A program made the translations under genes and the position numbers. A stretch of DNA of 64,000 nt from Plicaturopsis crispa FD-325 SS-3 (Eukaryota; Basidiomycota; Agaricomycetes; Amylocorticiales; Amylocorticiaceae). Location of the stretch: the NCBI GenBank assembly GCA_000827205.1, contig KN832559.1:123167-187166 (forward strand), given 5' to 3'. Under the pieces are notes generated by a model that was given only the letters and a program-made list of their open reading frames with translations, had not been told where the DNA came from and ran no database searches. This document shows positions 1 to 64,000 of this stretch, in pieces. The number at the start of each line of letters is the position of its first letter. Within the stretch, counting starts at the first letter, position 1.

Positions 1-509
1 GTTAAAGGAGTCGGACGACGGACCGCAGACCGCTGGATCTGGCCACCCCCGTCTTTGCTGCACGACTCCTGGATATTCAATGGGGAGTGGAACCAATACG
101 CCGAAAATTGGTTTCAGAAATACCTACGCCTCTTCGTAGCCGGGCGAGTCTTCGCGAAGACCTACGGGGAATGGAAACAGTACTTGCACCACGAGAAGCC
201 CACGCCGACGCATCCCCCATTGACGACGAAGTCCTGGCGTATTCTGAAATCGCACATCGACAGCAAATCGCAGGCCTGGAACGACGCGCGTATCGTGGAT
301 CTGTTCTCCACAGACGTTTAGACGCGACGAGACTGGGGGGCTCTGTAACACGGGAATCTGTCCAAGTCCTCGACATCTCGACGAACGCGCTGACGCGCCT
401 ATTCTCGGTAATCTCTCACGACACATCACGATCTAATCATTGCGTAGTTTCATCATCTCGTGTACCATTAGTCTCGACGCGTCTTACGAGTGTCGCCTGC
501 CCGCTGTAG
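1..509 (+). CDS. 3' end of an unidentified gene (partial)
   Basis: The frame ending at the TAG at 507-509 stays open back to about position 6 and reads like a protein (for example LATPVFAARLLDIQWGVEPI near its start and a charged stretch with DDEVLAYSEIAHRQQ). A TAA lies in this frame at 3-5, so either an intron ends just after it (AAG at 5-7) or the frame is accidental. No family was recognised. A competing frame (55-321) is also open but shorter. The rest of the gene would lie outside the window to the left. This is a weak call. Confidence 0.3.
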
Positions 510-1990
510 CGTGTCTGTAGGTACATAGTAGAGCGTCTCTCATTCGAATATATCATCTTTTCCAACGCCCATCTAAAGCCTACTCTGTCCCAACGAGACC
601 GAGCACGGGCACCGGGCGAACTTACACTCTACAGCCTTCCTTCTACTTCCGCAGACCTTGGCGGCGTTCGCGTCGCTCCTCTCAGACTCCCGCTCCGCAA
701 CCACTTCACGCAAGCTCACGGTGCAGCCGGGGCTTACATCTCGACCTAGTCTCACGGTAGAGCCGGAGACGTTCGACGCGGCGAGATCGCGTAGCACACC
801 ATAGCAACGGGACCAGGTACTCTCTCGTCAGGATCCTTCGACTGACCGTCTTAATCCCAGATCTGTAGCGAGGGCGTCCCAGCTCCGTTACACATAGGCC
901 CTCTAGAGGTGTATTGAATGGTATCTACAACACAAATTTTGAGAGAAACAACTTTCTCGGTGTGCAATTGCGGAAACGAGTTTTCAGTGTATCACGGGCC
1001 GGTGGATAACTGTACATTGGGTCCGGTGTATTTCAGGCGCCTCAGATAAGTCGAAGGTACGCAGATCTTACAAACAGACAGTGCGACAGCAGGAAAACAA
1101 GACTCACAAGAAAGGATTGAGAAAGACTTGGCCACAGAGAGGACATGTAAGCGAACAAGGTGGGGGCTACACGTACTGCGGTGAGCGGCAAAAAGATAGG
1201 CGGAGAAGACTTCATTTGGAAAGCACCGTGGGTGAGACGGCGGACCCGGACGGCTTGTCGTCCGAGAGAACGAGCCGCATCTTAGCTCTCTGTTGGCTTG
1301 CACGTACCGAATTCATCATCATCATCCGAGAGAACAAGGGGATCTGTGGGGGTCAGACCCGACATTGAAGGCTTAAGAGTGAGACGGGTAGTTTTGGGAA
1401 TGGGGGGCCGAAAGTAATATTGGGGAAGACCGACGGGTCAGGGCACAACGATAAGACTGTAGGCAATGCGACAGTGGGGACAGGGATACATGTTCCAATG
1501 GGCGACATTTGTGCGGATCTCGGAACTTGACTGAGGGCTGACCAAGCAAGGTTCATGCCGGCGCGGGCGACGGCCCCTAGTATCACCTCCTACCTCTATT
1601 TACTCATACTTCTTAATCTGCTACACTTCCTACTACATATATACTATGCTTACCATGCTCACGGATGGTTCTAGAAGTAGCACCTACTCGGTCAGAGAAT
1701 TCACATTCCAAAAAGTTTGAAAACCTGGCCTTTGGGCGTACTTTGGAGCAAGCCCCTTCTGCGAAGGTTCGCCGGCGGGCTGGCGCGGAGCAGGGGCTTG
1801 TTCCGAACCTATCGAAATCGAGGCGACGCCAGCTTGCAAACAGCAATAATTTGCAGGAAACACTAATTCAAGCCATGGTATACAATGGTGCATTCATACA
1901 TAAAGAATGGGCAAAATCATCGGGATGTCAATGTTCTCCCACTATATCTGTTCATCAGTAAACATATCAGTCCTGGAGACTACAGACACG
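510..1990. other. intergenic, no gene recognised
   Basis: About 1.5 kb without a convincing coding frame on either strand. Several short ORFs exist, but none has a recognisable motif or consistent splice signals. The right part (up to 1990) is the 3' flank of ARPC2, which is read leftward, and contains the strong inverted repeat described separately. Confidence 0.6.
1744..1806. repeat. inverted repeat / hairpin in the ARPC2 3' flank
   Basis: The left arm starts at 1745 (GGAGCAAGCCCCTTCTGCG) and the right arm ends near 1804 (GCAGGGGCTTGTTCC). They pair over about 19-20 bases with a few mismatches around a GC-rich loop. It lies about 190 bases beyond the ARPC2 stop codon, on the downstream side. 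It could be a transcript 3' structure or a remnant of an inverted repeat; the sequence alone does not decide. Confidence 0.5.
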
Positions 1991-3100
1991 TCACCTGGCA
2001 GTTTTCCGATCTGTAGTCGCAACCTCTGTCTTGGCGCGATTCAAAACTTTCTGAAACTCTGTGACACGATGACGCATGCGAGAATGCATGTATGCTTTGG
2101 AGCATTTGATGTGATAGTGGAGGTAGTCGCGGAAGAGCTGTATGTGGGAGATGGTTGCAGCAGCGATGATGCGATTGTTAAAATGACGGGGGAAAAGGAC
2201 GAAGGTAACATATCCAACATCGTCGGTGTTCCTAAGACCAGAAACGTGGCGAATTTCGAGGGGTGGGTCACGGTTCGAGTAAAGGACTTGCGGCGCGTTT
2301 TGGATAGCCGGTTGCCTTCGTGCGTCGACGAATTCCTAGTGGGAGGCATTCATGCGACGATACAGTGTCTTTGGTTTAAATGACGTACCTGCAAAAACAC
2401 CTTCCCAAAGATACGATCCGTTTCCTCTCTGAACACCGTCGAAAATATGACTGTCACTCGATCTGTTGAAGCCTGAACGTAGATTGCCTCTTCGTCCCGA
2501 TAATGAATCTGCATGAGGTCCCCCTGTGCGTTATCCGATGACTCTAGATCCTTCTGGGATTGGAAGGCGCGTTCGAAGGGAGCAGCTAGTGCGTTACGCT
2601 TGAATAGAGAGACAGATTTGATCAACGATTCACGAGCCTCTGCGTCGGTTGAGTCGGGAGTACAAGGCCACTACACAGAAGCTACTCACCGCCCTCCGCC
2701 GGCAAGGCCTCCAGATCGATTTCGAGACTGACGTTGTACTCCGGTTCCGCCTGAGCCTTCACCAAAGAACCATATTCGCGAGCCAGGACATCCGTCGCGC
2801 CATATTGCACGAGTTCGTCCCAGCAACGAATGTGCATGGAAAGAAGCAGAAGGGTCTTTCTCTCCGGCGTAGAGAGGTGGAATCGGACGCCATCGTAGTC
2901 GACAAACTGAACATCGAGGGAAGAGGGCCTGTGCACACGGCGTATGCATTCGGTCAGTCGACGCGACTAGTTGATTGCTGTACGGCTTACTTGGTGAACT
3001 TCTCCGTGAGTGTGGTTTGGATTATGACATTGTGGGCCTATCGAGGGTGAACATATAAAACGGCAGCAAGAAAGAGAGATAGTACCTCGAGGAGAATCAT
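1991..3100 (-). CDS. ARPC2: Arp2/3 complex subunit 2 (p34-Arc)
   Basis: This is the 34-kDa core subunit of the Arp2/3 complex, which nucleates branched actin filaments at endocytic sites; with ARPC4 it forms the backbone that contacts the mother filament. Five exons are visible on the minus strand: 3086-3100, 2991-3037, 2690-2928, 2389-2639 and 1991-2335. They sum to 897 nt, or 298 residues, close to the usual 300. Family landmarks in order are the MILLE start, VQFVDYDGVRFHLS, EYNVSLEIDLEALP, LFKRNALAAPFE, IHYRDEEAIYV, DRVTVIFSTVFRE, FVLFPRHF and FRDYLHYHIKCSKAYMHSRM. The reading ends ...RKTAR then TGA. Many relatives continue with SGRTF, and the last AG is followed by GTGACG, so an extra tiny terminal exon is possible, but none was found. 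Confidence 0.92.
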
Positions 3101-3345
3101 GGCGAAACAACACAGAACGGAAGACGAGGTTCAGTGGAAGACTGACTGTAAGTAGCACCTCGAGACTCTGCACAGTCTGCGCTTCGGACTTCGGAATTAG
3201 TGCCACTCGTAAACACGGCCAATCACGGCACGTCCGAGCCCGCAACGTCCCAAAATTATTTCCTCAGCGCCCCCATACGAACAGTGTTTCCTTTGCTGCT
3301 CGATCTCAACGAGATTTGTATACCGTCTAAACCTGCCTTATAATC

Positions 3346-5273
3346 ATGGGTGAGTGCTCGTATCCGTGGTTTTGTTATATTATAACTCATCGGGTCTTCC
3401 TCGTCTTCAGCCCCGAAGAAGAAAGCACAGAAAATATCGCTCAATGACTTCCTAGGTGACAGCGGTGAGTGACAAGTGCTTTTGTTCCCGTCCACAACGC
3501 TTGACACATGAATCTGCCTAGCGCTAGGGTCTTGGGCAGATGAGATGGACTCTTTGCCTAGTGCTCGTAAGTTTCCGATCACGAGTATCTGTGTCGCTAT
3601 GTTCATCGTCTCCGCCGCACCGTAGCTGCTGTCAGGACGGACGAGGAGCGGGCGCGCGCCAACGACCGTTATCCGGGCAAGAGAGATGATTTCATGTCGT
3701 CCCGGCGTGAGTTTTGCAAAGCTGATTCAGCCGAATGCCATCCACTGATCACATATTCTCAGCCGATCGCGCCGGTCCTCCCAGGGAAGATCTACCCCTC
3801 CCAACGCAGGCGCCCTATACTGCATTCGTTGGAAATTTGGCGTTCGATTTAACGGAGTCAGAGCTAGAAGAATTCTTTGCGGGTATCAAGGTGCGTTATG
3901 TCCCGCTCGCTGGCCTTGATTGCATTGATACAAATTGCAAGTTGGACAATATAGACAGTCTCTGTCAAAATTATTAAGGATAGAGAGGAAAAGCCGAAAG
4001 GCTTTGGATATGTTGAATTCGCTGATCTTGAAGGCTTGAAAGCGGCTTTGGCCTTAACCGGAACAGTGCGTTCTACCTTAATGCAGGTCTACGCCGCCGT
4101 CTCATTCCCTTTGGCAGGGTTTTTCTGGCCGAACCATACGCGTCAGCGTCGCTGAACCTCGTGAGTGCTCCCTACGATCACAATGCCCGACCTCCACACT
4201 CACACGGAGCATTCAGCCAAAGAACGGGGTGGATTTGGAGGAGGATTTGACGATGACGCCAAATTTGCTAGTCCTTGGAGGCGTGACGGACCGCTCCCTG
4301 ATTTACCTTCATCGGATTCGCGTGATGTCTCTCGTCGTCGATTCGACGGCCCTCCCCCCTCAGACGCCATTTCTGGTGTCTCGGAAGGCGTCAACGACTG
4401 GCGATCGAGCCAACCATCTAGGCGCCCCGCAGCCATTCCCGAACCCGAAGTACCATCCTTCAAACGGAGAGGATCCGGCTTTGCTACACCCGAAGGTCAA
4501 GCAAGTGTCGCTGATAAAGAAGAAAACTGGACAATCGGTAGTAAATTCAAGGCAAGTGCAGGAGCAGATGAAGGATCCAAATATGGAGGTTTCCGGGGCC
4601 GAGGCGATATGGGCCCTCCCAAAGATACCTCGCCTCCAGCCGGAGGTGACAGTGACTGGCGAAGCGCCGCACGCCCACGGCCGACAGCCAGAAACAGCAC
4701 CTCCCGTAAGTCTATCGATCAACCAGCTTTCATGGGATACTGTGCTTAACTATCTGGACCGCCAGCGAATAGCTCTACCCCGCCGACACCGCAGCTGAGC
4801 CGCAGAAAGCTGGAGCTCCTGCCTCGTTCTGCCAGTACATCCGCAAGTCCAAGCCCTCTGTCATCCCCTAAAATGGCCCCTGCTACCCCAAGCGCACGGT
4901 CGAATCCATTCGGATCTGCGAAGTGAGTAGGATCTGTCCCGATCAAAGATCAACGTCATTGTTGACCATCCTATCCTGCAGACCTGTCGACGTATCCTCG
5001 CGAGAGAAGGAAGTCTCTGAACGTATCGAAAAAGAGCGAGAGTCAATTCGGGTACCGCATCCCATGTCGCGTACGAGCTCAAGGGCCGCCTCTGAGCGCG
5101 GCCATGGCAGGACACCGCCTACATCCACGATTGGCTCCACCCCCGGTACCCCTACGTCTCCCAAATTCACGAACCAGGCGGCTGTGCGGCCATCGATCAG
5201 TTTCGCGGATGCGGCTGCAGCCAAGACAGCTGAGGAAGAGGCTCAAGATAGTAAAGTCGAAGAAGGCGTCTGA
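3346..5273 (+). CDS. TIF3: translation initiation factor eIF4B (RRM protein)
   Basis: eIF4B stimulates the eIF4A helicase during mRNA scanning. Ten exons were traced: 3346-3349, 3411-3464, 3522-3566, 3626-3706, 3763-3890, 3955-4065, 4118-4160, 4217-4705, 4766-4922 and 4982-5273; they sum to 468 codons. The N terminus (MAPKKKAQKISLNDFLGD, then WADEMDSLPSAP) is typical of the fungal family. One RRM follows at about residues 75-150, with RNP2-like YTAFVGNLAFDL and RNP1-like KPKGFGYVEFAD. The rest is a low-complexity region with repeated DWRS and KRRGSGF blocks, then an RERIxKERE-like basic helix and a serine/proline tail. The first coding exon is only four bases (ATGG). The gene is convergent with the cyclophilin gene, with 227 bp between stop codons. 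Confidence 0.88.
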
Positions 5274-5500
5274 AGTTGTTGTTTGATAGGGAAGAGCTCG
5301 TACATTTTTCCACTTTGTTTATCTGATATCTTTGCTATCGAATTCCCTCTACTTTACACTAGGGGTGATGCATTGATAGTCTCATTTTTGCCACCGATTC
5401 GTACGATCGCATGGCCAATGACTCTGAGTATGAAAGGACATGGAGTATACGCTAATGCGCTCGATGTTAACTATGGCACTGTAAGCGCAAACATGAACGA

Positions 5501-6792
5501 TCATGGATATCGCGCCTGTTGAATCTCTGGATCAACGAATTTCATACGCCCCCGACCTGAAAAGTGACATTTGTGAGCAAGTGCCCCCCAGCTTTGAGTA
5601 GAGATGAGCGAACCTTTGAAGCGAACGCCATCTTTGCTCTGCGTGGCACCTTCATACTTTCTCTTGATACGCTCCAATTCCCGCTTCCTCTCCTCCTCTT
5701 GACGCTCGTTCTCTTCGCGTTCTAACCTAGCATCGTATTCCTCTTCAGTTTCTGCAACAGGGCCTGTGTCTTTCGATACTTGAGCAGGTGCATCATGCTC
5801 CCCTGAAGCGCGTTCGTGTTTGCTTTTTTTATGCTTCCGTTTTTTGGATGAACGATGATCGGATTCGGGCGTGTGCGACCGTCTCGGTGACGGCGAGCGC
5901 TTCCTGGATTCCTCTAAGTATGTAGTCAGCGTTGTGAGCGTTTGTCAATATGCAAAGGACTTACTATGAGGTGAATCCGCTGTCGACTTTGTGCGCAACT
6001 CGAGTTCGCCGCAGTTGGATATTACCACGGGAGCTAAAGGCCTGTCTTTGGCGTCCACAGACACGTCAGATATTTTCTGCACAGTCTCGTAGCCCCTGAT
6101 AACTTTGCCAAACACGACATGCTTGCCTGTGTGTGCAGTCAGCTCGGATCGCACTATCGCATTGTTGAATGCGTGTACCATTCAAATGCGAGCAGTCGCG
6201 GAGGGTTATGAAAAACTGCGAGTTGTTTGTATCCGGGCCCTTGTTCGCCATACACAGCGATCTAGAAGGGTAACAAATCAACACGTCAGCGTCAATGAAG
6301 GGTGGTTGAAGCTAACCCCTCTGAGTCCAAGGCACCCGTGAGGTCTTCATCTGCAAACGGTCCGCCGTAAATGGATTCCCCACCCATACCATTGCGCTTT
6401 GTAAAATCTGGTTGTGAAAGATCAAAATTCTGAACATGATGATATTGCACAGGACGAATGCACCTCCGCCTTGAATCATAAAGTCTTTGATCGACCGGTG
6501 TATTATGCTGTTCTTGTAATACAGTGGCCGTTCGGACAGCTTAGATATGCCCATTTCTCCAGTGCACAGTGCACGGAAACTAAAACTCGACAGTGAATAT
6601 CACCTTGAACGAACGGGAACGAGACGTACTTTTCTGAGGTTTTCGGTGTTTTGTCGTTGAATAACTCGAAGATGACTCTGTAAACGGCTCACTATTAGTT
6701 GAGAGCTCCGGAATGAAGTGAACAAACAAGTGATACCTTCCAGCGGGAGCGCCGTCGATAGAGAAATCAAGAAATACGCGAGGACGAACCAT
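5501..6792 (-). CDS. cyclophilin-type peptidyl-prolyl isomerase with charged C-terminal tail
   Basis: It catalyses cis-trans isomerisation of X-Pro bonds. The cyclophilin domain fills roughly residues 1-175: [31 protein letters not shown], the catalytic-arginine block [28 protein letters not shown], the SQFFIT pocket and [11 protein letters not shown]. At the position equivalent to the cyclosporin-contacting Trp of CypA the sequence has His (CSHLNGKHVVFG), as in the PPIG/NKTR group. The tail is rich in SPSPRRS and [11 protein letters not shown] and then has an acidic/basic coiled stretch, ending [18 protein letters not shown]. Such a tail suggests a nuclear, splicing-linked role (inference). 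Seven or more short introns are present. The ATG at 6790-6792 was chosen because it gives the conserved MVRPRVF start. Confidence 0.88.
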
Positions 6793-7356
6793 GTTTCTTG
6801 GCTTTCTGTCTTCCGACACACACGATTGTTTGAATGGCAGCGACTGACGACAAGGGGAAATGCAAGGCTGAGCGCTGAGGACTCTGCCTGGTGACCGTAA
6901 CAGCTGGATTCACGAATTTAAAGGGTCCGGAACTCCGGGGCTTGCACGGTTACGGAGCTCAAAACCGTCCACCAAGTTCTTTCGCGCCCTCGCCTCGCGC
7001 GCTTGATCGCGTTCCCCAATTTACTCTCTCTTACACGTTCTTGATTTTCTCTCAGTCTCTAACGCTCGTGTCACGTCTCGGTCTCCTCCTTCACCCGGAT
7101 ACATAGGGTCACACCCCTGGCCTGCGCGCGAGGCCTTAACTTTACGTCTCTGGGAGCCGGTCATCACCGCCTGTCGTCGCGCGAGGCATCGTTAGTAGTA
7201 AGTCTTCTCTGCGAATGGTTGTCGTTATCTGACCATCAGACGCGTCAAGACTGCGCTGTGATCAGGCTGTGATACTGACAGTCAGTCTCTCGCTCAGACT
7301 CTCACTACGCCTGTCGAAAACTCGTAGAGCCTCCCCGTTCTCTTCGCTTTATTGGG
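6793..7356. promoter_or_regulatory. divergent promoter region, cyclophilin / Rsr1-like GTPase
   Basis: These 564 bases separate two divergently read genes, so both promoters must lie here. The strand read with the GTPase gene is pyrimidine-rich from about 7015 (many TCTC and CTTC runs), as is common before fungal start codons. No specific factor site was recognised. Confidence 0.5.
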
Positions 7357-8502
7357 ATGCGTCAATTCAATGTTGTCGTTCTCGGAGGTGCGTTCAGCAC
7401 CAGTGCACACAGAACATCGCTCACTGTCCTTCGTCTTTGGCAGCCGGTGGAGTGGGGAAATCAGCTCTGACGGTACGATTCGTGCAGGATGTGTTCCTTG
7501 ACGTGAGTGAACTTTTTGTTATCTACAAAGTCTTCCTAACCATCGTCGGTAGACATATGACCCGACTGTTGAAGGTGAGCCAACACTGTTGTGCGCACTG
7601 TACTTCGTGCAAACCTTCTCAACAATGGAAACAGAGCAATACCGGCGCATCCTTCATGTTGAGGATGTTCCGTACGCGGTACGTGCGTTCAAGCTTGGCG
7701 ATAGTGGAGAATCTCTCTCATAAATTTTGCGCTACCGAAATCAATTCATACTGACTGAGATTCTCTTTTCATACTGCCTGGTGTTCCGGATTGCAGACTG
7801 TTTGTGCTTTCTCCCGATTCCTGTTCCTGCGGTCTTTGCCTTGTTGCCTTGTTGTTGCGTGCTAATCCTGTATTCGTCGGCGGCCGAGTGCTACCTTGTT
7901 CCTCTATTGACGCTTTCTCCCACAGCTCGAAGTCCTTGATACTGCTGGTGCTGAGCAGTTTACCGCGCTCAACGAAGTCTACATAAAGGTCAAACATCTC
8001 AGCTTCAGTAACTACTTCGCCACTGACTGACACAATTCATATAGTCGGGTCGCGGTTTCGTCCTAGTTTTTAGGTGTGTCGCCAGACTGCTGGAATTATG
8101 TTCGTGACTTAATGATAAACCATTTTTAAAGCTTGACCCAAGAAGCCACTCTGCGCGAGGTGGATAATCTGCGGCGACAGATTTACAGTATCAAAGGAGG
8201 CGATACGGTACGCCCATATACCTGTTTACTTAACGACGACTAAGCATTACGGGTAGACTGTTCCGATTGTTGTCGTGGGTACGAAGCTCGATTTGACCAA
8301 TGAGCGCGAGGTGCAGCGAAGTACTATCGAGGCGCTTGCGAAACGATGGGGCCTTCCTTTCTACGAGACCTCGGCCAAGAGAAATTGGCATATTGGAGAG
8401 GTCTTCGAAGATTTGGTAAAACAAATGGCCAAGCGATACCCTCCCGAACCTACGAAGTCCAAGAAGAAGCACAAACACCATAGGCCTTGTGCTATTATGT
8501 AG
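7357..8502 (+). CDS. RSR1: Ras-superfamily small GTPase, Rap/Rsr1 type
   Basis: A membrane-anchored GTPase of the Rap1/Rsr1(Bud1) branch, expected to control polarity through exchange factors and Cdc42 modules (family knowledge). Eight exons (7357-7387, 7444-7502, 7553-7574, 7635-7678, 7926-7988, 8045-8073, 8132-8207, 8257-8502) give 189 residues. Motifs are P-loop GAGGVGKS, effector loop TYDPTVEEQYRR, DTAGAEQF, GTKLD, ETSAK and the farnesylation box CAIM after a KSKKKHKHH polybasic run. Two oddities: the residue matching Ras Gln61 is Ala (Rap has Thr), and the base-recognition motif is TKLD as in Rho rather than NKxD. Assignment to Rsr1 rather than another Ras branch is inferred from DTAGAEQFTA and SGRGFVLVFSLT. 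Confidence 0.82.
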
Positions 8503-9083
8503 AGGTAGCGTGCCAACCCTGTCGTGCTGGCGAATAACCATTTACGCTGTCTGCATTCACAGATATCCTACCAACCTTGCCGGGTGCATCTTCGTTTTCC
8601 GTAATCGCGCGGCCAAATGCGTCCTTATTCTTGTTTTTTTTTTGCTTCAGGAAATACCCTTGCTTTGCGAACCACATACTATCTCCCATATCTGCACATC
8701 CGGACACTGTCATTTTGAACTACTACTATTCGTACCATTTGCTGATAATGTCACTATGCACCTATTCTGTTCGATGATCACTTCATGCATTGGATTTTCC
8801 AACTTCACCCCTTTCCTTCAAGCCAATGTCTGCAAACAAGCAGTAAGTAATGCACACTACCGAAACAGAGGGACCCGGATGAGACGTTCTGTAGATTCCT
8901 GTAGACTACTAGCTAAGCTCCAGTGCTACTGTGCCAGTGACAAGTTCCGATTCCCGATGTGGCTGCCCTCTTTGTCGCTGTTTGCTTGCCTCATCAAGAC
9001 GGCGTTTTTTTTCTGCCCTTTCATCCCTCCCTCTCTCATACACCCATCTTTCCCCTTACCCTCCCTACCTCAATTACAGAAAT
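8503..9083. other. intergenic: 3' flank of GTPase gene and DBP2 promoter
   Basis: About 580 bases without a coding signal. The last 80 bases before the DBP2 start are almost pure pyrimidine (TTTTTTTTCTGCCC, then CTCCCTCTCTC and CCCTCCCTACC). This is typical of strong core promoters and 5' leaders of highly expressed fungal genes. Confidence 0.5.
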
Positions 9084-11853
<2,770 letters not shown>

Positions 11854-12222
11854 ACGCTTCCCTACACCTCTCGCGACTCGCTTTCTTGATCCCTTTCCGA
11901 CACTAGCTGTCTGAGACTGCCTTTTACCATAGACGTAGAGTCAATGTTATGGTGTTTACTTTCATATTTGTTTAATTGTATTGGCCATGTACGGCTTGTC
12001 GACTGTGTACAGCTTGTCGACTGCGAGTCCCACGCGAACCGTACTACTTAAGTATGCGCGCGGCGGGCGGCGGGCGCATTCCTCTCATCTTGAAGATTCC
12101 CACGCTTGATTACCGCGGCCCGCAGGCGATGGATTGCAGTCGAGCGGAATCTACGGTAGCCTTCTTACTATTCCTTGTTTGCGTTTTCTTCCTGCGCGCT
12201 GTACCTTCATATCATTCGAGAC
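11854..12222. other. intergenic between DBP2 and the Alba gene
   Basis: About 370 bases with no gene. It contains a short direct repeat around 11990-12025 (GTAC(A/G)GCTTGTCGACTG twice) and a GC-rich GGCGGGCGGCGGGCG run near 12060. The DBP2 3' flank is AT-richer (near 11945-11985). Confidence 0.5.
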
Positions 12223-13027
12223 ATGGATATAGATACTTCTCCTGATACCCAAGAGATCCGCATCACCAGCGGTGGCAAGATTCACGCATGGGTGGACTTT
12301 GCGTTAAAGTTTCTCAAGGTCTGCCCCTTATGCGGTTGAAAGGCCCTGCTGAGTTGCTGAGAAACATAACAGCAAAATGAGACCAGCCCCCTCGTCCTTC
12401 ATACGCTACCCGCTGCCAAGCGAAAGCAACCAGCAGGAGTCACGGACGAACTCGAGGGCTCCACCGTCCAGACCGAAGCCCTTCCCGAATCAGCAAAGAG
12501 AATTTCTCCTTCCACGACGACTATCCCTCGCCTCATCTCCGTAGTAGAGATCATCAAGCGTGAATACCTCAAAACATTAGATATCAGTCGGTCCGAGACG
12601 CTATTGGGATTGCATCAGTATAATGAGGTGGGGTGCTTGGAAGACATCGGCTTCGCTGACGACAGCGTAGAAGAAGATGCGGTCAGCATAATAACACGCG
12701 CTCTGGAGGGAAAGAACCAGTATGCACATTTCCCGTTCTCTCATTGCAGCATCACACTAATTGCACGCGTGAAATCCAAGCTTGAAGATAAAAAAATCGC
12801 CGTACATGAAAGTAACACTGTCCCGGGTAAAACTGGGTGGCCTTGTCAGCAAAAGCACAACGTGAGTAGCGTATACTCGTGCCGTGGGCGCGCCATACTG
12901 AGGTTAGCTACTTGGGCTTCAAAGATACCAGCCGCCAGCCAAGCGAACACTATCGAAGTCAGCGAAAGCACGGGCGAGAAAGAGGCAGAAACAAAGTAGC
13001 GCCACAGTAGGGACTATCATTACGTAA
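12223..13027 (+). CDS. Alba-domain nucleic-acid-binding protein (Rpp25/Pop6-like)
   Basis: Alba-fold proteins of the Rpp20/Rpp25 group bind RNA in RNase P/MRP and related complexes. Visible landmarks are EIRITSGGKIHAWVDFAL in exon 1, then after an intron PLVLHTLPAAKR and RLISVVEIIKREYLKTL, LHQYNEVGCLED and GKN...ITLIARVKSKLE. The 3' end is ambiguous. One model reads straight to the TAG at 12999. Another uses the donor after CCGG near 12830 and gives a strongly basic tail beginning PGYQPPAKR and ending at TAA 13027. A third uses the donor after KHN at about 12861. A 30-nt GT..CAG segment at 12720-12749 might be an unusually short intron or retained sequence. The fold is fairly sure; the exact orthologue is not. 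Confidence 0.6.
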
Positions 13028-13291
13028 TTTATTTATTTCGTGGAAACAAACCGTCTCGGGAGCGACAACGACGACAAGCCCATCGAGCTCATCGTTCTCG
13101 ACGTCCTCAAGGCTTCTTTTGTCCCGCCGTGTTCACCCCTGGCTTAATACCGTGTTTCCTTCATTTTTCGTTGGAACTCACTTCCCTGCGTCTGTCCTCA
13201 CTCGCCACTATCAATATCTTTCAACCGACAAGACGAGCCTCAGTTCTTGAACTGCTTGTATAAACGCATAAAAGCAGCTGCGAGGTGCCTC

Positions 13292-16200
13292 ATGCCTCGC
13301 CGCACTTCGACTCGCGGTCTTGCTTCAGCCTCTTCAACACCAGTCGCATCATCGCCGGCTCCCGCTCTCCCAGGCCCTCCTTTGTCTCCCGATCTCGCTC
13401 TACTCAGACAGCAATGGAAATGGGCGGCGTTCAGCCAGTTCTTCTTTACTTTTGCACCTCTGTTCAATATGGAGGACGTATCTCTTGCAGTGAGTTTACC
13501 TTCCATCGACCCGTCATTACTTGTGACGCGTCACCAACATCGACACTGACAAGCGTATCGCTTCGTGGTTCAGGACATTGAAGATGACTTGTCGCGGTCT
13601 CTGAACCTTGTACTACCGCGCGTGATGCAGAGACTACTCTATACTCTGACACAAGACCGAAAACTATCGTTAGTGACTGTTCCTCGTATTTGTTTGCCCG
13701 CTTAATGGTGTCGATATAGGCCGGATACTTGGCAGACCGTCCTGCGCAAACAATATGCCAAGCGTGACCCTGACGCAAACCCACTTGGTCCTGAGCCCGT
13801 GTCTGATTCCCCCGAGTCGTCCCCTGTGCCGACACGAGAGCCATCGATAGAACCGGGCCCAGGACTGAGCGACGTTGTTAGTGGGGATGCTACGGACGGG
13901 ATGCAGCTCCCGAATAACGCGTCGAATACTGGCCTAGATGTCAATGGAGCTTCGGAAGAGAACCCACATGCAGCGGACAGCCCCATACCCTTTGACGAAC
14001 CCAAAGAACAGTCCCACGACTGGCGTGACCTCCCCATGCTCGCAAAACTAGAGTCAATGCATACGGTAGCGGAGTGGCATTTCCAGAACCCCACCAGACT
14101 CAGGATGACGATGAAGAGTGACGATGAATATGCCCAGTGGGTTAGTTATATATGCATACCGTCCACACGCCCTCCCACTCACGTATCAATATAACATATA
14201 GCGAATCGAGCCGATAGGGTACGACGCGAAGACCAACGCATACTGGCTCATTGGATGTAACAAATATTCAAAAAATGTTCCTGCAAAACACTGACTCATT
14301 TTGGGTTGCTAGATGACCGACTGTGGATTCAGCGTGCTCAGCCGAAACCCCGCAACTTGAAGCGGAAGCGCGCACCGGCGAACAATAAACAGGCGAGCAA
14401 TTCAACGGGTAGCAGTAAGCACAACACCGCACAACAGTCTAGCTCGAAGAAGAAGAAGCGTGTCGAGATTGCACCCCCCGTCACTGCCGGTGGCCGCAGC
14501 TCTAGAGCTGCCAAGATGAATGCGAATATCAAACTCGATGCTCAGGCTAAGCAGTTGGCCGAGTACCAACGGCAAGCCGCTCTGGATGGGAAGCGCGGGA
14601 GCCCCTCGAAAGCCAGCCCTGCTCGACCAATGGGTACGAGAGTGAGTGCGCGGCTGAGGGGGCCTATCGCTGAAGAAGAATGGCAACCGGTTCCCGAGGA
14701 GTGGCTAGCTGAAGACGACGCGAAGGGATCGTTGACTCCGTCCAAACGGACTGCAAAGCCTCCTACGACAAAAACGGGATTAGAAAGCGATGCAGAGTCT
14801 GTCAGTGACCTGACAGATTTGTCGTCTGAGGTAGAAAAGCCCAACTCGACGGGGAAGGCCGCTCAGTCAGACAAGCCCATTGAGACTACGACAAGGTTAC
14901 CCGATAACGCTGGGGAGGACGAACCCGCGGTGCCTTCTCCAGGAGCGTTTATAGAGTGGGAAACGGTAAATACATTGATGTCATCTCAACATGCCTATGC
15001 TTACGGATGACTGGAGATCGCTGTTACCCTTTACGAATGGGAGCACATCGCCGACCAGTTCCAAAACAGCCACCACTACGCTGAGAAACACCTTTACAAA
15101 GTTCTATCAAACACCATCGTTCCTGCAGTCACCGAGGAGCTCAAGGTGGGCCGACGTTAGCTCTCTATCTCGTCATATAATATCTTACACAGTCCCCAGG
15201 AAATCGAGCGTAAGCGCAAGCTAGAGGAAGCTATTGTTCATCGCAAGCGATCATCCCGTATCGCTATCAAGGAGAGCGAGAAGGAAGAGGCTATAGCGTC
15301 CGCGAAAAAGCGTGCTGAGGAGGACGAGAAGATGAGTCGAGCTCGTAGGCTTGAGGCACGGCAACAAAAGGAGGAGGCGGAGAGAGTTAAGCGGGAGACG
15401 GCGAGAGAACAACGGCGACAAGAACGCGAAGATCGAGAGCGGCGGCATGCTGAACTTCAAGAACGCGCCGCTAGCAACGCTCGCACTGGGTCACGGGAGA
15501 AATCCCAACCCAACGGTCGCCGGCGGACCAACGGCGTTGAAGAGAGGCCTCGAAATGGCGGGGGTAGCGCGACCGGTGGTACGCGCACGCCTGCTGAAGG
15601 TGACTGGGAAGTAGACTGTGAGATATGCCACCGTAAAGGTGTCAACCAGGTAGAAAATCCAGTGCCTTTTCCTTTGGTGTATCGTATCGTTTACATCATT
15701 CCACAGGACGACGGCGTGCCGATGATGTGCTGCGGAGGATGCAACAAGTGGCAACATATAGTGTGTCACGACCGTGTGGACTTGCAAGCGGGTCGTCCAA
15801 AGCGTAATTGGGACACCGAAGACTTCATCTGCCAGCGCTGTCGGGCGAATATAGCCCCACGAGCCGTATCCTCACATCCACCGCAGCAAGCGAAATACAG
15901 GGAAGGCTCGAGGGTGCCTAACGGCTATAGCCACCCGCTACCGCCCATGCAAAATGGTCGTTCCGTTGGACACTCTTTGGGGCCTCAACAGCGGCCTTAT
16001 CAGGAACAGTCTGCTATTGCATTCACGCATTATCAACCTCAACAACATGGCTTTACGCCGCCGCCGCAATCGCGGCAATTTGCACAAGAGCCTGCCTACC
16101 GCTCAGAGCCCCCCTTCCGTCCAGAGCCTGCGTATCGTCCAGAGCAAGCTTACCGCTCAGATCCTGCTTACCACCAATCGCAAGGATACCCTTATGTAGC

Positions 16201-16504
16201 TCCCCCGACCTACCACGGCCAGCACTCACCCGCTCCCGCTCCCCACCCATACTCGCCTCACCCTCCGGTCCATGCCCCCTCGCAATGGAACGGTGCGCCT
16301 AGCTATCCAACGCACGGCGGTGGCCACGCCTCCTATGCCTCGCGACCGGAGGCTGGAGGCTACGGGTCACCTATAGGCGGAGGCTCCCAGTCCTGGCAGC
16401 AGTCCGCTCATAACGGCGGGCTCCCTCCGCAGTACCCGCCCCAGCATACGCAGTTTCGTTATCATGAAGGGATGGGTTCAACCTCCCATTATCCGCCATC
16501 CTGA
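13292..16504 (+). CDS. DDT/WHIM and PHD-finger chromatin factor
   Basis: Probably a non-catalytic subunit of an ISWI-type or related remodeller (RSF1/CECR2-like architecture); this role is inferred from domains. Eight exons (13292-13489, 13574-13668, 13720-14140, 14202-14256, 14313-14965, 15017-15145, 15200-15649, 15707-16504) sum to 933 codons. Domains: a DDT-like helical region at about residues 35-110 (WKWAAFSQFFFTFAPLF to DTWQTVLRKQY), a WHIM-like motif (RIEPIGYDAKTNAYWLI, then DRLWIQR), a long basic coiled coil (EEAERVKRETAREQRRQER), and a PHD finger (CEIC...MCCGGCNKWQHIVC...FICQRC). The C terminus is proline/tyrosine-rich with repeated YRSEP/YRPEP units. The intron at 15650-15706 interrupts the PHD finger, is 57 nt and has no stop, so a retained form would insert 19 residues. 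Confidence 0.78.
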
Positions 16505-16688
16505 CCGAATGGGTATACATGGGCCCTCAAGGAGTATCTGTTCTTTTTCAATCCGGACATAGTGTAGCACTTTTTATTTGATGTAATGTAGTAAGTACAC
16601 GTTGCAGAGGTGTAGCGTCGAACAAAAGCCTGGCAATATCAGTGGTTGTCCAGCTATCCGATCGTAGAATCATTTGGGTGCTGAGTAT

Positions 16689-17609
16689 CTATCGGATGGT
16701 CTCGTACATCTTGAACTTGGGAGTGACGAACGGGAACGGATCGTCGCCCGAGTTGAAGCCCATCACATCTCCTCTGTCCGAGCTCTGTCAGCAAGAATCC
16801 GGGCTCAGACAGACAAATGCTCACTCCATAGGACCGAGAACACGAAGGCCACGAACGTGTGTGTCCTTACCGCTCATATGGTTAGCGGCGATGATTACTT
16901 GCAGCACGTAGGCGAAGACAGGTTTACTAGAAAATAGTGCTTGACTTAACCCCAGATACTCTCGGAGAAGGGCAGACGGAGAGACTCACAAGCCATCAAT
17001 GTCCTCGTTCGCTTCTGCAGATACGTCGAAAGTGATCCAACCGTCGGGCTTGTCGAGCGTAACTACACGAACGTCCTGGAGGTCGCTGGGTCCGGTGCCG
17101 GCGCGCACAGCCAAGGTTGATGGTGTGTATGAATCGTCCTGGGGGAAACTCAGAAATACACTAACTTTCTAAGCTGACGGTAAGAACGCCGGCGTCTCCT
17201 CGTACACTTGAATAGTGTCACTTACCTGGATTGCGACCTTTTTCGGAAACTCGACGGTAATAAAATGTGGCTGGGGGCCATCGGAGCTAGAGTATCGTCT
17301 TCAGACCAATATGCTCAACCATTACGCCTGACTCACTGCCAAAAAGTCTCTGGGTCACCGTCACGGAGACATTCAGCTCCGAACCCGTATTTGTACGAGG
17401 AGACGGACCATTTGGCCGATTCACCGATGTCTGGCCAAGGTAGCACCGGCGGTGTTCTCGACAAGGAAAAATGAAATCCTACATGCGACGAACAACTGTG
17501 AGGAGAACATGTTCAGAGGATGAAAGAGTGGGTGCCGACCGTCGATGACCTGTGTAGGGGGGTTGATTTCGGCTGGATTCGAGGACTCTCTGGCTAAGTT
17601 TTCTGCCAT
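16689..17609 (-). CDS. APC10: anaphase-promoting complex subunit 10 (Doc1)
   Basis: A DOC-domain subunit that helps the APC/C ubiquitin ligase bind D-box substrates in a processive way. Minus-strand exons read ESAKWSVSSYKYGFGAECLR, DPETFWQSDGPQPH, FITVEFPKKVAIQ, DDSYTPSTLAVRAG, DKPDGWITFDV, VIIAANHMSGKDTHVRG and end FVTPKFKMYETIR. The final Ile-Arg is the IR tail by which Doc1 docks on APC3/Cdc27, good support for both identity and the chosen stop. The ATG at 17607-17609 was taken as start. The N-terminal exon reads MAENLARESSNPAEI; its first junctions are the least certain part. Confidence 0.85.
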
Positions 17610-17894
17610 GGTTTCAAGGGATGTCAAGAGTGTCGTTACCGGACATTGGCAATGATTTTTAGTTAAGTTGAAAAGTTTCAGCGAAACGAACTTATTTGGA
17701 ACAAGTCAAGTTGCAAGGGAATGCGAGCCTGATGCGAGCGTTCTTGTTGAAACCTGTTGAAACTCAATTCTGTCACTGCCGGGCGACTTCAGGGCACTTG
17801 TTGAACGTTGAACTCATGAATCCGGGCTCCTCTACTAAATGAGTCCTGCATAGCACATGCACCCCTCCGTCAACTTTCAATGCATTCTCCGGTG

Positions 17895-19421
17895 ATGGAG
17901 TCGCAGACACTACCTCTAGATGATTATAGACGGTATGGCCGTCAGATGATTCTCGATGGCTTTGGTTTACCTGGTCTGACTTTCTGAAAATATCTGTCTA
18001 CACTGTAAAACTGACTTTGAACAGGGCAGCTCAGATTGCGGGGTGCATCCGTTGTCGTTGTCGGTGCTGGCGGACTTGGCTGTCCTGCACTGCAGTATCT
18101 TGCCGCATCTGGCGTTGGTGCGCTGTGCCTTTCGTTTTACGAGACAAAAATGGCTCGTCTAATAAAATTTATCTAGGCATGATCGGTATCATAGATCACG
18201 ACGTTGTTGAAGTCACAAACCTTCAGCGCCAAGTACTGCATACTGAGAGTACAGTCGGTCTGAATAAGGCGTTGTCTGCCGCTCAGTTCCTCAAAGCGTT
18301 GTGGCAATTTGCAGCATCCATATTCTTCTGATCCTGACATTCACATTCATAGATTGAACTCCGGGATAAAACTTGAACCTATCACCGAAGGTCTCAATCC
18401 GTCAAACGCCGTTTCCCTCCTCCGCAACTACGATGTAATATTAGACTGCACGGACAACGCACCCACCCGATATCTCATTTCAGACACAGCCGTCGCTGTT
18501 GGAAAGCCACTTGTGAGCGGTGCAGCGCAAAAATATGATGGCCAACTATGCGTCTATAATCTGGGCCCGGATGGACCCTGCTACCGATGCCTTTTCCCAA
18601 AACCACCGTCTCCAGAAATGACCGGGACATGCGAGGAGACAGGGATTCTAGGCGCTGTAACGGGCGTTATTGGCACCATGCAAGCACTGGAGGCGATCAA
18701 GATAATAACTGGACAGCACGGTTCGTGTGCGACCATGCCGCCGTAACTTTCGCGGGCCTGATCGATATTCCAGAGGAAAAACCGTCACTTCTGATCTTCT
18801 CCGCCCTTGGTGTCCCCCCTTTTCGCAACATCAAGTTACGCTCTCGGCGGGCAACTTGTCCAGCTTGCGGCGACGATGCACAAAAAGTAGGCCAAATTGA
18901 GCAAACAGATTATGTGCAATTCTGTGGTGGCCACACGCCCGACTGGGAGCGTATGGGCATGGTCGATGGAGCGGAGGGACATCGTATTGGGGCCAAGGTA
19001 TGCGAGTCATCTACTTCTTGTCACATCCTCGCGCTCAAAGATTCCAGGGATTCAAAGCTTTACTGGACGCTGGACAGGATCTTCGGATTTTGGACGTCCG
19101 ACCGCGAACGGAGTACGGAATATGTCAGCTACCTGGTTCCATAAGTTAAGCGCTTGGTTTCTCACACCTATTGTTGCTCATGCTCATTTCTTGCGCATCC
19201 TCATTCAAGACGTCCCCCTGCGAGATCTTGTAGCGAATCCGTCAACCTACACACCTCCGAATACCACTACCCCGACCTACATTGTGTGCCGCTTAGGAAA
19301 CGACTCACAGATTGCGGCTCAAGCCATTCGTAGTCTAGACGCTGGTTTCACAGTAAAGGATCTAGTAGGGGGACTCAGAGCTTGGGCGAAGGACGTTGAT
19401 GCTAGCTTCCCTGTATATTGA
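17895..19421 (+). CDS. UBA4: E1-like MoeB/rhodanese sulfurtransferase UBA4 (MOCS3)
   Basis: Adenylates and thiolates the C terminus of the ubiquitin-like protein Urm1, supplying sulfur for tRNA wobble-uridine thiolation and protein urmylation in the cytosol. The adenylation domain has [20 protein letters not shown], the [14 protein letters not shown] block, the LDCTDN motif, the first Zn pair CYRC and the second CPAC. The thioester-cysteine region is [12 protein letters not shown]. The C-terminal rhodanese domain carries [17 protein letters not shown] and the active-site loop [10 protein letters not shown]. The intron ending at 18354 (55 nt, CTGAC branch point) restores [13 protein letters not shown]. 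Other short introns follow KIITGQH and GAK. The gene is divergent from APC10. Confidence 0.9.
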
Positions 19422-19686
19422 ACTCTGTGTGCTCTTAGCGTACAGGAGATGTAACCATTGTATCTTATCGCTGCTGAGCTCTAACAGCGTGCGCCCTTCG
19501 TCAAGCTCACAGAAGAGCAGACTTGAACAAATCAGGTCTTAAGCACCACTTACGAGCGAACTGCTACAAAATCTTCAAGTACACTGCGAATTTACTTCCC
19601 CTATATACATTGCTATTTATTACATGACGTCCACCCTGCTCACTTTCCTGTGTAGTAGATAGAAATCGTTAAAACTGATATTCACA

Positions 19687-20639
19687 CTAGTTAGATGAAG
19701 GACACCTACGCATCCCAGCTTTCAACCACTTAGGAATTTTCTTCTCGCCAGCTGGCTTTTCAACTGGTGACTCCGAGGTGGATGGCTGCGCAGGCGACTC
19801 TACGTCGTACGTTGGCGGTGTCGGAAGATCGGTTGCGTGGGCCAATATAGAGGGCGCTAGTGGCGCAGGAACGTCGGAACCTTCATATGTATCGTGAGCG
19901 CTGTGTTTTGACTTCCGATGGAGTACCGTACCGTTTAGTGAATCGTCCTCGAATCTGAGCAATAGCATCGAGGAAGGCGCTAGCTGAAGCTCAGCCAACG
20001 TGAGATCGCGTACCGCAAGGTCAGAGACCTTGAGGTCCCTCTTCGGCGGCTGATCTAGGACAGATAGATTATTTTAGCCTTGGAAACCAAGAGCGAGTAT
20101 GGCATATATACAAAGAATGAATTTGATCGGCTTCACATCCTCTCTCAGGGAGTTCCGCACAAATGCGTACACAGAACGGATTTTGTCCGTCGATTGAAAT
20201 GTTTTTTCTAACTGTGTGCGATCGGCAAATTTTATTCTGATAGTCGTCTGTAGGAACAAGCATGAGCAAGACATTTATCTAGGACGAAACTTGGATGTGC
20301 GCACGTTTGGCCATCTTTCACGCTTAGCTTTCTCAGCGGCATCGCGTTTCGAGCGAAGTTGTAAGGGTGCATTGTTGAGAGCATTGGTCCTCGCTGACAG
20401 CGTCGCTTGTGCAACCTTGAGATCAGCAGCCGTGGGGACGAAAAAAGAGTCGGGTATATCTTCTGTGCAATATCTTTTGGTTTATGCATGTAAACCAGTC
20501 ATAGAGACAAGACGAACGCACGAGATGCGATGGGCGCCGCAGAGGTGGCAGGCTTGAAAACCTTGAACGCCAGCTGCTCCTCGACAGACGATCCACTCGC
20601 AACGCTCTGATTCTGTTCATTCGATGGCGGCGTAGACAT
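19687..20639 (-). CDS. UBX-domain protein, TUG/Ubx4-like
   Basis: UBX proteins are cofactors of the AAA ATPase Cdc48/p97. Minus-strand exons give MSTPPSNEQNQSVASG, IPDSFFVPTAADLKVAQATL, KAKRERWPN, the UBX fold (TTIRIKFADRTQLEKTF, IRSVYAFVRNSL, PIKFILYQPPKRDLKVSD, LQLAPSSMLLLRF), then an acidic/proline tail ending KKIPKWLKAGMRR. The order UBX followed by PKWLK resembles ASPSCR1/TUG. TUG relatives also have an N-terminal ubiquitin-like domain. None is in this model, so 5' exons may be missing upstream (20640-21184), where open minus-strand stretches exist but no clean junctions were found. The start ATG at 20637-20639 is therefore provisional. Confidence 0.72.
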
Positions 20640-21247
20640 TGTAGACGATGATAGAACTGAGATTTGAGAGACCTGTGCTAAGTAGATACATGCATATGCA
20701 CAAGGATATACGCCTCACAGCCTCCGTTCAAGGACGCGTCACGACCTGCACTTTCCTTCTACACCCTTCGATAAGATTCTGCGGTAGTTTCGAAGCGTCA
20801 GTTAATGCTCTTGCTGGTGGTCAAGAAACATCAAAAATCAGACAGAATGTAGGTCTGTCTCATACCACCGACCCCAGGACCGCCGGCGAGCGGCCCCTTT
20901 GGTGTGAGGTCGTTGGCCAATCGAACGCAAATTACAAGAAAAACATCACAAGATGGAAGAAGGGAAAGTGACTCACATATTCAACAGGACTTGTAGTGCA
21001 AGTCGGCAAGCTGAGCAGCATGCAAAACGACAGAGGACAGCAACGCAAGGTGACAGTGAAATCCAGGTTGACGTTGAAGCTTGAAGCCACCGTGACTGAG
21101 CAAAGGAAAACTGTATGTTGAACTTTATTTGTTCTCGGTGGCCGGCAAGTACTACAGGCGGCTTACTGTGATTTGTGAATATCATTGTCGAACTGGTACT
21201 CCAACTCGAAGTACGTTCATAGCCTTGTCGCTTCCACCGGTACCATC
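20640..21247. promoter_or_regulatory. divergent region, UBX gene / PITH gene, possibly with missing 5' exons
   Basis: About 600 bases between two divergent starts. It must hold the PITH-gene promoter. The minus strand has open frames at 20973-21185 that could be 5' exons of the UBX gene, but the splice signals could not be joined convincingly. Confidence 0.4.
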
Positions 21248-22230
21248 ATGTCGCACCATCACCACCACGATAACTGCGGGGACGAAAGTCACGACCATGA
21301 TCACGATTCTCCGGACGAACTGGGTCCAAAAGATAATCTGTATCCGTACATCGACCGCGATCGCGTCGTCGCTTTAAATTCAACCTACTCCGGTAGCAGA
21401 GCTATAAAGCCTTGGAATGAACGTTTTGATGAGGAAAGGGTATGCCGCTATGCGCTTGTGTCAGGGTTGTGTTCTGACTGCAGCCGTTATGCGTTAGTTC
21501 ATCGAATCCGACGTAGATGACCAGCTGTACGCGTCTAAGCTCTATCCATCCCACCCCTAGAGAGTCCAGAACTGACCATATATCAGTATTCTACGTGTGC
21601 CCTTCACAGGATCAGTTAAATTGCGCGCCCTTCTTTTAAAAACTGGGCCCGCAGATCAAACACCCACACGCATAGAACTCGTACGTCCTACTTGAAAGAA
21701 CCTATCTACAGTATACGACTGGGGCTGCAGTCACGCTAAATTCCGAGGCTCTATAGTTTCCAAATGAATCCAATCTCGACTTCGACTCAGTCTCGGACAA
21801 GGAAGCTGCCCAAGGGTTCGATATACCGCAAGACCGGGACATTGGGCAATATCCTGTAAAGTACGTTTTCTGTAACCAGTCCCGTATATCGTTGAGAACG
21901 TCCCTTCCCTTCGACAGACCTGTCAAATTCTCCAACGTGACTACAATTACCGTCTTCTTTCCTGCGTCGCAAGGGGCGGACACCACGCGCGTTTACTACG
22001 TAGGATTCCTGGGCACTTGGAGCGAGGTAAACGAGGAATTTTCGCGTCTCTTTATCCTTGTATAATCTCACGGTTCATTCTCGCAGCGTAAAACAAGCCC
22101 TGTCGTTACCGTTTACGAGACGCAGGCAAACCCCGCCGACCACGCCAAACTCACCGATCAAGACCTAAAACATATTCCTCATGGAATGGTTCCGCGCTCG
22201 CACTGGAATAATAACACGGATTCCAAATGA
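21248..22230 (+). CDS. PITH-domain protein (PITHD1/TXNL1 C-terminal domain family)
   Basis: The PITH domain binds proteasome particles in TXNL1 and its stand-alone form is widespread and of uncertain function. The reading starts MSHHHHHDNCGDESHDHDHD, a His/Asp-rich leader as in relatives (MSHxHxH), then LNSTYSGSRAIKPWNERFDEE, FIESDVDDQ, a segment with FTGSVKLRALLLKTGP, NESNLDFDSVSDKEAAQGF, VKFSNVTTITVFFPASQG, TRVYYVGFLGTW, and ends HWNNNTDSK. At least four short introns break the frame. The His-rich start could bind metal, but this is only suggestive. It converges with the MED25-like gene. Confidence 0.85.
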
Positions 22231-22494
22231 GGTTGCGGTTCGTGGACCTTTAACGCTCCTCTCATCCACCCTACTAGCCTCCCGCCGCGAGCGACTTCAA
22301 AAGAGGTGACCGGTGACCGGTGAGACCCTGAAGTATATGCGCTACGTATGTCTTGCGTTCAAACGTGTAATCCAATCATATGTATACAGTATGTTACAGT
22401 GTTTTCTAGTCCTGATGTGTAGCAAAATAATAAACGGAAGACCCCCAATGCAAAAAAAGCGTGTTGAGCAGTACATCCTAGAGATATGTCACAG

Positions 22495-25367
22495 TCAACT
22501 CGAGCCCGAACCCGCCCCACTTTCATTCCGTTGCATAAAGCTCTGCAGCATCTCCATGCTCACACTGCCCATTCCTCCTGGGGGTGGAACCCCTCCACCC
22601 ATAGGCTGCTGCAAGCCAGGTTGAGCGCCCATATTCATGAAATTGCTCATATCCTGGAAGCCTCCAGAAGGTTGCGCGGGCATGTTGAACCCCATATTAT
22701 TTTGGATACCTTGCTGGGGAGGCTGAGGTTGTTGTTGTTGCTGCTGCTGCTGTTGTTGCTGGCGTTGGATAGCCGCCCGTCGCTGCATGAGATTCGCAAG
22801 GAGTAGTTGCCTTTGCTCAGGGGAGACTTTGCTCAATTGCGCTAGCATAGCCGGCGGCAGGTTCAACCGCGCAAGCATCTCTTGCGTAATAACGGGTCGT
22901 CCGTTTGCATTGGGCGGTGCACCTGGTTGCCCATTCGGAGGCATGCTCGGCATCGCCGTTGCACCAAGGCTGGATTTCGGGACGTCTGGCATGCGACAAT
23001 TGACGAATACTGCACAGTGCAAAGCAGTGTCGTCCACCGGAGAGGGCCAAAAAAGCATTCGTGGCTCACGGGTTCCTGATGGGAGGATCCAGTTCGCCGT
23101 AGCGTACTGTACGTGAAGGTGAAGTAGAGATCGTCAATATCCGCTAGGATGAATATAAAGAAGATGACACAAACCGCTTTCCGCTCAAGCAAATTTCGAG
23201 TGAGCATGCGCACATGAGTTTCGTTCGCACTTGGGTTCACTATCCGTGAATGGGGGCGGAATATACAAAGCACTGCGCCGTACGGCCTACACCATTTCTG
23301 CAGCTCGTTCATTGGTATTATGGGCATGCGGGTAGGAGCGAGGGTAACCTTATTTGACCATTGCTCGGGTTTCCTAGAGAATATGACGCAGTTGAACGCC
23401 TGCTACTCCTTGCTATCCAGTTGATCGATACGTACATATCCCCCACGTTGGTTGCAGCGGTCATTTCCACTATCATGTCGGGCCTACCACCACCAATGGG
23501 CCATGCGAGCGTACCAGTCCAGTGCATGCCTGGTCTAGGTTCATTGCTGACGGCGGCCCCTGCAGACATATCGTTGGGGTGAGGCTGAATTGGCGTCTGC
23601 TGGGACTGCGGCCTGACGTTGTGGAGTGTGGGAGGCCGGTGGAGCTGTTGTTGCTGATCAAGCAGTTTCTGCATCTGCGCCGCCACGTGCGGGGGAAGAC
23701 CATGGCGCGGTACCTGTCCTTGCGCAGAAGACGACGCGCCATTTTGCGGTAGACTCTGAGACGGCTGCGGCTGGATGCCGCGACTCTGCATCATCTGCGC
23801 CATCATTTGTGGGTCCTGGAAAGGTGCATTCATTCCAGCTGGCGGCTGCGGCTGCGTAGGAAGAGCACTATTGAGCGTTGGCGAGCTTTGCATAGGCATA
23901 GGCGGGACAGACGCCACGGCAGCAGAGCCTCCCGCCTGCGAACGTGTCGCCTGCATGGCTCCGGGGCCTTGCGGAATGGCTGGCTTCCTCAGCTGATTTT
24001 GAATGGCGGTTTTCATGTTTTGCAGTGTCGCTTCCTTTTCGAGCTTCTCAGCGCGTAAGCGTTCCGCGTGCTGTGCGTTGCCTGCCGCCTCTGCACTCTG
24101 GACACGCCTTCCGATCTCGTTAATGGCTAGCTGGGTCAAGCGCATACGCTCGAATACATGCTGTAGTGCAGCGGGGATATTTGCAGGTCGAGGGACACCA
24201 GCGTTAGGGACCGGCTGCGGAGCGGGTACTGCAGGTGGGGCAGCGCGCGGTATCCCAGCAGGAGCGGGAGGTGGCTCCGGGTGGGAAACCGTGCGGGCTC
24301 GCTTAGCCTCAGGACTCGCCGTCGGATTCTCTGCGAGGCGTTTGGGCGCTGTCAAAGACATTTGTCACGGTCGCGCAAGTGTGTGCACAACGCACGGCTT
24401 ACCTTTATTCTGTGCCTGCATGGGAAATCCTGTCAGTGTAACTGTGTGCGGTGCATGCACAGCGAACCAAGGCCTTTGGGAATTTCCGACGGCAAGCTAG
24501 GAAAATACTGACGTGTCAATGTTTGAACGAGTTTTGCAGTGGAAAACACCAACGGCAGATTGAAATTCAACTGATTGGGGAGATGCTGCGCGCAGATTTA
24601 TAGCGCTAAATCCAATATTGCGCTAGGTTGCGTATGAATTAGTATTGTTTTCTAACCTCAAAAGCCATGCACATGACACACTTTTTTGAATTCGGCCGGT
24701 AAAGATTTCCAAGTGGTCTCGTCGAACCGCGAGGATTCATTGCATACTGGGTTAACTGCCCCATCAGCCGATGCCGCCATGACATGGATGACATGGAAGG
24801 TGAGATTCCGCGGTGGCCCGTCTCTCTCGCTAGAGTGGTTCAAGACCTGGGGCTGTAAAGGAGCATGCGCTCTCGCCTCGCGCAAGATGTCGAACATCTA
24901 TTTAGTGTTCAACTACATATCGCGAATGTGGACATACGCTGAGCTTACTTCGATCGTGGCGACCAATCCCTCCAGTACAGCCATCCCTGTGCTTGCAGAT
25001 GATGTAGTATGTCCTATCCCAGTTTTATTGAGCTCCTCTTTGAGCTCCTTGATAAGAACCGGAAACGGTGCGAAGAACCGTTTTGTGATTATGGGCGAAG
25101 GGCGCGTATCGGCCGTCCCATAGCTTATGAGACCTAAACGAATCTGCAGGGGAGTTCATGAGACATTTATGCGCACCGGAAAAGGAGTGGTTCATTGCGC
25201 ACCGGACGGTTGATGTTTGATTCCGACAGGCGTTTGAGGATGGGCGATATGTACTCGCCTAGAACGCGATTCCACTCTGAAGCAAGGACCAACGAGGAGT
25301 CGACAAGAAATGCGACAGCAGTAGCATTTGACAGAGCAGATCCATGGGCGTCGACAGCTTTCGACAT
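22495..25367 (-). CDS. MED25: Mediator subunit 25-like coactivator (vWA plus ACID/PTOV, Gln-rich)
   Basis: MED25 is the activator-contact subunit of Mediator in animals and plants. Minus-strand exons first give a von Willebrand A-like domain: VAFLVDSSLVLASEW (DxS metal motif), IRLGLISYGTAD, LVATIE, MFDILREARAH, NLTFHVIHVMAASADG, then FNLPLVFSTAKLVQTL. A long linker follows (KRLAENPTASPEAKRART, FERMRLTQLAINEIGRR coiled coil, many Gln/Pro/Met). Next is an ACID/PTOV-like fold (MHWTGTLAWPI, FNCVIFSRKPEQWSNK, MNELQKWCRPYGAVLCIF, ANWILPSG, LHCAVFVNCRMP). The C terminus has VITQEMLARLNLPPAMLAQL, LLLANLMQRRAAIQ and a polyglutamine run, with ESGAGSGSS last. The ATG at 25365-25367 opens exon 1. Assignment rests on domain order rather than close identity. 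Confidence 0.7.
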
Positions 25368-25701
25368 GACGGTTCTGACAGTGGTTTGACAGTGAGTACA
25401 CGGTGTCCTGCTACTCAGCTGCTACCAATATTTCCGAAGTGCAACACTGAAGGACGCGGAACGAACGCGGAGGTTTATGGTCCGGACTCCGACTCCGAAG
25501 ACGCGCCCGTCTAAACAGGTCGAAACTCTCGAGGCTCGGACTCGTTCATTCTCTTTTCTCAGCTGTATTTCTCTACACGCCTGGATACGACTGTATACGA
25601 ACACGCAGGAGCCCAACTCCCGCAAATATACGGCCCATTTACGCGTGAAGAAACCCGGACAATAAGAGACCGATATTGGAGACCGCTCAGTTCAGGTCAC
25701 A
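25368..25701. promoter_or_regulatory. divergent promoter, MED25-like / NUP159
   Basis: A 334-base gap between two divergent start codons, so it should carry both promoters. It contains CGAAGACGCGCCCG-type GC-rich sequence and a TTCTCTTTTCTC pyrimidine run near 25550. No known factor site was identified. Confidence 0.5.
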
Positions 25702-28700
25702 ATGGACGCGAATGTCGTTCAGTTGCAATCCCACCCTGTACCTCAAATCCAGCGGAAATCGAGTGAAGGCCTGGACAAAGATGGCTCTGTATGTGCACAT
25801 TGCTCTCCAATGACTACCGCTGACATCAGGCCCAGTTCCTGTCCTTTAAATTGCTCAACAAACGAGCCCGCGTGCGGCTGTCGCCCCAAACATTGGACCT
25901 CGATGCATTCCCAGGGAAAGCCCACCTGTTCTGTGTTGCCAATTCCAAAGGATGGTTTGCATCAGCAGCGCGGAATAATGGAGTTTTCTGTAATAATCAT
26001 TTTGCTTTGTCTAAGATATACGCTAACTGACAGACTAATCTCATAGCTCTTATATTCTCACCACTTGCTGACCTCCGTGCCGCATATAACACAACTTCGC
26101 CCCCAAATGACGAGATCCCTTTCACGCCGCAGCGCACACTCTCCATCTCCTCGGCCATCCCCAACATCCTTGCGCTCGCGTCGTCTGATACGCGCCTTTT
26201 AGTTGGCCTTCTTCAAGGCCAGGTTGCTGTGTTCGACACTGCGCAGCTGTTCACTCCCGGACATGGCGAAATTCAGCCACTCCACAGCTTCCAAGGGTCC
26301 GCGCCTCCACGACAAATTGTACCCAATCCAGGAGATATGCCGGACCTTGTCGCGGTCCTGCGCGAGCAGGATGCAAGCGTCGAAGTGCTTGATGTACGGA
26401 AAAATGAACTGATCGCCGGATGGAGAAGTGGAAACACACTTGATACGACTGCTTCAACTTGTGTGTTTATTTAGCGCATTTTTCATACCTTCGTGCTGAC
26501 GCACTCTCTAGTGTCATGGTCTCCGAAGGGAAAACAGCTTGCCATAGGGCTCCACAGTGGCTCTATCCTCACATTCAGTCCCACGGGCCCCCTGAACCAG
26601 ACTAAAGCACACATCCCTGCACCGCCTAGCGCGCCCAATCAAAGTGTCGCCTCTGCCACATGGCTCGCAAGCCCTGCAACATTTCATGCCATTTACACGC
26701 CGCCACATGCAGGCACAGTCGACGTCGAGCTCAAGAACTATATTGTAAACCTCGACTCGAAGGCCGGAGAAGCGCAGGATGTGCGAGTAGCAGCACCATG
26801 CTTGCCGTTCCCAGGCATCCGCCCACTGGGATCATTCGAGCTTGTTCTCCGCGGCTGGGGAGCGGCGCGATACCTCCTGCTGGTCGGTGACAGCGCGTCA
26901 TCCGACATTGGCGTTGTCGCGAACCTCAATGATGTATGGCAGCATATCTCGATGGAGGAGACGGGCACGCCGAGTCTTCCACTAGACAAAGATATGAACG
27001 ATACCGTGCTCGTTGGACTCGAACTTGATCTGACGAACACTGCATCTTACCGCAATACATCTGGTGCCTCAGGGGAGGAGACGGAGCTTCCGCCTCCTCC
27101 AGTCATGTACGCATATGCGAGCGACGGGACTGTGCTCGCCTGGTACGTGGTGAACGCGGAGGGATCGCCTTATCCAGGCATGGTATCGGTGTCCGGCTTG
27201 GGCCCCAACAGGCCGCAACTCGCGACTGGTATGGCTGGCGCCTTCGCTGGCTCGGCACCTGGCAGTGCAATGTCCATCACCCCCATCGGGACCCCGAGTA
27301 GTGCCTTCGGGCAGCTACCACCCACATCTGCCCCCGCCCCTACTTTTGGGCAGTCAGCATTCGGCACTCAGCAGCAGCAGTCCTCAGCATTTGGACAGTC
27401 GTCATTTGGGCAACAGAAGCCAGCATCCACGTCAGCTTTTGGGACGTCATCTGCGCCTGCATTTGGGCAGTCTTCTTTCGGAAAGCCAACGACCTCAGCA
27501 TTTGGACAACCTGCCTTCGGACAGCCGGCCTTCGGTGGGCAGTCTGCGTTTGGGGGGCAACACTCGGCTTTCGGTAGCGGGACCTCTGCGCTCGGAAGTC
27601 AGCCGCAGCAATCTTCGGGATCAGCGTTTGGTCAAACTACACCCTCGAAGCCAACCTCAGCGTTCGGGTCAGCAACTCCAGCGCCCGCCAGCGGGTTTGG
27701 TGCATTCGCTTCTGCTGGGCCTACCAAATTTGGTGCCAGTGGTACCGGCACTGGGTTTGGATTCGGAGGTGCTTCGCAACCAGCTCCTTCTCAGGCTCCC
27801 GTAGAAGAAGACTCCATGAATTCAGAGTCGACTTCATCTTTTGGTGGACTTTCCTTGGGAGGAGCCGACTCTTCGAAACCGGCGAAGACAAGTCCGTTTG
27901 GATCTGGCGCTAATATGTTTGGTCAGCCAGCCCAATCACCCTCTCCACCAGACACGTCTGCTACTCAGTCCAGTGGAGGAAATGTGATCAAGCCGGCTGC
28001 TGGTTTTGGAGCTTTCTCAAACCTTGGATCCTCCTTTGGATCCGCTCCTATCACGCAGCCATCGTCGACAGAAACCCCGAAGCCTGCTTCATCGGCATTT
28101 GGAAAAACAGGGTTCTCCACAAACCAACCTGCATTCGGGCAGTCATCATTCGGGCAGTCATCATTCGGGCAGTCATCATTTGGGCGGTCTTCTTTCGGTC
28201 AATCGCCGAGTTTTAGTGCAGCGCCGCCTGCTGCCAAATCGCCACCACCAGCGACCCCGAGCGGTAGTGGCGGCTTTGGTGCCTTTGCACAGGGTGGTCT
28301 CGCTTCGTTTGGGTCTGGAGCAGCGGCTACCGGGAAGTCGCCATTTAGCGGAGGAACTGCATTCGGCGGGGTGCAGAAGGAGGCAACCGTAGAGCCTCCA
28401 CAAGGCGTCTTCGGCGGAGGATCGTTCTCTACTACAGAGCCGCCGAAGGCGGTATTTGGCGATGTCCCAACGACTCCTCCGAATAACACTCTTGCCACCC
28501 CGGAGACGTCGTCGTCTTCTCCCTTTGCCGCGGGCGGAAGCTCCTTCCTAGCTGCTATGAGCAAGTCACCGAGTCCGACCCCTGCCCCAAAATCGGCTTT
28601 CCCGTCTACGGGTGCGAGGGCAAATGCAGTACGAGGAGGTAGCCCAGACTCTGCAGGCAGTCATTCTCCCGGTCCAGCATCTCCAGCTGCGAGCCCCCCT

Positions 28701-31700
28701 GCGTCACCTGTGGGCACGCCAGCTATCAAACCTCCACTTGTCTCGCCGTCACCGTTTCAAAGCAGTGCACCATCATCCGGGTCTGGCGCTTTCGGCCAAC
28801 TCAAGACATCTACCTCTGGATTCATGAAACCCGCGGAAGGCTTTGGTGCATTCGGCGGCGCCGTCAATAAGTCCTCGCCATTTTACAACCCTCCTAAATC
28901 GGAGGTCAAGCCCGTTTCTGTGTTCGCAACTGCGACGACACCTCCCAAAGAAACATCAGCTGCATCACCTGTATTCGGTGCAACGTCTAAGATCGGTGCG
29001 TCAAACTCGCCGTTCGGGTCTCCTTCACCCCCGTCTGTATCATCTTCGACGTCAAAATCTCCAGCACCAGTCTCAGGTGCTTTCAGTGCTTTCAGCGGAG
29101 CCCCTGCTGGGTTTGGGTCGTTTGGGGGCTCGGGAAAGTCGACCTCTTTCAGTGATCTTTTGAAACAAGGTGGGGAGGAGGCCAAGGACCCCGCGAAGCC
29201 GAAAACGAACGCACTCGCAGGGTCCCTCCCTTCTCCGCCCAAAGATCGCGCCGGAGAGTCTTCGCCTTCAACTTCACAAGCAAAAACACCTGTTTCCGTC
29301 TTTTCGGTGACTGTCCCCGAGGAGACCCCGAAGAAGGCCGAAACACCTGGCTATCCATTCCCCGAAACGAAAGCAGATAATGGAAAGGGCAAGGAGAAGG
29401 AGAGTCTGCATGATGAGGCCGACAAACCGTCGGGAGACAAGGACTCTTCCGTCTCCGCCCATGCGTCGATATCCTCTATATCCTCTGCAGGCTCGTCGTT
29501 TGTCCAAGTTTCGCCAACTTCCGGAGGAAGGACCAATAAAGCAGATGCTGATCAAGAGGACCACGACAGCGTATCCGGCAGCGACGACGCGGATGGCGAG
29601 GAGGAGGATGTGAATGGTTTCCTCACCGATAGCTCTGATTTATCTTCCACGTCGCACTCCCAAGATACAGGTGATAACGAGCGTGGTCCGGAGGATAACG
29701 ATGGCTCCGATGGCTCCGACGACGATCTAGTTTCCGTGTCTGCTCCATCTAGTGACCCCATCCGAATCCCTCTCCCTAGCAAGTCCTCTCCTAATGTATC
29801 ACGTTCTCCATCTGCTACGCCCAGGGCAGAATCAGAACTCCCGCTCAAATCGCCCTCTCCCCCATCACAAACTGAATCTGATACGACTGTTAGGGCACCC
29901 TCGACACCCCCTCGGGCACACGGCTCGACGCCCCCTGGCTCGCCCAATGGCGACGGGCCCAGTCCGCTGCCACCTGGGAAGCCTTTCTCTTCCTCTTCTA
30001 CCCCCTCGCCTGCCCCTGCGGCCACTCCTCCTGCCTTTACTTTGGGTCTTGGACGGCCCAGCACACGCCCAGCACGAAGTTCCCCCCTCGCTAGCACGGC
30101 ACCTCTCTTCAATGCCGAGGCGGAGGCAGAGAAAGACGCCAAAGCCCAAGCAAAATCTGCGCTTGCAGGCGTGAAGCCGCATCCTGCGTCGCCTAAGCCA
30201 AAATTCGGTCTCTGGTCGGGCCCAGCTCCCCCTGTCAAAACGGAGCCACTTGCAGACGAGCCCGCTTCAACGAGCCCTCGGTCTAAGACGCCACCCCTGC
30301 TCTCATCTTCATCTGCAACCCCTGGCTTCAGTCTGTTTGGCAATAAGGGCAAAAAACCTGCCGAAACTTTAACCTCACAGCCAAGTATATTTGGGGGCGC
30401 ACCAGCGGCGTCTGCACTCGCTAAACCACAGGCTCCCACGCCAGCTGCAAAGTCACCCTCGGCGGATGCATTCAGAGGGACGTCCACACCGAGTGGTTCT
30501 GTATTCACGAGACCTTCGCCGCTTGGGACACCTGCGTCTGTGCCCTCGACGGTATCTATACCTGCTGGACCTCAGACGTCTGGCCCATCGACTGTTCCGG
30601 TTCCAGCACCGCAGATAAAAGAGCCACCTCCTGAAGAAGGCATGCAATTAGAATGCATGTTCCTACTCTCAACGCTAGGACGTGAACTCGAGCAAGTAAG
30701 ACAATCGTACCTGCTGCTGCCGCATTGGTGCTCAACTCACCTTCCTGCAGATCAGCCGACTCAAAAACGATATTGCGCAAAAGCTGACTTTGCTAGGGAC
30801 GCGCCGCATCCCTGACCTCGACGGCACGTCGCTCGGCGATTTGCGCTTGCTCGGAGAGGGCTCGTGGTCTCTAGCTGACGCACCGCAATGGGGTGTACGT
30901 CTGCGGCAGGTCGTGGCGGACATTGCTGCCCTTCAGGCGCAGCGTAAAGCGCAGATGGAGACGGTCCGCGAAGTGGAGGGATTGATGCTCAAAGGTTTGT
31001 CTGTAAAGTCGTCCTTTGTATTGCCCGCTCATCCACGTACCCGTAGCCGGTACACGCAAGGAGGAGATTGCGCGGTTCGGCAAGGCGCAGACAGACGCAG
31101 AGTTCACGCGCATGCTTAAAGTACGGACATTGGGCCCGGAACACTTGGAGACGCAGAGTCAATTGCGGAGGGATATTAGGGTAAGTTGGATCTTCTGTAT
31201 CCCTCTGCACGCTCCTTGTTTGGATTCACATCTGTCTACAGGCAATGCGCGACCGTGTACAGAAGCTTGAGGATCACCTGCACGCATCTAAGAAGAAACT
31301 CGCAGAGGTGAAGACTGGGAAACCGGGGATTCGGTACGTTTCGTCATTGATTAGTAGTCTACTAACCTCGTCGCGGACATCAATCATCTGTCAACGACAA
31401 CTGCTAACCTACGCGTATGCCTTTCCAGACCGCCCACACTCTCCACGGTACAGCGCACGTATCGGAATATCGATCTTGCGATCACGCACCAAGCGTCGAG
31501 CGTAGCCTCGCTGAGCGCGCGCGTCGATGCGGCCTCTCCTCCTTCGCCCCCGCGCGGTTACACTGCTTCAAGGCGGGGTAGCAAACACGGTGACCGCGGC
31601 GATAAACATCACAATCCGCAAGCGACGCCGGCGCGCACGGCCTCACCCTCTGTCGCGCAGCGCACGGCTGCGGCACTGAACGCAGAGCGGTCCGCGGCGC

Positions 31701-32239
31701 GGTTGAAGCGAGCGCTGCTCCGCGCGAGAGACGCACCGCTGTTGAACACCAGTGCCAGCGCTTCCGGCAACTCAAGAGGGCAGGTTGCTGTGTGCGCACC
31801 GGGCACACTGAGTACGCCGCAGAGGCTAGGGAAGACACGGGAAGGGACGAGTGGGACGCCAGGCACACCGGGTGCATCCAATCCGCGATCACCGCTCGAC
31901 TTCGCGACGCCGCCGTCTCTGCAGTTTACGCCGCCACCGCCAATGACGTTCACCCCACCTCCGCCGATGTCGTTCCCCGCGTTCGACCCGTCGTCTGTAT
32001 CTCCTACGCCTGCCGGCGGCGGGAGCAGACATCGGGGCGCGGCGGGGAAGCATCACAGCCCGCCTGTGCAGCTGCGCAAGAGTGGGGTCACCGTGAGCGA
32101 CAGTCCTGGAATGGGCGTGAGCGGTCGACCGAGCGCTAGCCCCACAGGGGGCTTCGAGTGGGGCCCGCTGCCTGCGTTCGCGCCGATGAAGACGCTTAGC
32201 AGCGACGTGCGGCTGAAAGCGCCGGTGAAGAAAGAGTAG
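25702..32239 (+). CDS. NUP159: FG-repeat nucleoporin NUP159/NUP214
   Basis: A cytoplasmic-face nuclear pore subunit that anchors the mRNA-export helicase Dbp5 through its N-terminal beta-propeller. Early exons read LDAFPGKAHLFCVANSKGWF, IPNILALASSDTRLLVGL, GQVAVFDTAQLF and VAVLREQDASVEVLDVR; a very large exon then starts near 26512 (SWSPKGKQLAIGLHSGSILTF). FG motifs (FGQSSFGQ, SAFG, GGFGAF) fill about 27,300-29,160. An acidic serine-rich region and a proline-rich stretch (29,380-30,650) follow. Past 30,660 come coiled-coil exons (LGRELEQISRLKNDI, RAMRDRVQKLEDHLHASKKKL), expected to bind the Nup82/Nup88 complex. The last exon ends LKAPVKKE at 32,239. At about 1,900 residues it fits the family. 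Four near-identical 15-bp FGQSS units lie at about 28,134-28,193. Confidence 0.85.
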
Positions 32240-32753
32240 GGAGTAACTAGACGGCGGTGTATTGTACCCAGGATCTTGTTATGCAGCACATGGTTTGCTA
32301 TGATCGTCTTTATCTCAGTCTCAGTCTTCATCTTATTGAACCGCTGGGCGTGCCCTGTAGGTGTCCAACACGACGTTGTTCTGCATGGCAAATCCACGAC
32401 TTGTATATAAACGGCGAGGGCGCGATTCAGGCCGGGTCATGCATGTACGGGGTGACCATGCCCGCGACTTGCGCGCGACCATCGATGCAGGGCTGTGATG
32501 CACATATGGATGCAGCACCAGCGATTTGTCGACCAGACCTTGACTCCTTACAGATCACCACATCGACTCTCGATAGCTTTCGCGGAGACTGCACACTGTA
32601 GTAAGCGCAGCTAATCTAGACGAAGCGGGTCTCATCCTACCATTTTTCAGGTTTTAACGCCCCTGGGAAGACCAGGGTCGACACAGACGCATTGGTCTTT
32701 CACCTTGAAGCGTCCGTCGAGAAAATTCCTCCAACGCTGCGAGCCCGGATAAC
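32240..32753. other. intergenic, no gene recognised
   Basis: About 510 bases between NUP159 and the decayed F-box gene. A few short ORFs exist, none convincing. The segment contains a CATGCATGTACGGGG stretch and mixed composition, with no repeat or RNA motif recognised. Confidence 0.5.
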
Positions 32754-33424
32754 ATGGCATCGAATGATATCGTAGATCCTGCAGCAGTAGAGTTCGACCC
32801 TTGGCAAGAATTCGACGAGGAAATCGAGCGCGTGCTGGACACAGTGCGGACGCTCCGCACGCAGTGCAACGCGTTCGCGCCGATCAACGCCAGCCTTCCG
32901 GCGGAGATCTTTTTCGAGGTGTTCACCTACGCAAAGCGACACTAAGCGACGCTCACCCGCGTCTGGAGCGCCCTCTCGCTCCAGTGCCCCGTGCTGTGGG
33001 CGCGTCTGATCTATCCCTACAACCGCGACCCCGAATGGACCGGAACGTGCCTATACCCTTTGAATTCAACAACGACTGCTGGCTGGGCAGACCCAACAAT
33101 TCTGCTGTGGTTCTCGGACACGCGTGGCGGGCGGCCTGGCTCAGCATATGGACCTTCAACAACACCGATTTGGCGCGCCTTCTGAACGGAATCAAGGGCC
33201 CCGTGCCCTTTCTCAGAGACCTCGGTGGAGAGTGCAAGGACTGTATACCCGCGCCGCTCCTCATGCCCGTTTCCTTCTGCTCCAGCACGCCGCGGCTTCG
33301 GTGCCTCACATTACAGGACTAGGACGCGGGTGATGAGGAGGGAGAAGATGAGGCGGCTGGCGACGACGAGGCGGGGGGTAGCGCGCCAGAAGCCGAGGAC
33401 CAGAATGAGGAGGACCAGAATTAA
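32754..33424 (+). pseudogene. decayed F-box protein gene
   Basis: The 5' part reads MASNDIVDPAAVEF, then IERVLDTVRTLRTQ and an F-box-like start, INASLPAEIFFEVFTYAK, as in basidiomycete F-box proteins. A TAA then interrupts the frame at 32943-32945, although the same frame continues with TLTRVWSALSLQCPVLWARLI, which is the rest of an F-box. Further on the protein-like reading switches frame (LSIWTFNNTDLARLLNGIKG, PRLRCLTLQD), meets a TAG at 33320-33322 and continues as an acidic tail (DAGDEEGEDEAAGDDEAGG) to a TAA at 33424. No GT..AG pair explains these breaks, so it is most simply a host pseudogene with two stops and one frameshift. Assembly error is possible. Confidence 0.6.
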
Positions 33425-34680
33425 GAGGCGGAGGACTAGGTCTGGAAGCCCCCTTGCGTTTATGGGAGACATCTATCAGGCCAGGAGATTTTCACAATAC
33501 TTACCACCGTGAGTGCATCTATCCATCCTCCTGCCTGGCATGGCTCAACAAATACACGTCGCCATGGTTCAAAACCCACAATGCCCAGGTGTTTGCAATG
33601 TGCATGCGTACTTGAAACAGAGTAAGTGCAGTACATGTTGGAGACAATGAAGACTCCCCTTGCGCTCTCAGCGTCCTCCGTCCATTGCCGGCCAAGTCTA
33701 TAGCCAAGTGAGGCGGCGCGCACGCTCACGTATGCACTCGTCTGCTCTCGGTCATCTCGCCTGTTCCCCGCCTGCCCGCCACGCCCGAATGCCATCTCCC
33801 CCTGCATCATCTAGGTTTCCACCCCTCATCTCATCTCCGCCCTCCATCCCTCTCCCTCACGCTTATCTCACTCTCGCTCATCCCAATTCCCCCTCTCTCA
33901 CTTTGGCTTCCCCCCACTGACCGTATGGCCCTTTGTGCCCGGTTTGGAAGGTTTGCCCTGCGGGGCGGTCCTTCGAGTTATCGCGCGCGGCGCCGTCATT
34001 GTGTGTTTATCGTGTTGCGGAGTCGTGGTGGGTGGTGTGGCACGGGCGAGCGTGAGGATATGCGTAGACTCGGGAGGATATGTGTAGACTCGAATATGTG
34101 CAGGACGCGCCTGTGAATTCTAATGGGTGATTTACGCGTTGTACTCTAAGCTAGGTACTGGTCGTACAGTGTTTATATACGTATAGCGGACTCGGACGGG
34201 GGTCCCGGGTATGGCACTGCATATGCTGCTCCTGCACAGGATTGCGCAGACTTGGAACTGACTCGTACAGCCTATTGCCTACAGGATTAATTGAGCAAGC
34301 TGACTCGCACACCACCGTGGATGCCATGACTCATGAGGCCCTTACAGCACTTTCCAGGACATTCCAGCGCAGCATGTTATGATTGAGTATCGTATAACAC
34401 CCGTGACGGCCGGAGTGTAAGGTCCAAGAGTGTATGTGCAATCGGAACAGAGCGAACGAAAATAACACGCAGTAGAACTGCAGCGACTTCGCGTGAGCTC
34501 GTAAGGGGGAGCGTCGTGAATGTGGACAGCATGGTCAGAGAAGAGGATGAGCAGCACATCGATGCGCCGCGGTAATGGCATTCATGCCGCTAGAAAGCAT
34601 CCACAACTCCCGAGAGCGCCAATGCAAAGCTGACGCCCCTCGCCGCACCAGAACTGCACGCAGCGGGGAGCCTGCCTTGC
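33425..34680. other. gene-poor region with polypyrimidine block
   Basis: About 1.25 kb with no supported gene. Between about 33,745 and 33,920 the plus strand is almost only C and T (CATCTCCCCCTGC, CTCCATCCCTCTCCC). Around 34,060-34,090 there is a short direct repeat, GAGGATATGYGTAGACTCG, twice. Confidence 0.5.
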
Positions 34681-34693
34681 ACGCAGCGGGCTA

Positions 34694-34766
34694 CTAACGT
34701 CTCGAGTACGGGCTAACGTCTCGAGTACGGGCTAACGTCTCGAGTACGGGCTAACGTCTCGAGTAC
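34694..34766. repeat. 19-bp tandem repeat, four copies
   Basis: The unit CTAACGTCTCGAGTACGGG occurs head to tail starting at 34694, 34713, 34732 and 34751, the last copy being three bases short. The copies are identical, so the array is young or actively homogenised. Each copy contains the palindrome CTCGAG. Confidence 0.9.
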
Positions 34767-34848
34767 AGAGCAGTACACCATGGCTCAAGAGGAGTGCTAA
34801 TGCGTCGATGCAGCAGAATCGAGCCCGCTGAACCAGATAACGAGTCAA

Positions 34849-37296
34849 AGACCACGTCCGCAGCCGCAGAAGAACTACAGCCACGACACGCGGTCTTGTA
34901 GCCCTGCGTGCCGGTCTTGTAGCCTTGCGTGCAGATGCAGCGGGGAAACTGCTCGCACCAATATGATCAGGACGCCAGCGTTAAGGTCAAAGTAGGGCAA
35001 ATAGCGATAGAGACAGATGATTGGAGTGGCACAAACTGCCGCGTTTTCGAGGGGCAACCCGTCGAGCGTTTCCGAGTCCGTACCCGTCGCGCTGCATCGC
35101 AAAACGTCCCGCTGTGACGTCAGAAGGAGACCGAATATCGCGTTCGCTGCGGCAGGACAAAGCACAGCGCGACGACGCGCGATATTGTAGCTCTCTTGTG
35201 TACACAGCGGGGGATGGCACGAGCAGGGCGAGGGGCGATCGCTGCGTGGGCCAAGTAGAGGAAGGGATGTAGAGAAGAGGAATACGATGCCTACCACGAT
35301 AACAGAGCACGCCCGCTGCAAAAGCTTGGATCAAAGATCACGTTCTCCACCACGGAAGAAATCGCAGCGGGGACGCGCGATGTTGTGCCAGCTTCTTGCA
35401 GCGGGGGAAGTTCGTCAGGGAGATTTGCATGGCTGTGAGACAGAGTGACGTCAACGGTGACCCAAGGTAAACGGCAACGAAAGAAAGCGGACGGCACGAC
35501 AACCCAAAGACGCGAACGGCCCACCGACTGTGCCAGAGCACCCGCCACTGCGGCCGCGAAGGAATCCCAAGACCACGTCCGCGGGCGCAGAAGAACTGTA
35601 GCCACGACACGCGGTCTTGTAGCCTCACGTACACAAGCAGCGGGGAGCCTGCTCACACCAATATGATCAGGACGCCAGCGTTGAGGTCGGAGTAGGGCAA
35701 ATAGCGATAGAGACAGGTAGTTAGAGTGGCGAGATGTTAGCGGTCCTGAGTCCCCACTCGATCGCTGCACCGTGAAACGTCCCGCTGTGACGTCAGAAGG
35801 AGACCGAATTTCGAGGACGTCGCGGCAGCACAAAGAACAGCGCGACGACGCGCGATATTGTGGCTCTCCGTGCATGCAGCGGGGAGGGCACGAGAGGGGT
35901 GAGGGGCGATCACTGTGTGGGCCAAGTAGAGGAAGGGGGTAGAGAGGAGTAGTGCAATGCAGACCACGGAGACAGAGCACACCCGCTATAAAATCCTGGA
36001 CCACCCAAAGATCACGTCCGTGGCCGCAGAAGGTACTGCAGTGCCGACTCGCGATGTTGTAGCGATCATGCGAATGCAGCGGGGGAGCATCGGTAGGGTA
36101 ATATGCACGGCCGCGAGACAGAGTGAGGTGGAGGTCTGCAAGACAAAGGTGCGGTGTACGGCTGCGAGACGGTGCGAGGTGCACGGCTACAAGACAAAGG
36201 TGAAGTGTACGGCGGGAAGGCAAAGGTGAGTGCACATGTCGGCGTAGCGCTGCAAGCGCGCTGTCCAATATGCTGGACCCAAAAATCACGTTCGTCGCCG
36301 CGGAAGAAACCGCAGCGGCGATGGGCGATATTGTGGCCAGGTATTGTGCACATCGGGGAAAGCGTCGCGTACGCAGCGGGGAGGGCGTCGCGTACGCAGT
36401 GGGATAACGACTCTAGCACGTATCAGAATAGCACGGCTAGACAAAAGCTCGACAATGCAAACCACGGTAACGGAGCACGCCTGCTGTAAAAGCCTAGACC
36501 AAAGATCACGTTCATCGCCACGGAAGGTACCGCAGCGGCGACGCGCGATGTTGTGTCGGTCTCTGGCAGCGGGGGAGCATCGTGATTGCGATACGCACGG
36601 CTGCGAGCCAAAGCGAGGTGAACGTAAATCGAAGGAAGTCAGCTGCACGACAACGCAAGGGCACGAATGGCCCACCGAACGTGCCACAGCACCCGCCACT
36701 GTGGTCGCGAAGGAAACCCAAGACCACGTTCGCGGGTGCAGAAGAAGTGCAGCCACGACACTTGGACTTGTGGTTTCGCGCACACAAGTAGCAGGGAACC
36801 TGTTCACGACGATGTTAGTAGGATGTTGTTGCAGGTTGAAAGGAGACAGATGGCTGGAGTGGCAAGAAGGCAGCGCCCCTGAGTGGCAACCAGTCGCGCC
36901 GCATCGCAAAACGTCCCGCTGTGACCGCAAAGGAAAGACAGCAATATCGGGGTCGTGGCGGCAGCACAAAGCACAGCGTGACGACGAGCGATATTGTGGC
37001 TCTCTTTGTGCACGCAGCGGGGATGGAACGAGCGGCGATCAGAGCGCGGTGAACCAGGTAGAGGAAAGGATGCAAAGAAGAGGAATGGAATGCAAACCAC
37101 AGTTGAAGGGCACGCCCGTCGCGAGGGCGTCAATGAAAGATCACGTCCGCCACTGCAGGAGAGCCACAGTGGCAACGCGCGATGTTGAGCCGGCGTCTGG
37201 CAGCGGGAGAGCCATTAAGTGAGACTGAAGTGCACGCGATGTCGTGGCTCTCCGTGCATGCAGCGGGAGGGCACGATTGAGCAGAGGGCAGTGACT
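34849..37296. repeat. degenerate GC-rich satellite-like repeat region
   Basis: A long region of mutually similar blocks. Larger blocks beginning near 34,849, 35,568 and 36,718 share AAGACCACGTYCG, CAGAAGAAC and CACGACAC. Inside and between them a motif of about 50 bases recurs about a dozen times: GCGACGCGCGATATTGT or a variant, 15-25 variable bases, then GCAGCGGGG (for example near 35,165, 35,365, 35,838, 36,040, 36,530, 36,975 and 37,165). Copies are roughly 70-85% alike by eye. Minus-strand frames are long and open in places (35,291-36,289; 36,286-36,969), but they repeat the same peptides and show no known domain. They are taken here as by-products of GC-rich repeats. Confidence 0.7.
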
Positions 37297-37496
37297 GCGC
37301 GAACCAAGAGGAAGAAGGCAGGAAAGAGGTGTGCAAAGACGCGGCACGCAGAGCATGGACATGGACATGAGATGAGGACGATCGAGGACAAAGGGCCGTG
37401 TGGCGCGGACATTGCCCTCATCGCGCGCCACAGCACGTGACCACTATCCGATATACCCGCCTCGCTCAGCGCCTTCGGACTTTGCTAACCTGCACG

Positions 37497-39762
37497 ATGA
37501 CGAGCGCCGTCGCCCACCTCCTCGCGCAGACAAAGGCAAACATCGACTTCCTCGCTCAACACGGCCACATCTCCCGCCCAGACGCTGACCTCATCCGCTC
37601 AAAACTAGACGCTGCAGACCTCGCAGCGTCCACACAGCGCCTCCTCCTCCTCGACACCCCCTCCTCCCCTCCCCCTGCCTCCACTGCCCCCTCCTCTTCG
37701 ACCACACCCGGTCAGTTCCAGGCGCGGGCGCTGTGGGACTACAGCGCCGACCCGACCGACCTCGCGTTCCGCGCGGGCGACGTCATCACCGTCGTAGCAG
37801 AGACCAACGCGGACTGGTGGACCGGCGAGCACGGAGGACGGCGCGGCCTCTTTCCCAGTAACTACGTCGAGCGCATCGCTGCTTCCGTGCCTGCGTCCCG
37901 TGCGCCGTCGCAGGCGCCGTCGTACAGCGCAGGCGGGTATAACCCGTACCCGGGCGCTCCTGGGGTGGCTATGCCCCAGGCTGGGCAATATGGGGAGAAG
38001 TACGGGCCTCCGCAGGGGTATCAGTCGCCGCCGCCGCAGGGGTATCAGTCGCCGCCACCCCAGTCTTACGGCGGGCCCCCGCCTCAATCGTACGGTGGGC
38101 CGCCTCCTCAATCATACAGCGGACCCCCTCCTCAACAGTACGGCGGACCTCCTCCGCAGCAGTACGGCCCTCCGCAGCCGTACCAGTCCCCTCCTCCTCC
38201 TCCTCCTCAACAGCAGCAGCAGCAACAGCCGGAGAAGAAGAAGAAGTTTGGCGGGCTTGGGAATACGGTAAGTGTGCTTGCTTTTCGTGTCTACCTTCGC
38301 TCTCCTTTTGTGCGTTTGCCTGTCCTCTCGTGTGCTTGCCGTCCATGCATACTTTATTCCCGTCTTGTCGGCTCCTGCTACCATACGTCCCGTGTCTTCC
38401 GTGCACCGCCCATGCCCTTTACTCTCTCCATTGCATAAGCGCTCGCCCGCACCCCACCCCCATCCCGCCCCGCTCGACCTCCCATCGTCCTGTATATCTG
38501 CCAAGCATCCGCCCCGCGTCATTGCCAAGCATCCGCCCCGCATCGTTGCCGTGTGGTTGTTCTGCGTATGTACAGTGATGGCGTCGGGCAAGCCGGCGAG
38601 GACTGGGTGAGGACAGTGTAGTGTGTGGGCGAGGACGAGACTGGCGTTATGTCTGGGCAAGAACAGCGCCGCTGCTGTCTTGCTAGCACATCACACGGAT
38701 CCCCACCCCCTTCCCCCTCCTCCGTCGCTCTCTCCCCCCCCTCCTCCCCACCCCCTTTACCCACTCTCTCCTCCGTCCCGCAAATACTAACCCCCTCCCA
38801 CAGCTCGCCCAAAGCGCAGTCGGCGGCGCGGGCTTCGGTGCTGGTGAGTCTCGTTCAGTTCCTTCCTCCCTCTTGCTGTTGGGTCCCTTCATCTTCTTGT
38901 CGTTCTGTCTCTCGCGTACTCGCCGTGCCGTCCCTATCTCTTCCTTATACCGCCCCGTTCCCATCCTCCTTCCCGCGGCGTGTCGTCCTCGGGGCGCACT
39001 CCATGCGTACATGCCCTCCTCCACACAAACACTAGTTCAGGCTCCCGCTACATCTACTTTAACGCGCCAANNNNNNNNNNNNNNNNNNNNNNNNNNNNNN
39101 NNNNNNNNNNNNNNNNNNNNNNNNNNNNNNNNNNNNNNNNNNNNNNNNNNNNNNNNNNNNNNNNNNNNNNNNNNNNNNNNNNNNNNNNNNNNNNNNNNNN
39201 NNNNNNNNNNNNNNNNNNNNNNNNNNNNNNNNNNNNNNNNNNNNNNNNNNNNNNNNNNNNNNNNNNNNNNNNNNNNNNNNNNNNNNNNNNNNNNNNNNNN
39301 NNNNNNNNNNNNNNNNNNNNNNNNNNNNNNNNNNNNNNNNNNNNNNNNNNNNNNNNNNNNNNNNNNNNNNNNNNNNNNNNNNNNNNNNNNNNNNNNNNNN
39401 NNNNNNNNNNNNNNNNNNNNNNNNNNNNNNNNNNNNNNNNNNNNNNNNNNNNNNNNNNNNNNNNNNNNNNNNNNNNNNNNNNNNNNNNNNNNNNNNNNNN
39501 NNNNNNNNNNNNNNNNNNNNNNNNNNNNNNNNNNNNNNNNNNNNNNNNNNNNNNNNNNNNNNNNNNNNNNNNNNNNNNNNNNNNNNNNNNNNNNNNNNNN
39601 NNNNNNNNNNNNNNNNNNNNNNNNNNNNNNNNNNNNNNNNNNNNNNNNNNNNNNNNNNNNNNNNNNNNNNNNNNNNNNNAACCAACCCGCGAACCCACAA
39701 AACTGACACACACACACACAGGCTCCGCGGTCGGCAGCAACCTCATCAACGCGATCTTCTAG
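37497..39762 (+). CDS. SH3-domain protein with Pro/Tyr/Gly-rich linker (paralogue 1)
   Basis: SH3 proteins of this form (Lsb1/Pin3-like in yeast) bind proline-rich ligands at actin patches. Exons 37497-38267, 38804-38843 and 39722-39762 sum to 284 codons. The N terminus is helical (MTSAVAHLLAQTKANIDFLA). The SH3 domain at about residues 75-130 has ARALWDYSADPTDLAF, DVITVVAETNADWW and GLFPSNYVERI. Then come repeated PPPQSYGG units and a Gln run. A conserved glycine-rich C terminus is split over three exons: KKFGGLGNTLAQSAVGG, AGFGAG and SNLINAIF. The last intron contains the N gap, so its length is unknown. A second copy of the gene lies at 47,673-48,670. Confidence 0.85.
39071..39679. other. 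assembly gap (run of N)
   Basis: A run of 609 N. It lies inside the last intron of the SH3 paralogue-1 gene and is followed by a CA repeat just before the acceptor. Nothing can be said about its content. Confidence 1.
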
Positions 39763-41837
39763 GTGGCGCTGTCGGTGGTCGGCGGTGTGCTCGCGCGTAC
39801 ACTGTGCTCGCGTACACTGTGCTCGCCGGTGCAAGGTGTCGGTGTGCTCGCCGCTGCAGGTGTCGGTGGGCATCGACGAACGCGCGACGTCCGACCACGT
39901 GCGCAGGCGACAGAAGAATGAAGAAGAGCAAGGGCCAAGGTTCCTAATCTAACTGTAAATGTATGCGTACAATCCCCCCCTCTCCCCCTCCACGGACTCG
40001 AGTCTTTCGTCTCTCTATCCATCCACTGTCCGATCCATCACACACCACACCACACCACACACCACACCATAACGCTACCCGTCGTCACGCTACCCGTCGT
40101 GCTACACATCCCGTTTCGCATCCCGCTAGAGTGCTTTCCTTGCTATGATAATGCAATGCTTCGTTCGTGCTTTCACCCTCTTTCGTTCCGTGTCGGTGAG
40201 ACTTGGGTAGTGAGGATACGGACCAACTGCACTTACATTTACAATGATCAATCGACGAGTCCTTCAAGCTCCCGCGTCGCTTTCACTGATCATTCGGTTT
40301 ACAGTTTACAGTGAAGTAAGTACAACGCCGGGACGACCACCTGCTCACAACTGCTACGCCCCAACATCTGTTGGCATCGGGCTGTGCTCGTAAACCCACG
40401 AGCAAGTACACATCTCCCCAGCCCGCTGCACCGCATACCCCACCTTCTGTATACATCACGCACCCACTAGATGCTGCTAGAACCCCGTAGAAAGAGCCAA
40501 TCGATTCCACGACTCTACCTTAAATACTTACCACGGGATAGAACTCGAATCATCCAGGACCCACAGGCGAGTCCTACACACTCCCTCCCTACCACACCCC
40601 GCAGTCCTACACCACACCGTGCATTATGACGCGCCCCCCGCCGGACTCTGGCTGCCACTCACGCGCACACCACACACGCGCACACCCCACCGCAGCATAC
40701 CGAACACCACGCCCGCGGGCCGACCCTCCAAACCAGGCACGAAGGGGCACACGGTGACGGGCACGGGCGGGGGGTGGAAGCCGCGGTAGCGACGATCATA
40801 GCGCGAAGGATGATAGCAATAGCGAAAGCGCGACGATGATGATAGCGATGATGATAGCGCGGAGGATGTATGCGCAGAGAGCGGCGGAGGATGTAGGCGC
40901 AGAGAATGAGGGTGCGAACGGGGCTAGAGAGCTAGGGACGCGTGGGCATACGTCGAGGGAGGAGCAGGGGAGGGGGGAGGGAAGCTGCATACGCCCAGTC
41001 AAGCAGCGGGGAGTGCCTCTCCAGCGCGTGCAGCGCGGGAGTGTAAAGCAGAGCTAGACAGGCAGCTAGAAAGCAAAGTGTATAATCAACAGCACCTTGC
41101 GCCATGAGGCTCGTGTTCATCGAATGCACCAGTGATAATGGGCGCCCGTTCGACGCTTCCATCATGCATCTTTCAATCTTTGGTGGGAAGAATAGAGGTG
41201 AAATCAGTACACACGCGCGGCCGACGAGACAATCGCGGACCACAACTCGGAGGCGGACCACGACTCGGAGGCGGACGAGAGTGATGAGGCGGGGGACAAC
41301 GACGCAGCTGCAGAGGCGGACGAAACAGCTGAGCACGACGAGACGGACGAGACGGCAGAGGGTTACGACTCCGAGGTGAACGACAACGACAGGGAATGAT
41401 TCCCAACCGTTAGAATATACTATCGACACCGTATTTCCTCAAATCCACTTGCGCCTCGCTATTCGTCGTACGCGATGTAAGTATGCCCACTGAGCATCGC
41501 CTAGCGGTATGGTCTGAGGGTCACGGCCTCACTTAGACAGGCGTGTGTCCGAGTCACCCGTTTCAAGAAAAGTCGGAGGGCAACGCAAAAAGAATTAGGC
41601 AGCTGAGTGATACGTGCGCAAGTCAAGGGAGAGTACTCACCGTGACGGGTAATTGATCTGAGAGAGCGAAATTTGCCCCGTGAAGGGCTCAGCGCTCAGG
41701 GCTCAGGCATCCAGTGATCAGTAGGACTCAGTGCAATGCTCTAGAATCAAACAGCACCCTTTTCGTACACTCTGTACACACTCCCTGCTGGAAGGATAGA
41801 TATATTCATGTTACTCCTCCGTGCCCTCCAACCGCTC
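39763..41837. other. gene-poor region with microsatellites and a truncated acidic ORF
   Basis: About 2 kb with no complete gene. It contains near-tandem copies around 39,790-39,850 (GTGCTCGCG(T/C), GTGTCGGTG), a CACACCACAC microsatellite at 40,040-40,070, and purine-rich GATGATAGCG repeats at 40,795-40,920. A weak tRNA-like element lies at about 41,490-41,562. The acidic ORF fragment is listed separately. Confidence 0.6.
41190..41399 (+). pseudogene. acidic C-terminal ORF fragment
   Basis: The frame ending with the TGA at 41397-41399 encodes only an acidic, repetitive tail (DHNSEADHDSEADESDEA ... EGYDSEVNDNDRE). A stop lies just upstream in frame, with a possible acceptor (ATCAG) near 41,206. 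Similar acidic tails end many basidiomycete F-box proteins, including the decayed one at 32,754, so this may be the 3' relic of such a gene. Evidence is thin. Confidence 0.3.
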
Positions 41838-44137
41838 CTACGCGCCCGACTTCCAGTAGGCAATGTCGCCGTCGACCACTGCCCACGCGAGCGCCCATCA
41901 GCTCAACCCTTCACGGAACAAAATAAAAACACTCACTCTCGTACGGCTTGCCCTGCTGGCGCAGCTTCCCCGCAGCCTTCACCGCGTTCTCGCTTCCGTG
42001 TTCCTTCAAGTCCTCGTAGCTCATGATCTCACCGCACACAAACTTGTTCTCAAAGTCCGAGCTGCAAATGCCGTGTCAGCGCATAGATGATAGCGACGGA
42101 AGGGACAAGAGGGAGGGAACGTGACGTACTGGATAACACCCGCCGCCTGCGGAGCCTTCGTGCCTTTCCGTATCGTCCACGCGCGCACTTCGACGGGTCC
42201 ACACGTGAAGTAGCGAATCAACTGTGAGTAGTCCCAATCAGGACACACGCCCATATACAAGCGCCACCCAGTACAGGGGCAAAATGAACACCCACATCCA
42301 GCGACGCGTATCCCGCTTGTGTGATCTTGCCTAGGGCACTCGTGGCGCCCGCGGCCTTTTCCTCCTCCACGCGCTCCGCGTCCGATAGCGGAGCGAGGCG
42401 CTCCTCTAGCGCGACGGAGAAGGGGATCAGCGGGTCGCCCGGGTTGTTCTCGTCGATCCACGCCTTGATTTTCGCGAGCCTGCATCAAGCGCAGTGGTTA
42501 TCGTCAGCAACAGTGTCAACGGGCACGGGAGGGGGCGGGGCGCACCATTTGTTCTTCTTGCGGACGTAGTCCTTCTCGGAGAGGTTGACGAGGTAGGTAA
42601 CGGGCTTCGCGGTGAGGAGCGAGAGGCTGTTGACCACGTCGATCTATGGCAGGGCGTGACAGTCAGCTCAACTCGACAGACTCGTAGATGGAACGGGGTA
42701 GGAGTGAAGAGGGGGGTGATGTGATGTGAATCAGAAAAAGTGTGATCTCAAAGGAATAAATGGGGCGTTACTCCCTCCTCAACGAGCTGGGTTATCGAGC
42801 GTACTGCTCTTTATCGTCATGAAAGTAAAAGTGAAGCCACCCCGACCGAGCAATTTGGATTTACCTGTGAATACGAGTAAAGTCAGCAAGCGTGCTGGAG
42901 CGGATAAAGAGGATTGAGAAGGGTCAGAATATAAATTGATAGCATAGGCATAATGGGGCGTTACTCCCGCCTCAACGAGCTGGGTTATCGAGCGTATAGC
43001 TCTTTTTCATCACGAAAGCCAAACATGAAAGTTTGATAATCACCTGTGAAAACGGGGCAAGTCAGCGTTGTGATTCAATCAGCATACAAGATAGTCGTGG
43101 AGAAATTGAGGGGTCAGAATATAGGTTGATAGCATTGGCATACTTGGGGCGTTACTCCCGCCTCAACGAGCTGGGTTATCGAGCATACTGCTCTTTTTCA
43201 TCATACCAGCCATCGGAGCAAACAAAAAATAGAATACAAAATGAAAAATTCGCACCTCTTTGTTATTCCAATCCGCCTTGCGTACGTCCTTCCCATCCAC
43301 CGCCATAGTCTTGAGGATTTTCTCGACTGTGGCGATTTCCTCCTTCCGCGCGCGGTCAGCGAGGCTGTTCGAGCCCAAGCTCCTGCTAGTCTTCTTGAGC
43401 GTCTCGAGCTGCTTCTCCGTCCACTCGATGTCCTTCAGGCGCAGCTCCGTCTGTATGATCTCCATGTCGCGTATGGGGTTCACGTCACCCTCGACGTGGA
43501 TGACCTCCGCGTCGTCAAATGCACGGATGACCTGGAAAATACCGTCGACCGCGCGCACATGTGACAGGAACGCGTTGCCGAGGCCCGCACCGGTGGAAGC
43601 GCCCTAAGGTGGAAAAACTATGCATTAGATTGCAGCTTCGGCGAAGCGATGCGTAGAGCGTACAGCCGTGAGACCGGCAATGTCGATGCACGTGAGGAAT
43701 GCGGGTATGCGGGTAGTGGGTTTATATGTCTCGCAAAGCCACTCAAAGCGGGCGTCCGGGACGGGTATGCGCGCTTCCTGTCAACGGCGGCGCGTTAAAA
43801 GGCGGGTAGCCGTGCACAGACGCGAGCACCAACCTCAGGGTTAATGGTAGCGTACGGGAAGTTCGCGGCTTTCCCGAGATCTAATTTTTTTTCGCAATCA
43901 GCTTCCTCAGTTCATGCGTACGTATGACGAGATTACTGCGCACCGGTTTTGGATAGGGCGTTAAAGAACGACGATTTTCCTACATTTGGAAGACCTGTCG
44001 CGCCGCCGAAAAGTGAGGATGCAAAGATCAGTGTTCGCGGTGCAACTGACCAGACCTACGATGCCGATCTTCAAGTTGTTTGAGGGGCGACCGAGGAGGG
44101 TCTTCTTCTCCTGCGCGGGGGCCTTCTTGGGGGGCAT
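41838..44137 (-). CDS. OLA1: Obg-like ATPase 1 (YchF family)
   Basis: A TRAFAC P-loop ATPase of the YchF subfamily that binds ribosomes and acts in stress responses. Minus-strand exons read [20 protein letters not shown], the P-loop [31 protein letters not shown], the Walker B-like [12 protein letters not shown], a coiled coil ([18 protein letters not shown]), then [20 protein letters not shown]. The NLSE motif in place of NKxD explains the ATP preference. The C-terminal TGS-like domain has [38 protein letters not shown] and AYWKSGA. The ATG at 44135-44137 gives the conserved MPPKK start. The intron at 42644-43255 is unusual and listed separately. An intron also splits the P-loop region right after KIGIV. 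Confidence 0.93.
42644..43255 (-). repeat. triplicated intron units inside OLA1
   Basis: Read on the minus strand this 612-nt intron is three units: 43255-43044 (212 nt), 43043-42865 (179 nt) and 42864-42644 (221 nt). Each begins with GT (GTGCGAA, GTGATTA, GTAAATC), ends with AG (TTTTCACAG, ATTCACAG, GCCATAG) and has GCTGACT upstream of its end. All share a core containing AAAGAGC, GCTCGATAACCCAGCTCG, TTGAGG and GGGAGTAACGCCCCA. The flanks differ more than the core. The core can form short stems (GAGC with GCTC; GGCG with CGCC). At both internal joints the acceptor directly touches the next donor (CACAG then GT). Confidence 0.85.
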
Positions 44138-44512
44138 TCTCTTTTTATGTCGGGGGGTAGTCGAGGAGAAAAGTCGGGCAGCAGCGAAAGGGAATGAAAG
44201 ATGGGGAGCAGGAGGATGGACGGGATGGGCCCGGATTAATCGATCGAATAGCATATCCACGCAAAAAAATAAAATAAAATAAAGGAAAGGAAAGGCAAAG
44301 AGGGAGACGGTTAAATAAGGGGTATTGTTCCCACGGTACACATGGCGGCCGCGTATTTAATAAATTATTTTGGGACCGAATATTTTAGTCGGCCAATCGG
44401 GGCGCGCGAGGTCTGAGTGAACGATCCCAACAACGACGACGGCGACGACCAACTCCTGTAAAACTAATACCACCACTACCACCCCTCCTCCTTGCGTTCT
44501 TTTTTGGTTCAG
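44138..44512. promoter_or_regulatory. divergent promoter, OLA1 / small secreted protein
   Basis: 375 bases between divergent starts. It includes an AT-rich segment with AAATAAAATAAAATAAAGG near 44,265-44,290 and TATTTAATAAATTATTTTGG near 44,355, the only clearly TATA-like stretch here. No factor sites were recognised. Confidence 0.45.
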
Positions 44513-45124
44513 ATGCGCCGCTTTCTGCTGGTTTGCCTCGCCGCTTTCTTGCTCGCGCATGTCGCCGCTCAGACATTGACCGCCGTTGATCCGTGCGCCC
44601 CATTTTCACTCGTTTTCACGCTGCCCGAGGAGCTCACACACGTACAGGGACTCTGGTGCTACCGTGATCGAGGTCGTCACCGTCGATCCCGTCGAAGGGC
44701 TTCCCACCACAGAGATTCTGTGCGTATCCCACCCCACCGTCTCTCCCCCATGTTGGCTGAACAACCTCTAGGCAAACGCTCACCACAACCGCAGCAGCGG
44801 GTGCTGTCACCGGTGGAGCCGCCACAGGCGCGCGCACCATCGGCCAGCAATTAATTACTTTGCCGGGTGCCAGTAAGCTTCCCAATCCCGTGCCCTAAAC
44901 TCGGCTAACCGCCAGCTATCGCAGCCACGGTACTACAAACCGCGCTGGCGTCGGGCACTGTTTACGACTACTCCGACTGGCTGAAGATGGTCGGCACAAA
45001 TACCGTCGCCGCAAACGCAGCGAGCGCAGGCGAGCGGCGGTGGCGTGTGCAGAGCGGGTGGGTCGGCATTGGCGCAGGCGTGCTCGCCGGGGTCGGCAGC
45101 GGCGCCTGGCTTGTGCTTGTTTGA
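44513..45124 (+). CDS. small secreted, probably membrane- or GPI-anchored protein
   Basis: Four exons (44513-44593, 44648-44719, 44770-44872, 44916-45124) give 154 residues. It begins with a clear signal peptide (MRRFLLVCLAAFLLAHVAA, likely cut before QTLTAVD), then DSGATVIEVVTVDPVEGLPT and a Thr/Ala/Gly-rich middle. The C terminus is hydrophobic (VGIGAGVLAGVGSGAWLVLV). A signal peptide plus a terminal hydrophobic tail suggests a GPI-anchored or membrane-held surface protein. No enzymatic motif is present. Whole-codon exon sums support the model; the function is unknown. Confidence 0.65.
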
Positions 45125-45686
45125 ATTTTGCCGTGTTCGTGGGTGTTCGAGTACGGGGCGCAGGGCGCATACGGTCTTTTCTGGGTTTATTTTTCTCTTG
45201 CTCGCGCTTTTGGTGTCCTTGGACAGACACTGTACACATACACACCCGCACCCCACAACACGTCTTCTTGTTTTCCTTGCACTCATCGTCATCCTGACAT
45301 GCCATCACACAGGATTATCGAAGTCTACCATCTCGTTCCGGATACACGCAGGTTTATTTATCGTACCACAGGACGTACACCGCTGTTGTTTCCGAGCCCA
45401 TTCTATAGCACATACATATACTCGTTTTTCGGTACGCATGATGAGTGCATCGAACCATGGGTGCAAATCCAGCTGATCGATGCACGCTCAGCACTCGACA
45501 CCGGGTGTAACCGAGGGATATTTGTTCAGCTACGCGCGCCAAACTACGGTCCAGGACGATAACATATGCTGATCCTCTTCCACACCGACGAAAGACCATT
45601 GCGGTGTAAAGTCTCCAGATCTCAGTGCTCGCCAGAGGAGTCCGACGGTGGAGGCTCGATGGTGCAACCAACATCTGAGAGATCAC
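45125..45686. other. intergenic, no gene recognised
   Basis: About 560 bases between two convergent genes. A short CACACCCGCACCCCAC run near 45,240 is the only notable feature. Confidence 0.5.
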
Positions 45687-47273
45687 TCAGTAAGCAATGC
45701 CTCTATAAGGCCCTTGAATGCTGAAAATGTACTCCCCGATATCCGCGAGCTCAGTCTCCTCCACTGTCGTGATCCTCTCTAGGGCCGCAAGGGCTTCTTG
45801 AGGAATCAGTCTCAGTACAGACGGCGGGATGCAAATCGCGGGAACGACAAAGTCACTCCGCCTCCTAGCCTCCAAGACACTGCAGAGTGGGTAGATACGG
45901 CTGGCTACGCAAGGGCATCGGAGAGTGAGTTTCCGGAGGTGCACTGCAATGAAATGGCCGTCCTCGTCACACAATAGAGGGATATGATCTCCTTCGGATG
46001 CCGTGTAGACCATATGTTCGACACGGGGAAACATTATCGAAAGGTCGCTCCAGTCGAAAGTGTCTAGAAAACAATCAGTGAGGGTCACAGTCCGGAGGAC
46101 CGGAAACCTTGTGCCTCCGTCCGGCAGAGGCTGCGCGACTACCTCACAGAGAGCATTGCCGAAAGAGTCGACGCCGCAAAAGCTTATGGCATCCAGGAGG
46201 GGTGCTTGTATGAAAGCAAGGACCTTCACGGTCACGACTTTCACCAAGTCTGAGCGCAGCATGTGGAACGAAAGCGAGCGCAGTGATGGGAGCAGCGTTG
46301 GCGCAGCATCGACCAACGCATTGTCGTAAGGCCACATGGTCACGAAATCACCGCGAATATCGAGTGATTCCAAAGACCTGAATGCCTGTAGAAATCCGCC
46401 AAGGGCTGCGAACGATATACGCCAAGGGAAATCGATGTCGTGCAAGCGGAGAGTAGTGATCGAGGTACAGACGGGGCGCGCAAATCCAGGACCAAATCCA
46501 AGATACGAGAGGTGCTTCAATGAAGGTGCACCACCAGTGAACAGGCCAAAAAGCCCATGCCCCCAGTGTAGATCGCCCTCGGGGTCCAAGCTCAGGATTA
46601 TACGATGAAGCATCATCGCGCGAGCAGGCCTGAGCCGCTCCAGTAATGCGGACACCATGATTGAGCTTGCGTGTATTACAAGTGTCTGCCACCGATCAAC
46701 CTGAGCGCACAGTAAGTCCACGATAACAGCAAGTTCCCCGGTAGTGTCGAAACCGCAATCCTTGTCGAAGTAGACCGTCAACGATAAGACAGACCCCTTC
46801 GATCGTTGAAGAATTTCGGAGAGTATGGAAACCTCAGGAATTCGCCTCGTATCGACGCATATAGAATCCCATAGCTTGCGAGTGCTGAGAGCGACAGCTC
46901 TCCAGTACTTGGAAACGGATGAGACAGCTGCCCCTGTCTTTCCCAGAGCCACGGTAGTGTCGCCACCGTCGTGCTGAGACCATTCGAGGCGTGCAGAATC
47001 GTCGGCCATCCCGAAAATGATAGCCAAAATTTCGGATGGAAGCATGGCAATGGGAATGTTGTTATTATGGGGTTTGGCGTAACGAGCGCGCTCCTCCGCT
47101 TTCACAGATGGAATAGCCTCCTTCTGGCGCTGGAGATCGTCCATGGTATGCTGCATGTGCTTGGTACGACTGCTGATGCTTTTCAATGCTTCCTGCGTCG
47201 CAGGATCAAATGCTACATATGACCTTGTAACTTCACTGTGAGTCACCCGGAGATGGATCGGAAGATATCCCAC
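45687..47273 (-). CDS. F-box/LRR-type protein
   Basis: A putative substrate receptor of an SCF ubiquitin ligase. The frame is uninterrupted. It has an N-terminal coiled coil (ALKSISSRTKHMQHTMDDL), the F-box IPIAMLPSEILAIIFGMADD...SSVSKYWRAVALSTRKLWDSI, then leucine-rich repeats such as LSLTVYFDKD, LKHLSYLGFG, TLRLHDIDFPW, SLESLDIRGDF and LRKLTLRCP. The first in-frame ATG is at 47,156. The paralogue at 61,869 aligns upstream of it, so the true start is probably in an upstream exon joined near 47,223. The interval shown is the open frame. It is divergent from the SH3 paralogue 2 gene. Confidence 0.72.
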   Translation of the reverse strand: MGYLPIHLRVTHSEVTRSYVAFDPATQEALKSISSRTKHMQHTMDDLQRQKEAIPSVKAEERARYAKPHNNNIPIAMLPSEILAIIFGMADDSARLEWSQHDGGDTTVALGKTGAAVSSVSKYWRAVALSTRKLWDSICVDTRRIPEVSILSEILQRSKGSVLSLTVYFDKDCGFDTTGELAVIVDLLCAQVDRWQTLVIHASSIMVSALLERLRPARAMMLHRIILSLDPEGDLHWGHGLFGLFTGGAPSLKHLSYLGFGPGFARPVCTSITTLRLHDIDFPWRISFAALGGFLQAFRSLESLDIRGDFVTMWPYDNALVDAAPTLLPSLRSLSFHMLRSDLVKVVTVKVLAFIQAPLLDAISFCGVDSFGNALCEVVAQPLPDGGTRFPVLRTVTLTDCFLDTFDWSDLSIMFPRVEHMVYTASEGDHIPLLCDEDGHFIAVHLRKLTLRCPCVASRIYPLCSVLEARRRSDFVVPAICIPPSVLRLIPQEALAALERITTVEETELADIGEYIFSIQGPYRGIAY

Positions 47274-47672
47274 GTACGATGAATCAACTCCTTGGCCAAT
47301 ACTCGAGGATATTGGGTATCTTGAGAGGAGACAAGTCTGCCCAGTGCTGTCGACCCTTGCAACTGCCGACTGTTACTACTTATAAGTGCGTGAGTTTCTA
47401 GATACGAATGGAAAGTTATATACTATCGTGCGCGTGGATGAGCTGTGCACATACATCGCTATAGCATGATATAAACGTTATCCTATGTTTTCCCACAGCT
47501 GATGTCGTTTGTCGAATGAGAGCAAGGAGCAAGAGTTGAAGATGAAGGAAGCTCATGAAATGCACCGCCTTCAAGCCCAATTGAAAGCAACCACTCCTTA
47601 CTTCAAACGACGACTTCAAATTCGCCATCTCCCTCTCTTTCCTCCAACTACTACATACTTACGATTGACAAA
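47274..47672. promoter_or_regulatory. divergent region, F-box gene / SH3 paralogue 2
   Basis: About 400 bases that should hold both promoters and perhaps a short first exon of the F-box gene. Just before the SH3 start there is a CTCCCTCTCTTTCCTCC pyrimidine run. Confidence 0.45.
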
Positions 47673-48670
47673 ATGGCCGATGCGCGTACACCAGCATTGC
47701 TAGCCCATGTCCTCTCCCAGATGCAGGCCAACCTCGACTTTCTCCTCCGTGAGGGTTATATCGCCCCTGACGATGCCAATGCAATCTCCGAGCGCTTGAG
47801 CGCTGTATCCGTTGACGGTTCCAACGCCACCTCGCGCGCCAACTCCGTAGGCAGGCGGAGTATGCCGTCGCCAGCGATCCCCGTCCAAGCCCCCGCCCAG
47901 ATGCAAGCGCGTGCGATATGGGGGTACAATGAAGATGGACATGTACGTGAACAACTAAGCACACCCCTTACCGCGATCCAAACTTTCATTAGGACCCTGC
48001 GGACCTGTCGTTCCCCGCAGACGCGTTAATCACTGTTGTGGCTGAAGTAAACGCCGATTGGTGGCGAGGCAGTTACAATGGTCGCGAGGCTCTCTTCCCC
48101 TCCGCGTACGTTGAGCGCGTCGCCGTTTCAATGCCGACAGCGAGCTCTCCTGCAAATAATGCCCCTGTAACTGCGCGCCGACTTCCCCCTGCGTCCACTG
48201 GGACCAAGAAACCCTACAAGCCGTTCGGTGCGGCATTGCATGGCACTGATCTCCCTCCTACGTCTCCGCCCCCGCAGACGCAGCAGGTGCCTTATTTCTT
48301 CTCCTCCTCGTTTGCACAAGCGTGCTGACTCCCCATACAGGTCCAAGCAGCACCAGTAAACTCGGTTGGGTTGCAGGAAGACCCCGGCCAGGCGCAGAAG
48401 AAGAGCAAGTTCGGCAAATATGGGAACACCATGGCGCATAGCGCTGCCGGAGGAGTAGGATTCGGTGCTGGTGCGTTTTCGTTTCTCGGATATTGTTTGT
48501 GCCCGCGGCCGTTGCGTATCGGATTACGGTGGCTCGATGCGGGCAGGGGAATGCCGCAGGGGTCCTCTCGCTGTATTCGATAACTCGTCTACTTCTGTTG
48601 TCGTCGAAACTGACGCTTCCTCCTTGCAGGGGCTGCGATTGGTGGTGGTCTCGTTCGTGCTATCTTCTAA
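47673..48670 (+). CDS. SH3-domain protein (paralogue 2)
   Basis: Same architecture as the gene at 37,497: helical start (TPALLAHVLSQMQANLDFLL), an SH3 domain with MQARAIWGYNED, DPADLSFPADALITVVAE, VNADWWRGSYNG and ALFPSAYVERV, a shorter Pro/Ser linker, and the conserved C terminus (SKFGKYGNTMAHSAAGG, VGFGAG, then GGGLVRAIF). The intron before the last exon falls after FGAG exactly as in paralogue 1, so the duplication kept the gene structure. The linker lacks the PPPQSYGG repeats. An intron splits the SH3 domain after YNEDGH. Confidence 0.84.
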
Positions 48671-49039
48671 GTGCACCCATTGCACCCACTAGGATTATTT
48701 TCCCTCATTTCTGGACTTTTATTTATCACTTACTCGGCTTTCATCGACCTTCGTTAGCCACCTCCAGTCCCATCTCTCTCTCTAGGCGTCAACTCGAACG
48801 GACACACTGTGGCGTGTCCTCGTAGTATACCCACTAGGAATCGGGCGTCTGTAATTTATCTATCGCGTCGTCGCATGGCATCTACGCAATTCCTTGACCC
48901 ATCGTCAGGTCTTCGTGCTTTCTAAATTTAATCGGACCGTCATTGAATGTAAGTACTCGATATCAATATTCAACGCTCAACATTCACTGTTCTACACCAA
49001 TTACTGTCATGATTAAACTGACAAGCCACGGTCTCCATG
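48671..49039. other. intergenic between convergent genes
   Basis: About 370 bases with no gene; AT-rich around 48,900-48,990 (TAAATTTAATCGG, CAATATTCAACGCTCAAC). It presumably contains the 3' ends of both flanking transcripts. Confidence 0.5.
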
Positions 49040-50107
49040 TTATGTAGTCTTGACAGTCGCACCGACTGCGTCTGAGTGGTCCTCGGGCTTCACGACTTTC
49101 TTCGATAACAGCGTCCGTATTCTTCGAAACCCGAGCTCGTGTCCTGGGGCGTATAGCTCGTAAGTCGTTGGTTTTCCGTATGCGATCTGCGCTGTCTTGA
49201 TCTAAGAAATTGTGAGTCAGTAGCGCAGCACTTGTTCTCTCTTCACCTACTTACCAGGATGTCTGATGTAAGGCCCTTGATCGGAGACGCTGAGCTACGG
49301 AAACGGTGCGTGCGATATAAAATATTGTCCAGCGCAGGTAGCTCCCGGTCATTCACGTTCTACAAATGAACGGCACAATGTATGAGACTCGGCACAGGAG
49401 CCCCGTGAAGAGGGAAATTATGCTCACGTAGAGGTCTTCGTCGAAAGGCCAATCGCTGCTGCGTTTGCTCACGAGCGGCTCGTTGGCGGCTAATGAAGGG
49501 TCGAGTAGCGCCTCGAGAGGATGATCAAATATTAAGTCAACCTCGCTGGGTGACGCCACTAGCGTGTCCAAAACGGAGACATCCGTCAGGATGGCCACGA
49601 CGGGTGTGACAAGGAGCAAACTCTTCGACAAGAACGGCTCTAAAAGACACAATGTGTGTACATGCGGGGAATTCAAGGGAAGCCCGACCTCCTCATTTGC
49701 CTCTCTGTACTTCAGAAATAGCACCCTTATTAACTGTAGTGCGCGGTGAAGGTATGCGAAGCGACTCACGGCGGTCTCTACAAAATTCTTGTCTTCTGGG
49801 TCCACCTTTCCCCCAGGCAGAGCGGTCTCACCGGGATGTGCCCGCAGGGTCTTTGAACGTGTTGTCAAAATCACCCTGAGCAGCCCGGCACGCTCGAAGA
49901 GGACAACTAGAACAGCTGCAAGCTTCGAAGGAGGTTGCTCTGATCTGGGTGTAGGTCATAGTATGCCACAGGACGATATTGACGAAGATCGACGGACAAA
50001 TCTGGCCTCTCGAGCTCATGGCGAAGCAATGATTCTACGCAGTTCTGTGTCTTCGGTGACAACTTTGCGAGTTCTGCGGCTGGAACTTCATATCGGGTTG
50101 GTGACAT
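49040..50107 (-). CDS. Nudix hydrolase, CoA pyrophosphatase type (PCD1/NUDT7)
   Basis: Enzymes of this group cleave CoA or acyl-CoA at the pyrophosphate, often in peroxisomes. The minus-strand exons read LAAVLVVLFERAGLLRVILT, then the UPF0035-type signature TTRSKTLRAHPGETALPGGK and the Nudix box GGKVDPEDKNFVETA joined to YREANEEVGL, giving the full G-x5-E-x7-RE-x2-EE-x-G pattern. LEPFLSKSLLLVTPVVAIL, FDHPLEALLDP and WPFDEDLY follow. The intron interrupts the Nudix helix between ETA and YREANEE. The C terminus (VKTT) has no obvious peroxisomal signal. Start is the ATG at 50105-50107. Confidence 0.83.
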
Positions 50108-50493
50108 CTATACGAGAGGGATTGAAAGGTGAAGTTTTGGTGACCTAGGAGGGTTATAAGTCACGGATAGCCTCGATAGAGTGCAAGTAGTGGTCAGACA
50201 GGACTCACAGTAATATCGTTCGAAGGTCGTGACCATAATCGCGCTTCGGCCGATAGGCAATTGGAGGCTCTGACAGTGACAATTGTCTAGCAGTGTCGCA
50301 GAAAAGGAGGGCAGAAAAAAACATTGATAAAACAAGATGGGTACGACACGCGAGAGATGACACTGGTAGGATACATAGGTTGAATAATGTTAACGACACG
50401 ACACGCAATGGAAGAAAGCAAGACAGCAAACGAGACGAGACATATCCAAGATCAAGTCCAAGAAATAGAGATAAAGAAAACACAGTCTACAGA
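50108..50493. other. intergenic, no gene recognised
   Basis: Roughly 390 bases between the Nudix start and the stop of the large disordered protein gene. The plus strand is purine-rich (GAGATAAAGAAAACAC near 50,468). It should contain the Nudix promoter. Confidence 0.45.
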
Positions 50494-53411
50494 TCATCGC
50501 TTGCCTTTCGCTTTCACCGTAGCGTGCCTGGGCGGGTGATAATCGTCCTCGTCGCCAACATCATCATACTCGTCGTCCTCCTCGGCACCTTCGACATATC
50601 CAACCCCCATAAACACAGGAGCACCTCCCGCGCCGCCGTGCGCCAGGAAGCCTTTGTGTTTGCTACGGGTTCCAACACCCGTCAAGACGCCACTGTCGAG
50701 ATCTGCATCTCTCAACTCCTCATCGAGCGTGAGGCGCCGCTTGTGCTTGCCCGCGGAAGCAACGCTCGCCTCGCGTGTGTTATGTCGCGATGCACCAGAT
50801 ACCATAGATCCCTGCCGCGACCCAGTGCCAGAGCGTTGCCGCGACGCAGAGCGGGAAATCGGGGACCCCATCGCCTGTTTGGACACTGCTGCCTTTTTCT
50901 TCGACGCTGGGTGAGGCGTCCCACGCACTCTTGGTTTTGCCTTCGGAACAATGATCTCACCGTCGTTCTCGGAGAACGAAAGTGACAGAGGGTCGTCGTC
51001 GTCGTCGTCTTCTGAGGCACGCGGATGGGGGGTGCTTGGAACGCGCCCGCGACTGCGGGTGGGCGGTCGCGGTTTCCGTGGCGTATCGACTGGCATTGGC
51101 GACGTGGGCGGGCGTTTTGAAAACATGCTATCCAGCCTACGATACTGCTGGGGCGAGATTGCACCGGCTCTTCCGTACTGTGTGTAGCGCGGCTCATGGT
51201 CCATGTCGACATCGATGACCTCACGATGGGAAGCTTTGCTTGCAACGGCTTCGGGCGGTGGGACAACAGGCGGTGTCGAGGGAACTTCATCGGGACTGGT
51301 GCCGCTATCGGGTTCATTATCGGAGCAGAGAGAGGGCGTTGCAAGGTCCGCCTCAGTAGATACCGAGGGCCAAGTGCGGTTCCCGGGATGGACCCGGGAT
51401 GGAAGTGGATGAGACGGACCAGCGGATGTTACAGGAAGGCCCTGGAAGCGCGAGCTTGGCAAGCTTCGACCCACTGCGGTTGACGTAGACGCATACGAGT
51501 TCGTGGCAGTGGACGCGATGGATCGACGTTTCAGTGCTGTATCTATATTTTCTTAGATTTAGAAATCAATTTCCTTGCGAATGTGGTGACTTACGAAGTG
51601 TATCCTGAAACTCGTCGCGTTTGCGCTTCTCGCCGAGCCTCTCTTGTCCAGCCCGGGTGTCAAATGGCAAGGAAGGTCTCGCAGGTACGGCAAATCTCGA
51701 TGGACCACTCCCAGAGGCACTGCTGGTGCTTCGGGCCAATGCGCTGGTCCCTGCCATCGACGAGGTAGCCGAACTTGCAGGTGCGCCCTGAGCCCCGCCG
51801 CTTACTTTTCTGAGTCGTACCGTCTTCATCTCGTTGAGAAATGCCGCCATCTTGTCTGACGGTACGTTGACTGTGGGCTGTCCTTGACGTTTTGCTCTAG
51901 AGCCAAGCGCGGGCCCGTTGATGGGGGCTTCGACGGGCGTGCCGGTATGTTTGAGGGCTGCGCGTGCGGAGGCGAAGAGCGAATCGGAGGTCGCCCTTGT
52001 GGCAGCAGGCAACCGCGATTTTACACCTGGAAGGGGAAGGGGCGGTGGGGGAGGCGGCGGTGGTGGTGGCGGTAGGTGCATATTACGGGTGTCCGATGCG
52101 CTAGAAACTGCCGGTCGTCTCAATAGCTGATATGGGGCTGGTTAGCGTACTCTTAATTATGCACTCAAAATTAACTCACCTCTGCCTTCAAACGCATAAT
52201 CTCTTCCTCAAGCATCTTAATCCGCTCCTTGTTTTTGCTGTTTTCCTTCGCCGCATCGTCATTCTTGTCCTGCTCCCACCGTCTCTCGTTTGCGTGTTGC
52301 TCCTCCCGAGCTACTACGAGCTCCCGCTCCTTACCCCGTACGCGGATGTCGGCCGATGTATCAGCCTCGGATATCGGAATCGCCGTCGCCCTGTCACGGT
52401 GTGTAAGGGGTACATATTCCTCCTCGACCGCTCTCTGTTTCCCCTTCGCCTTCTCGCTGAGACCATCGCCGTCCCGACACTGCCTCTTCTCCCTACGATT
52501 CCCGGGTGAGACACTTGGACTGGGTAGCAAAATCGACGCGTCTGCGCCATCGTCAGTGACTACGAATCGGCTCACAGCTTCCTTCACAGATGGTACAGCC
52601 CGAGGGCGGAGGGGCGATGAAGGTACGTGCTCGGGTGAAGCTTCACGCCTGGAGGCACGGGGATCCGATGGACCTGCACCGCTAACTCTGGACGGTTGGT
52701 GCGAATCGAATCGAACGTGTTGCTCATCTTCATCTGGGGAATCGGGTTCCAGCGAGGTGGAACGGGGAAATAGAGAACCAGGCATGGAAATCGAGGATCG
52801 CCTTCGGAGAGCAGGTTTCTGCTGCTTTGGTGACGGGGATCGCGAGTGAACGGACACAGTGTATTCTGAGGGGATGAATTGAGTAGCTGAGAGGTCTACC
52901 AAATGCGAAAGTGAGCTGACCGGTTTCCTCGTCTTCGACGGCAGATGCTTCTTGCTCTGGGGCCGCTACACGCGCCTGTGGTGTACCATTCCGTCGCCCA
53001 TGTGCATCGCTACGAGACTGAGGGAGTATGCCTCTAGGGCTAGATTGCGATGGGCTAGCGGGCGAAGCAACCCGCCGTCTGCCCTCACGGTCGCGCCCGT
53101 GTCGCTTAACCTCGTCCGTTCGTCCTCTGTGCCTTTTCTTCGTCCTGTGCACACCATTCGCGGGTCCCTTCGAGCGCCTAGCATAATCTCGCGGATCCTA
53201 GTATAAGAAAACACGTCGCAGCGATCATGAGCACCGGCTTCACCAGCGAGGACCCAACTCAGCGCACCTCGTCTTGCACCGTTCCCCCCGTAGCATTCGT
53301 CACGAACGACTCGATTTCGCGTGACACAAAGCTGAACACATTGGATAATAGACCAGAATTAGATGAAGAAGGCGGCGGCGGGGAATGGCGGCGGGGGTCG
53401 CGCTCAGCCAT
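50494..53411 (-). CDS. large disordered hypothetical protein with coiled coil
   Basis: Five or so minus-strand exons join to about 800 residues. The start is the ATG at 53409-53411 (MAERDPRRHSPPPPSSS, then LLSNVFSFVSREIESFVTNA, perhaps a short conserved helix). Basic KKRHRGRTDEVKRHGRDREG, a serine/proline stretch and a coiled coil follow (ENSKNKERIKMLEEEIMRLK). Next comes a polyproline run near 52,040-52,075, a KMAAFLNEMKTVRLRKVS helix, acidic EDDDDDD, many SRS/RQRSGTGSRQGS blocks and an acidic C terminus (GVGYVEGAEEDDEYDDVG). No catalytic domain was recognised. Polyproline followed by MAAFLNEMKTVRLRK is loosely reminiscent of actin regulators, but no function is assigned. Confidence 0.6.
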
Positions 53412-53807
53412 GCGTCGAAAATTGGTGGTGCAGGTTCAAGAACAGGGGAAAAACAAAACCAAATTCCGAATTCGGAATCGTCCGCTCTTGTCCTCGAATA
53501 CAAGTCGCTTCAAATGGACTTCAAATTTGTCCTTGTCCACTGCTCGGCGCTGCTGTTCCAAAATTTGACGGGGGGTAGCATGTATTCATAAACTGACTAC
53601 TGTTTACTAGCAAAGATAATTTAACGTCCCGTCCAAGGAGCATATGCAGTACGTCGATGTACACGCAGGCCGATAGCGACCGACCCACGGCGAAAGCGAG
53701 GCGAACGAGCAAAAAAGAAAGGTATAAGTCCGGCAGTCAGAGAAATGCTACATTCATCGTCATCAACCAAATCAAAAAGGAACGGAATATATAGCGCAAA
53801 TCGTCAA
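53412..53807. other. intergenic, no gene recognised
   Basis: About 400 bases upstream of the disordered protein gene and downstream of the MARVEL-like gene. It carries a short repeat of CCAAATTCCGAATTCGG type near 53,458 (a near-palindrome) and should contain the promoter of the gene at 50,494-53,411. Confidence 0.45.
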
Positions 53808-55351
53808 TTAGCGATAGCCTTGATACGACTCATAGCTCGGGGGCACGGCCGCTGGCGGAACGGGTGCGCTACCCGCAATGGACGCACGGACGGCGGCGTA
53901 GGGGTCTGCGTATTGCATCGTTCGACTGATGCGCGCCGCCTCCGCAGCGGCTGGAGATGCGGGTACAGGTCCAGGACCCGCGGCCGGGGAAACGCCACCG
54001 AAGCCACTTGGGGCGGGGTCTGAGAATGCACCGTACATATCCATACTGGGCCGCCCCGCAGCAGGTGCGCTGTATCCTGTGCCCGACGACGGCGCACCGG
54101 AATAACGGTTCACATCTGAAAACGGCGAGTGCGAGGAGTTGGAGTTATCGATTGGTGGGATGCGTGGCGGGAGTGAGGATGAATGGTATGCTGATTCTTC
54201 GTCGGCGTTTTCGTCGTCTTCAAACTCCTCGTTGATGGACATCGGGTGCTCAAAGGGTGGGTCTCGCGGACGGGACGACTTGTTTTGGCGCCAGTCCCAG
54301 ATAAGCACACCAAGCGACGCGAGCCAGAACCCTGTTTCAGAGGGTGAGTCCAGATACACAGAGCCAAGGCAGTACGACGCACCAAAGCAAAGCCAAAGGA
54401 AAACGGCACCCGCTTTCTTCGTGTTACACCACCCAGATAGACCATCCTTGAAGTCGCTGCCTTTGTCTTGATTTGGGTCGTTATCTGGGTTCTTGCACCC
54501 AGGTTCCGTCCAGGCAGAGATAGTCACGACGAACCTACACATGCGGGATAAGTATAGTAGGCCTGCACGACCATTGCACACGTACGCAATAATGAGGGAC
54601 GCGGTCGTGCCAGCGCCTGTGAGGATGAACGCGACGCGATCTTCCTTGAGCGCACGCGCAAGACGCGCGAATCTGTCGTATTTCTCGTACGCGACGGGTA
54701 TCAAGAGCATGAACAGGGACAAGAATATCCCTGCGACGGTTATGAATATTGCGAACCCGGACAGGCCAGCTGTACGTGGCACGATTAGCGATGACGCGTG
54801 TCAGAATGGGAACAGGACATACATGGACCGACTCCCCAGTGAGCCTGGAAGCTCGCGACACTGGCGAAACATGCCATGGCAAGGAAGTTGAAGAAAATTT
54901 GCGACGAGTGGAATATGATCGTCGGCTTCGACACGATCATCTGCGCGTCAGAAACGTGTCAGCAAAAAGTATCACGAATACGACACGCCAGAGAAAGATG
55001 AACCCATATACAGCCAACCCATAGCAGCAGAACGAAGAGGAGGAATACTAGCGACCCCGACGAGGAGACCATCCATGAAAAAGTGGGAGTGGAACATAGG
55101 CTGTGTTACGTAACTCAAGTTCGAACCACTCTATGCACCGCAGTCGCACCCGGCATGCCGCCAACGCGTACGGCGGACGAAAGTACTATACGGAAACGAA
55201 AGAGAAAGCTGGTCCTCACATCGTCTTCAAAGGGCACCATCCCATGTCCACCCCCAATCCCACCAGACATTGACGTCGACACAGGTCGCGAATCATTTCC
55301 TGCAGGCAGAACTCTCTTGAGGCCATCCGTTATTCGGTCCAGGAGAGGCAT
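53808..55351 (-). CDS. MARVEL-like multi-pass membrane protein
   Basis: Predicted transmembrane segments are FFNFLAMACFASVAS, GFAIFITVAGIFLSLFMLLI, VAFILTGAGTTASLIIAFVV and KKAGAVFLWLCFGASYCLGS, typical of fungal MARVEL/Sur7-like families. A cytosolic tail rich in Pro, Ser, Asp and Tyr follows, ending SYESYQGYR. An extracellular-loop motif ISAWTEPGCKNP with a later GWC may form a disulfide. The intron after IIA (51 nt, donor GTACGT) has no stop, so a retained form would stay in frame. The start is uncertain: MPLLDRITDGLKRVL at 55,351 joins by phase-0 introns to PMFHSHFFMDG and MIVSKPTIIFHSSQ. An alternative start is the ATG at 55,072. Confidence 0.65.
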
Positions 55352-55738
55352 TGCGTCTAATTATGCGAAGAGACTTTCTTGAATGGAGCGAGCAGCGTGC
55401 GTTATCGATGCGTAACGGTCGTAACCTCGTAGGCAGGCTGAAGATGTAGGGTCGCGCGATATCGTGGAGGTTCAGTTACAAAGTCAAATAAAGAGGAATC
55501 TGCGTCAGGACGCTGAGACCAAGCGGGGCTGTACAATGGCTGTGACGGCGGGAGAAGAAATATACGGCGTTGGACGACGACAAGGCAATGCAGAAACTGC
55601 GCAAGACACCGACGGCGGCGGCGAGTACTGAAATCATTGCATTCGCTTAGTCAGCATGTACTGAACGCCAGAACGAAAAATCACGATTTCTACTTCTGCT
55701 CCAGCTTCAAGTGATTTTATCTGTAAAATAACGATAAC
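55352..55738. promoter_or_regulatory. divergent promoter, MARVEL-like / pICln
   Basis: 387 bases between divergent starts. The pICln side is AT-rich just before the ATG (GATTTTATCTGTAAAATAACG). No specific sites were recognised. Confidence 0.45.
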
Positions 55739-56685
55739 ATGGCAACAAACGAGGCCCCGCTCATAACCGCTCTCTCATCGGTGCCGCCATTTATCTCCCC
55801 GGAAGAGCACCGCACCCTTTCCGCCTCCACACCTGCCGCGTTTGCAGATATCCCGCCCATCGGACGCCATGTCCAGGAGCGCGTCCGTATCACATTCGAT
55901 CCCCCGGCAGCAGACATCCACGTTCCGGGCCCAAACGAGCTTGGCACGCTGTATATCATCGACAGGTGCGTAGCATCTATTCTACAATTGTACCGCTATT
56001 TACGTCCTTTTTTCACGTAGTGCATTGGTGTACATGTCCAACTCTGGGCAGGGATTCGCCATCGCCTACCCTGCCATCACGCTCCATGCTGTAACGCGCG
56101 CGAATCCTGCAGAGCCTGCTATCTACTGCCAACTCGACGAACACCCCGCGTCCGACGACGGCGGCGAGATGCGGGAGCTGACTATCGTTCCAGAAGACAT
56201 CAACAGTGGTGCGTGTATCTCTCTCTTCTTTATGATCTCTCCTACTGAGGGACAGTACGTAGTGGATCCGATATTTGAAGCGCTCTCACTCTGTGCATCC
56301 CTTCACCCAGACCCGTTCTCCCCTACAGATGACGACGACGACGCGTTCATCGACGCGGACAGTGCAGGCTTCGAGGTCTTTAATGGCGATGAAGGGGAGG
56401 AGCTCAGTGAGGTGGGAAGGGTGCGTGGCCACCGCTATCAGCCGTATTAGGAGGATCATTCATTCCATCTGCCCTTTCGTTGCTGCGTCTACTTTCTCCT
56501 GCGCTGGAACTCCCTAGGCTGCACTCGAGCACCTTGAATCTATCATTGTCTATCCCACCGATCACGTCACTGCCGATGCCCCCACTACGACGGAGGTTCC
56601 TCCTGTTTCTACCGAGACCGAGGATGCTACTTCCTCTGCCGAGCCTGCACCAGAAAAAGGCCCAACAATAAATGGCACAGGATGA
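55739..56685 (+). CDS. CLNS1A: pICln / methylosome subunit
   Basis: pICln is the PRMT5-methylosome partner that binds Sm proteins before snRNP assembly. Exons 55739-55965, 56021-56208, 56263-56420 and 56518-56685 sum to 247 codons. The PH-like fold reads VRITFDPPAADI, NELGTLYIIDSALVYMSNSG, GFAIAYPAITLHAVTR and IYCQLDEHP. RELTIVPEDINS and DPIFEALSLCASLHPDP follow, then an acidic run DDDDDAFIDADSAGFEVF and the helix AALEHLESIIVYPTD. The tail is acidic and Thr/Pro-rich (PAPEKGPTINGTG). Length and order match the family. Confidence 0.85.
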
Positions 56686-56993
56686 AGAGACGAGAGGGCA
56701 TACAAATAGTGGTCGAGCGGGATGTTAGTGCATGATCTAGGCGCATATAGCTGCAAGCCTGCAAAATGTATTTTACTAATGTATGAATTCTACGCCCCTT
56801 ACCTACCTACATGTCGACTCGTACAGCTTCTCAGGCGGCGTCCAGGTTGTATTGTGTGCTTGGTGGACTTTAAAATTGAGACTCGAGACATAGACATGCA
56901 AGTTTTGTCGGCGCGGCCCGTCGCGGGATCAATATGTACTTGTCGGCTGATACGCGTCTGGCCCGAGGCTGAGGCACGCCAACTTTGGTAAGA

Positions 56994-57034
56994 TAGTTAT
57001 TCGGAAAAGCCGGCACGGCTGTCCCGAATAACTA
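56994..57034. repeat. 41-nt near-perfect palindrome (cruciform)
   Basis: Outer arms TAGTTATTCGG (56994-57004) and CCGAATAACTA (57024-57034) are exact reverse complements. Inside them AGCCG (57008-57012) and CGGCT (57016-57020) also pair around GCA. A second GC-rich inverted repeat, CGGCGCC...GGCGCCG, lies about 15 bases downstream. The element sits in a gene-free stretch of about 1.1 kb (56,686-57,781). Function unknown. Confidence 0.8.
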
Positions 57035-57302
57035 CACCGCGTGAAATGCGGCGCCCCCAGGCGGCGCCGTTAAGAATCGCGCCTTGCAGGTTCAGAATCC
57101 AGATTCCTCGTATGCAATCACGTGCGCCCCTTCGCGCTCTCGCAGCCGCTAAGGCGCGCGAACGGCGACAAAAAATTGGATCGCACAGTAAGTGCATGTG
57201 GAAGCTAGATACACTGCATAAGTAGATCATGTATTATTGTATACGCGACAAATCTTGTCTCGCCAAAAAACGATTGAGTAAGACCTTGGCTGGAAAAAAA
57301 GA

Positions 57303-57394
57303 ACGCCCCGAGTGAGACTCGAACTTGAACCGCTTCGACGTCATAGCCAAAATGCTCAAATCAACGATCAACGCTACGACTGAGCCACCGCACC
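57303..57394 (-). tRNA. tRNA-like Pol III element, probably a relic
   Basis: On the minus strand an A-box-like TGGCTCAGTCGTAGC is followed about 50 bases later by a B-box-like AGTTCGAGTCT, then CACTCGGGGCG and a run of seven T (57294-57300), a Pol III terminator. However, the presumed acceptor ends (GGTGCGG and CGGGGCG) and the T stem do not pair well, and no anticodon arm could be chosen with confidence. It is therefore a degenerate tRNA or tRNA-derived sequence, not a confirmed tRNA gene. Confidence 0.35.
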
Positions 57395-57781
57395 AATGGA
57401 ATGTTTGGACATTGTATTGTATATATACCCTTCTTTCATATACACACGAGCTCTAGCTTTGCCCCCACTGAATTTTTCTCGTTTTCGGTTTGGGTTTACC
57501 CGCCGAAACCCTATGTTTTCATGTCAAAGGCTCATGGCACACAGACACAGTACTAACGGTACTCGCAAAGATTATGCGGCTGGCTGGTGCGCGAAACCTG
57601 GGTCTCCGGAATCCCGCTCTTTCAGCGCGCCCCCGACGCCCCGCCTTGCCAAATCGGGAACATCATAGTGATTCATCACGATTATTTAAAAGTACCGAAT
57701 CGCTATCATACCAAAGTACTACGTACTCGCCGAGGCTCTGTGCCGACTGCACTGACCGCCACCACATCCTAGGCGGTCGAT

Positions 57782-59524
57782 ATGTTTTCCCTTCGTCCAG
57801 CCCTGCCACTCAGGCAAGCCCTCAAGCGCAAGCCCACGGCGCCGCATATACGATGCATACAACCCTCAAAATTTGTATACTCCAGGCGCACATTGAATAC
57901 TGGCCACCCCCGCGCCCAGGCTGCTGCCGCCTTGCACGCTATCGAGGCACACCGACCACAGCCCATAGCAGATGCTGACGAGACCCCAATCGTGAGCACG
58001 GACGACAGTCGGGTAGCAATTGGTTGGGACACACGGACATGGTCGCGATTGTGAGTGTTATATGGGACGGCCAATCTACCCTCACTGATTGACTGTATGT
58101 GCAGTAACTTCGTATGGCTGCGGGATCACTGCCGCTGCCCATCTTGTTTCCACTCGGTCACAAAACAGCGGCTGGTGGACACCTTCGCCGTAGGTTCCAT
58201 GTTCGATTTGCCCTTGCGCCGAGCCTAATCCCGGCAATGGTAGATACCCCCTGATATCAAGCCCCTGCATGTCGAGCCGACTCCAGACGGCTTACATATT
58301 ACTTGGCCAGAGTCCCCGCCGCATGAGGCGCTGTATCCCTGGTCATGGCTTCGTACGAACTCATACGACCCATCGTTTGCACGGCCGCCATCTGAGTGCG
58401 TGCCTACCACTTCTTCTCATAATCTATCTAACCACACCGTCGTTAGAAAAATATTATGGGGATCCAAAATTGCTCAGGCCCCACCGCGGGTGACGTTCGA
58501 AGATGTGATGAATGCGGAGGACGGGCGTGGGGTATGGAGGTGGCTGCGTGCTGTGGTTCGTACGTGCTACCTTCGCAATGAATAGGGACTGAGAGCATGT
58601 GACAGGACAAATTCGGATTCTGTTTTGTGTCGGGTGTTCCTACGACTCCCGAGGCCACGGAAGCGCTGTCTCGACGTATTGGCTTCATCCGGGAGACACA
58701 GTGTGCGTGGCATAGATTCTTACCGCGTTTCCCATACCTGACTTTTGTCACAGATGGTCGCTTCTGGGACTTTACGTCCGACTTTGCGAAAGGGGATACA
58801 GCGTACACCTCTCTCGCACTCAGTGCACATACAGACAACACATACTTTGTAAGCCCTTGTAAATCTTGCTGCCGACACCCATTGTATAATACCATCATAG
58901 ACCGATCCCTCCGGCCTCCAACTTTTCCACCTTCTCTCTCATGAGGGGACCGGCGGTTCTACTCTTCTAGTTGATGGCTTCTACACCGCATCCCTCCTCC
59001 GCTCGCTGCATCCGGACCTGCACGCAGTTCTCGCACGTGTCCCCGTCCCTGCCCACGCCGCCGGGGAGCCCGGGGCACTCTACAAGCCAAAGCTCGCGAA
59101 GCCTGCGCTGGAGTACGTGGGAGGTCCAGACGGCGAACTCGTACACGTGCGGTGGAATAACCACGATCGCAGCGCCTTGCGGGATGTCGCCGCGGGTGAT
59201 GTGGAGAGTTGGTATGCCGCCGCGCGTACATGGAACTCACTCCTCACTAGCGCAGACTCGGAGTATTGGGTACAGCTCGAGCCGGGGACGGCAATAGGTA
59301 TGTTTTTTCTATTGTGTGCCATTTCAAGGCTATAGGAAGGAGCTTTCATCTTCGCAGTCATCGACAACCACCGTGTGCTGCATGGGCGGTCTGCGTTCAC
59401 CGGTGCGCGCAGGATGTGCGGGGCGTACATTGGGTGGGACGAGTACCGGTCGAGGTTCTCAGTGCTCGAGGAGAAATACGGCGCCACCCAGGGTGCCGGA
59501 GGTATATGGAGCAGCGATTTCTAA
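57782..59524 (+). CDS. TMLHE: trimethyllysine dioxygenase (TMLHE, carnitine synthesis)
   Basis: An Fe(II)/2-oxoglutarate enzyme that hydroxylates trimethyllysine, the first step of carnitine synthesis, in mitochondria. The start MFSLRPALPLRQALKRK is basic and presequence-like. An N-terminal Zn-type motif follows (FNFVWLRDHCRCPSCFHSV), then LHVEPTPDGLHITWPES and ALYPWSWLRTNSYDPSF. The oxygenase domain has DKFGFCFVSGVPTTPEATE, the iron HxD in SLALSAHTDNTYF, EGTGGSTLLVDGF, the distal His block IDNHRVLHGRSAF and GARRMCGAYIGWDEYRSR, which ends these enzymes and distinguishes them from butyrobetaine hydroxylase. About nine short introns all joined in frame. Ends WSSDF at the TAA 59522-59524. Confidence 0.87.
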
Positions 59525-59947
59525 GGGGGACCCTCATATGTAAGGAAACGTTTTCAGGAAGCAGATGCCAAGGAGGAAGCACACCGGGAGCCTACGCGTA
59601 ACATCTCTAAAATTCTATTCTCCATATAAGCACTCTCGTGAGTGCTCACTTACACGACAATGACATTGTTTAGCACATGTACTGCAAGAAGCCTAACACC
59701 CATCATATGTTGTACTTACATATCGACTCCCAGGGTGCTCCCACCGTGTCATGTCACGGCTACACATCTTTGATAAGGACGATGAGTGGCCCACTGTCAA
59801 TTCTCTGCGATAGTCCTTCAGCCCCCTTTGGATAACCGTTTAAACTCCCATCTCTTCACAATCCGCGAACTTGCACGCCTATTCATTTGCCCGAAGCTGC
59901 AGAGTCGCCGACCACTTTAAAGCCAGTCTCTCTGCTCCGCCGAGGTG
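59525..59947. other. intergenic between TMLHE and F-box gene
   Basis: About 420 bases, no gene; it should hold the F-box gene promoter. Composition is mixed and no repeat was seen. Confidence 0.45.
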
Positions 59948-61505
59948 ATGGAGACAGCCAAGCTACCCTGGGAACTCGTGGATGGGATAACCGCGAATAT
60001 ACGCCGACCCAAGGACCTTCTCGCGCTCGCGCTCACGTCTCAGGCGTTCAAACAACTCGTCATCCCCGCACACCTTGAGTACCGCGAGCTGTCCTTCGAC
60101 GAGGCCATATTTCCCGGTGCCCCCGCACTCTGGGCGCAGCTTGCCTCGCGCCGGGACCTTGCTCGCAATGTACGGGCGCTATCGTTCGACTACCCCACCC
60201 CCAAGGGAGGCCGCGTGCCCTCCGCCTTCCGCACGGATCAGGAGTGCACCGCGGAGGAGGGGAGCAGCACAGATCCCAGAGTCATAATCCAAGCCCTCAG
60301 TAACATGGAGGGCCTGGAGAGTTTCTCGTGGAATATGTCGCGATGCGCATTCGTGCGCAATTCTCCGACGGCCTCTTTCATAGTGGAGGATATATGGGCG
60401 GCTCTAGTGCGATGCAAGCACTTGCATGCCCTTAAACTTTCCAGTGAATTTGGACCGTATCAGATCAGTCCTGACTCTTCGGTGCGTTTCCCGAGTATAG
60501 GAGGGAGGGAGACCCAATGTTAACATGTATCGTTTCAGCTATGGCGCCTATCGGCCCTACGTTCTGTCTCCTTGGAGTTCTCGAGCGCGCGATTCTGGAA
60601 TAGCACCATCGACAAGGGGCTCACCGCTATGCTGCAGCATTCGCGAGCGCTCGAGGTATGTGAACGCTTTGCCTTTTCTCAACGACTCTTATCTACGACT
60701 GACGTGCCCCAGGAACTGGCAGTCACGACTGTTTCCCTGTCGATACCTGCTGCTGTGCCCTCGAGCATCTCCTTATTCTCGCAGTGCCATTTCCCGCGGC
60801 TGCGCAAAGTTTCTCTGTTCGTAGACTGGCCTGACGACGGCGTAACGCTCCCCCGCTTCCTAGAGGCCCACCCCACGATTGAGGACCTAAGCTGGCTGAC
60901 TATGGTCAAGCCTCTCTCACCTGGCAGTCTCCCGCTGCTACGACGGCTTCACGGCAGCAGGCGGGCCGCCCTCGAGATTCTCTCGGACCGGACAAACCCG
61001 CCCCGCCAAATCGAGTCCCTCGAAAATATGGTCCTCGACAAGAACTTCCTCGAGGTCCTCGAGAACGTAGACAAGACCAGCATGCGCGCTCTTCAGATCG
61101 TGTACTGCGAGAACTCGGAGTACATGCGCAGGGTCGCTGATATGCTACCGTCCTTGCGGTCGCTCCGCATCAAGCCTACGTCGGATCCAGGATGTCAGGT
61201 TAGCCCTTGGTACCCTGAACCACTGCAGCAGATGACTTATTCCTTATCTGCAGCTCAATTTGCGGAAGGCCCTGCCCTCCCTGCCGAAACTGGAGGAGCT
61301 GCGCGGCCTTTGTGTCAATTCGGACACATTGTGTGATAATGCGACGGCTCAGCTCGTATTCGCACTCACCGAGTCATGTCCTCGTCTGCGCGTGCTGGAC
61401 TACTATGACTTTTACAATCGCGTTCGACGGGAGCTCCGGATCAGTCGACATGAAGGCTCACTTCGGTGGGAGGCGGAATGCCGTAACTTTGACAGTGACT
61501 GGTAG
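59948..61505 (+). CDS. F-box-like / LRR protein
   Basis: Exons 59948-60481, 60539-60655, 60713-61198 and 61254-61505 sum to 463 codons. The N terminus METAKLPWELVDGITANI and PKDLLALALTSQAFKQLVIP is an F-box-type helix pair (LPxEL, then DLxxLALTSxxF), followed by leucine-rich segments: LESFSWNMSRC, LHALKLSSEFG, LRSVSLEFSSARFW, LRKVSLFVDWPD, IEDLSWLTM, LRSLRIKPTS and LRVLDYYDFYN. This is the common basidiomycete F-box/LRR form and may serve as an SCF substrate receptor. The substrate is unknown. No close similarity to the other F-box genes of the window is visible outside the motif. Confidence 0.72.
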
Positions 61506-61868
61506 AGGTGGTCATTGCTCGTACGTCTACCCTAAGACTTGAGTACTTACCTAGATTTATAAACCAAAGATATACTGGGCCTTGTGCCCGTGCTGTGCCT
61601 CTCTCTCACAGGCGGTCGATAGCTCCTGGATAGCTCCTTTCATAACTTGTCCACAGTGCAGTACGGAGGCCAGCGTGGTCCGACTCCGACTCCGAGGACA
61701 ATGGCGCACCGTAACACGATCACGTGGCACAATGAGCCGCTGAGTTTGAAACTTAAAGCACTCACCAACGCGCCCTTCAAATTCAGCAGCGCTTTCGTCT
61801 TCAACTCTCAAATTTCATCCTTGCCCCCTCCAAGACAAGCACCATAGACACTCTGTGTACATTTCCGG
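61506..61868. other. intergenic between two F-box genes
   Basis: About 360 bases upstream of the single-exon F-box gene. A pyrimidine/AT-mixed leader precedes the start (CTTGCCCCCTCCAAGAC). No other feature. Confidence 0.45.
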
Positions 61869-63380
61869 ATGGTATCTCTGCGCGTAGACATGGTCGCGAC
61901 TCCTGCTGTTCACTCGACGCTCAAAACTATCAGCGGTCGCATAGCCGAATTACAATCACTCAAGAACGACCTCTTGCGTCAACTTGCCAGCGTCGACGCG
62001 TCTTTGACGGAAGAGCACGCTCGCTTCGCCCACGTCAACAATAGCAATGTGGCTATTGCTACCCTGCCTCCGGAAATTCTTTCCACTATCTTTGAAGCGG
62101 GGGATCGAATGGACCGGGACCGGAGACGCAGGCACTTTCGCACTCTCGTCTGCTCTGTTTCGCGACACTGGAGGACTATCGCACTCGGTTTCAGCGCATT
62201 GTGGAGCGAGATCGAGATTGACGCCTGTAAGCGTTCTATCGACTTCAATACGCTCTCCGAAATTATTTCCAGGTCCGGGGCTGCTGGATTGCGCGTGACA
62301 GTCCACTTCGATGGGCTCTCTACTGCTTCTGCAGCCGAAGAAATCATGGCCCTGTTCGACCCAGATCTTCATCGTCTGGAGTCGCTTTCTTTGTACAACA
62401 TGCAGTCCGAAGTGTTGTATGCCGTCATCGAGTGCACCCACTATGCACGCGCGCCGAGGCTGCGCGCCCTCACCCTTCACGGACAAATGGAAGGACCGCT
62501 CTCACTCGCGACAATGGGGCCACTTTTCCTCGGTGGGGCACCTTCTCTGCAGCATCTTAGCCTTCATGGTACCAGCCCGAGACTGGTCTTCCCACACGGC
62601 CCATCCATCATATCTCTACAACTTCACAATGACTACCCCGAAGGCCTGTCCTTGCACTTCAGCAGCCTTCGTGGTTTTCTTCAGTCGCTCCCGTGCTTGG
62701 AAACACTCGTCATCGCCGACGATTTCGTCATGGGGTGGCCTGATAGGACCGACGCATACACCACATACAAGCCGGTGACCCTACCCCGTCTACGCTCCCT
62801 CGACATCTCCTACTCCGTTTTCGACAACTCCTCAAACCTCCTCGCGTGCATCTGCGCGCCTCTTCTCCACACGGTGCAACTGGCGTTCCCGCAGCACCTT
62901 GGCCCAGGTCTGTGTCGCGTTTTCTCTGGTACCCACGCCGGAACCGAGCGCTTCCCCGCCGTCCGACACCTCCTACTACGGCGATGCATGTTCCCCCCAG
63001 GCCAGGCGAAACTAATCATGACGGATATCTTCCCGCACCTCACGCACCTCGAGTTCGCTGGCCCGCTCGAGCGATACACTGACCCCGAACAGGCCAAGAA
63101 GCTGATGCTATCGTTCCTCCTGGACCGCGCGGGGGCACCACTTGGCGTCGACCTGCAGGATATCACGTTCGGGTACCTCGACAACTTGATGCTGGACAAG
63201 CTGTGCCAGGTGATGCGCGTCCGTGGGCAACGCGGGCTCGGACTGCCTACGGTGGCGATCCCCGAGGCAGTCGTCGTATTGTCGGGCGTGTCTTTGGATA
63301 CGAAGGCGCTCGGAGCGGTGACGGTGGTCCACATAGCAGGAAAGCCTCAGCAGGGGCTTGAGATGATCGACGTAGAGTGA
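61869..63380 (+). CDS. F-box/LRR-type protein, single exon
   Basis: An intron-free frame of 503 residues, unlike nearly every other gene here. The N-terminal coiled coil (TLKTISGRIAELQSLKNDL), the linker EEHARFAHVNNSNVAIATLP and the F-box (PPEILSTIFEAGDRMD ... VSRHWRTIALGFSALWSEI) match the gene at 45,687 in order and spacing, so the two are paralogues. LRR-like lines follow (LSLYNMQSEVL, LRALTLHGQME, LQHLSLHGTSP, LRSLDISYSV, FPHLTHLEFAG). The ATG at 61869 is followed by a second in-frame ATG at 61890 (MVATPAV), which may be the real start because the paralogue aligns from there. Confidence 0.78.
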   Translation: MVSLRVDMVATPAVHSTLKTISGRIAELQSLKNDLLRQLASVDASLTEEHARFAHVNNSNVAIATLPPEILSTIFEAGDRMDRDRRRRHFRTLVCSVSRHWRTIALGFSALWSEIEIDACKRSIDFNTLSEIISRSGAAGLRVTVHFDGLSTASAAEEIMALFDPDLHRLESLSLYNMQSEVLYAVIECTHYARAPRLRALTLHGQMEGPLSLATMGPLFLGGAPSLQHLSLHGTSPRLVFPHGPSIISLQLHNDYPEGLSLHFSSLRGFLQSLPCLETLVIADDFVMGWPDRTDAYTTYKPVTLPRLRSLDISYSVFDNSSNLLACICAPLLHTVQLAFPQHLGPGLCRVFSGTHAGTERFPAVRHLLLRRCMFPPGQAKLIMTDIFPHLTHLEFAGPLERYTDPEQAKKLMLSFLLDRAGAPLGVDLQDITFGYLDNLMLDKLCQVMRVRGQRGLGLPTVAIPEAVVVLSGVSLDTKALGAVTVVHIAGKPQQGLEMIDVE

Positions 63381-64000
63381 ACGGTGTATGCTATCTTGTT
63401 TTCTCTCGTGCTATTATGATATGTCGCCCACAATAACAGACCTCTTCTCCATCCCTCTTCTCGTCCGGTCTTTGTTGTCTTCGTCTTCATTATCTTCAAG
63501 GTAAAATATACCCTATTAGTATCGGGTTGTACAGTACAACGGCTAGCAATAGTATGAAGTCTGTCAATTCTGGGGGTCTCCGTCCGTATAGCCGACCACG
63601 ACGTATACTTGCTCGTCGACTTGCACAAACTATCTCATGCTCCATGCCCTCAACGACCTCTTGTGCCATCTCGGATCTCAGCCTTGAAGCTTGAAGATTG
63701 GCTCAATTATGTTGCAGTGATTGCAACCTGTTTTCTCTCAGACGGCCAGAAGACGGCGGTCTGCTCGACCTGGTCAATCAAGTCTTGGCAATGGCCGTGC
63801 ACGCGTGCAGGCCCAGGGCTGGGCAGGAATTTCTGAGCAATGTATCTTGCACTACATGGCTGGTGCTCCCTCTTTCCCGTCGTCGACGCCTGGAGCTTCC
63901 CCCATCCAACCATTCTTCAAGTCGAACAGCAGACATCTGTGACATATGCGCGGTGTGCCACACTCCTTTTTCCTTCTGCTTATATCGCTATCGCTATCCC
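63381..64000. other. 3' flank and window end, no gene recognised
   Basis: About 620 bases after the last gene. Several short ORFs on both strands lack motifs. The sequence ends in GCTTATATCGCTATCGCTATCCC with a short CGCTAT repeat. Confidence 0.5.

Follow-up and report, generated by a model that had tools for sequence, protein, structure and literature searches.

A 612-nt intron in the OLA1 gene of Plicaturopsis crispa is made of three abutting intron-like units, each with a predicted box C/D snoRNA

The DNA analyzed here is a 64,000-nt stretch of the genome of the basidiomycete Plicaturopsis crispa, herein referred to as the window. It contains on its minus strand, at 41838–44254, the gene for the Obg-like ATPase OLA1 (YchF family), for which a home-made gene finder gave a model with nine introns and a provisional start codon, and for which PDB matches cover part of the protein. 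One of these introns, of 612 nt (42644–43255, minus strand, phase 0), lies between the sequences ...NNKE and IDVVNS.... The exons that flank it fuse without a gap (NNKE/IDVVNS) and the protein aligns with the YchF/OLA1 chain 1ni3 of the PDB (E = 1.8e-40), which we take to be that of S. pombe, and both results agree with the assignment of the host as OLA1 in an earlier note on this DNA. The remaining eight introns of the model are 56–74 nt long, compared with 612 nt here, and the 280 introns predicted in a 200-kb part of this contig have a median length of 56 nt. Twelve introns of at least 150 nt were predicted in the 200 kb, and in the window there are seven besides the 612-nt intron of OLA1; we suspect that many of these predicted long introns are prediction errors. 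OLA1 is flanked by two predicted proteins on the plus strand (37497–38438 and 47673–48670) with similar N-termini (LLAQTKANIDFLAQHGHISRPDAD and VLSQMQANLDFLLREGYIAPDDAN, respectively), which by eye look like paralogues, and the window also includes a run of 609 N (39071–39679).

Read on the minus strand, the 612-nt intron consists of three units that follow one another directly. Unit 1 (43044–43255, 212 nt) has the donor GTGCGA and the acceptor CACAG, unit 2 (42865–43043, 179 nt) has GTGATT and CACAG, and unit 3 (42644–42864, 221 nt) has GTAAAT and CATAG. At inner joint 1 (CACAG/GTGAT, 43039–43048, cut at 43044/43043) and inner joint 2 (CACAG/GTAAA, 42860–42869, cut at 42865/42864), both on the minus strand, the acceptor touches the next donor, leaving an exon of zero length, and each joint is a candidate ratchet point. 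The motif GCTGACT occurs once near the end of each unit, at 43060–43066, 42881–42887, and 42661–42667 (minus strand), which is 18, 18, and 19 nt from the 3′ ends of units 1, 2, and 3, respectively, and these are the three best branch-site matches of the whole intron. Hence what defines abutting introns, namely an acceptor in contact with the following donor and a separate branch site, acceptor, and donor for every unit, is found at OLA1. The coordinates, unit lengths, donors, acceptors, branch sites, and both exonless joints described in the earlier note were all recovered from the sequence, and the intron is an outlier in length both within OLA1 and across the contig.

The quality of these signals was assessed against a reference set drawn from the 280 introns predicted in the 200 kb, of which the 265 of up to 120 nt were kept and the longer ones excluded. 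The branch sites of all three units are at the 98th percentile and the acceptors of units 1, 2, and 3 are at the 56th, 56th, and 44th percentile, respectively. The donors of all units are weak, with the inner two (9.4th percentile for unit 2 and 12.5th for unit 3) close in strength to the outer one (12.5th percentile), and several GTs internal to the intron outscore all three. Neither GTGATT nor GTAAAT, nor the outer GTGCGA, occurs among the 265 reference donors, while GTAAAT occurs once among the 66 predicted donors of the window. Within 264 kb (both strands) there are 11 joints whose branch site and donor are equally good or better, two of which are the OLA1 joints, although the thresholds of this count were taken from those two joints themselves. 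Five joints of the type CTRAC plus YAG/GT were observed in the window compared with 11.25 expected from a Markov model, so such joints are not rare per se and the argument rests on the presence of two of them at the ends of repeats.

The repeated part of the units is a 78-nt core that is present three times with spacings of 193 and 191; when one copy is taken as the reference, the other two have 76 and 86% identity to it. The earlier note had described a nearly identical core, better kept than its flanks, that can fold into small stems; the repeat and its better preservation are confirmed, but the stems are not, as the three folds are no better than those of shuffled sequences (z = −1.59, 0.80, and 0.20). 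The core is instead predicted to be a box C/D snoRNA of the Afu_304/snR69 type, in three copies, and it is this identity that accounts for its conservation. Copy 1 (43114–43204, minus strand, 91 nt) is bounded by ATGATGA as box C and CTGA as box D, with scores of 32.6 bits to Afu_304 (RF01511) and 30.0 bits to snosnR69 (RF00475), and copy 2 (42924–43013, minus strand, 90 nt) is bounded by GTGATGA and CTGA in the same way, with 32.8 and 30.2 bits, all of these being below the gathering scores of 35 bits for Afu_304 and 50 bits for snosnR69. Copy 3 (42731–42820, minus strand, 90 nt, from box C ATGACGA to box D CTGA) reaches 36.3 bits to Afu_304, which is above gathering, and 29.3 bits to snosnR69, which is below it. 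Hence one of three copies passes the Afu_304 cut-off and none that of snosnR69, and copy 3 with Afu_304 is the sole match at gathering level to any Rfam family in the 64-kb window. The Afu_304 match in unit 1 spans the 5′ half only.

In all three copies boxes C, D′ (TTGA), and D are at like places, and the distances from box C to box D (91, 90, and 90 nt) are within the range of about 70–100 nt expected for box C/D snoRNAs. Box C matches RUGAUGA exactly in copies 1 and 2 and is TGACGA, with one deviation, in copy 3. That copy (box C at 42814–42820) also differs in its 3′ half while its guide is identical, and it may be weaker or drifting. No terminal stem was evident by eye in any of the copies. 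The snoRNAs are 51, 30, and 44 nt from the 5′ splice site and 70, 59, and 87 nt from the 3′ splice site in units 1, 2, and 3, respectively; snoRNAs of N. crassa are described as being mostly 41–60 nt from the 5′ splice site (PMC2780460). The boxes and the D′ guide block of the OLA1 copies align with those of Afu_304 and snR69, the guide of a 25S Cm, whereas the 3′ half has diverged from them and three copies occur within one intron. A separate conserved segment, GGCGGGAGTAACGCCCCA, is located after D′ at 43145–43162 and at the equivalent positions of units 2 and 3 (beginning GGAGGG in unit 3). This segment appears to resemble, in sense orientation, the 25S rRNA segment GGCGGGAGTAAC.

The putative guide is the ten-base sequence AACCCAGCTC, which in all three copies (43168–43177, 42977–42986, and 42784–42793, minus strand) is identical and precedes D′ with a single G in between. 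The same guide, as AACCCAGCUC, is present in the consensus of snosnR69. E. coli 23S rRNA contains a single complement of the ten bases, at 2576–2585, and the guide is antisense to the large-subunit rRNA segment GAGCTGGGTT. In box C/D snoRNAs the methylated base is the one paired with the fifth base from D′, and counting from TTGA as D′ this rule selects E. coli C2579, presumably the equivalent of the snR69 site Cm2948 of yeast. The predicted target of 2′-O-methylation in 25S rRNA is accordingly worded here as the C of GAGCTGGG, that is, the C in GAGC. For comparison, N. crassa CD27, given as the snR69 counterpart, is reported to guide Cm2906 of 26S (PMC2780460), and a table in another source prints Cm2945 for snR69 (PMC3511168). 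The pairing by itself is modest evidence, since shuffled cores match 23S over at least 11 nt in 42 of 2000 cases and over at least 10 nt in 161 of 2000; the snoRNA assignment, as a prediction, draws on the family match, the position of the boxes, and the target combined. The target was checked on E. coli 23S because a conserved 25S 20-mer, allowing up to two mismatches, was not found in the P. crispa assembly, from which the rDNA may be missing.

How the three snoRNAs leave the transcript depends on the use of the inner splice sites. In one reading all 612 nt would leave in a single reaction, the snoRNAs would be freed as an intronic cluster by an endonuclease and exonucleases, and the inner sites would be relics of duplication. 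We judge this to be unlikely, although it is the alternative that carries the most weight. The outer splice pair alone restores the OLA1 reading frame, the inner donors lack the +5 G that is present in 247 of the 265 reference donors, and intronic snoRNA clusters are known to exist (PMC11028025). The gene finder, even when zero-length exons were permitted, also selects the single intron (−5.58 nats, compared with −5.22 to −5.62 for each unit and −16.42 for the chain of three), although this choice is to be expected from the fixed cost per intron and so gives no verdict on the mode of splicing. On the other hand, intron definition together with a median intron of 56 nt should, we infer, favor the nearest acceptor. 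More importantly, the units have diverged in a very uneven manner. In the 5′ flanks (counted from +7) and between box D and the branch site, the units are no better matched than shuffled sequences in all six comparisons (z = −1.0 to 0.2), a test that is low-powered on such short T-rich flanks, while the 5′ halves of the snoRNAs (z = 14.3–16.9), their 3′ halves (z = 9.4, 3.7, and 4.2), and the stretches from the branch site to the 3′ splice site (z = 7.7, 3.3, and 3.4) are all conserved. In a simple neutral simulation, the chance that both joints retain a branch site, YAG, and GT in usable form was 0.17, 0.026, 0.0027, and 0.0002 at assumed divergence levels of 10, 20, 30, and 40%, respectively. 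Since the flanks are shuffled-like and yet both inner joints keep a branch site, YAG/GT, and donors of outer-like strength, the inner sites are probably used, and we regard this divergence as the strongest argument from the sequence that they are live, even though gene conversion could also have preserved splice signals at the unit ends.

The reading that we prefer, to which we assign a probability of about 0.7, is that one snoRNA-carrying intron was triplicated in tandem and that the units are spliced out serially with the release of one snoRNA each. In the first step unit 1 would be excised and the upstream exon joined to the GTGATT of unit 2, in the second the excision of unit 2 would expose the GTAAAT of unit 3, and in the third the excision of unit 3 would complete OLA1, such that splicing probably proceeds stepwise from 5′ to 3′ with one snoRNA per lariat. 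Each AG/GT joint would act first as a 3′ splice site and, after the upstream exon has been attached, as the 5′ splice site of the following step. Debranching and trimming would reduce each lariat to a single snoRNA, and the released snoRNA would guide the 2′-O-methylation of the C in GAGC, which we assume to be yeast Cm2948. The zero-length exons would preserve one snoRNA per spliced intron and would leave the OLA1 reading frame unchanged. A reason for keeping the joints is suggested by animals, where intronic snoRNAs are described as predominantly one per intron and where two together can remain joined as a sno-lncRNA (PMC11028025). As for its origin, the intron would have been duplicated exactly, with GT and AG as the limits of the copied segment. 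The duplication could have arisen through a break at the AG with which both the exon (GAG) and the intron (TAG) end, or through a lariat that was reverse-spliced beside its own site.

An origin by tandem duplication is probable, and it differs from the route that has been published for abutting snoRNA introns. For those of ascomycete snoRNA clusters, Luo et al. proposed that separate introns came into contact when the small exons between them were deleted (PMC3596301). We think this improbable for OLA1, where the host is a protein-coding gene whose reading frame is complete at the site, where the paralogy of the three snoRNAs speaks for duplication, and where by eye there is no remnant of an exon at either joint.

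It is slightly less probable again, in our estimation, that the first donor alone is functional and pairs with any of the three acceptors, whereby the inner units would be partly retained in the transcript. This corresponds to the alternative reading that Luo et al. give for their own data (PMC3596301), and the acceptors and branch sites are good in all three units. However, products spliced at the first or second acceptor would need a regenerated donor in order to yield OLA1, and both inner GT donors have been kept near the strength of the outer one.

The earlier note had also considered a mobile introner-like element, and it proposed a search of the rest of the genome for the shared core. 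When the full intron and one core (E up to 10) were used as DNA queries against the 33.2-Mb assembly, the OLA1 copies were the only matches. A 24-nt pattern with up to three mismatches found in the same 33.2 Mb the three OLA1 copies and one stray place (L008, three mismatches), and a search with the RNA family, in which the best 48 of 2418 candidates were scored, found the OLA1 copies and one other place (L013) at 16.8 bits; the same RNA-family search gave matches in six of 14 prokaryote control genomes. Neither stray place matched Rfam at E up to 1. An exact 17-nt match in viral contigs (L016) likewise matched nothing in Rfam up to that E value and was taken as chance. As the genome search scores the best candidates only, the lack of a match is not proof of absence. 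A genome-wide pattern for such arrays, with two CAG/GTR joints separated by about 180 nt plus CTGAC, matched 11 places (3 + 8), including the OLA1 intron, which is no excess over the 11 (9 + 2) of a reversed control; nine of the ten other places were compared with Rfam (L048 was left out), and none gave a match up to E = 1. The occurrence of three related intron-like units together might suggest an introner that landed repeatedly at one place, but with no further convincing copy found in 33.2 Mb by DNA, pattern, or RNA-family searches, and with the best-shared part being the snoRNA rather than the intron ends, we consider this very improbable. Introners and introner-like elements are defined by many near-identical copies at different intron positions, whereas the three convincing copies found in the 33.2-Mb genome are all at OLA1. 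Thus, among the interpretations in the earlier note, stepwise removal gains indirect support from the splice signals having outlived the flanks, from their outer-like strength, and from fungal precedents, and tandem duplication fits, while the mobile introner does not.

The closest of these precedents are the ascomycete snoRNA clusters. Luo et al. (2013) described abutting, or complex, snoRNA introns that are removed stepwise in fungal snoRNA clusters I–III (PMC3596301), and Donovan et al. (2016) described recursive splicing with an exon size of zero together with nested splicing in snoRNA clusters of Candida (PMC5033589), the evidence in these clusters being from ESTs, RT-PCR, or RNA-seq (PMC3596301, PMC5033589). 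As in OLA1, introns with C/D snoRNAs touch without an exon and an acceptor meets the next donor. The clusters as described there have non-coding hosts, different snoRNAs, and an origin by exon loss, and their splicing was observed (PMC3596301, PMC5033589). In contrast, OLA1 is a coding gene of a basidiomycete with three copies of one snoRNA, and its stepwise splicing is inferred from the sequence. The principle of stepwise-spliced abutting snoRNA introns is therefore already published, and what differs at OLA1 is the coding host and the presence of the same guide in three units. Among the matches listed in searches of open-licence literature, none was a protein-coding gene that carries such an array of copies of a single snoRNA.

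Three other systems have some but not all of these properties. Stwintrons are also complex intervening sequences of fungal genes that are removed by consecutive reactions, and in those described from Lipomyces abutting donors permit removal in either one or two steps (PMC8469720, PMC7138796). Stwintrons are nested, with one intron interrupting a splice element of another, whereas the OLA1 units are serial; the donor, branch site, and acceptor are uninterrupted in each unit, and OLA1 is not a stwintron. The ratchet points of Drosophila resemble OLA1 in having AG/GT joints that appear as zero-nucleotide exons, but they are described inside long introns, in contrast to the 612 nt here, and as requiring a cryptic RS-exon (PMC8605326). 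Just two GTs occupy equivalent positions in each of the OLA1 units, GTTGAG and GTAACG, with donor scores of −4.76 and −0.76, respectively. Finally, SNORD115 and SNORD116 have the non-coding host SNHG14, in which exons separate the introns. They are like OLA1 in that consecutive introns each yield a copy of one kind of snoRNA (PMC11608373).

If the inner sites of OLA1 are used, this would be a case of recursive splicing in a short-intron fungus and in a protein-coding gene that has an evident reason, namely one snoRNA per lariat, and tandem duplication of introns would be a route to a higher snoRNA copy number. We tentatively extend this to the possibility, which is doubtful at present, that the OLA1 intron position is a modular dispenser of snoRNAs, where exact duplications, which may have come about by reverse splicing of a snoRNA lariat next to its site of origin, add snoRNAs and selection maintains the AG/GT joints so that there is one lariat per copy. 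If this were true, snoRNA dosage could rise with no new exons or promoters and no change in the protein, and recursive splicing would enforce the rule that an intron holds a single snoRNA. With a length of 612 nt the intron is a compact test case in which the joints are separately mutable and the readouts are mRNA and rRNA methylation.

Other candidate snoRNAs of the same genome, considered as comparators, all score below their Rfam cut-offs. A U14-like candidate (23.2 bits, cut-off 64) was judged weak and was not used for comparison, and SNORD27 gave no match at E up to 1. At one locus (L037, G000:C4 near 429129) candidates for snR61 (1142–1238, minus strand, 40.5 bits) and snR55 (1487–1577, plus strand, 33.1 bits), both below the Rfam cut-off, are divergently oriented with candidate splice sites around each of them, while in other fungi snR57, snR55, and snR61 are found in one polycistron. 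The candidate splice sites around snR55 are ATG/GTGAGT at 1473, with a score of 8.6, and TTCAG at 1650. A further donor with a score above 5 follows at 1669 (6.0), so that, judged from the site scores rather than from a gene model, the introns at the snR55 candidate seem to have a short exon between them. A U24-like candidate (L014 1501–1578, G000:C3:415145–415222, minus strand) has 32.1 bits compared with a cut-off of 41, and it is located upstream of the RACK1 gene on the opposite strand. The U24 of budding yeast is in an intron of ASC1, the RACK1 gene of that organism. The best PDB match of the RACK1 of this genome is Gib2 (526 bits), which we take to be that of Cryptococcus and which suggests a basidiomycete, and it is followed by two chains with 505 and 499 bits that are presumably from ascomycetes.
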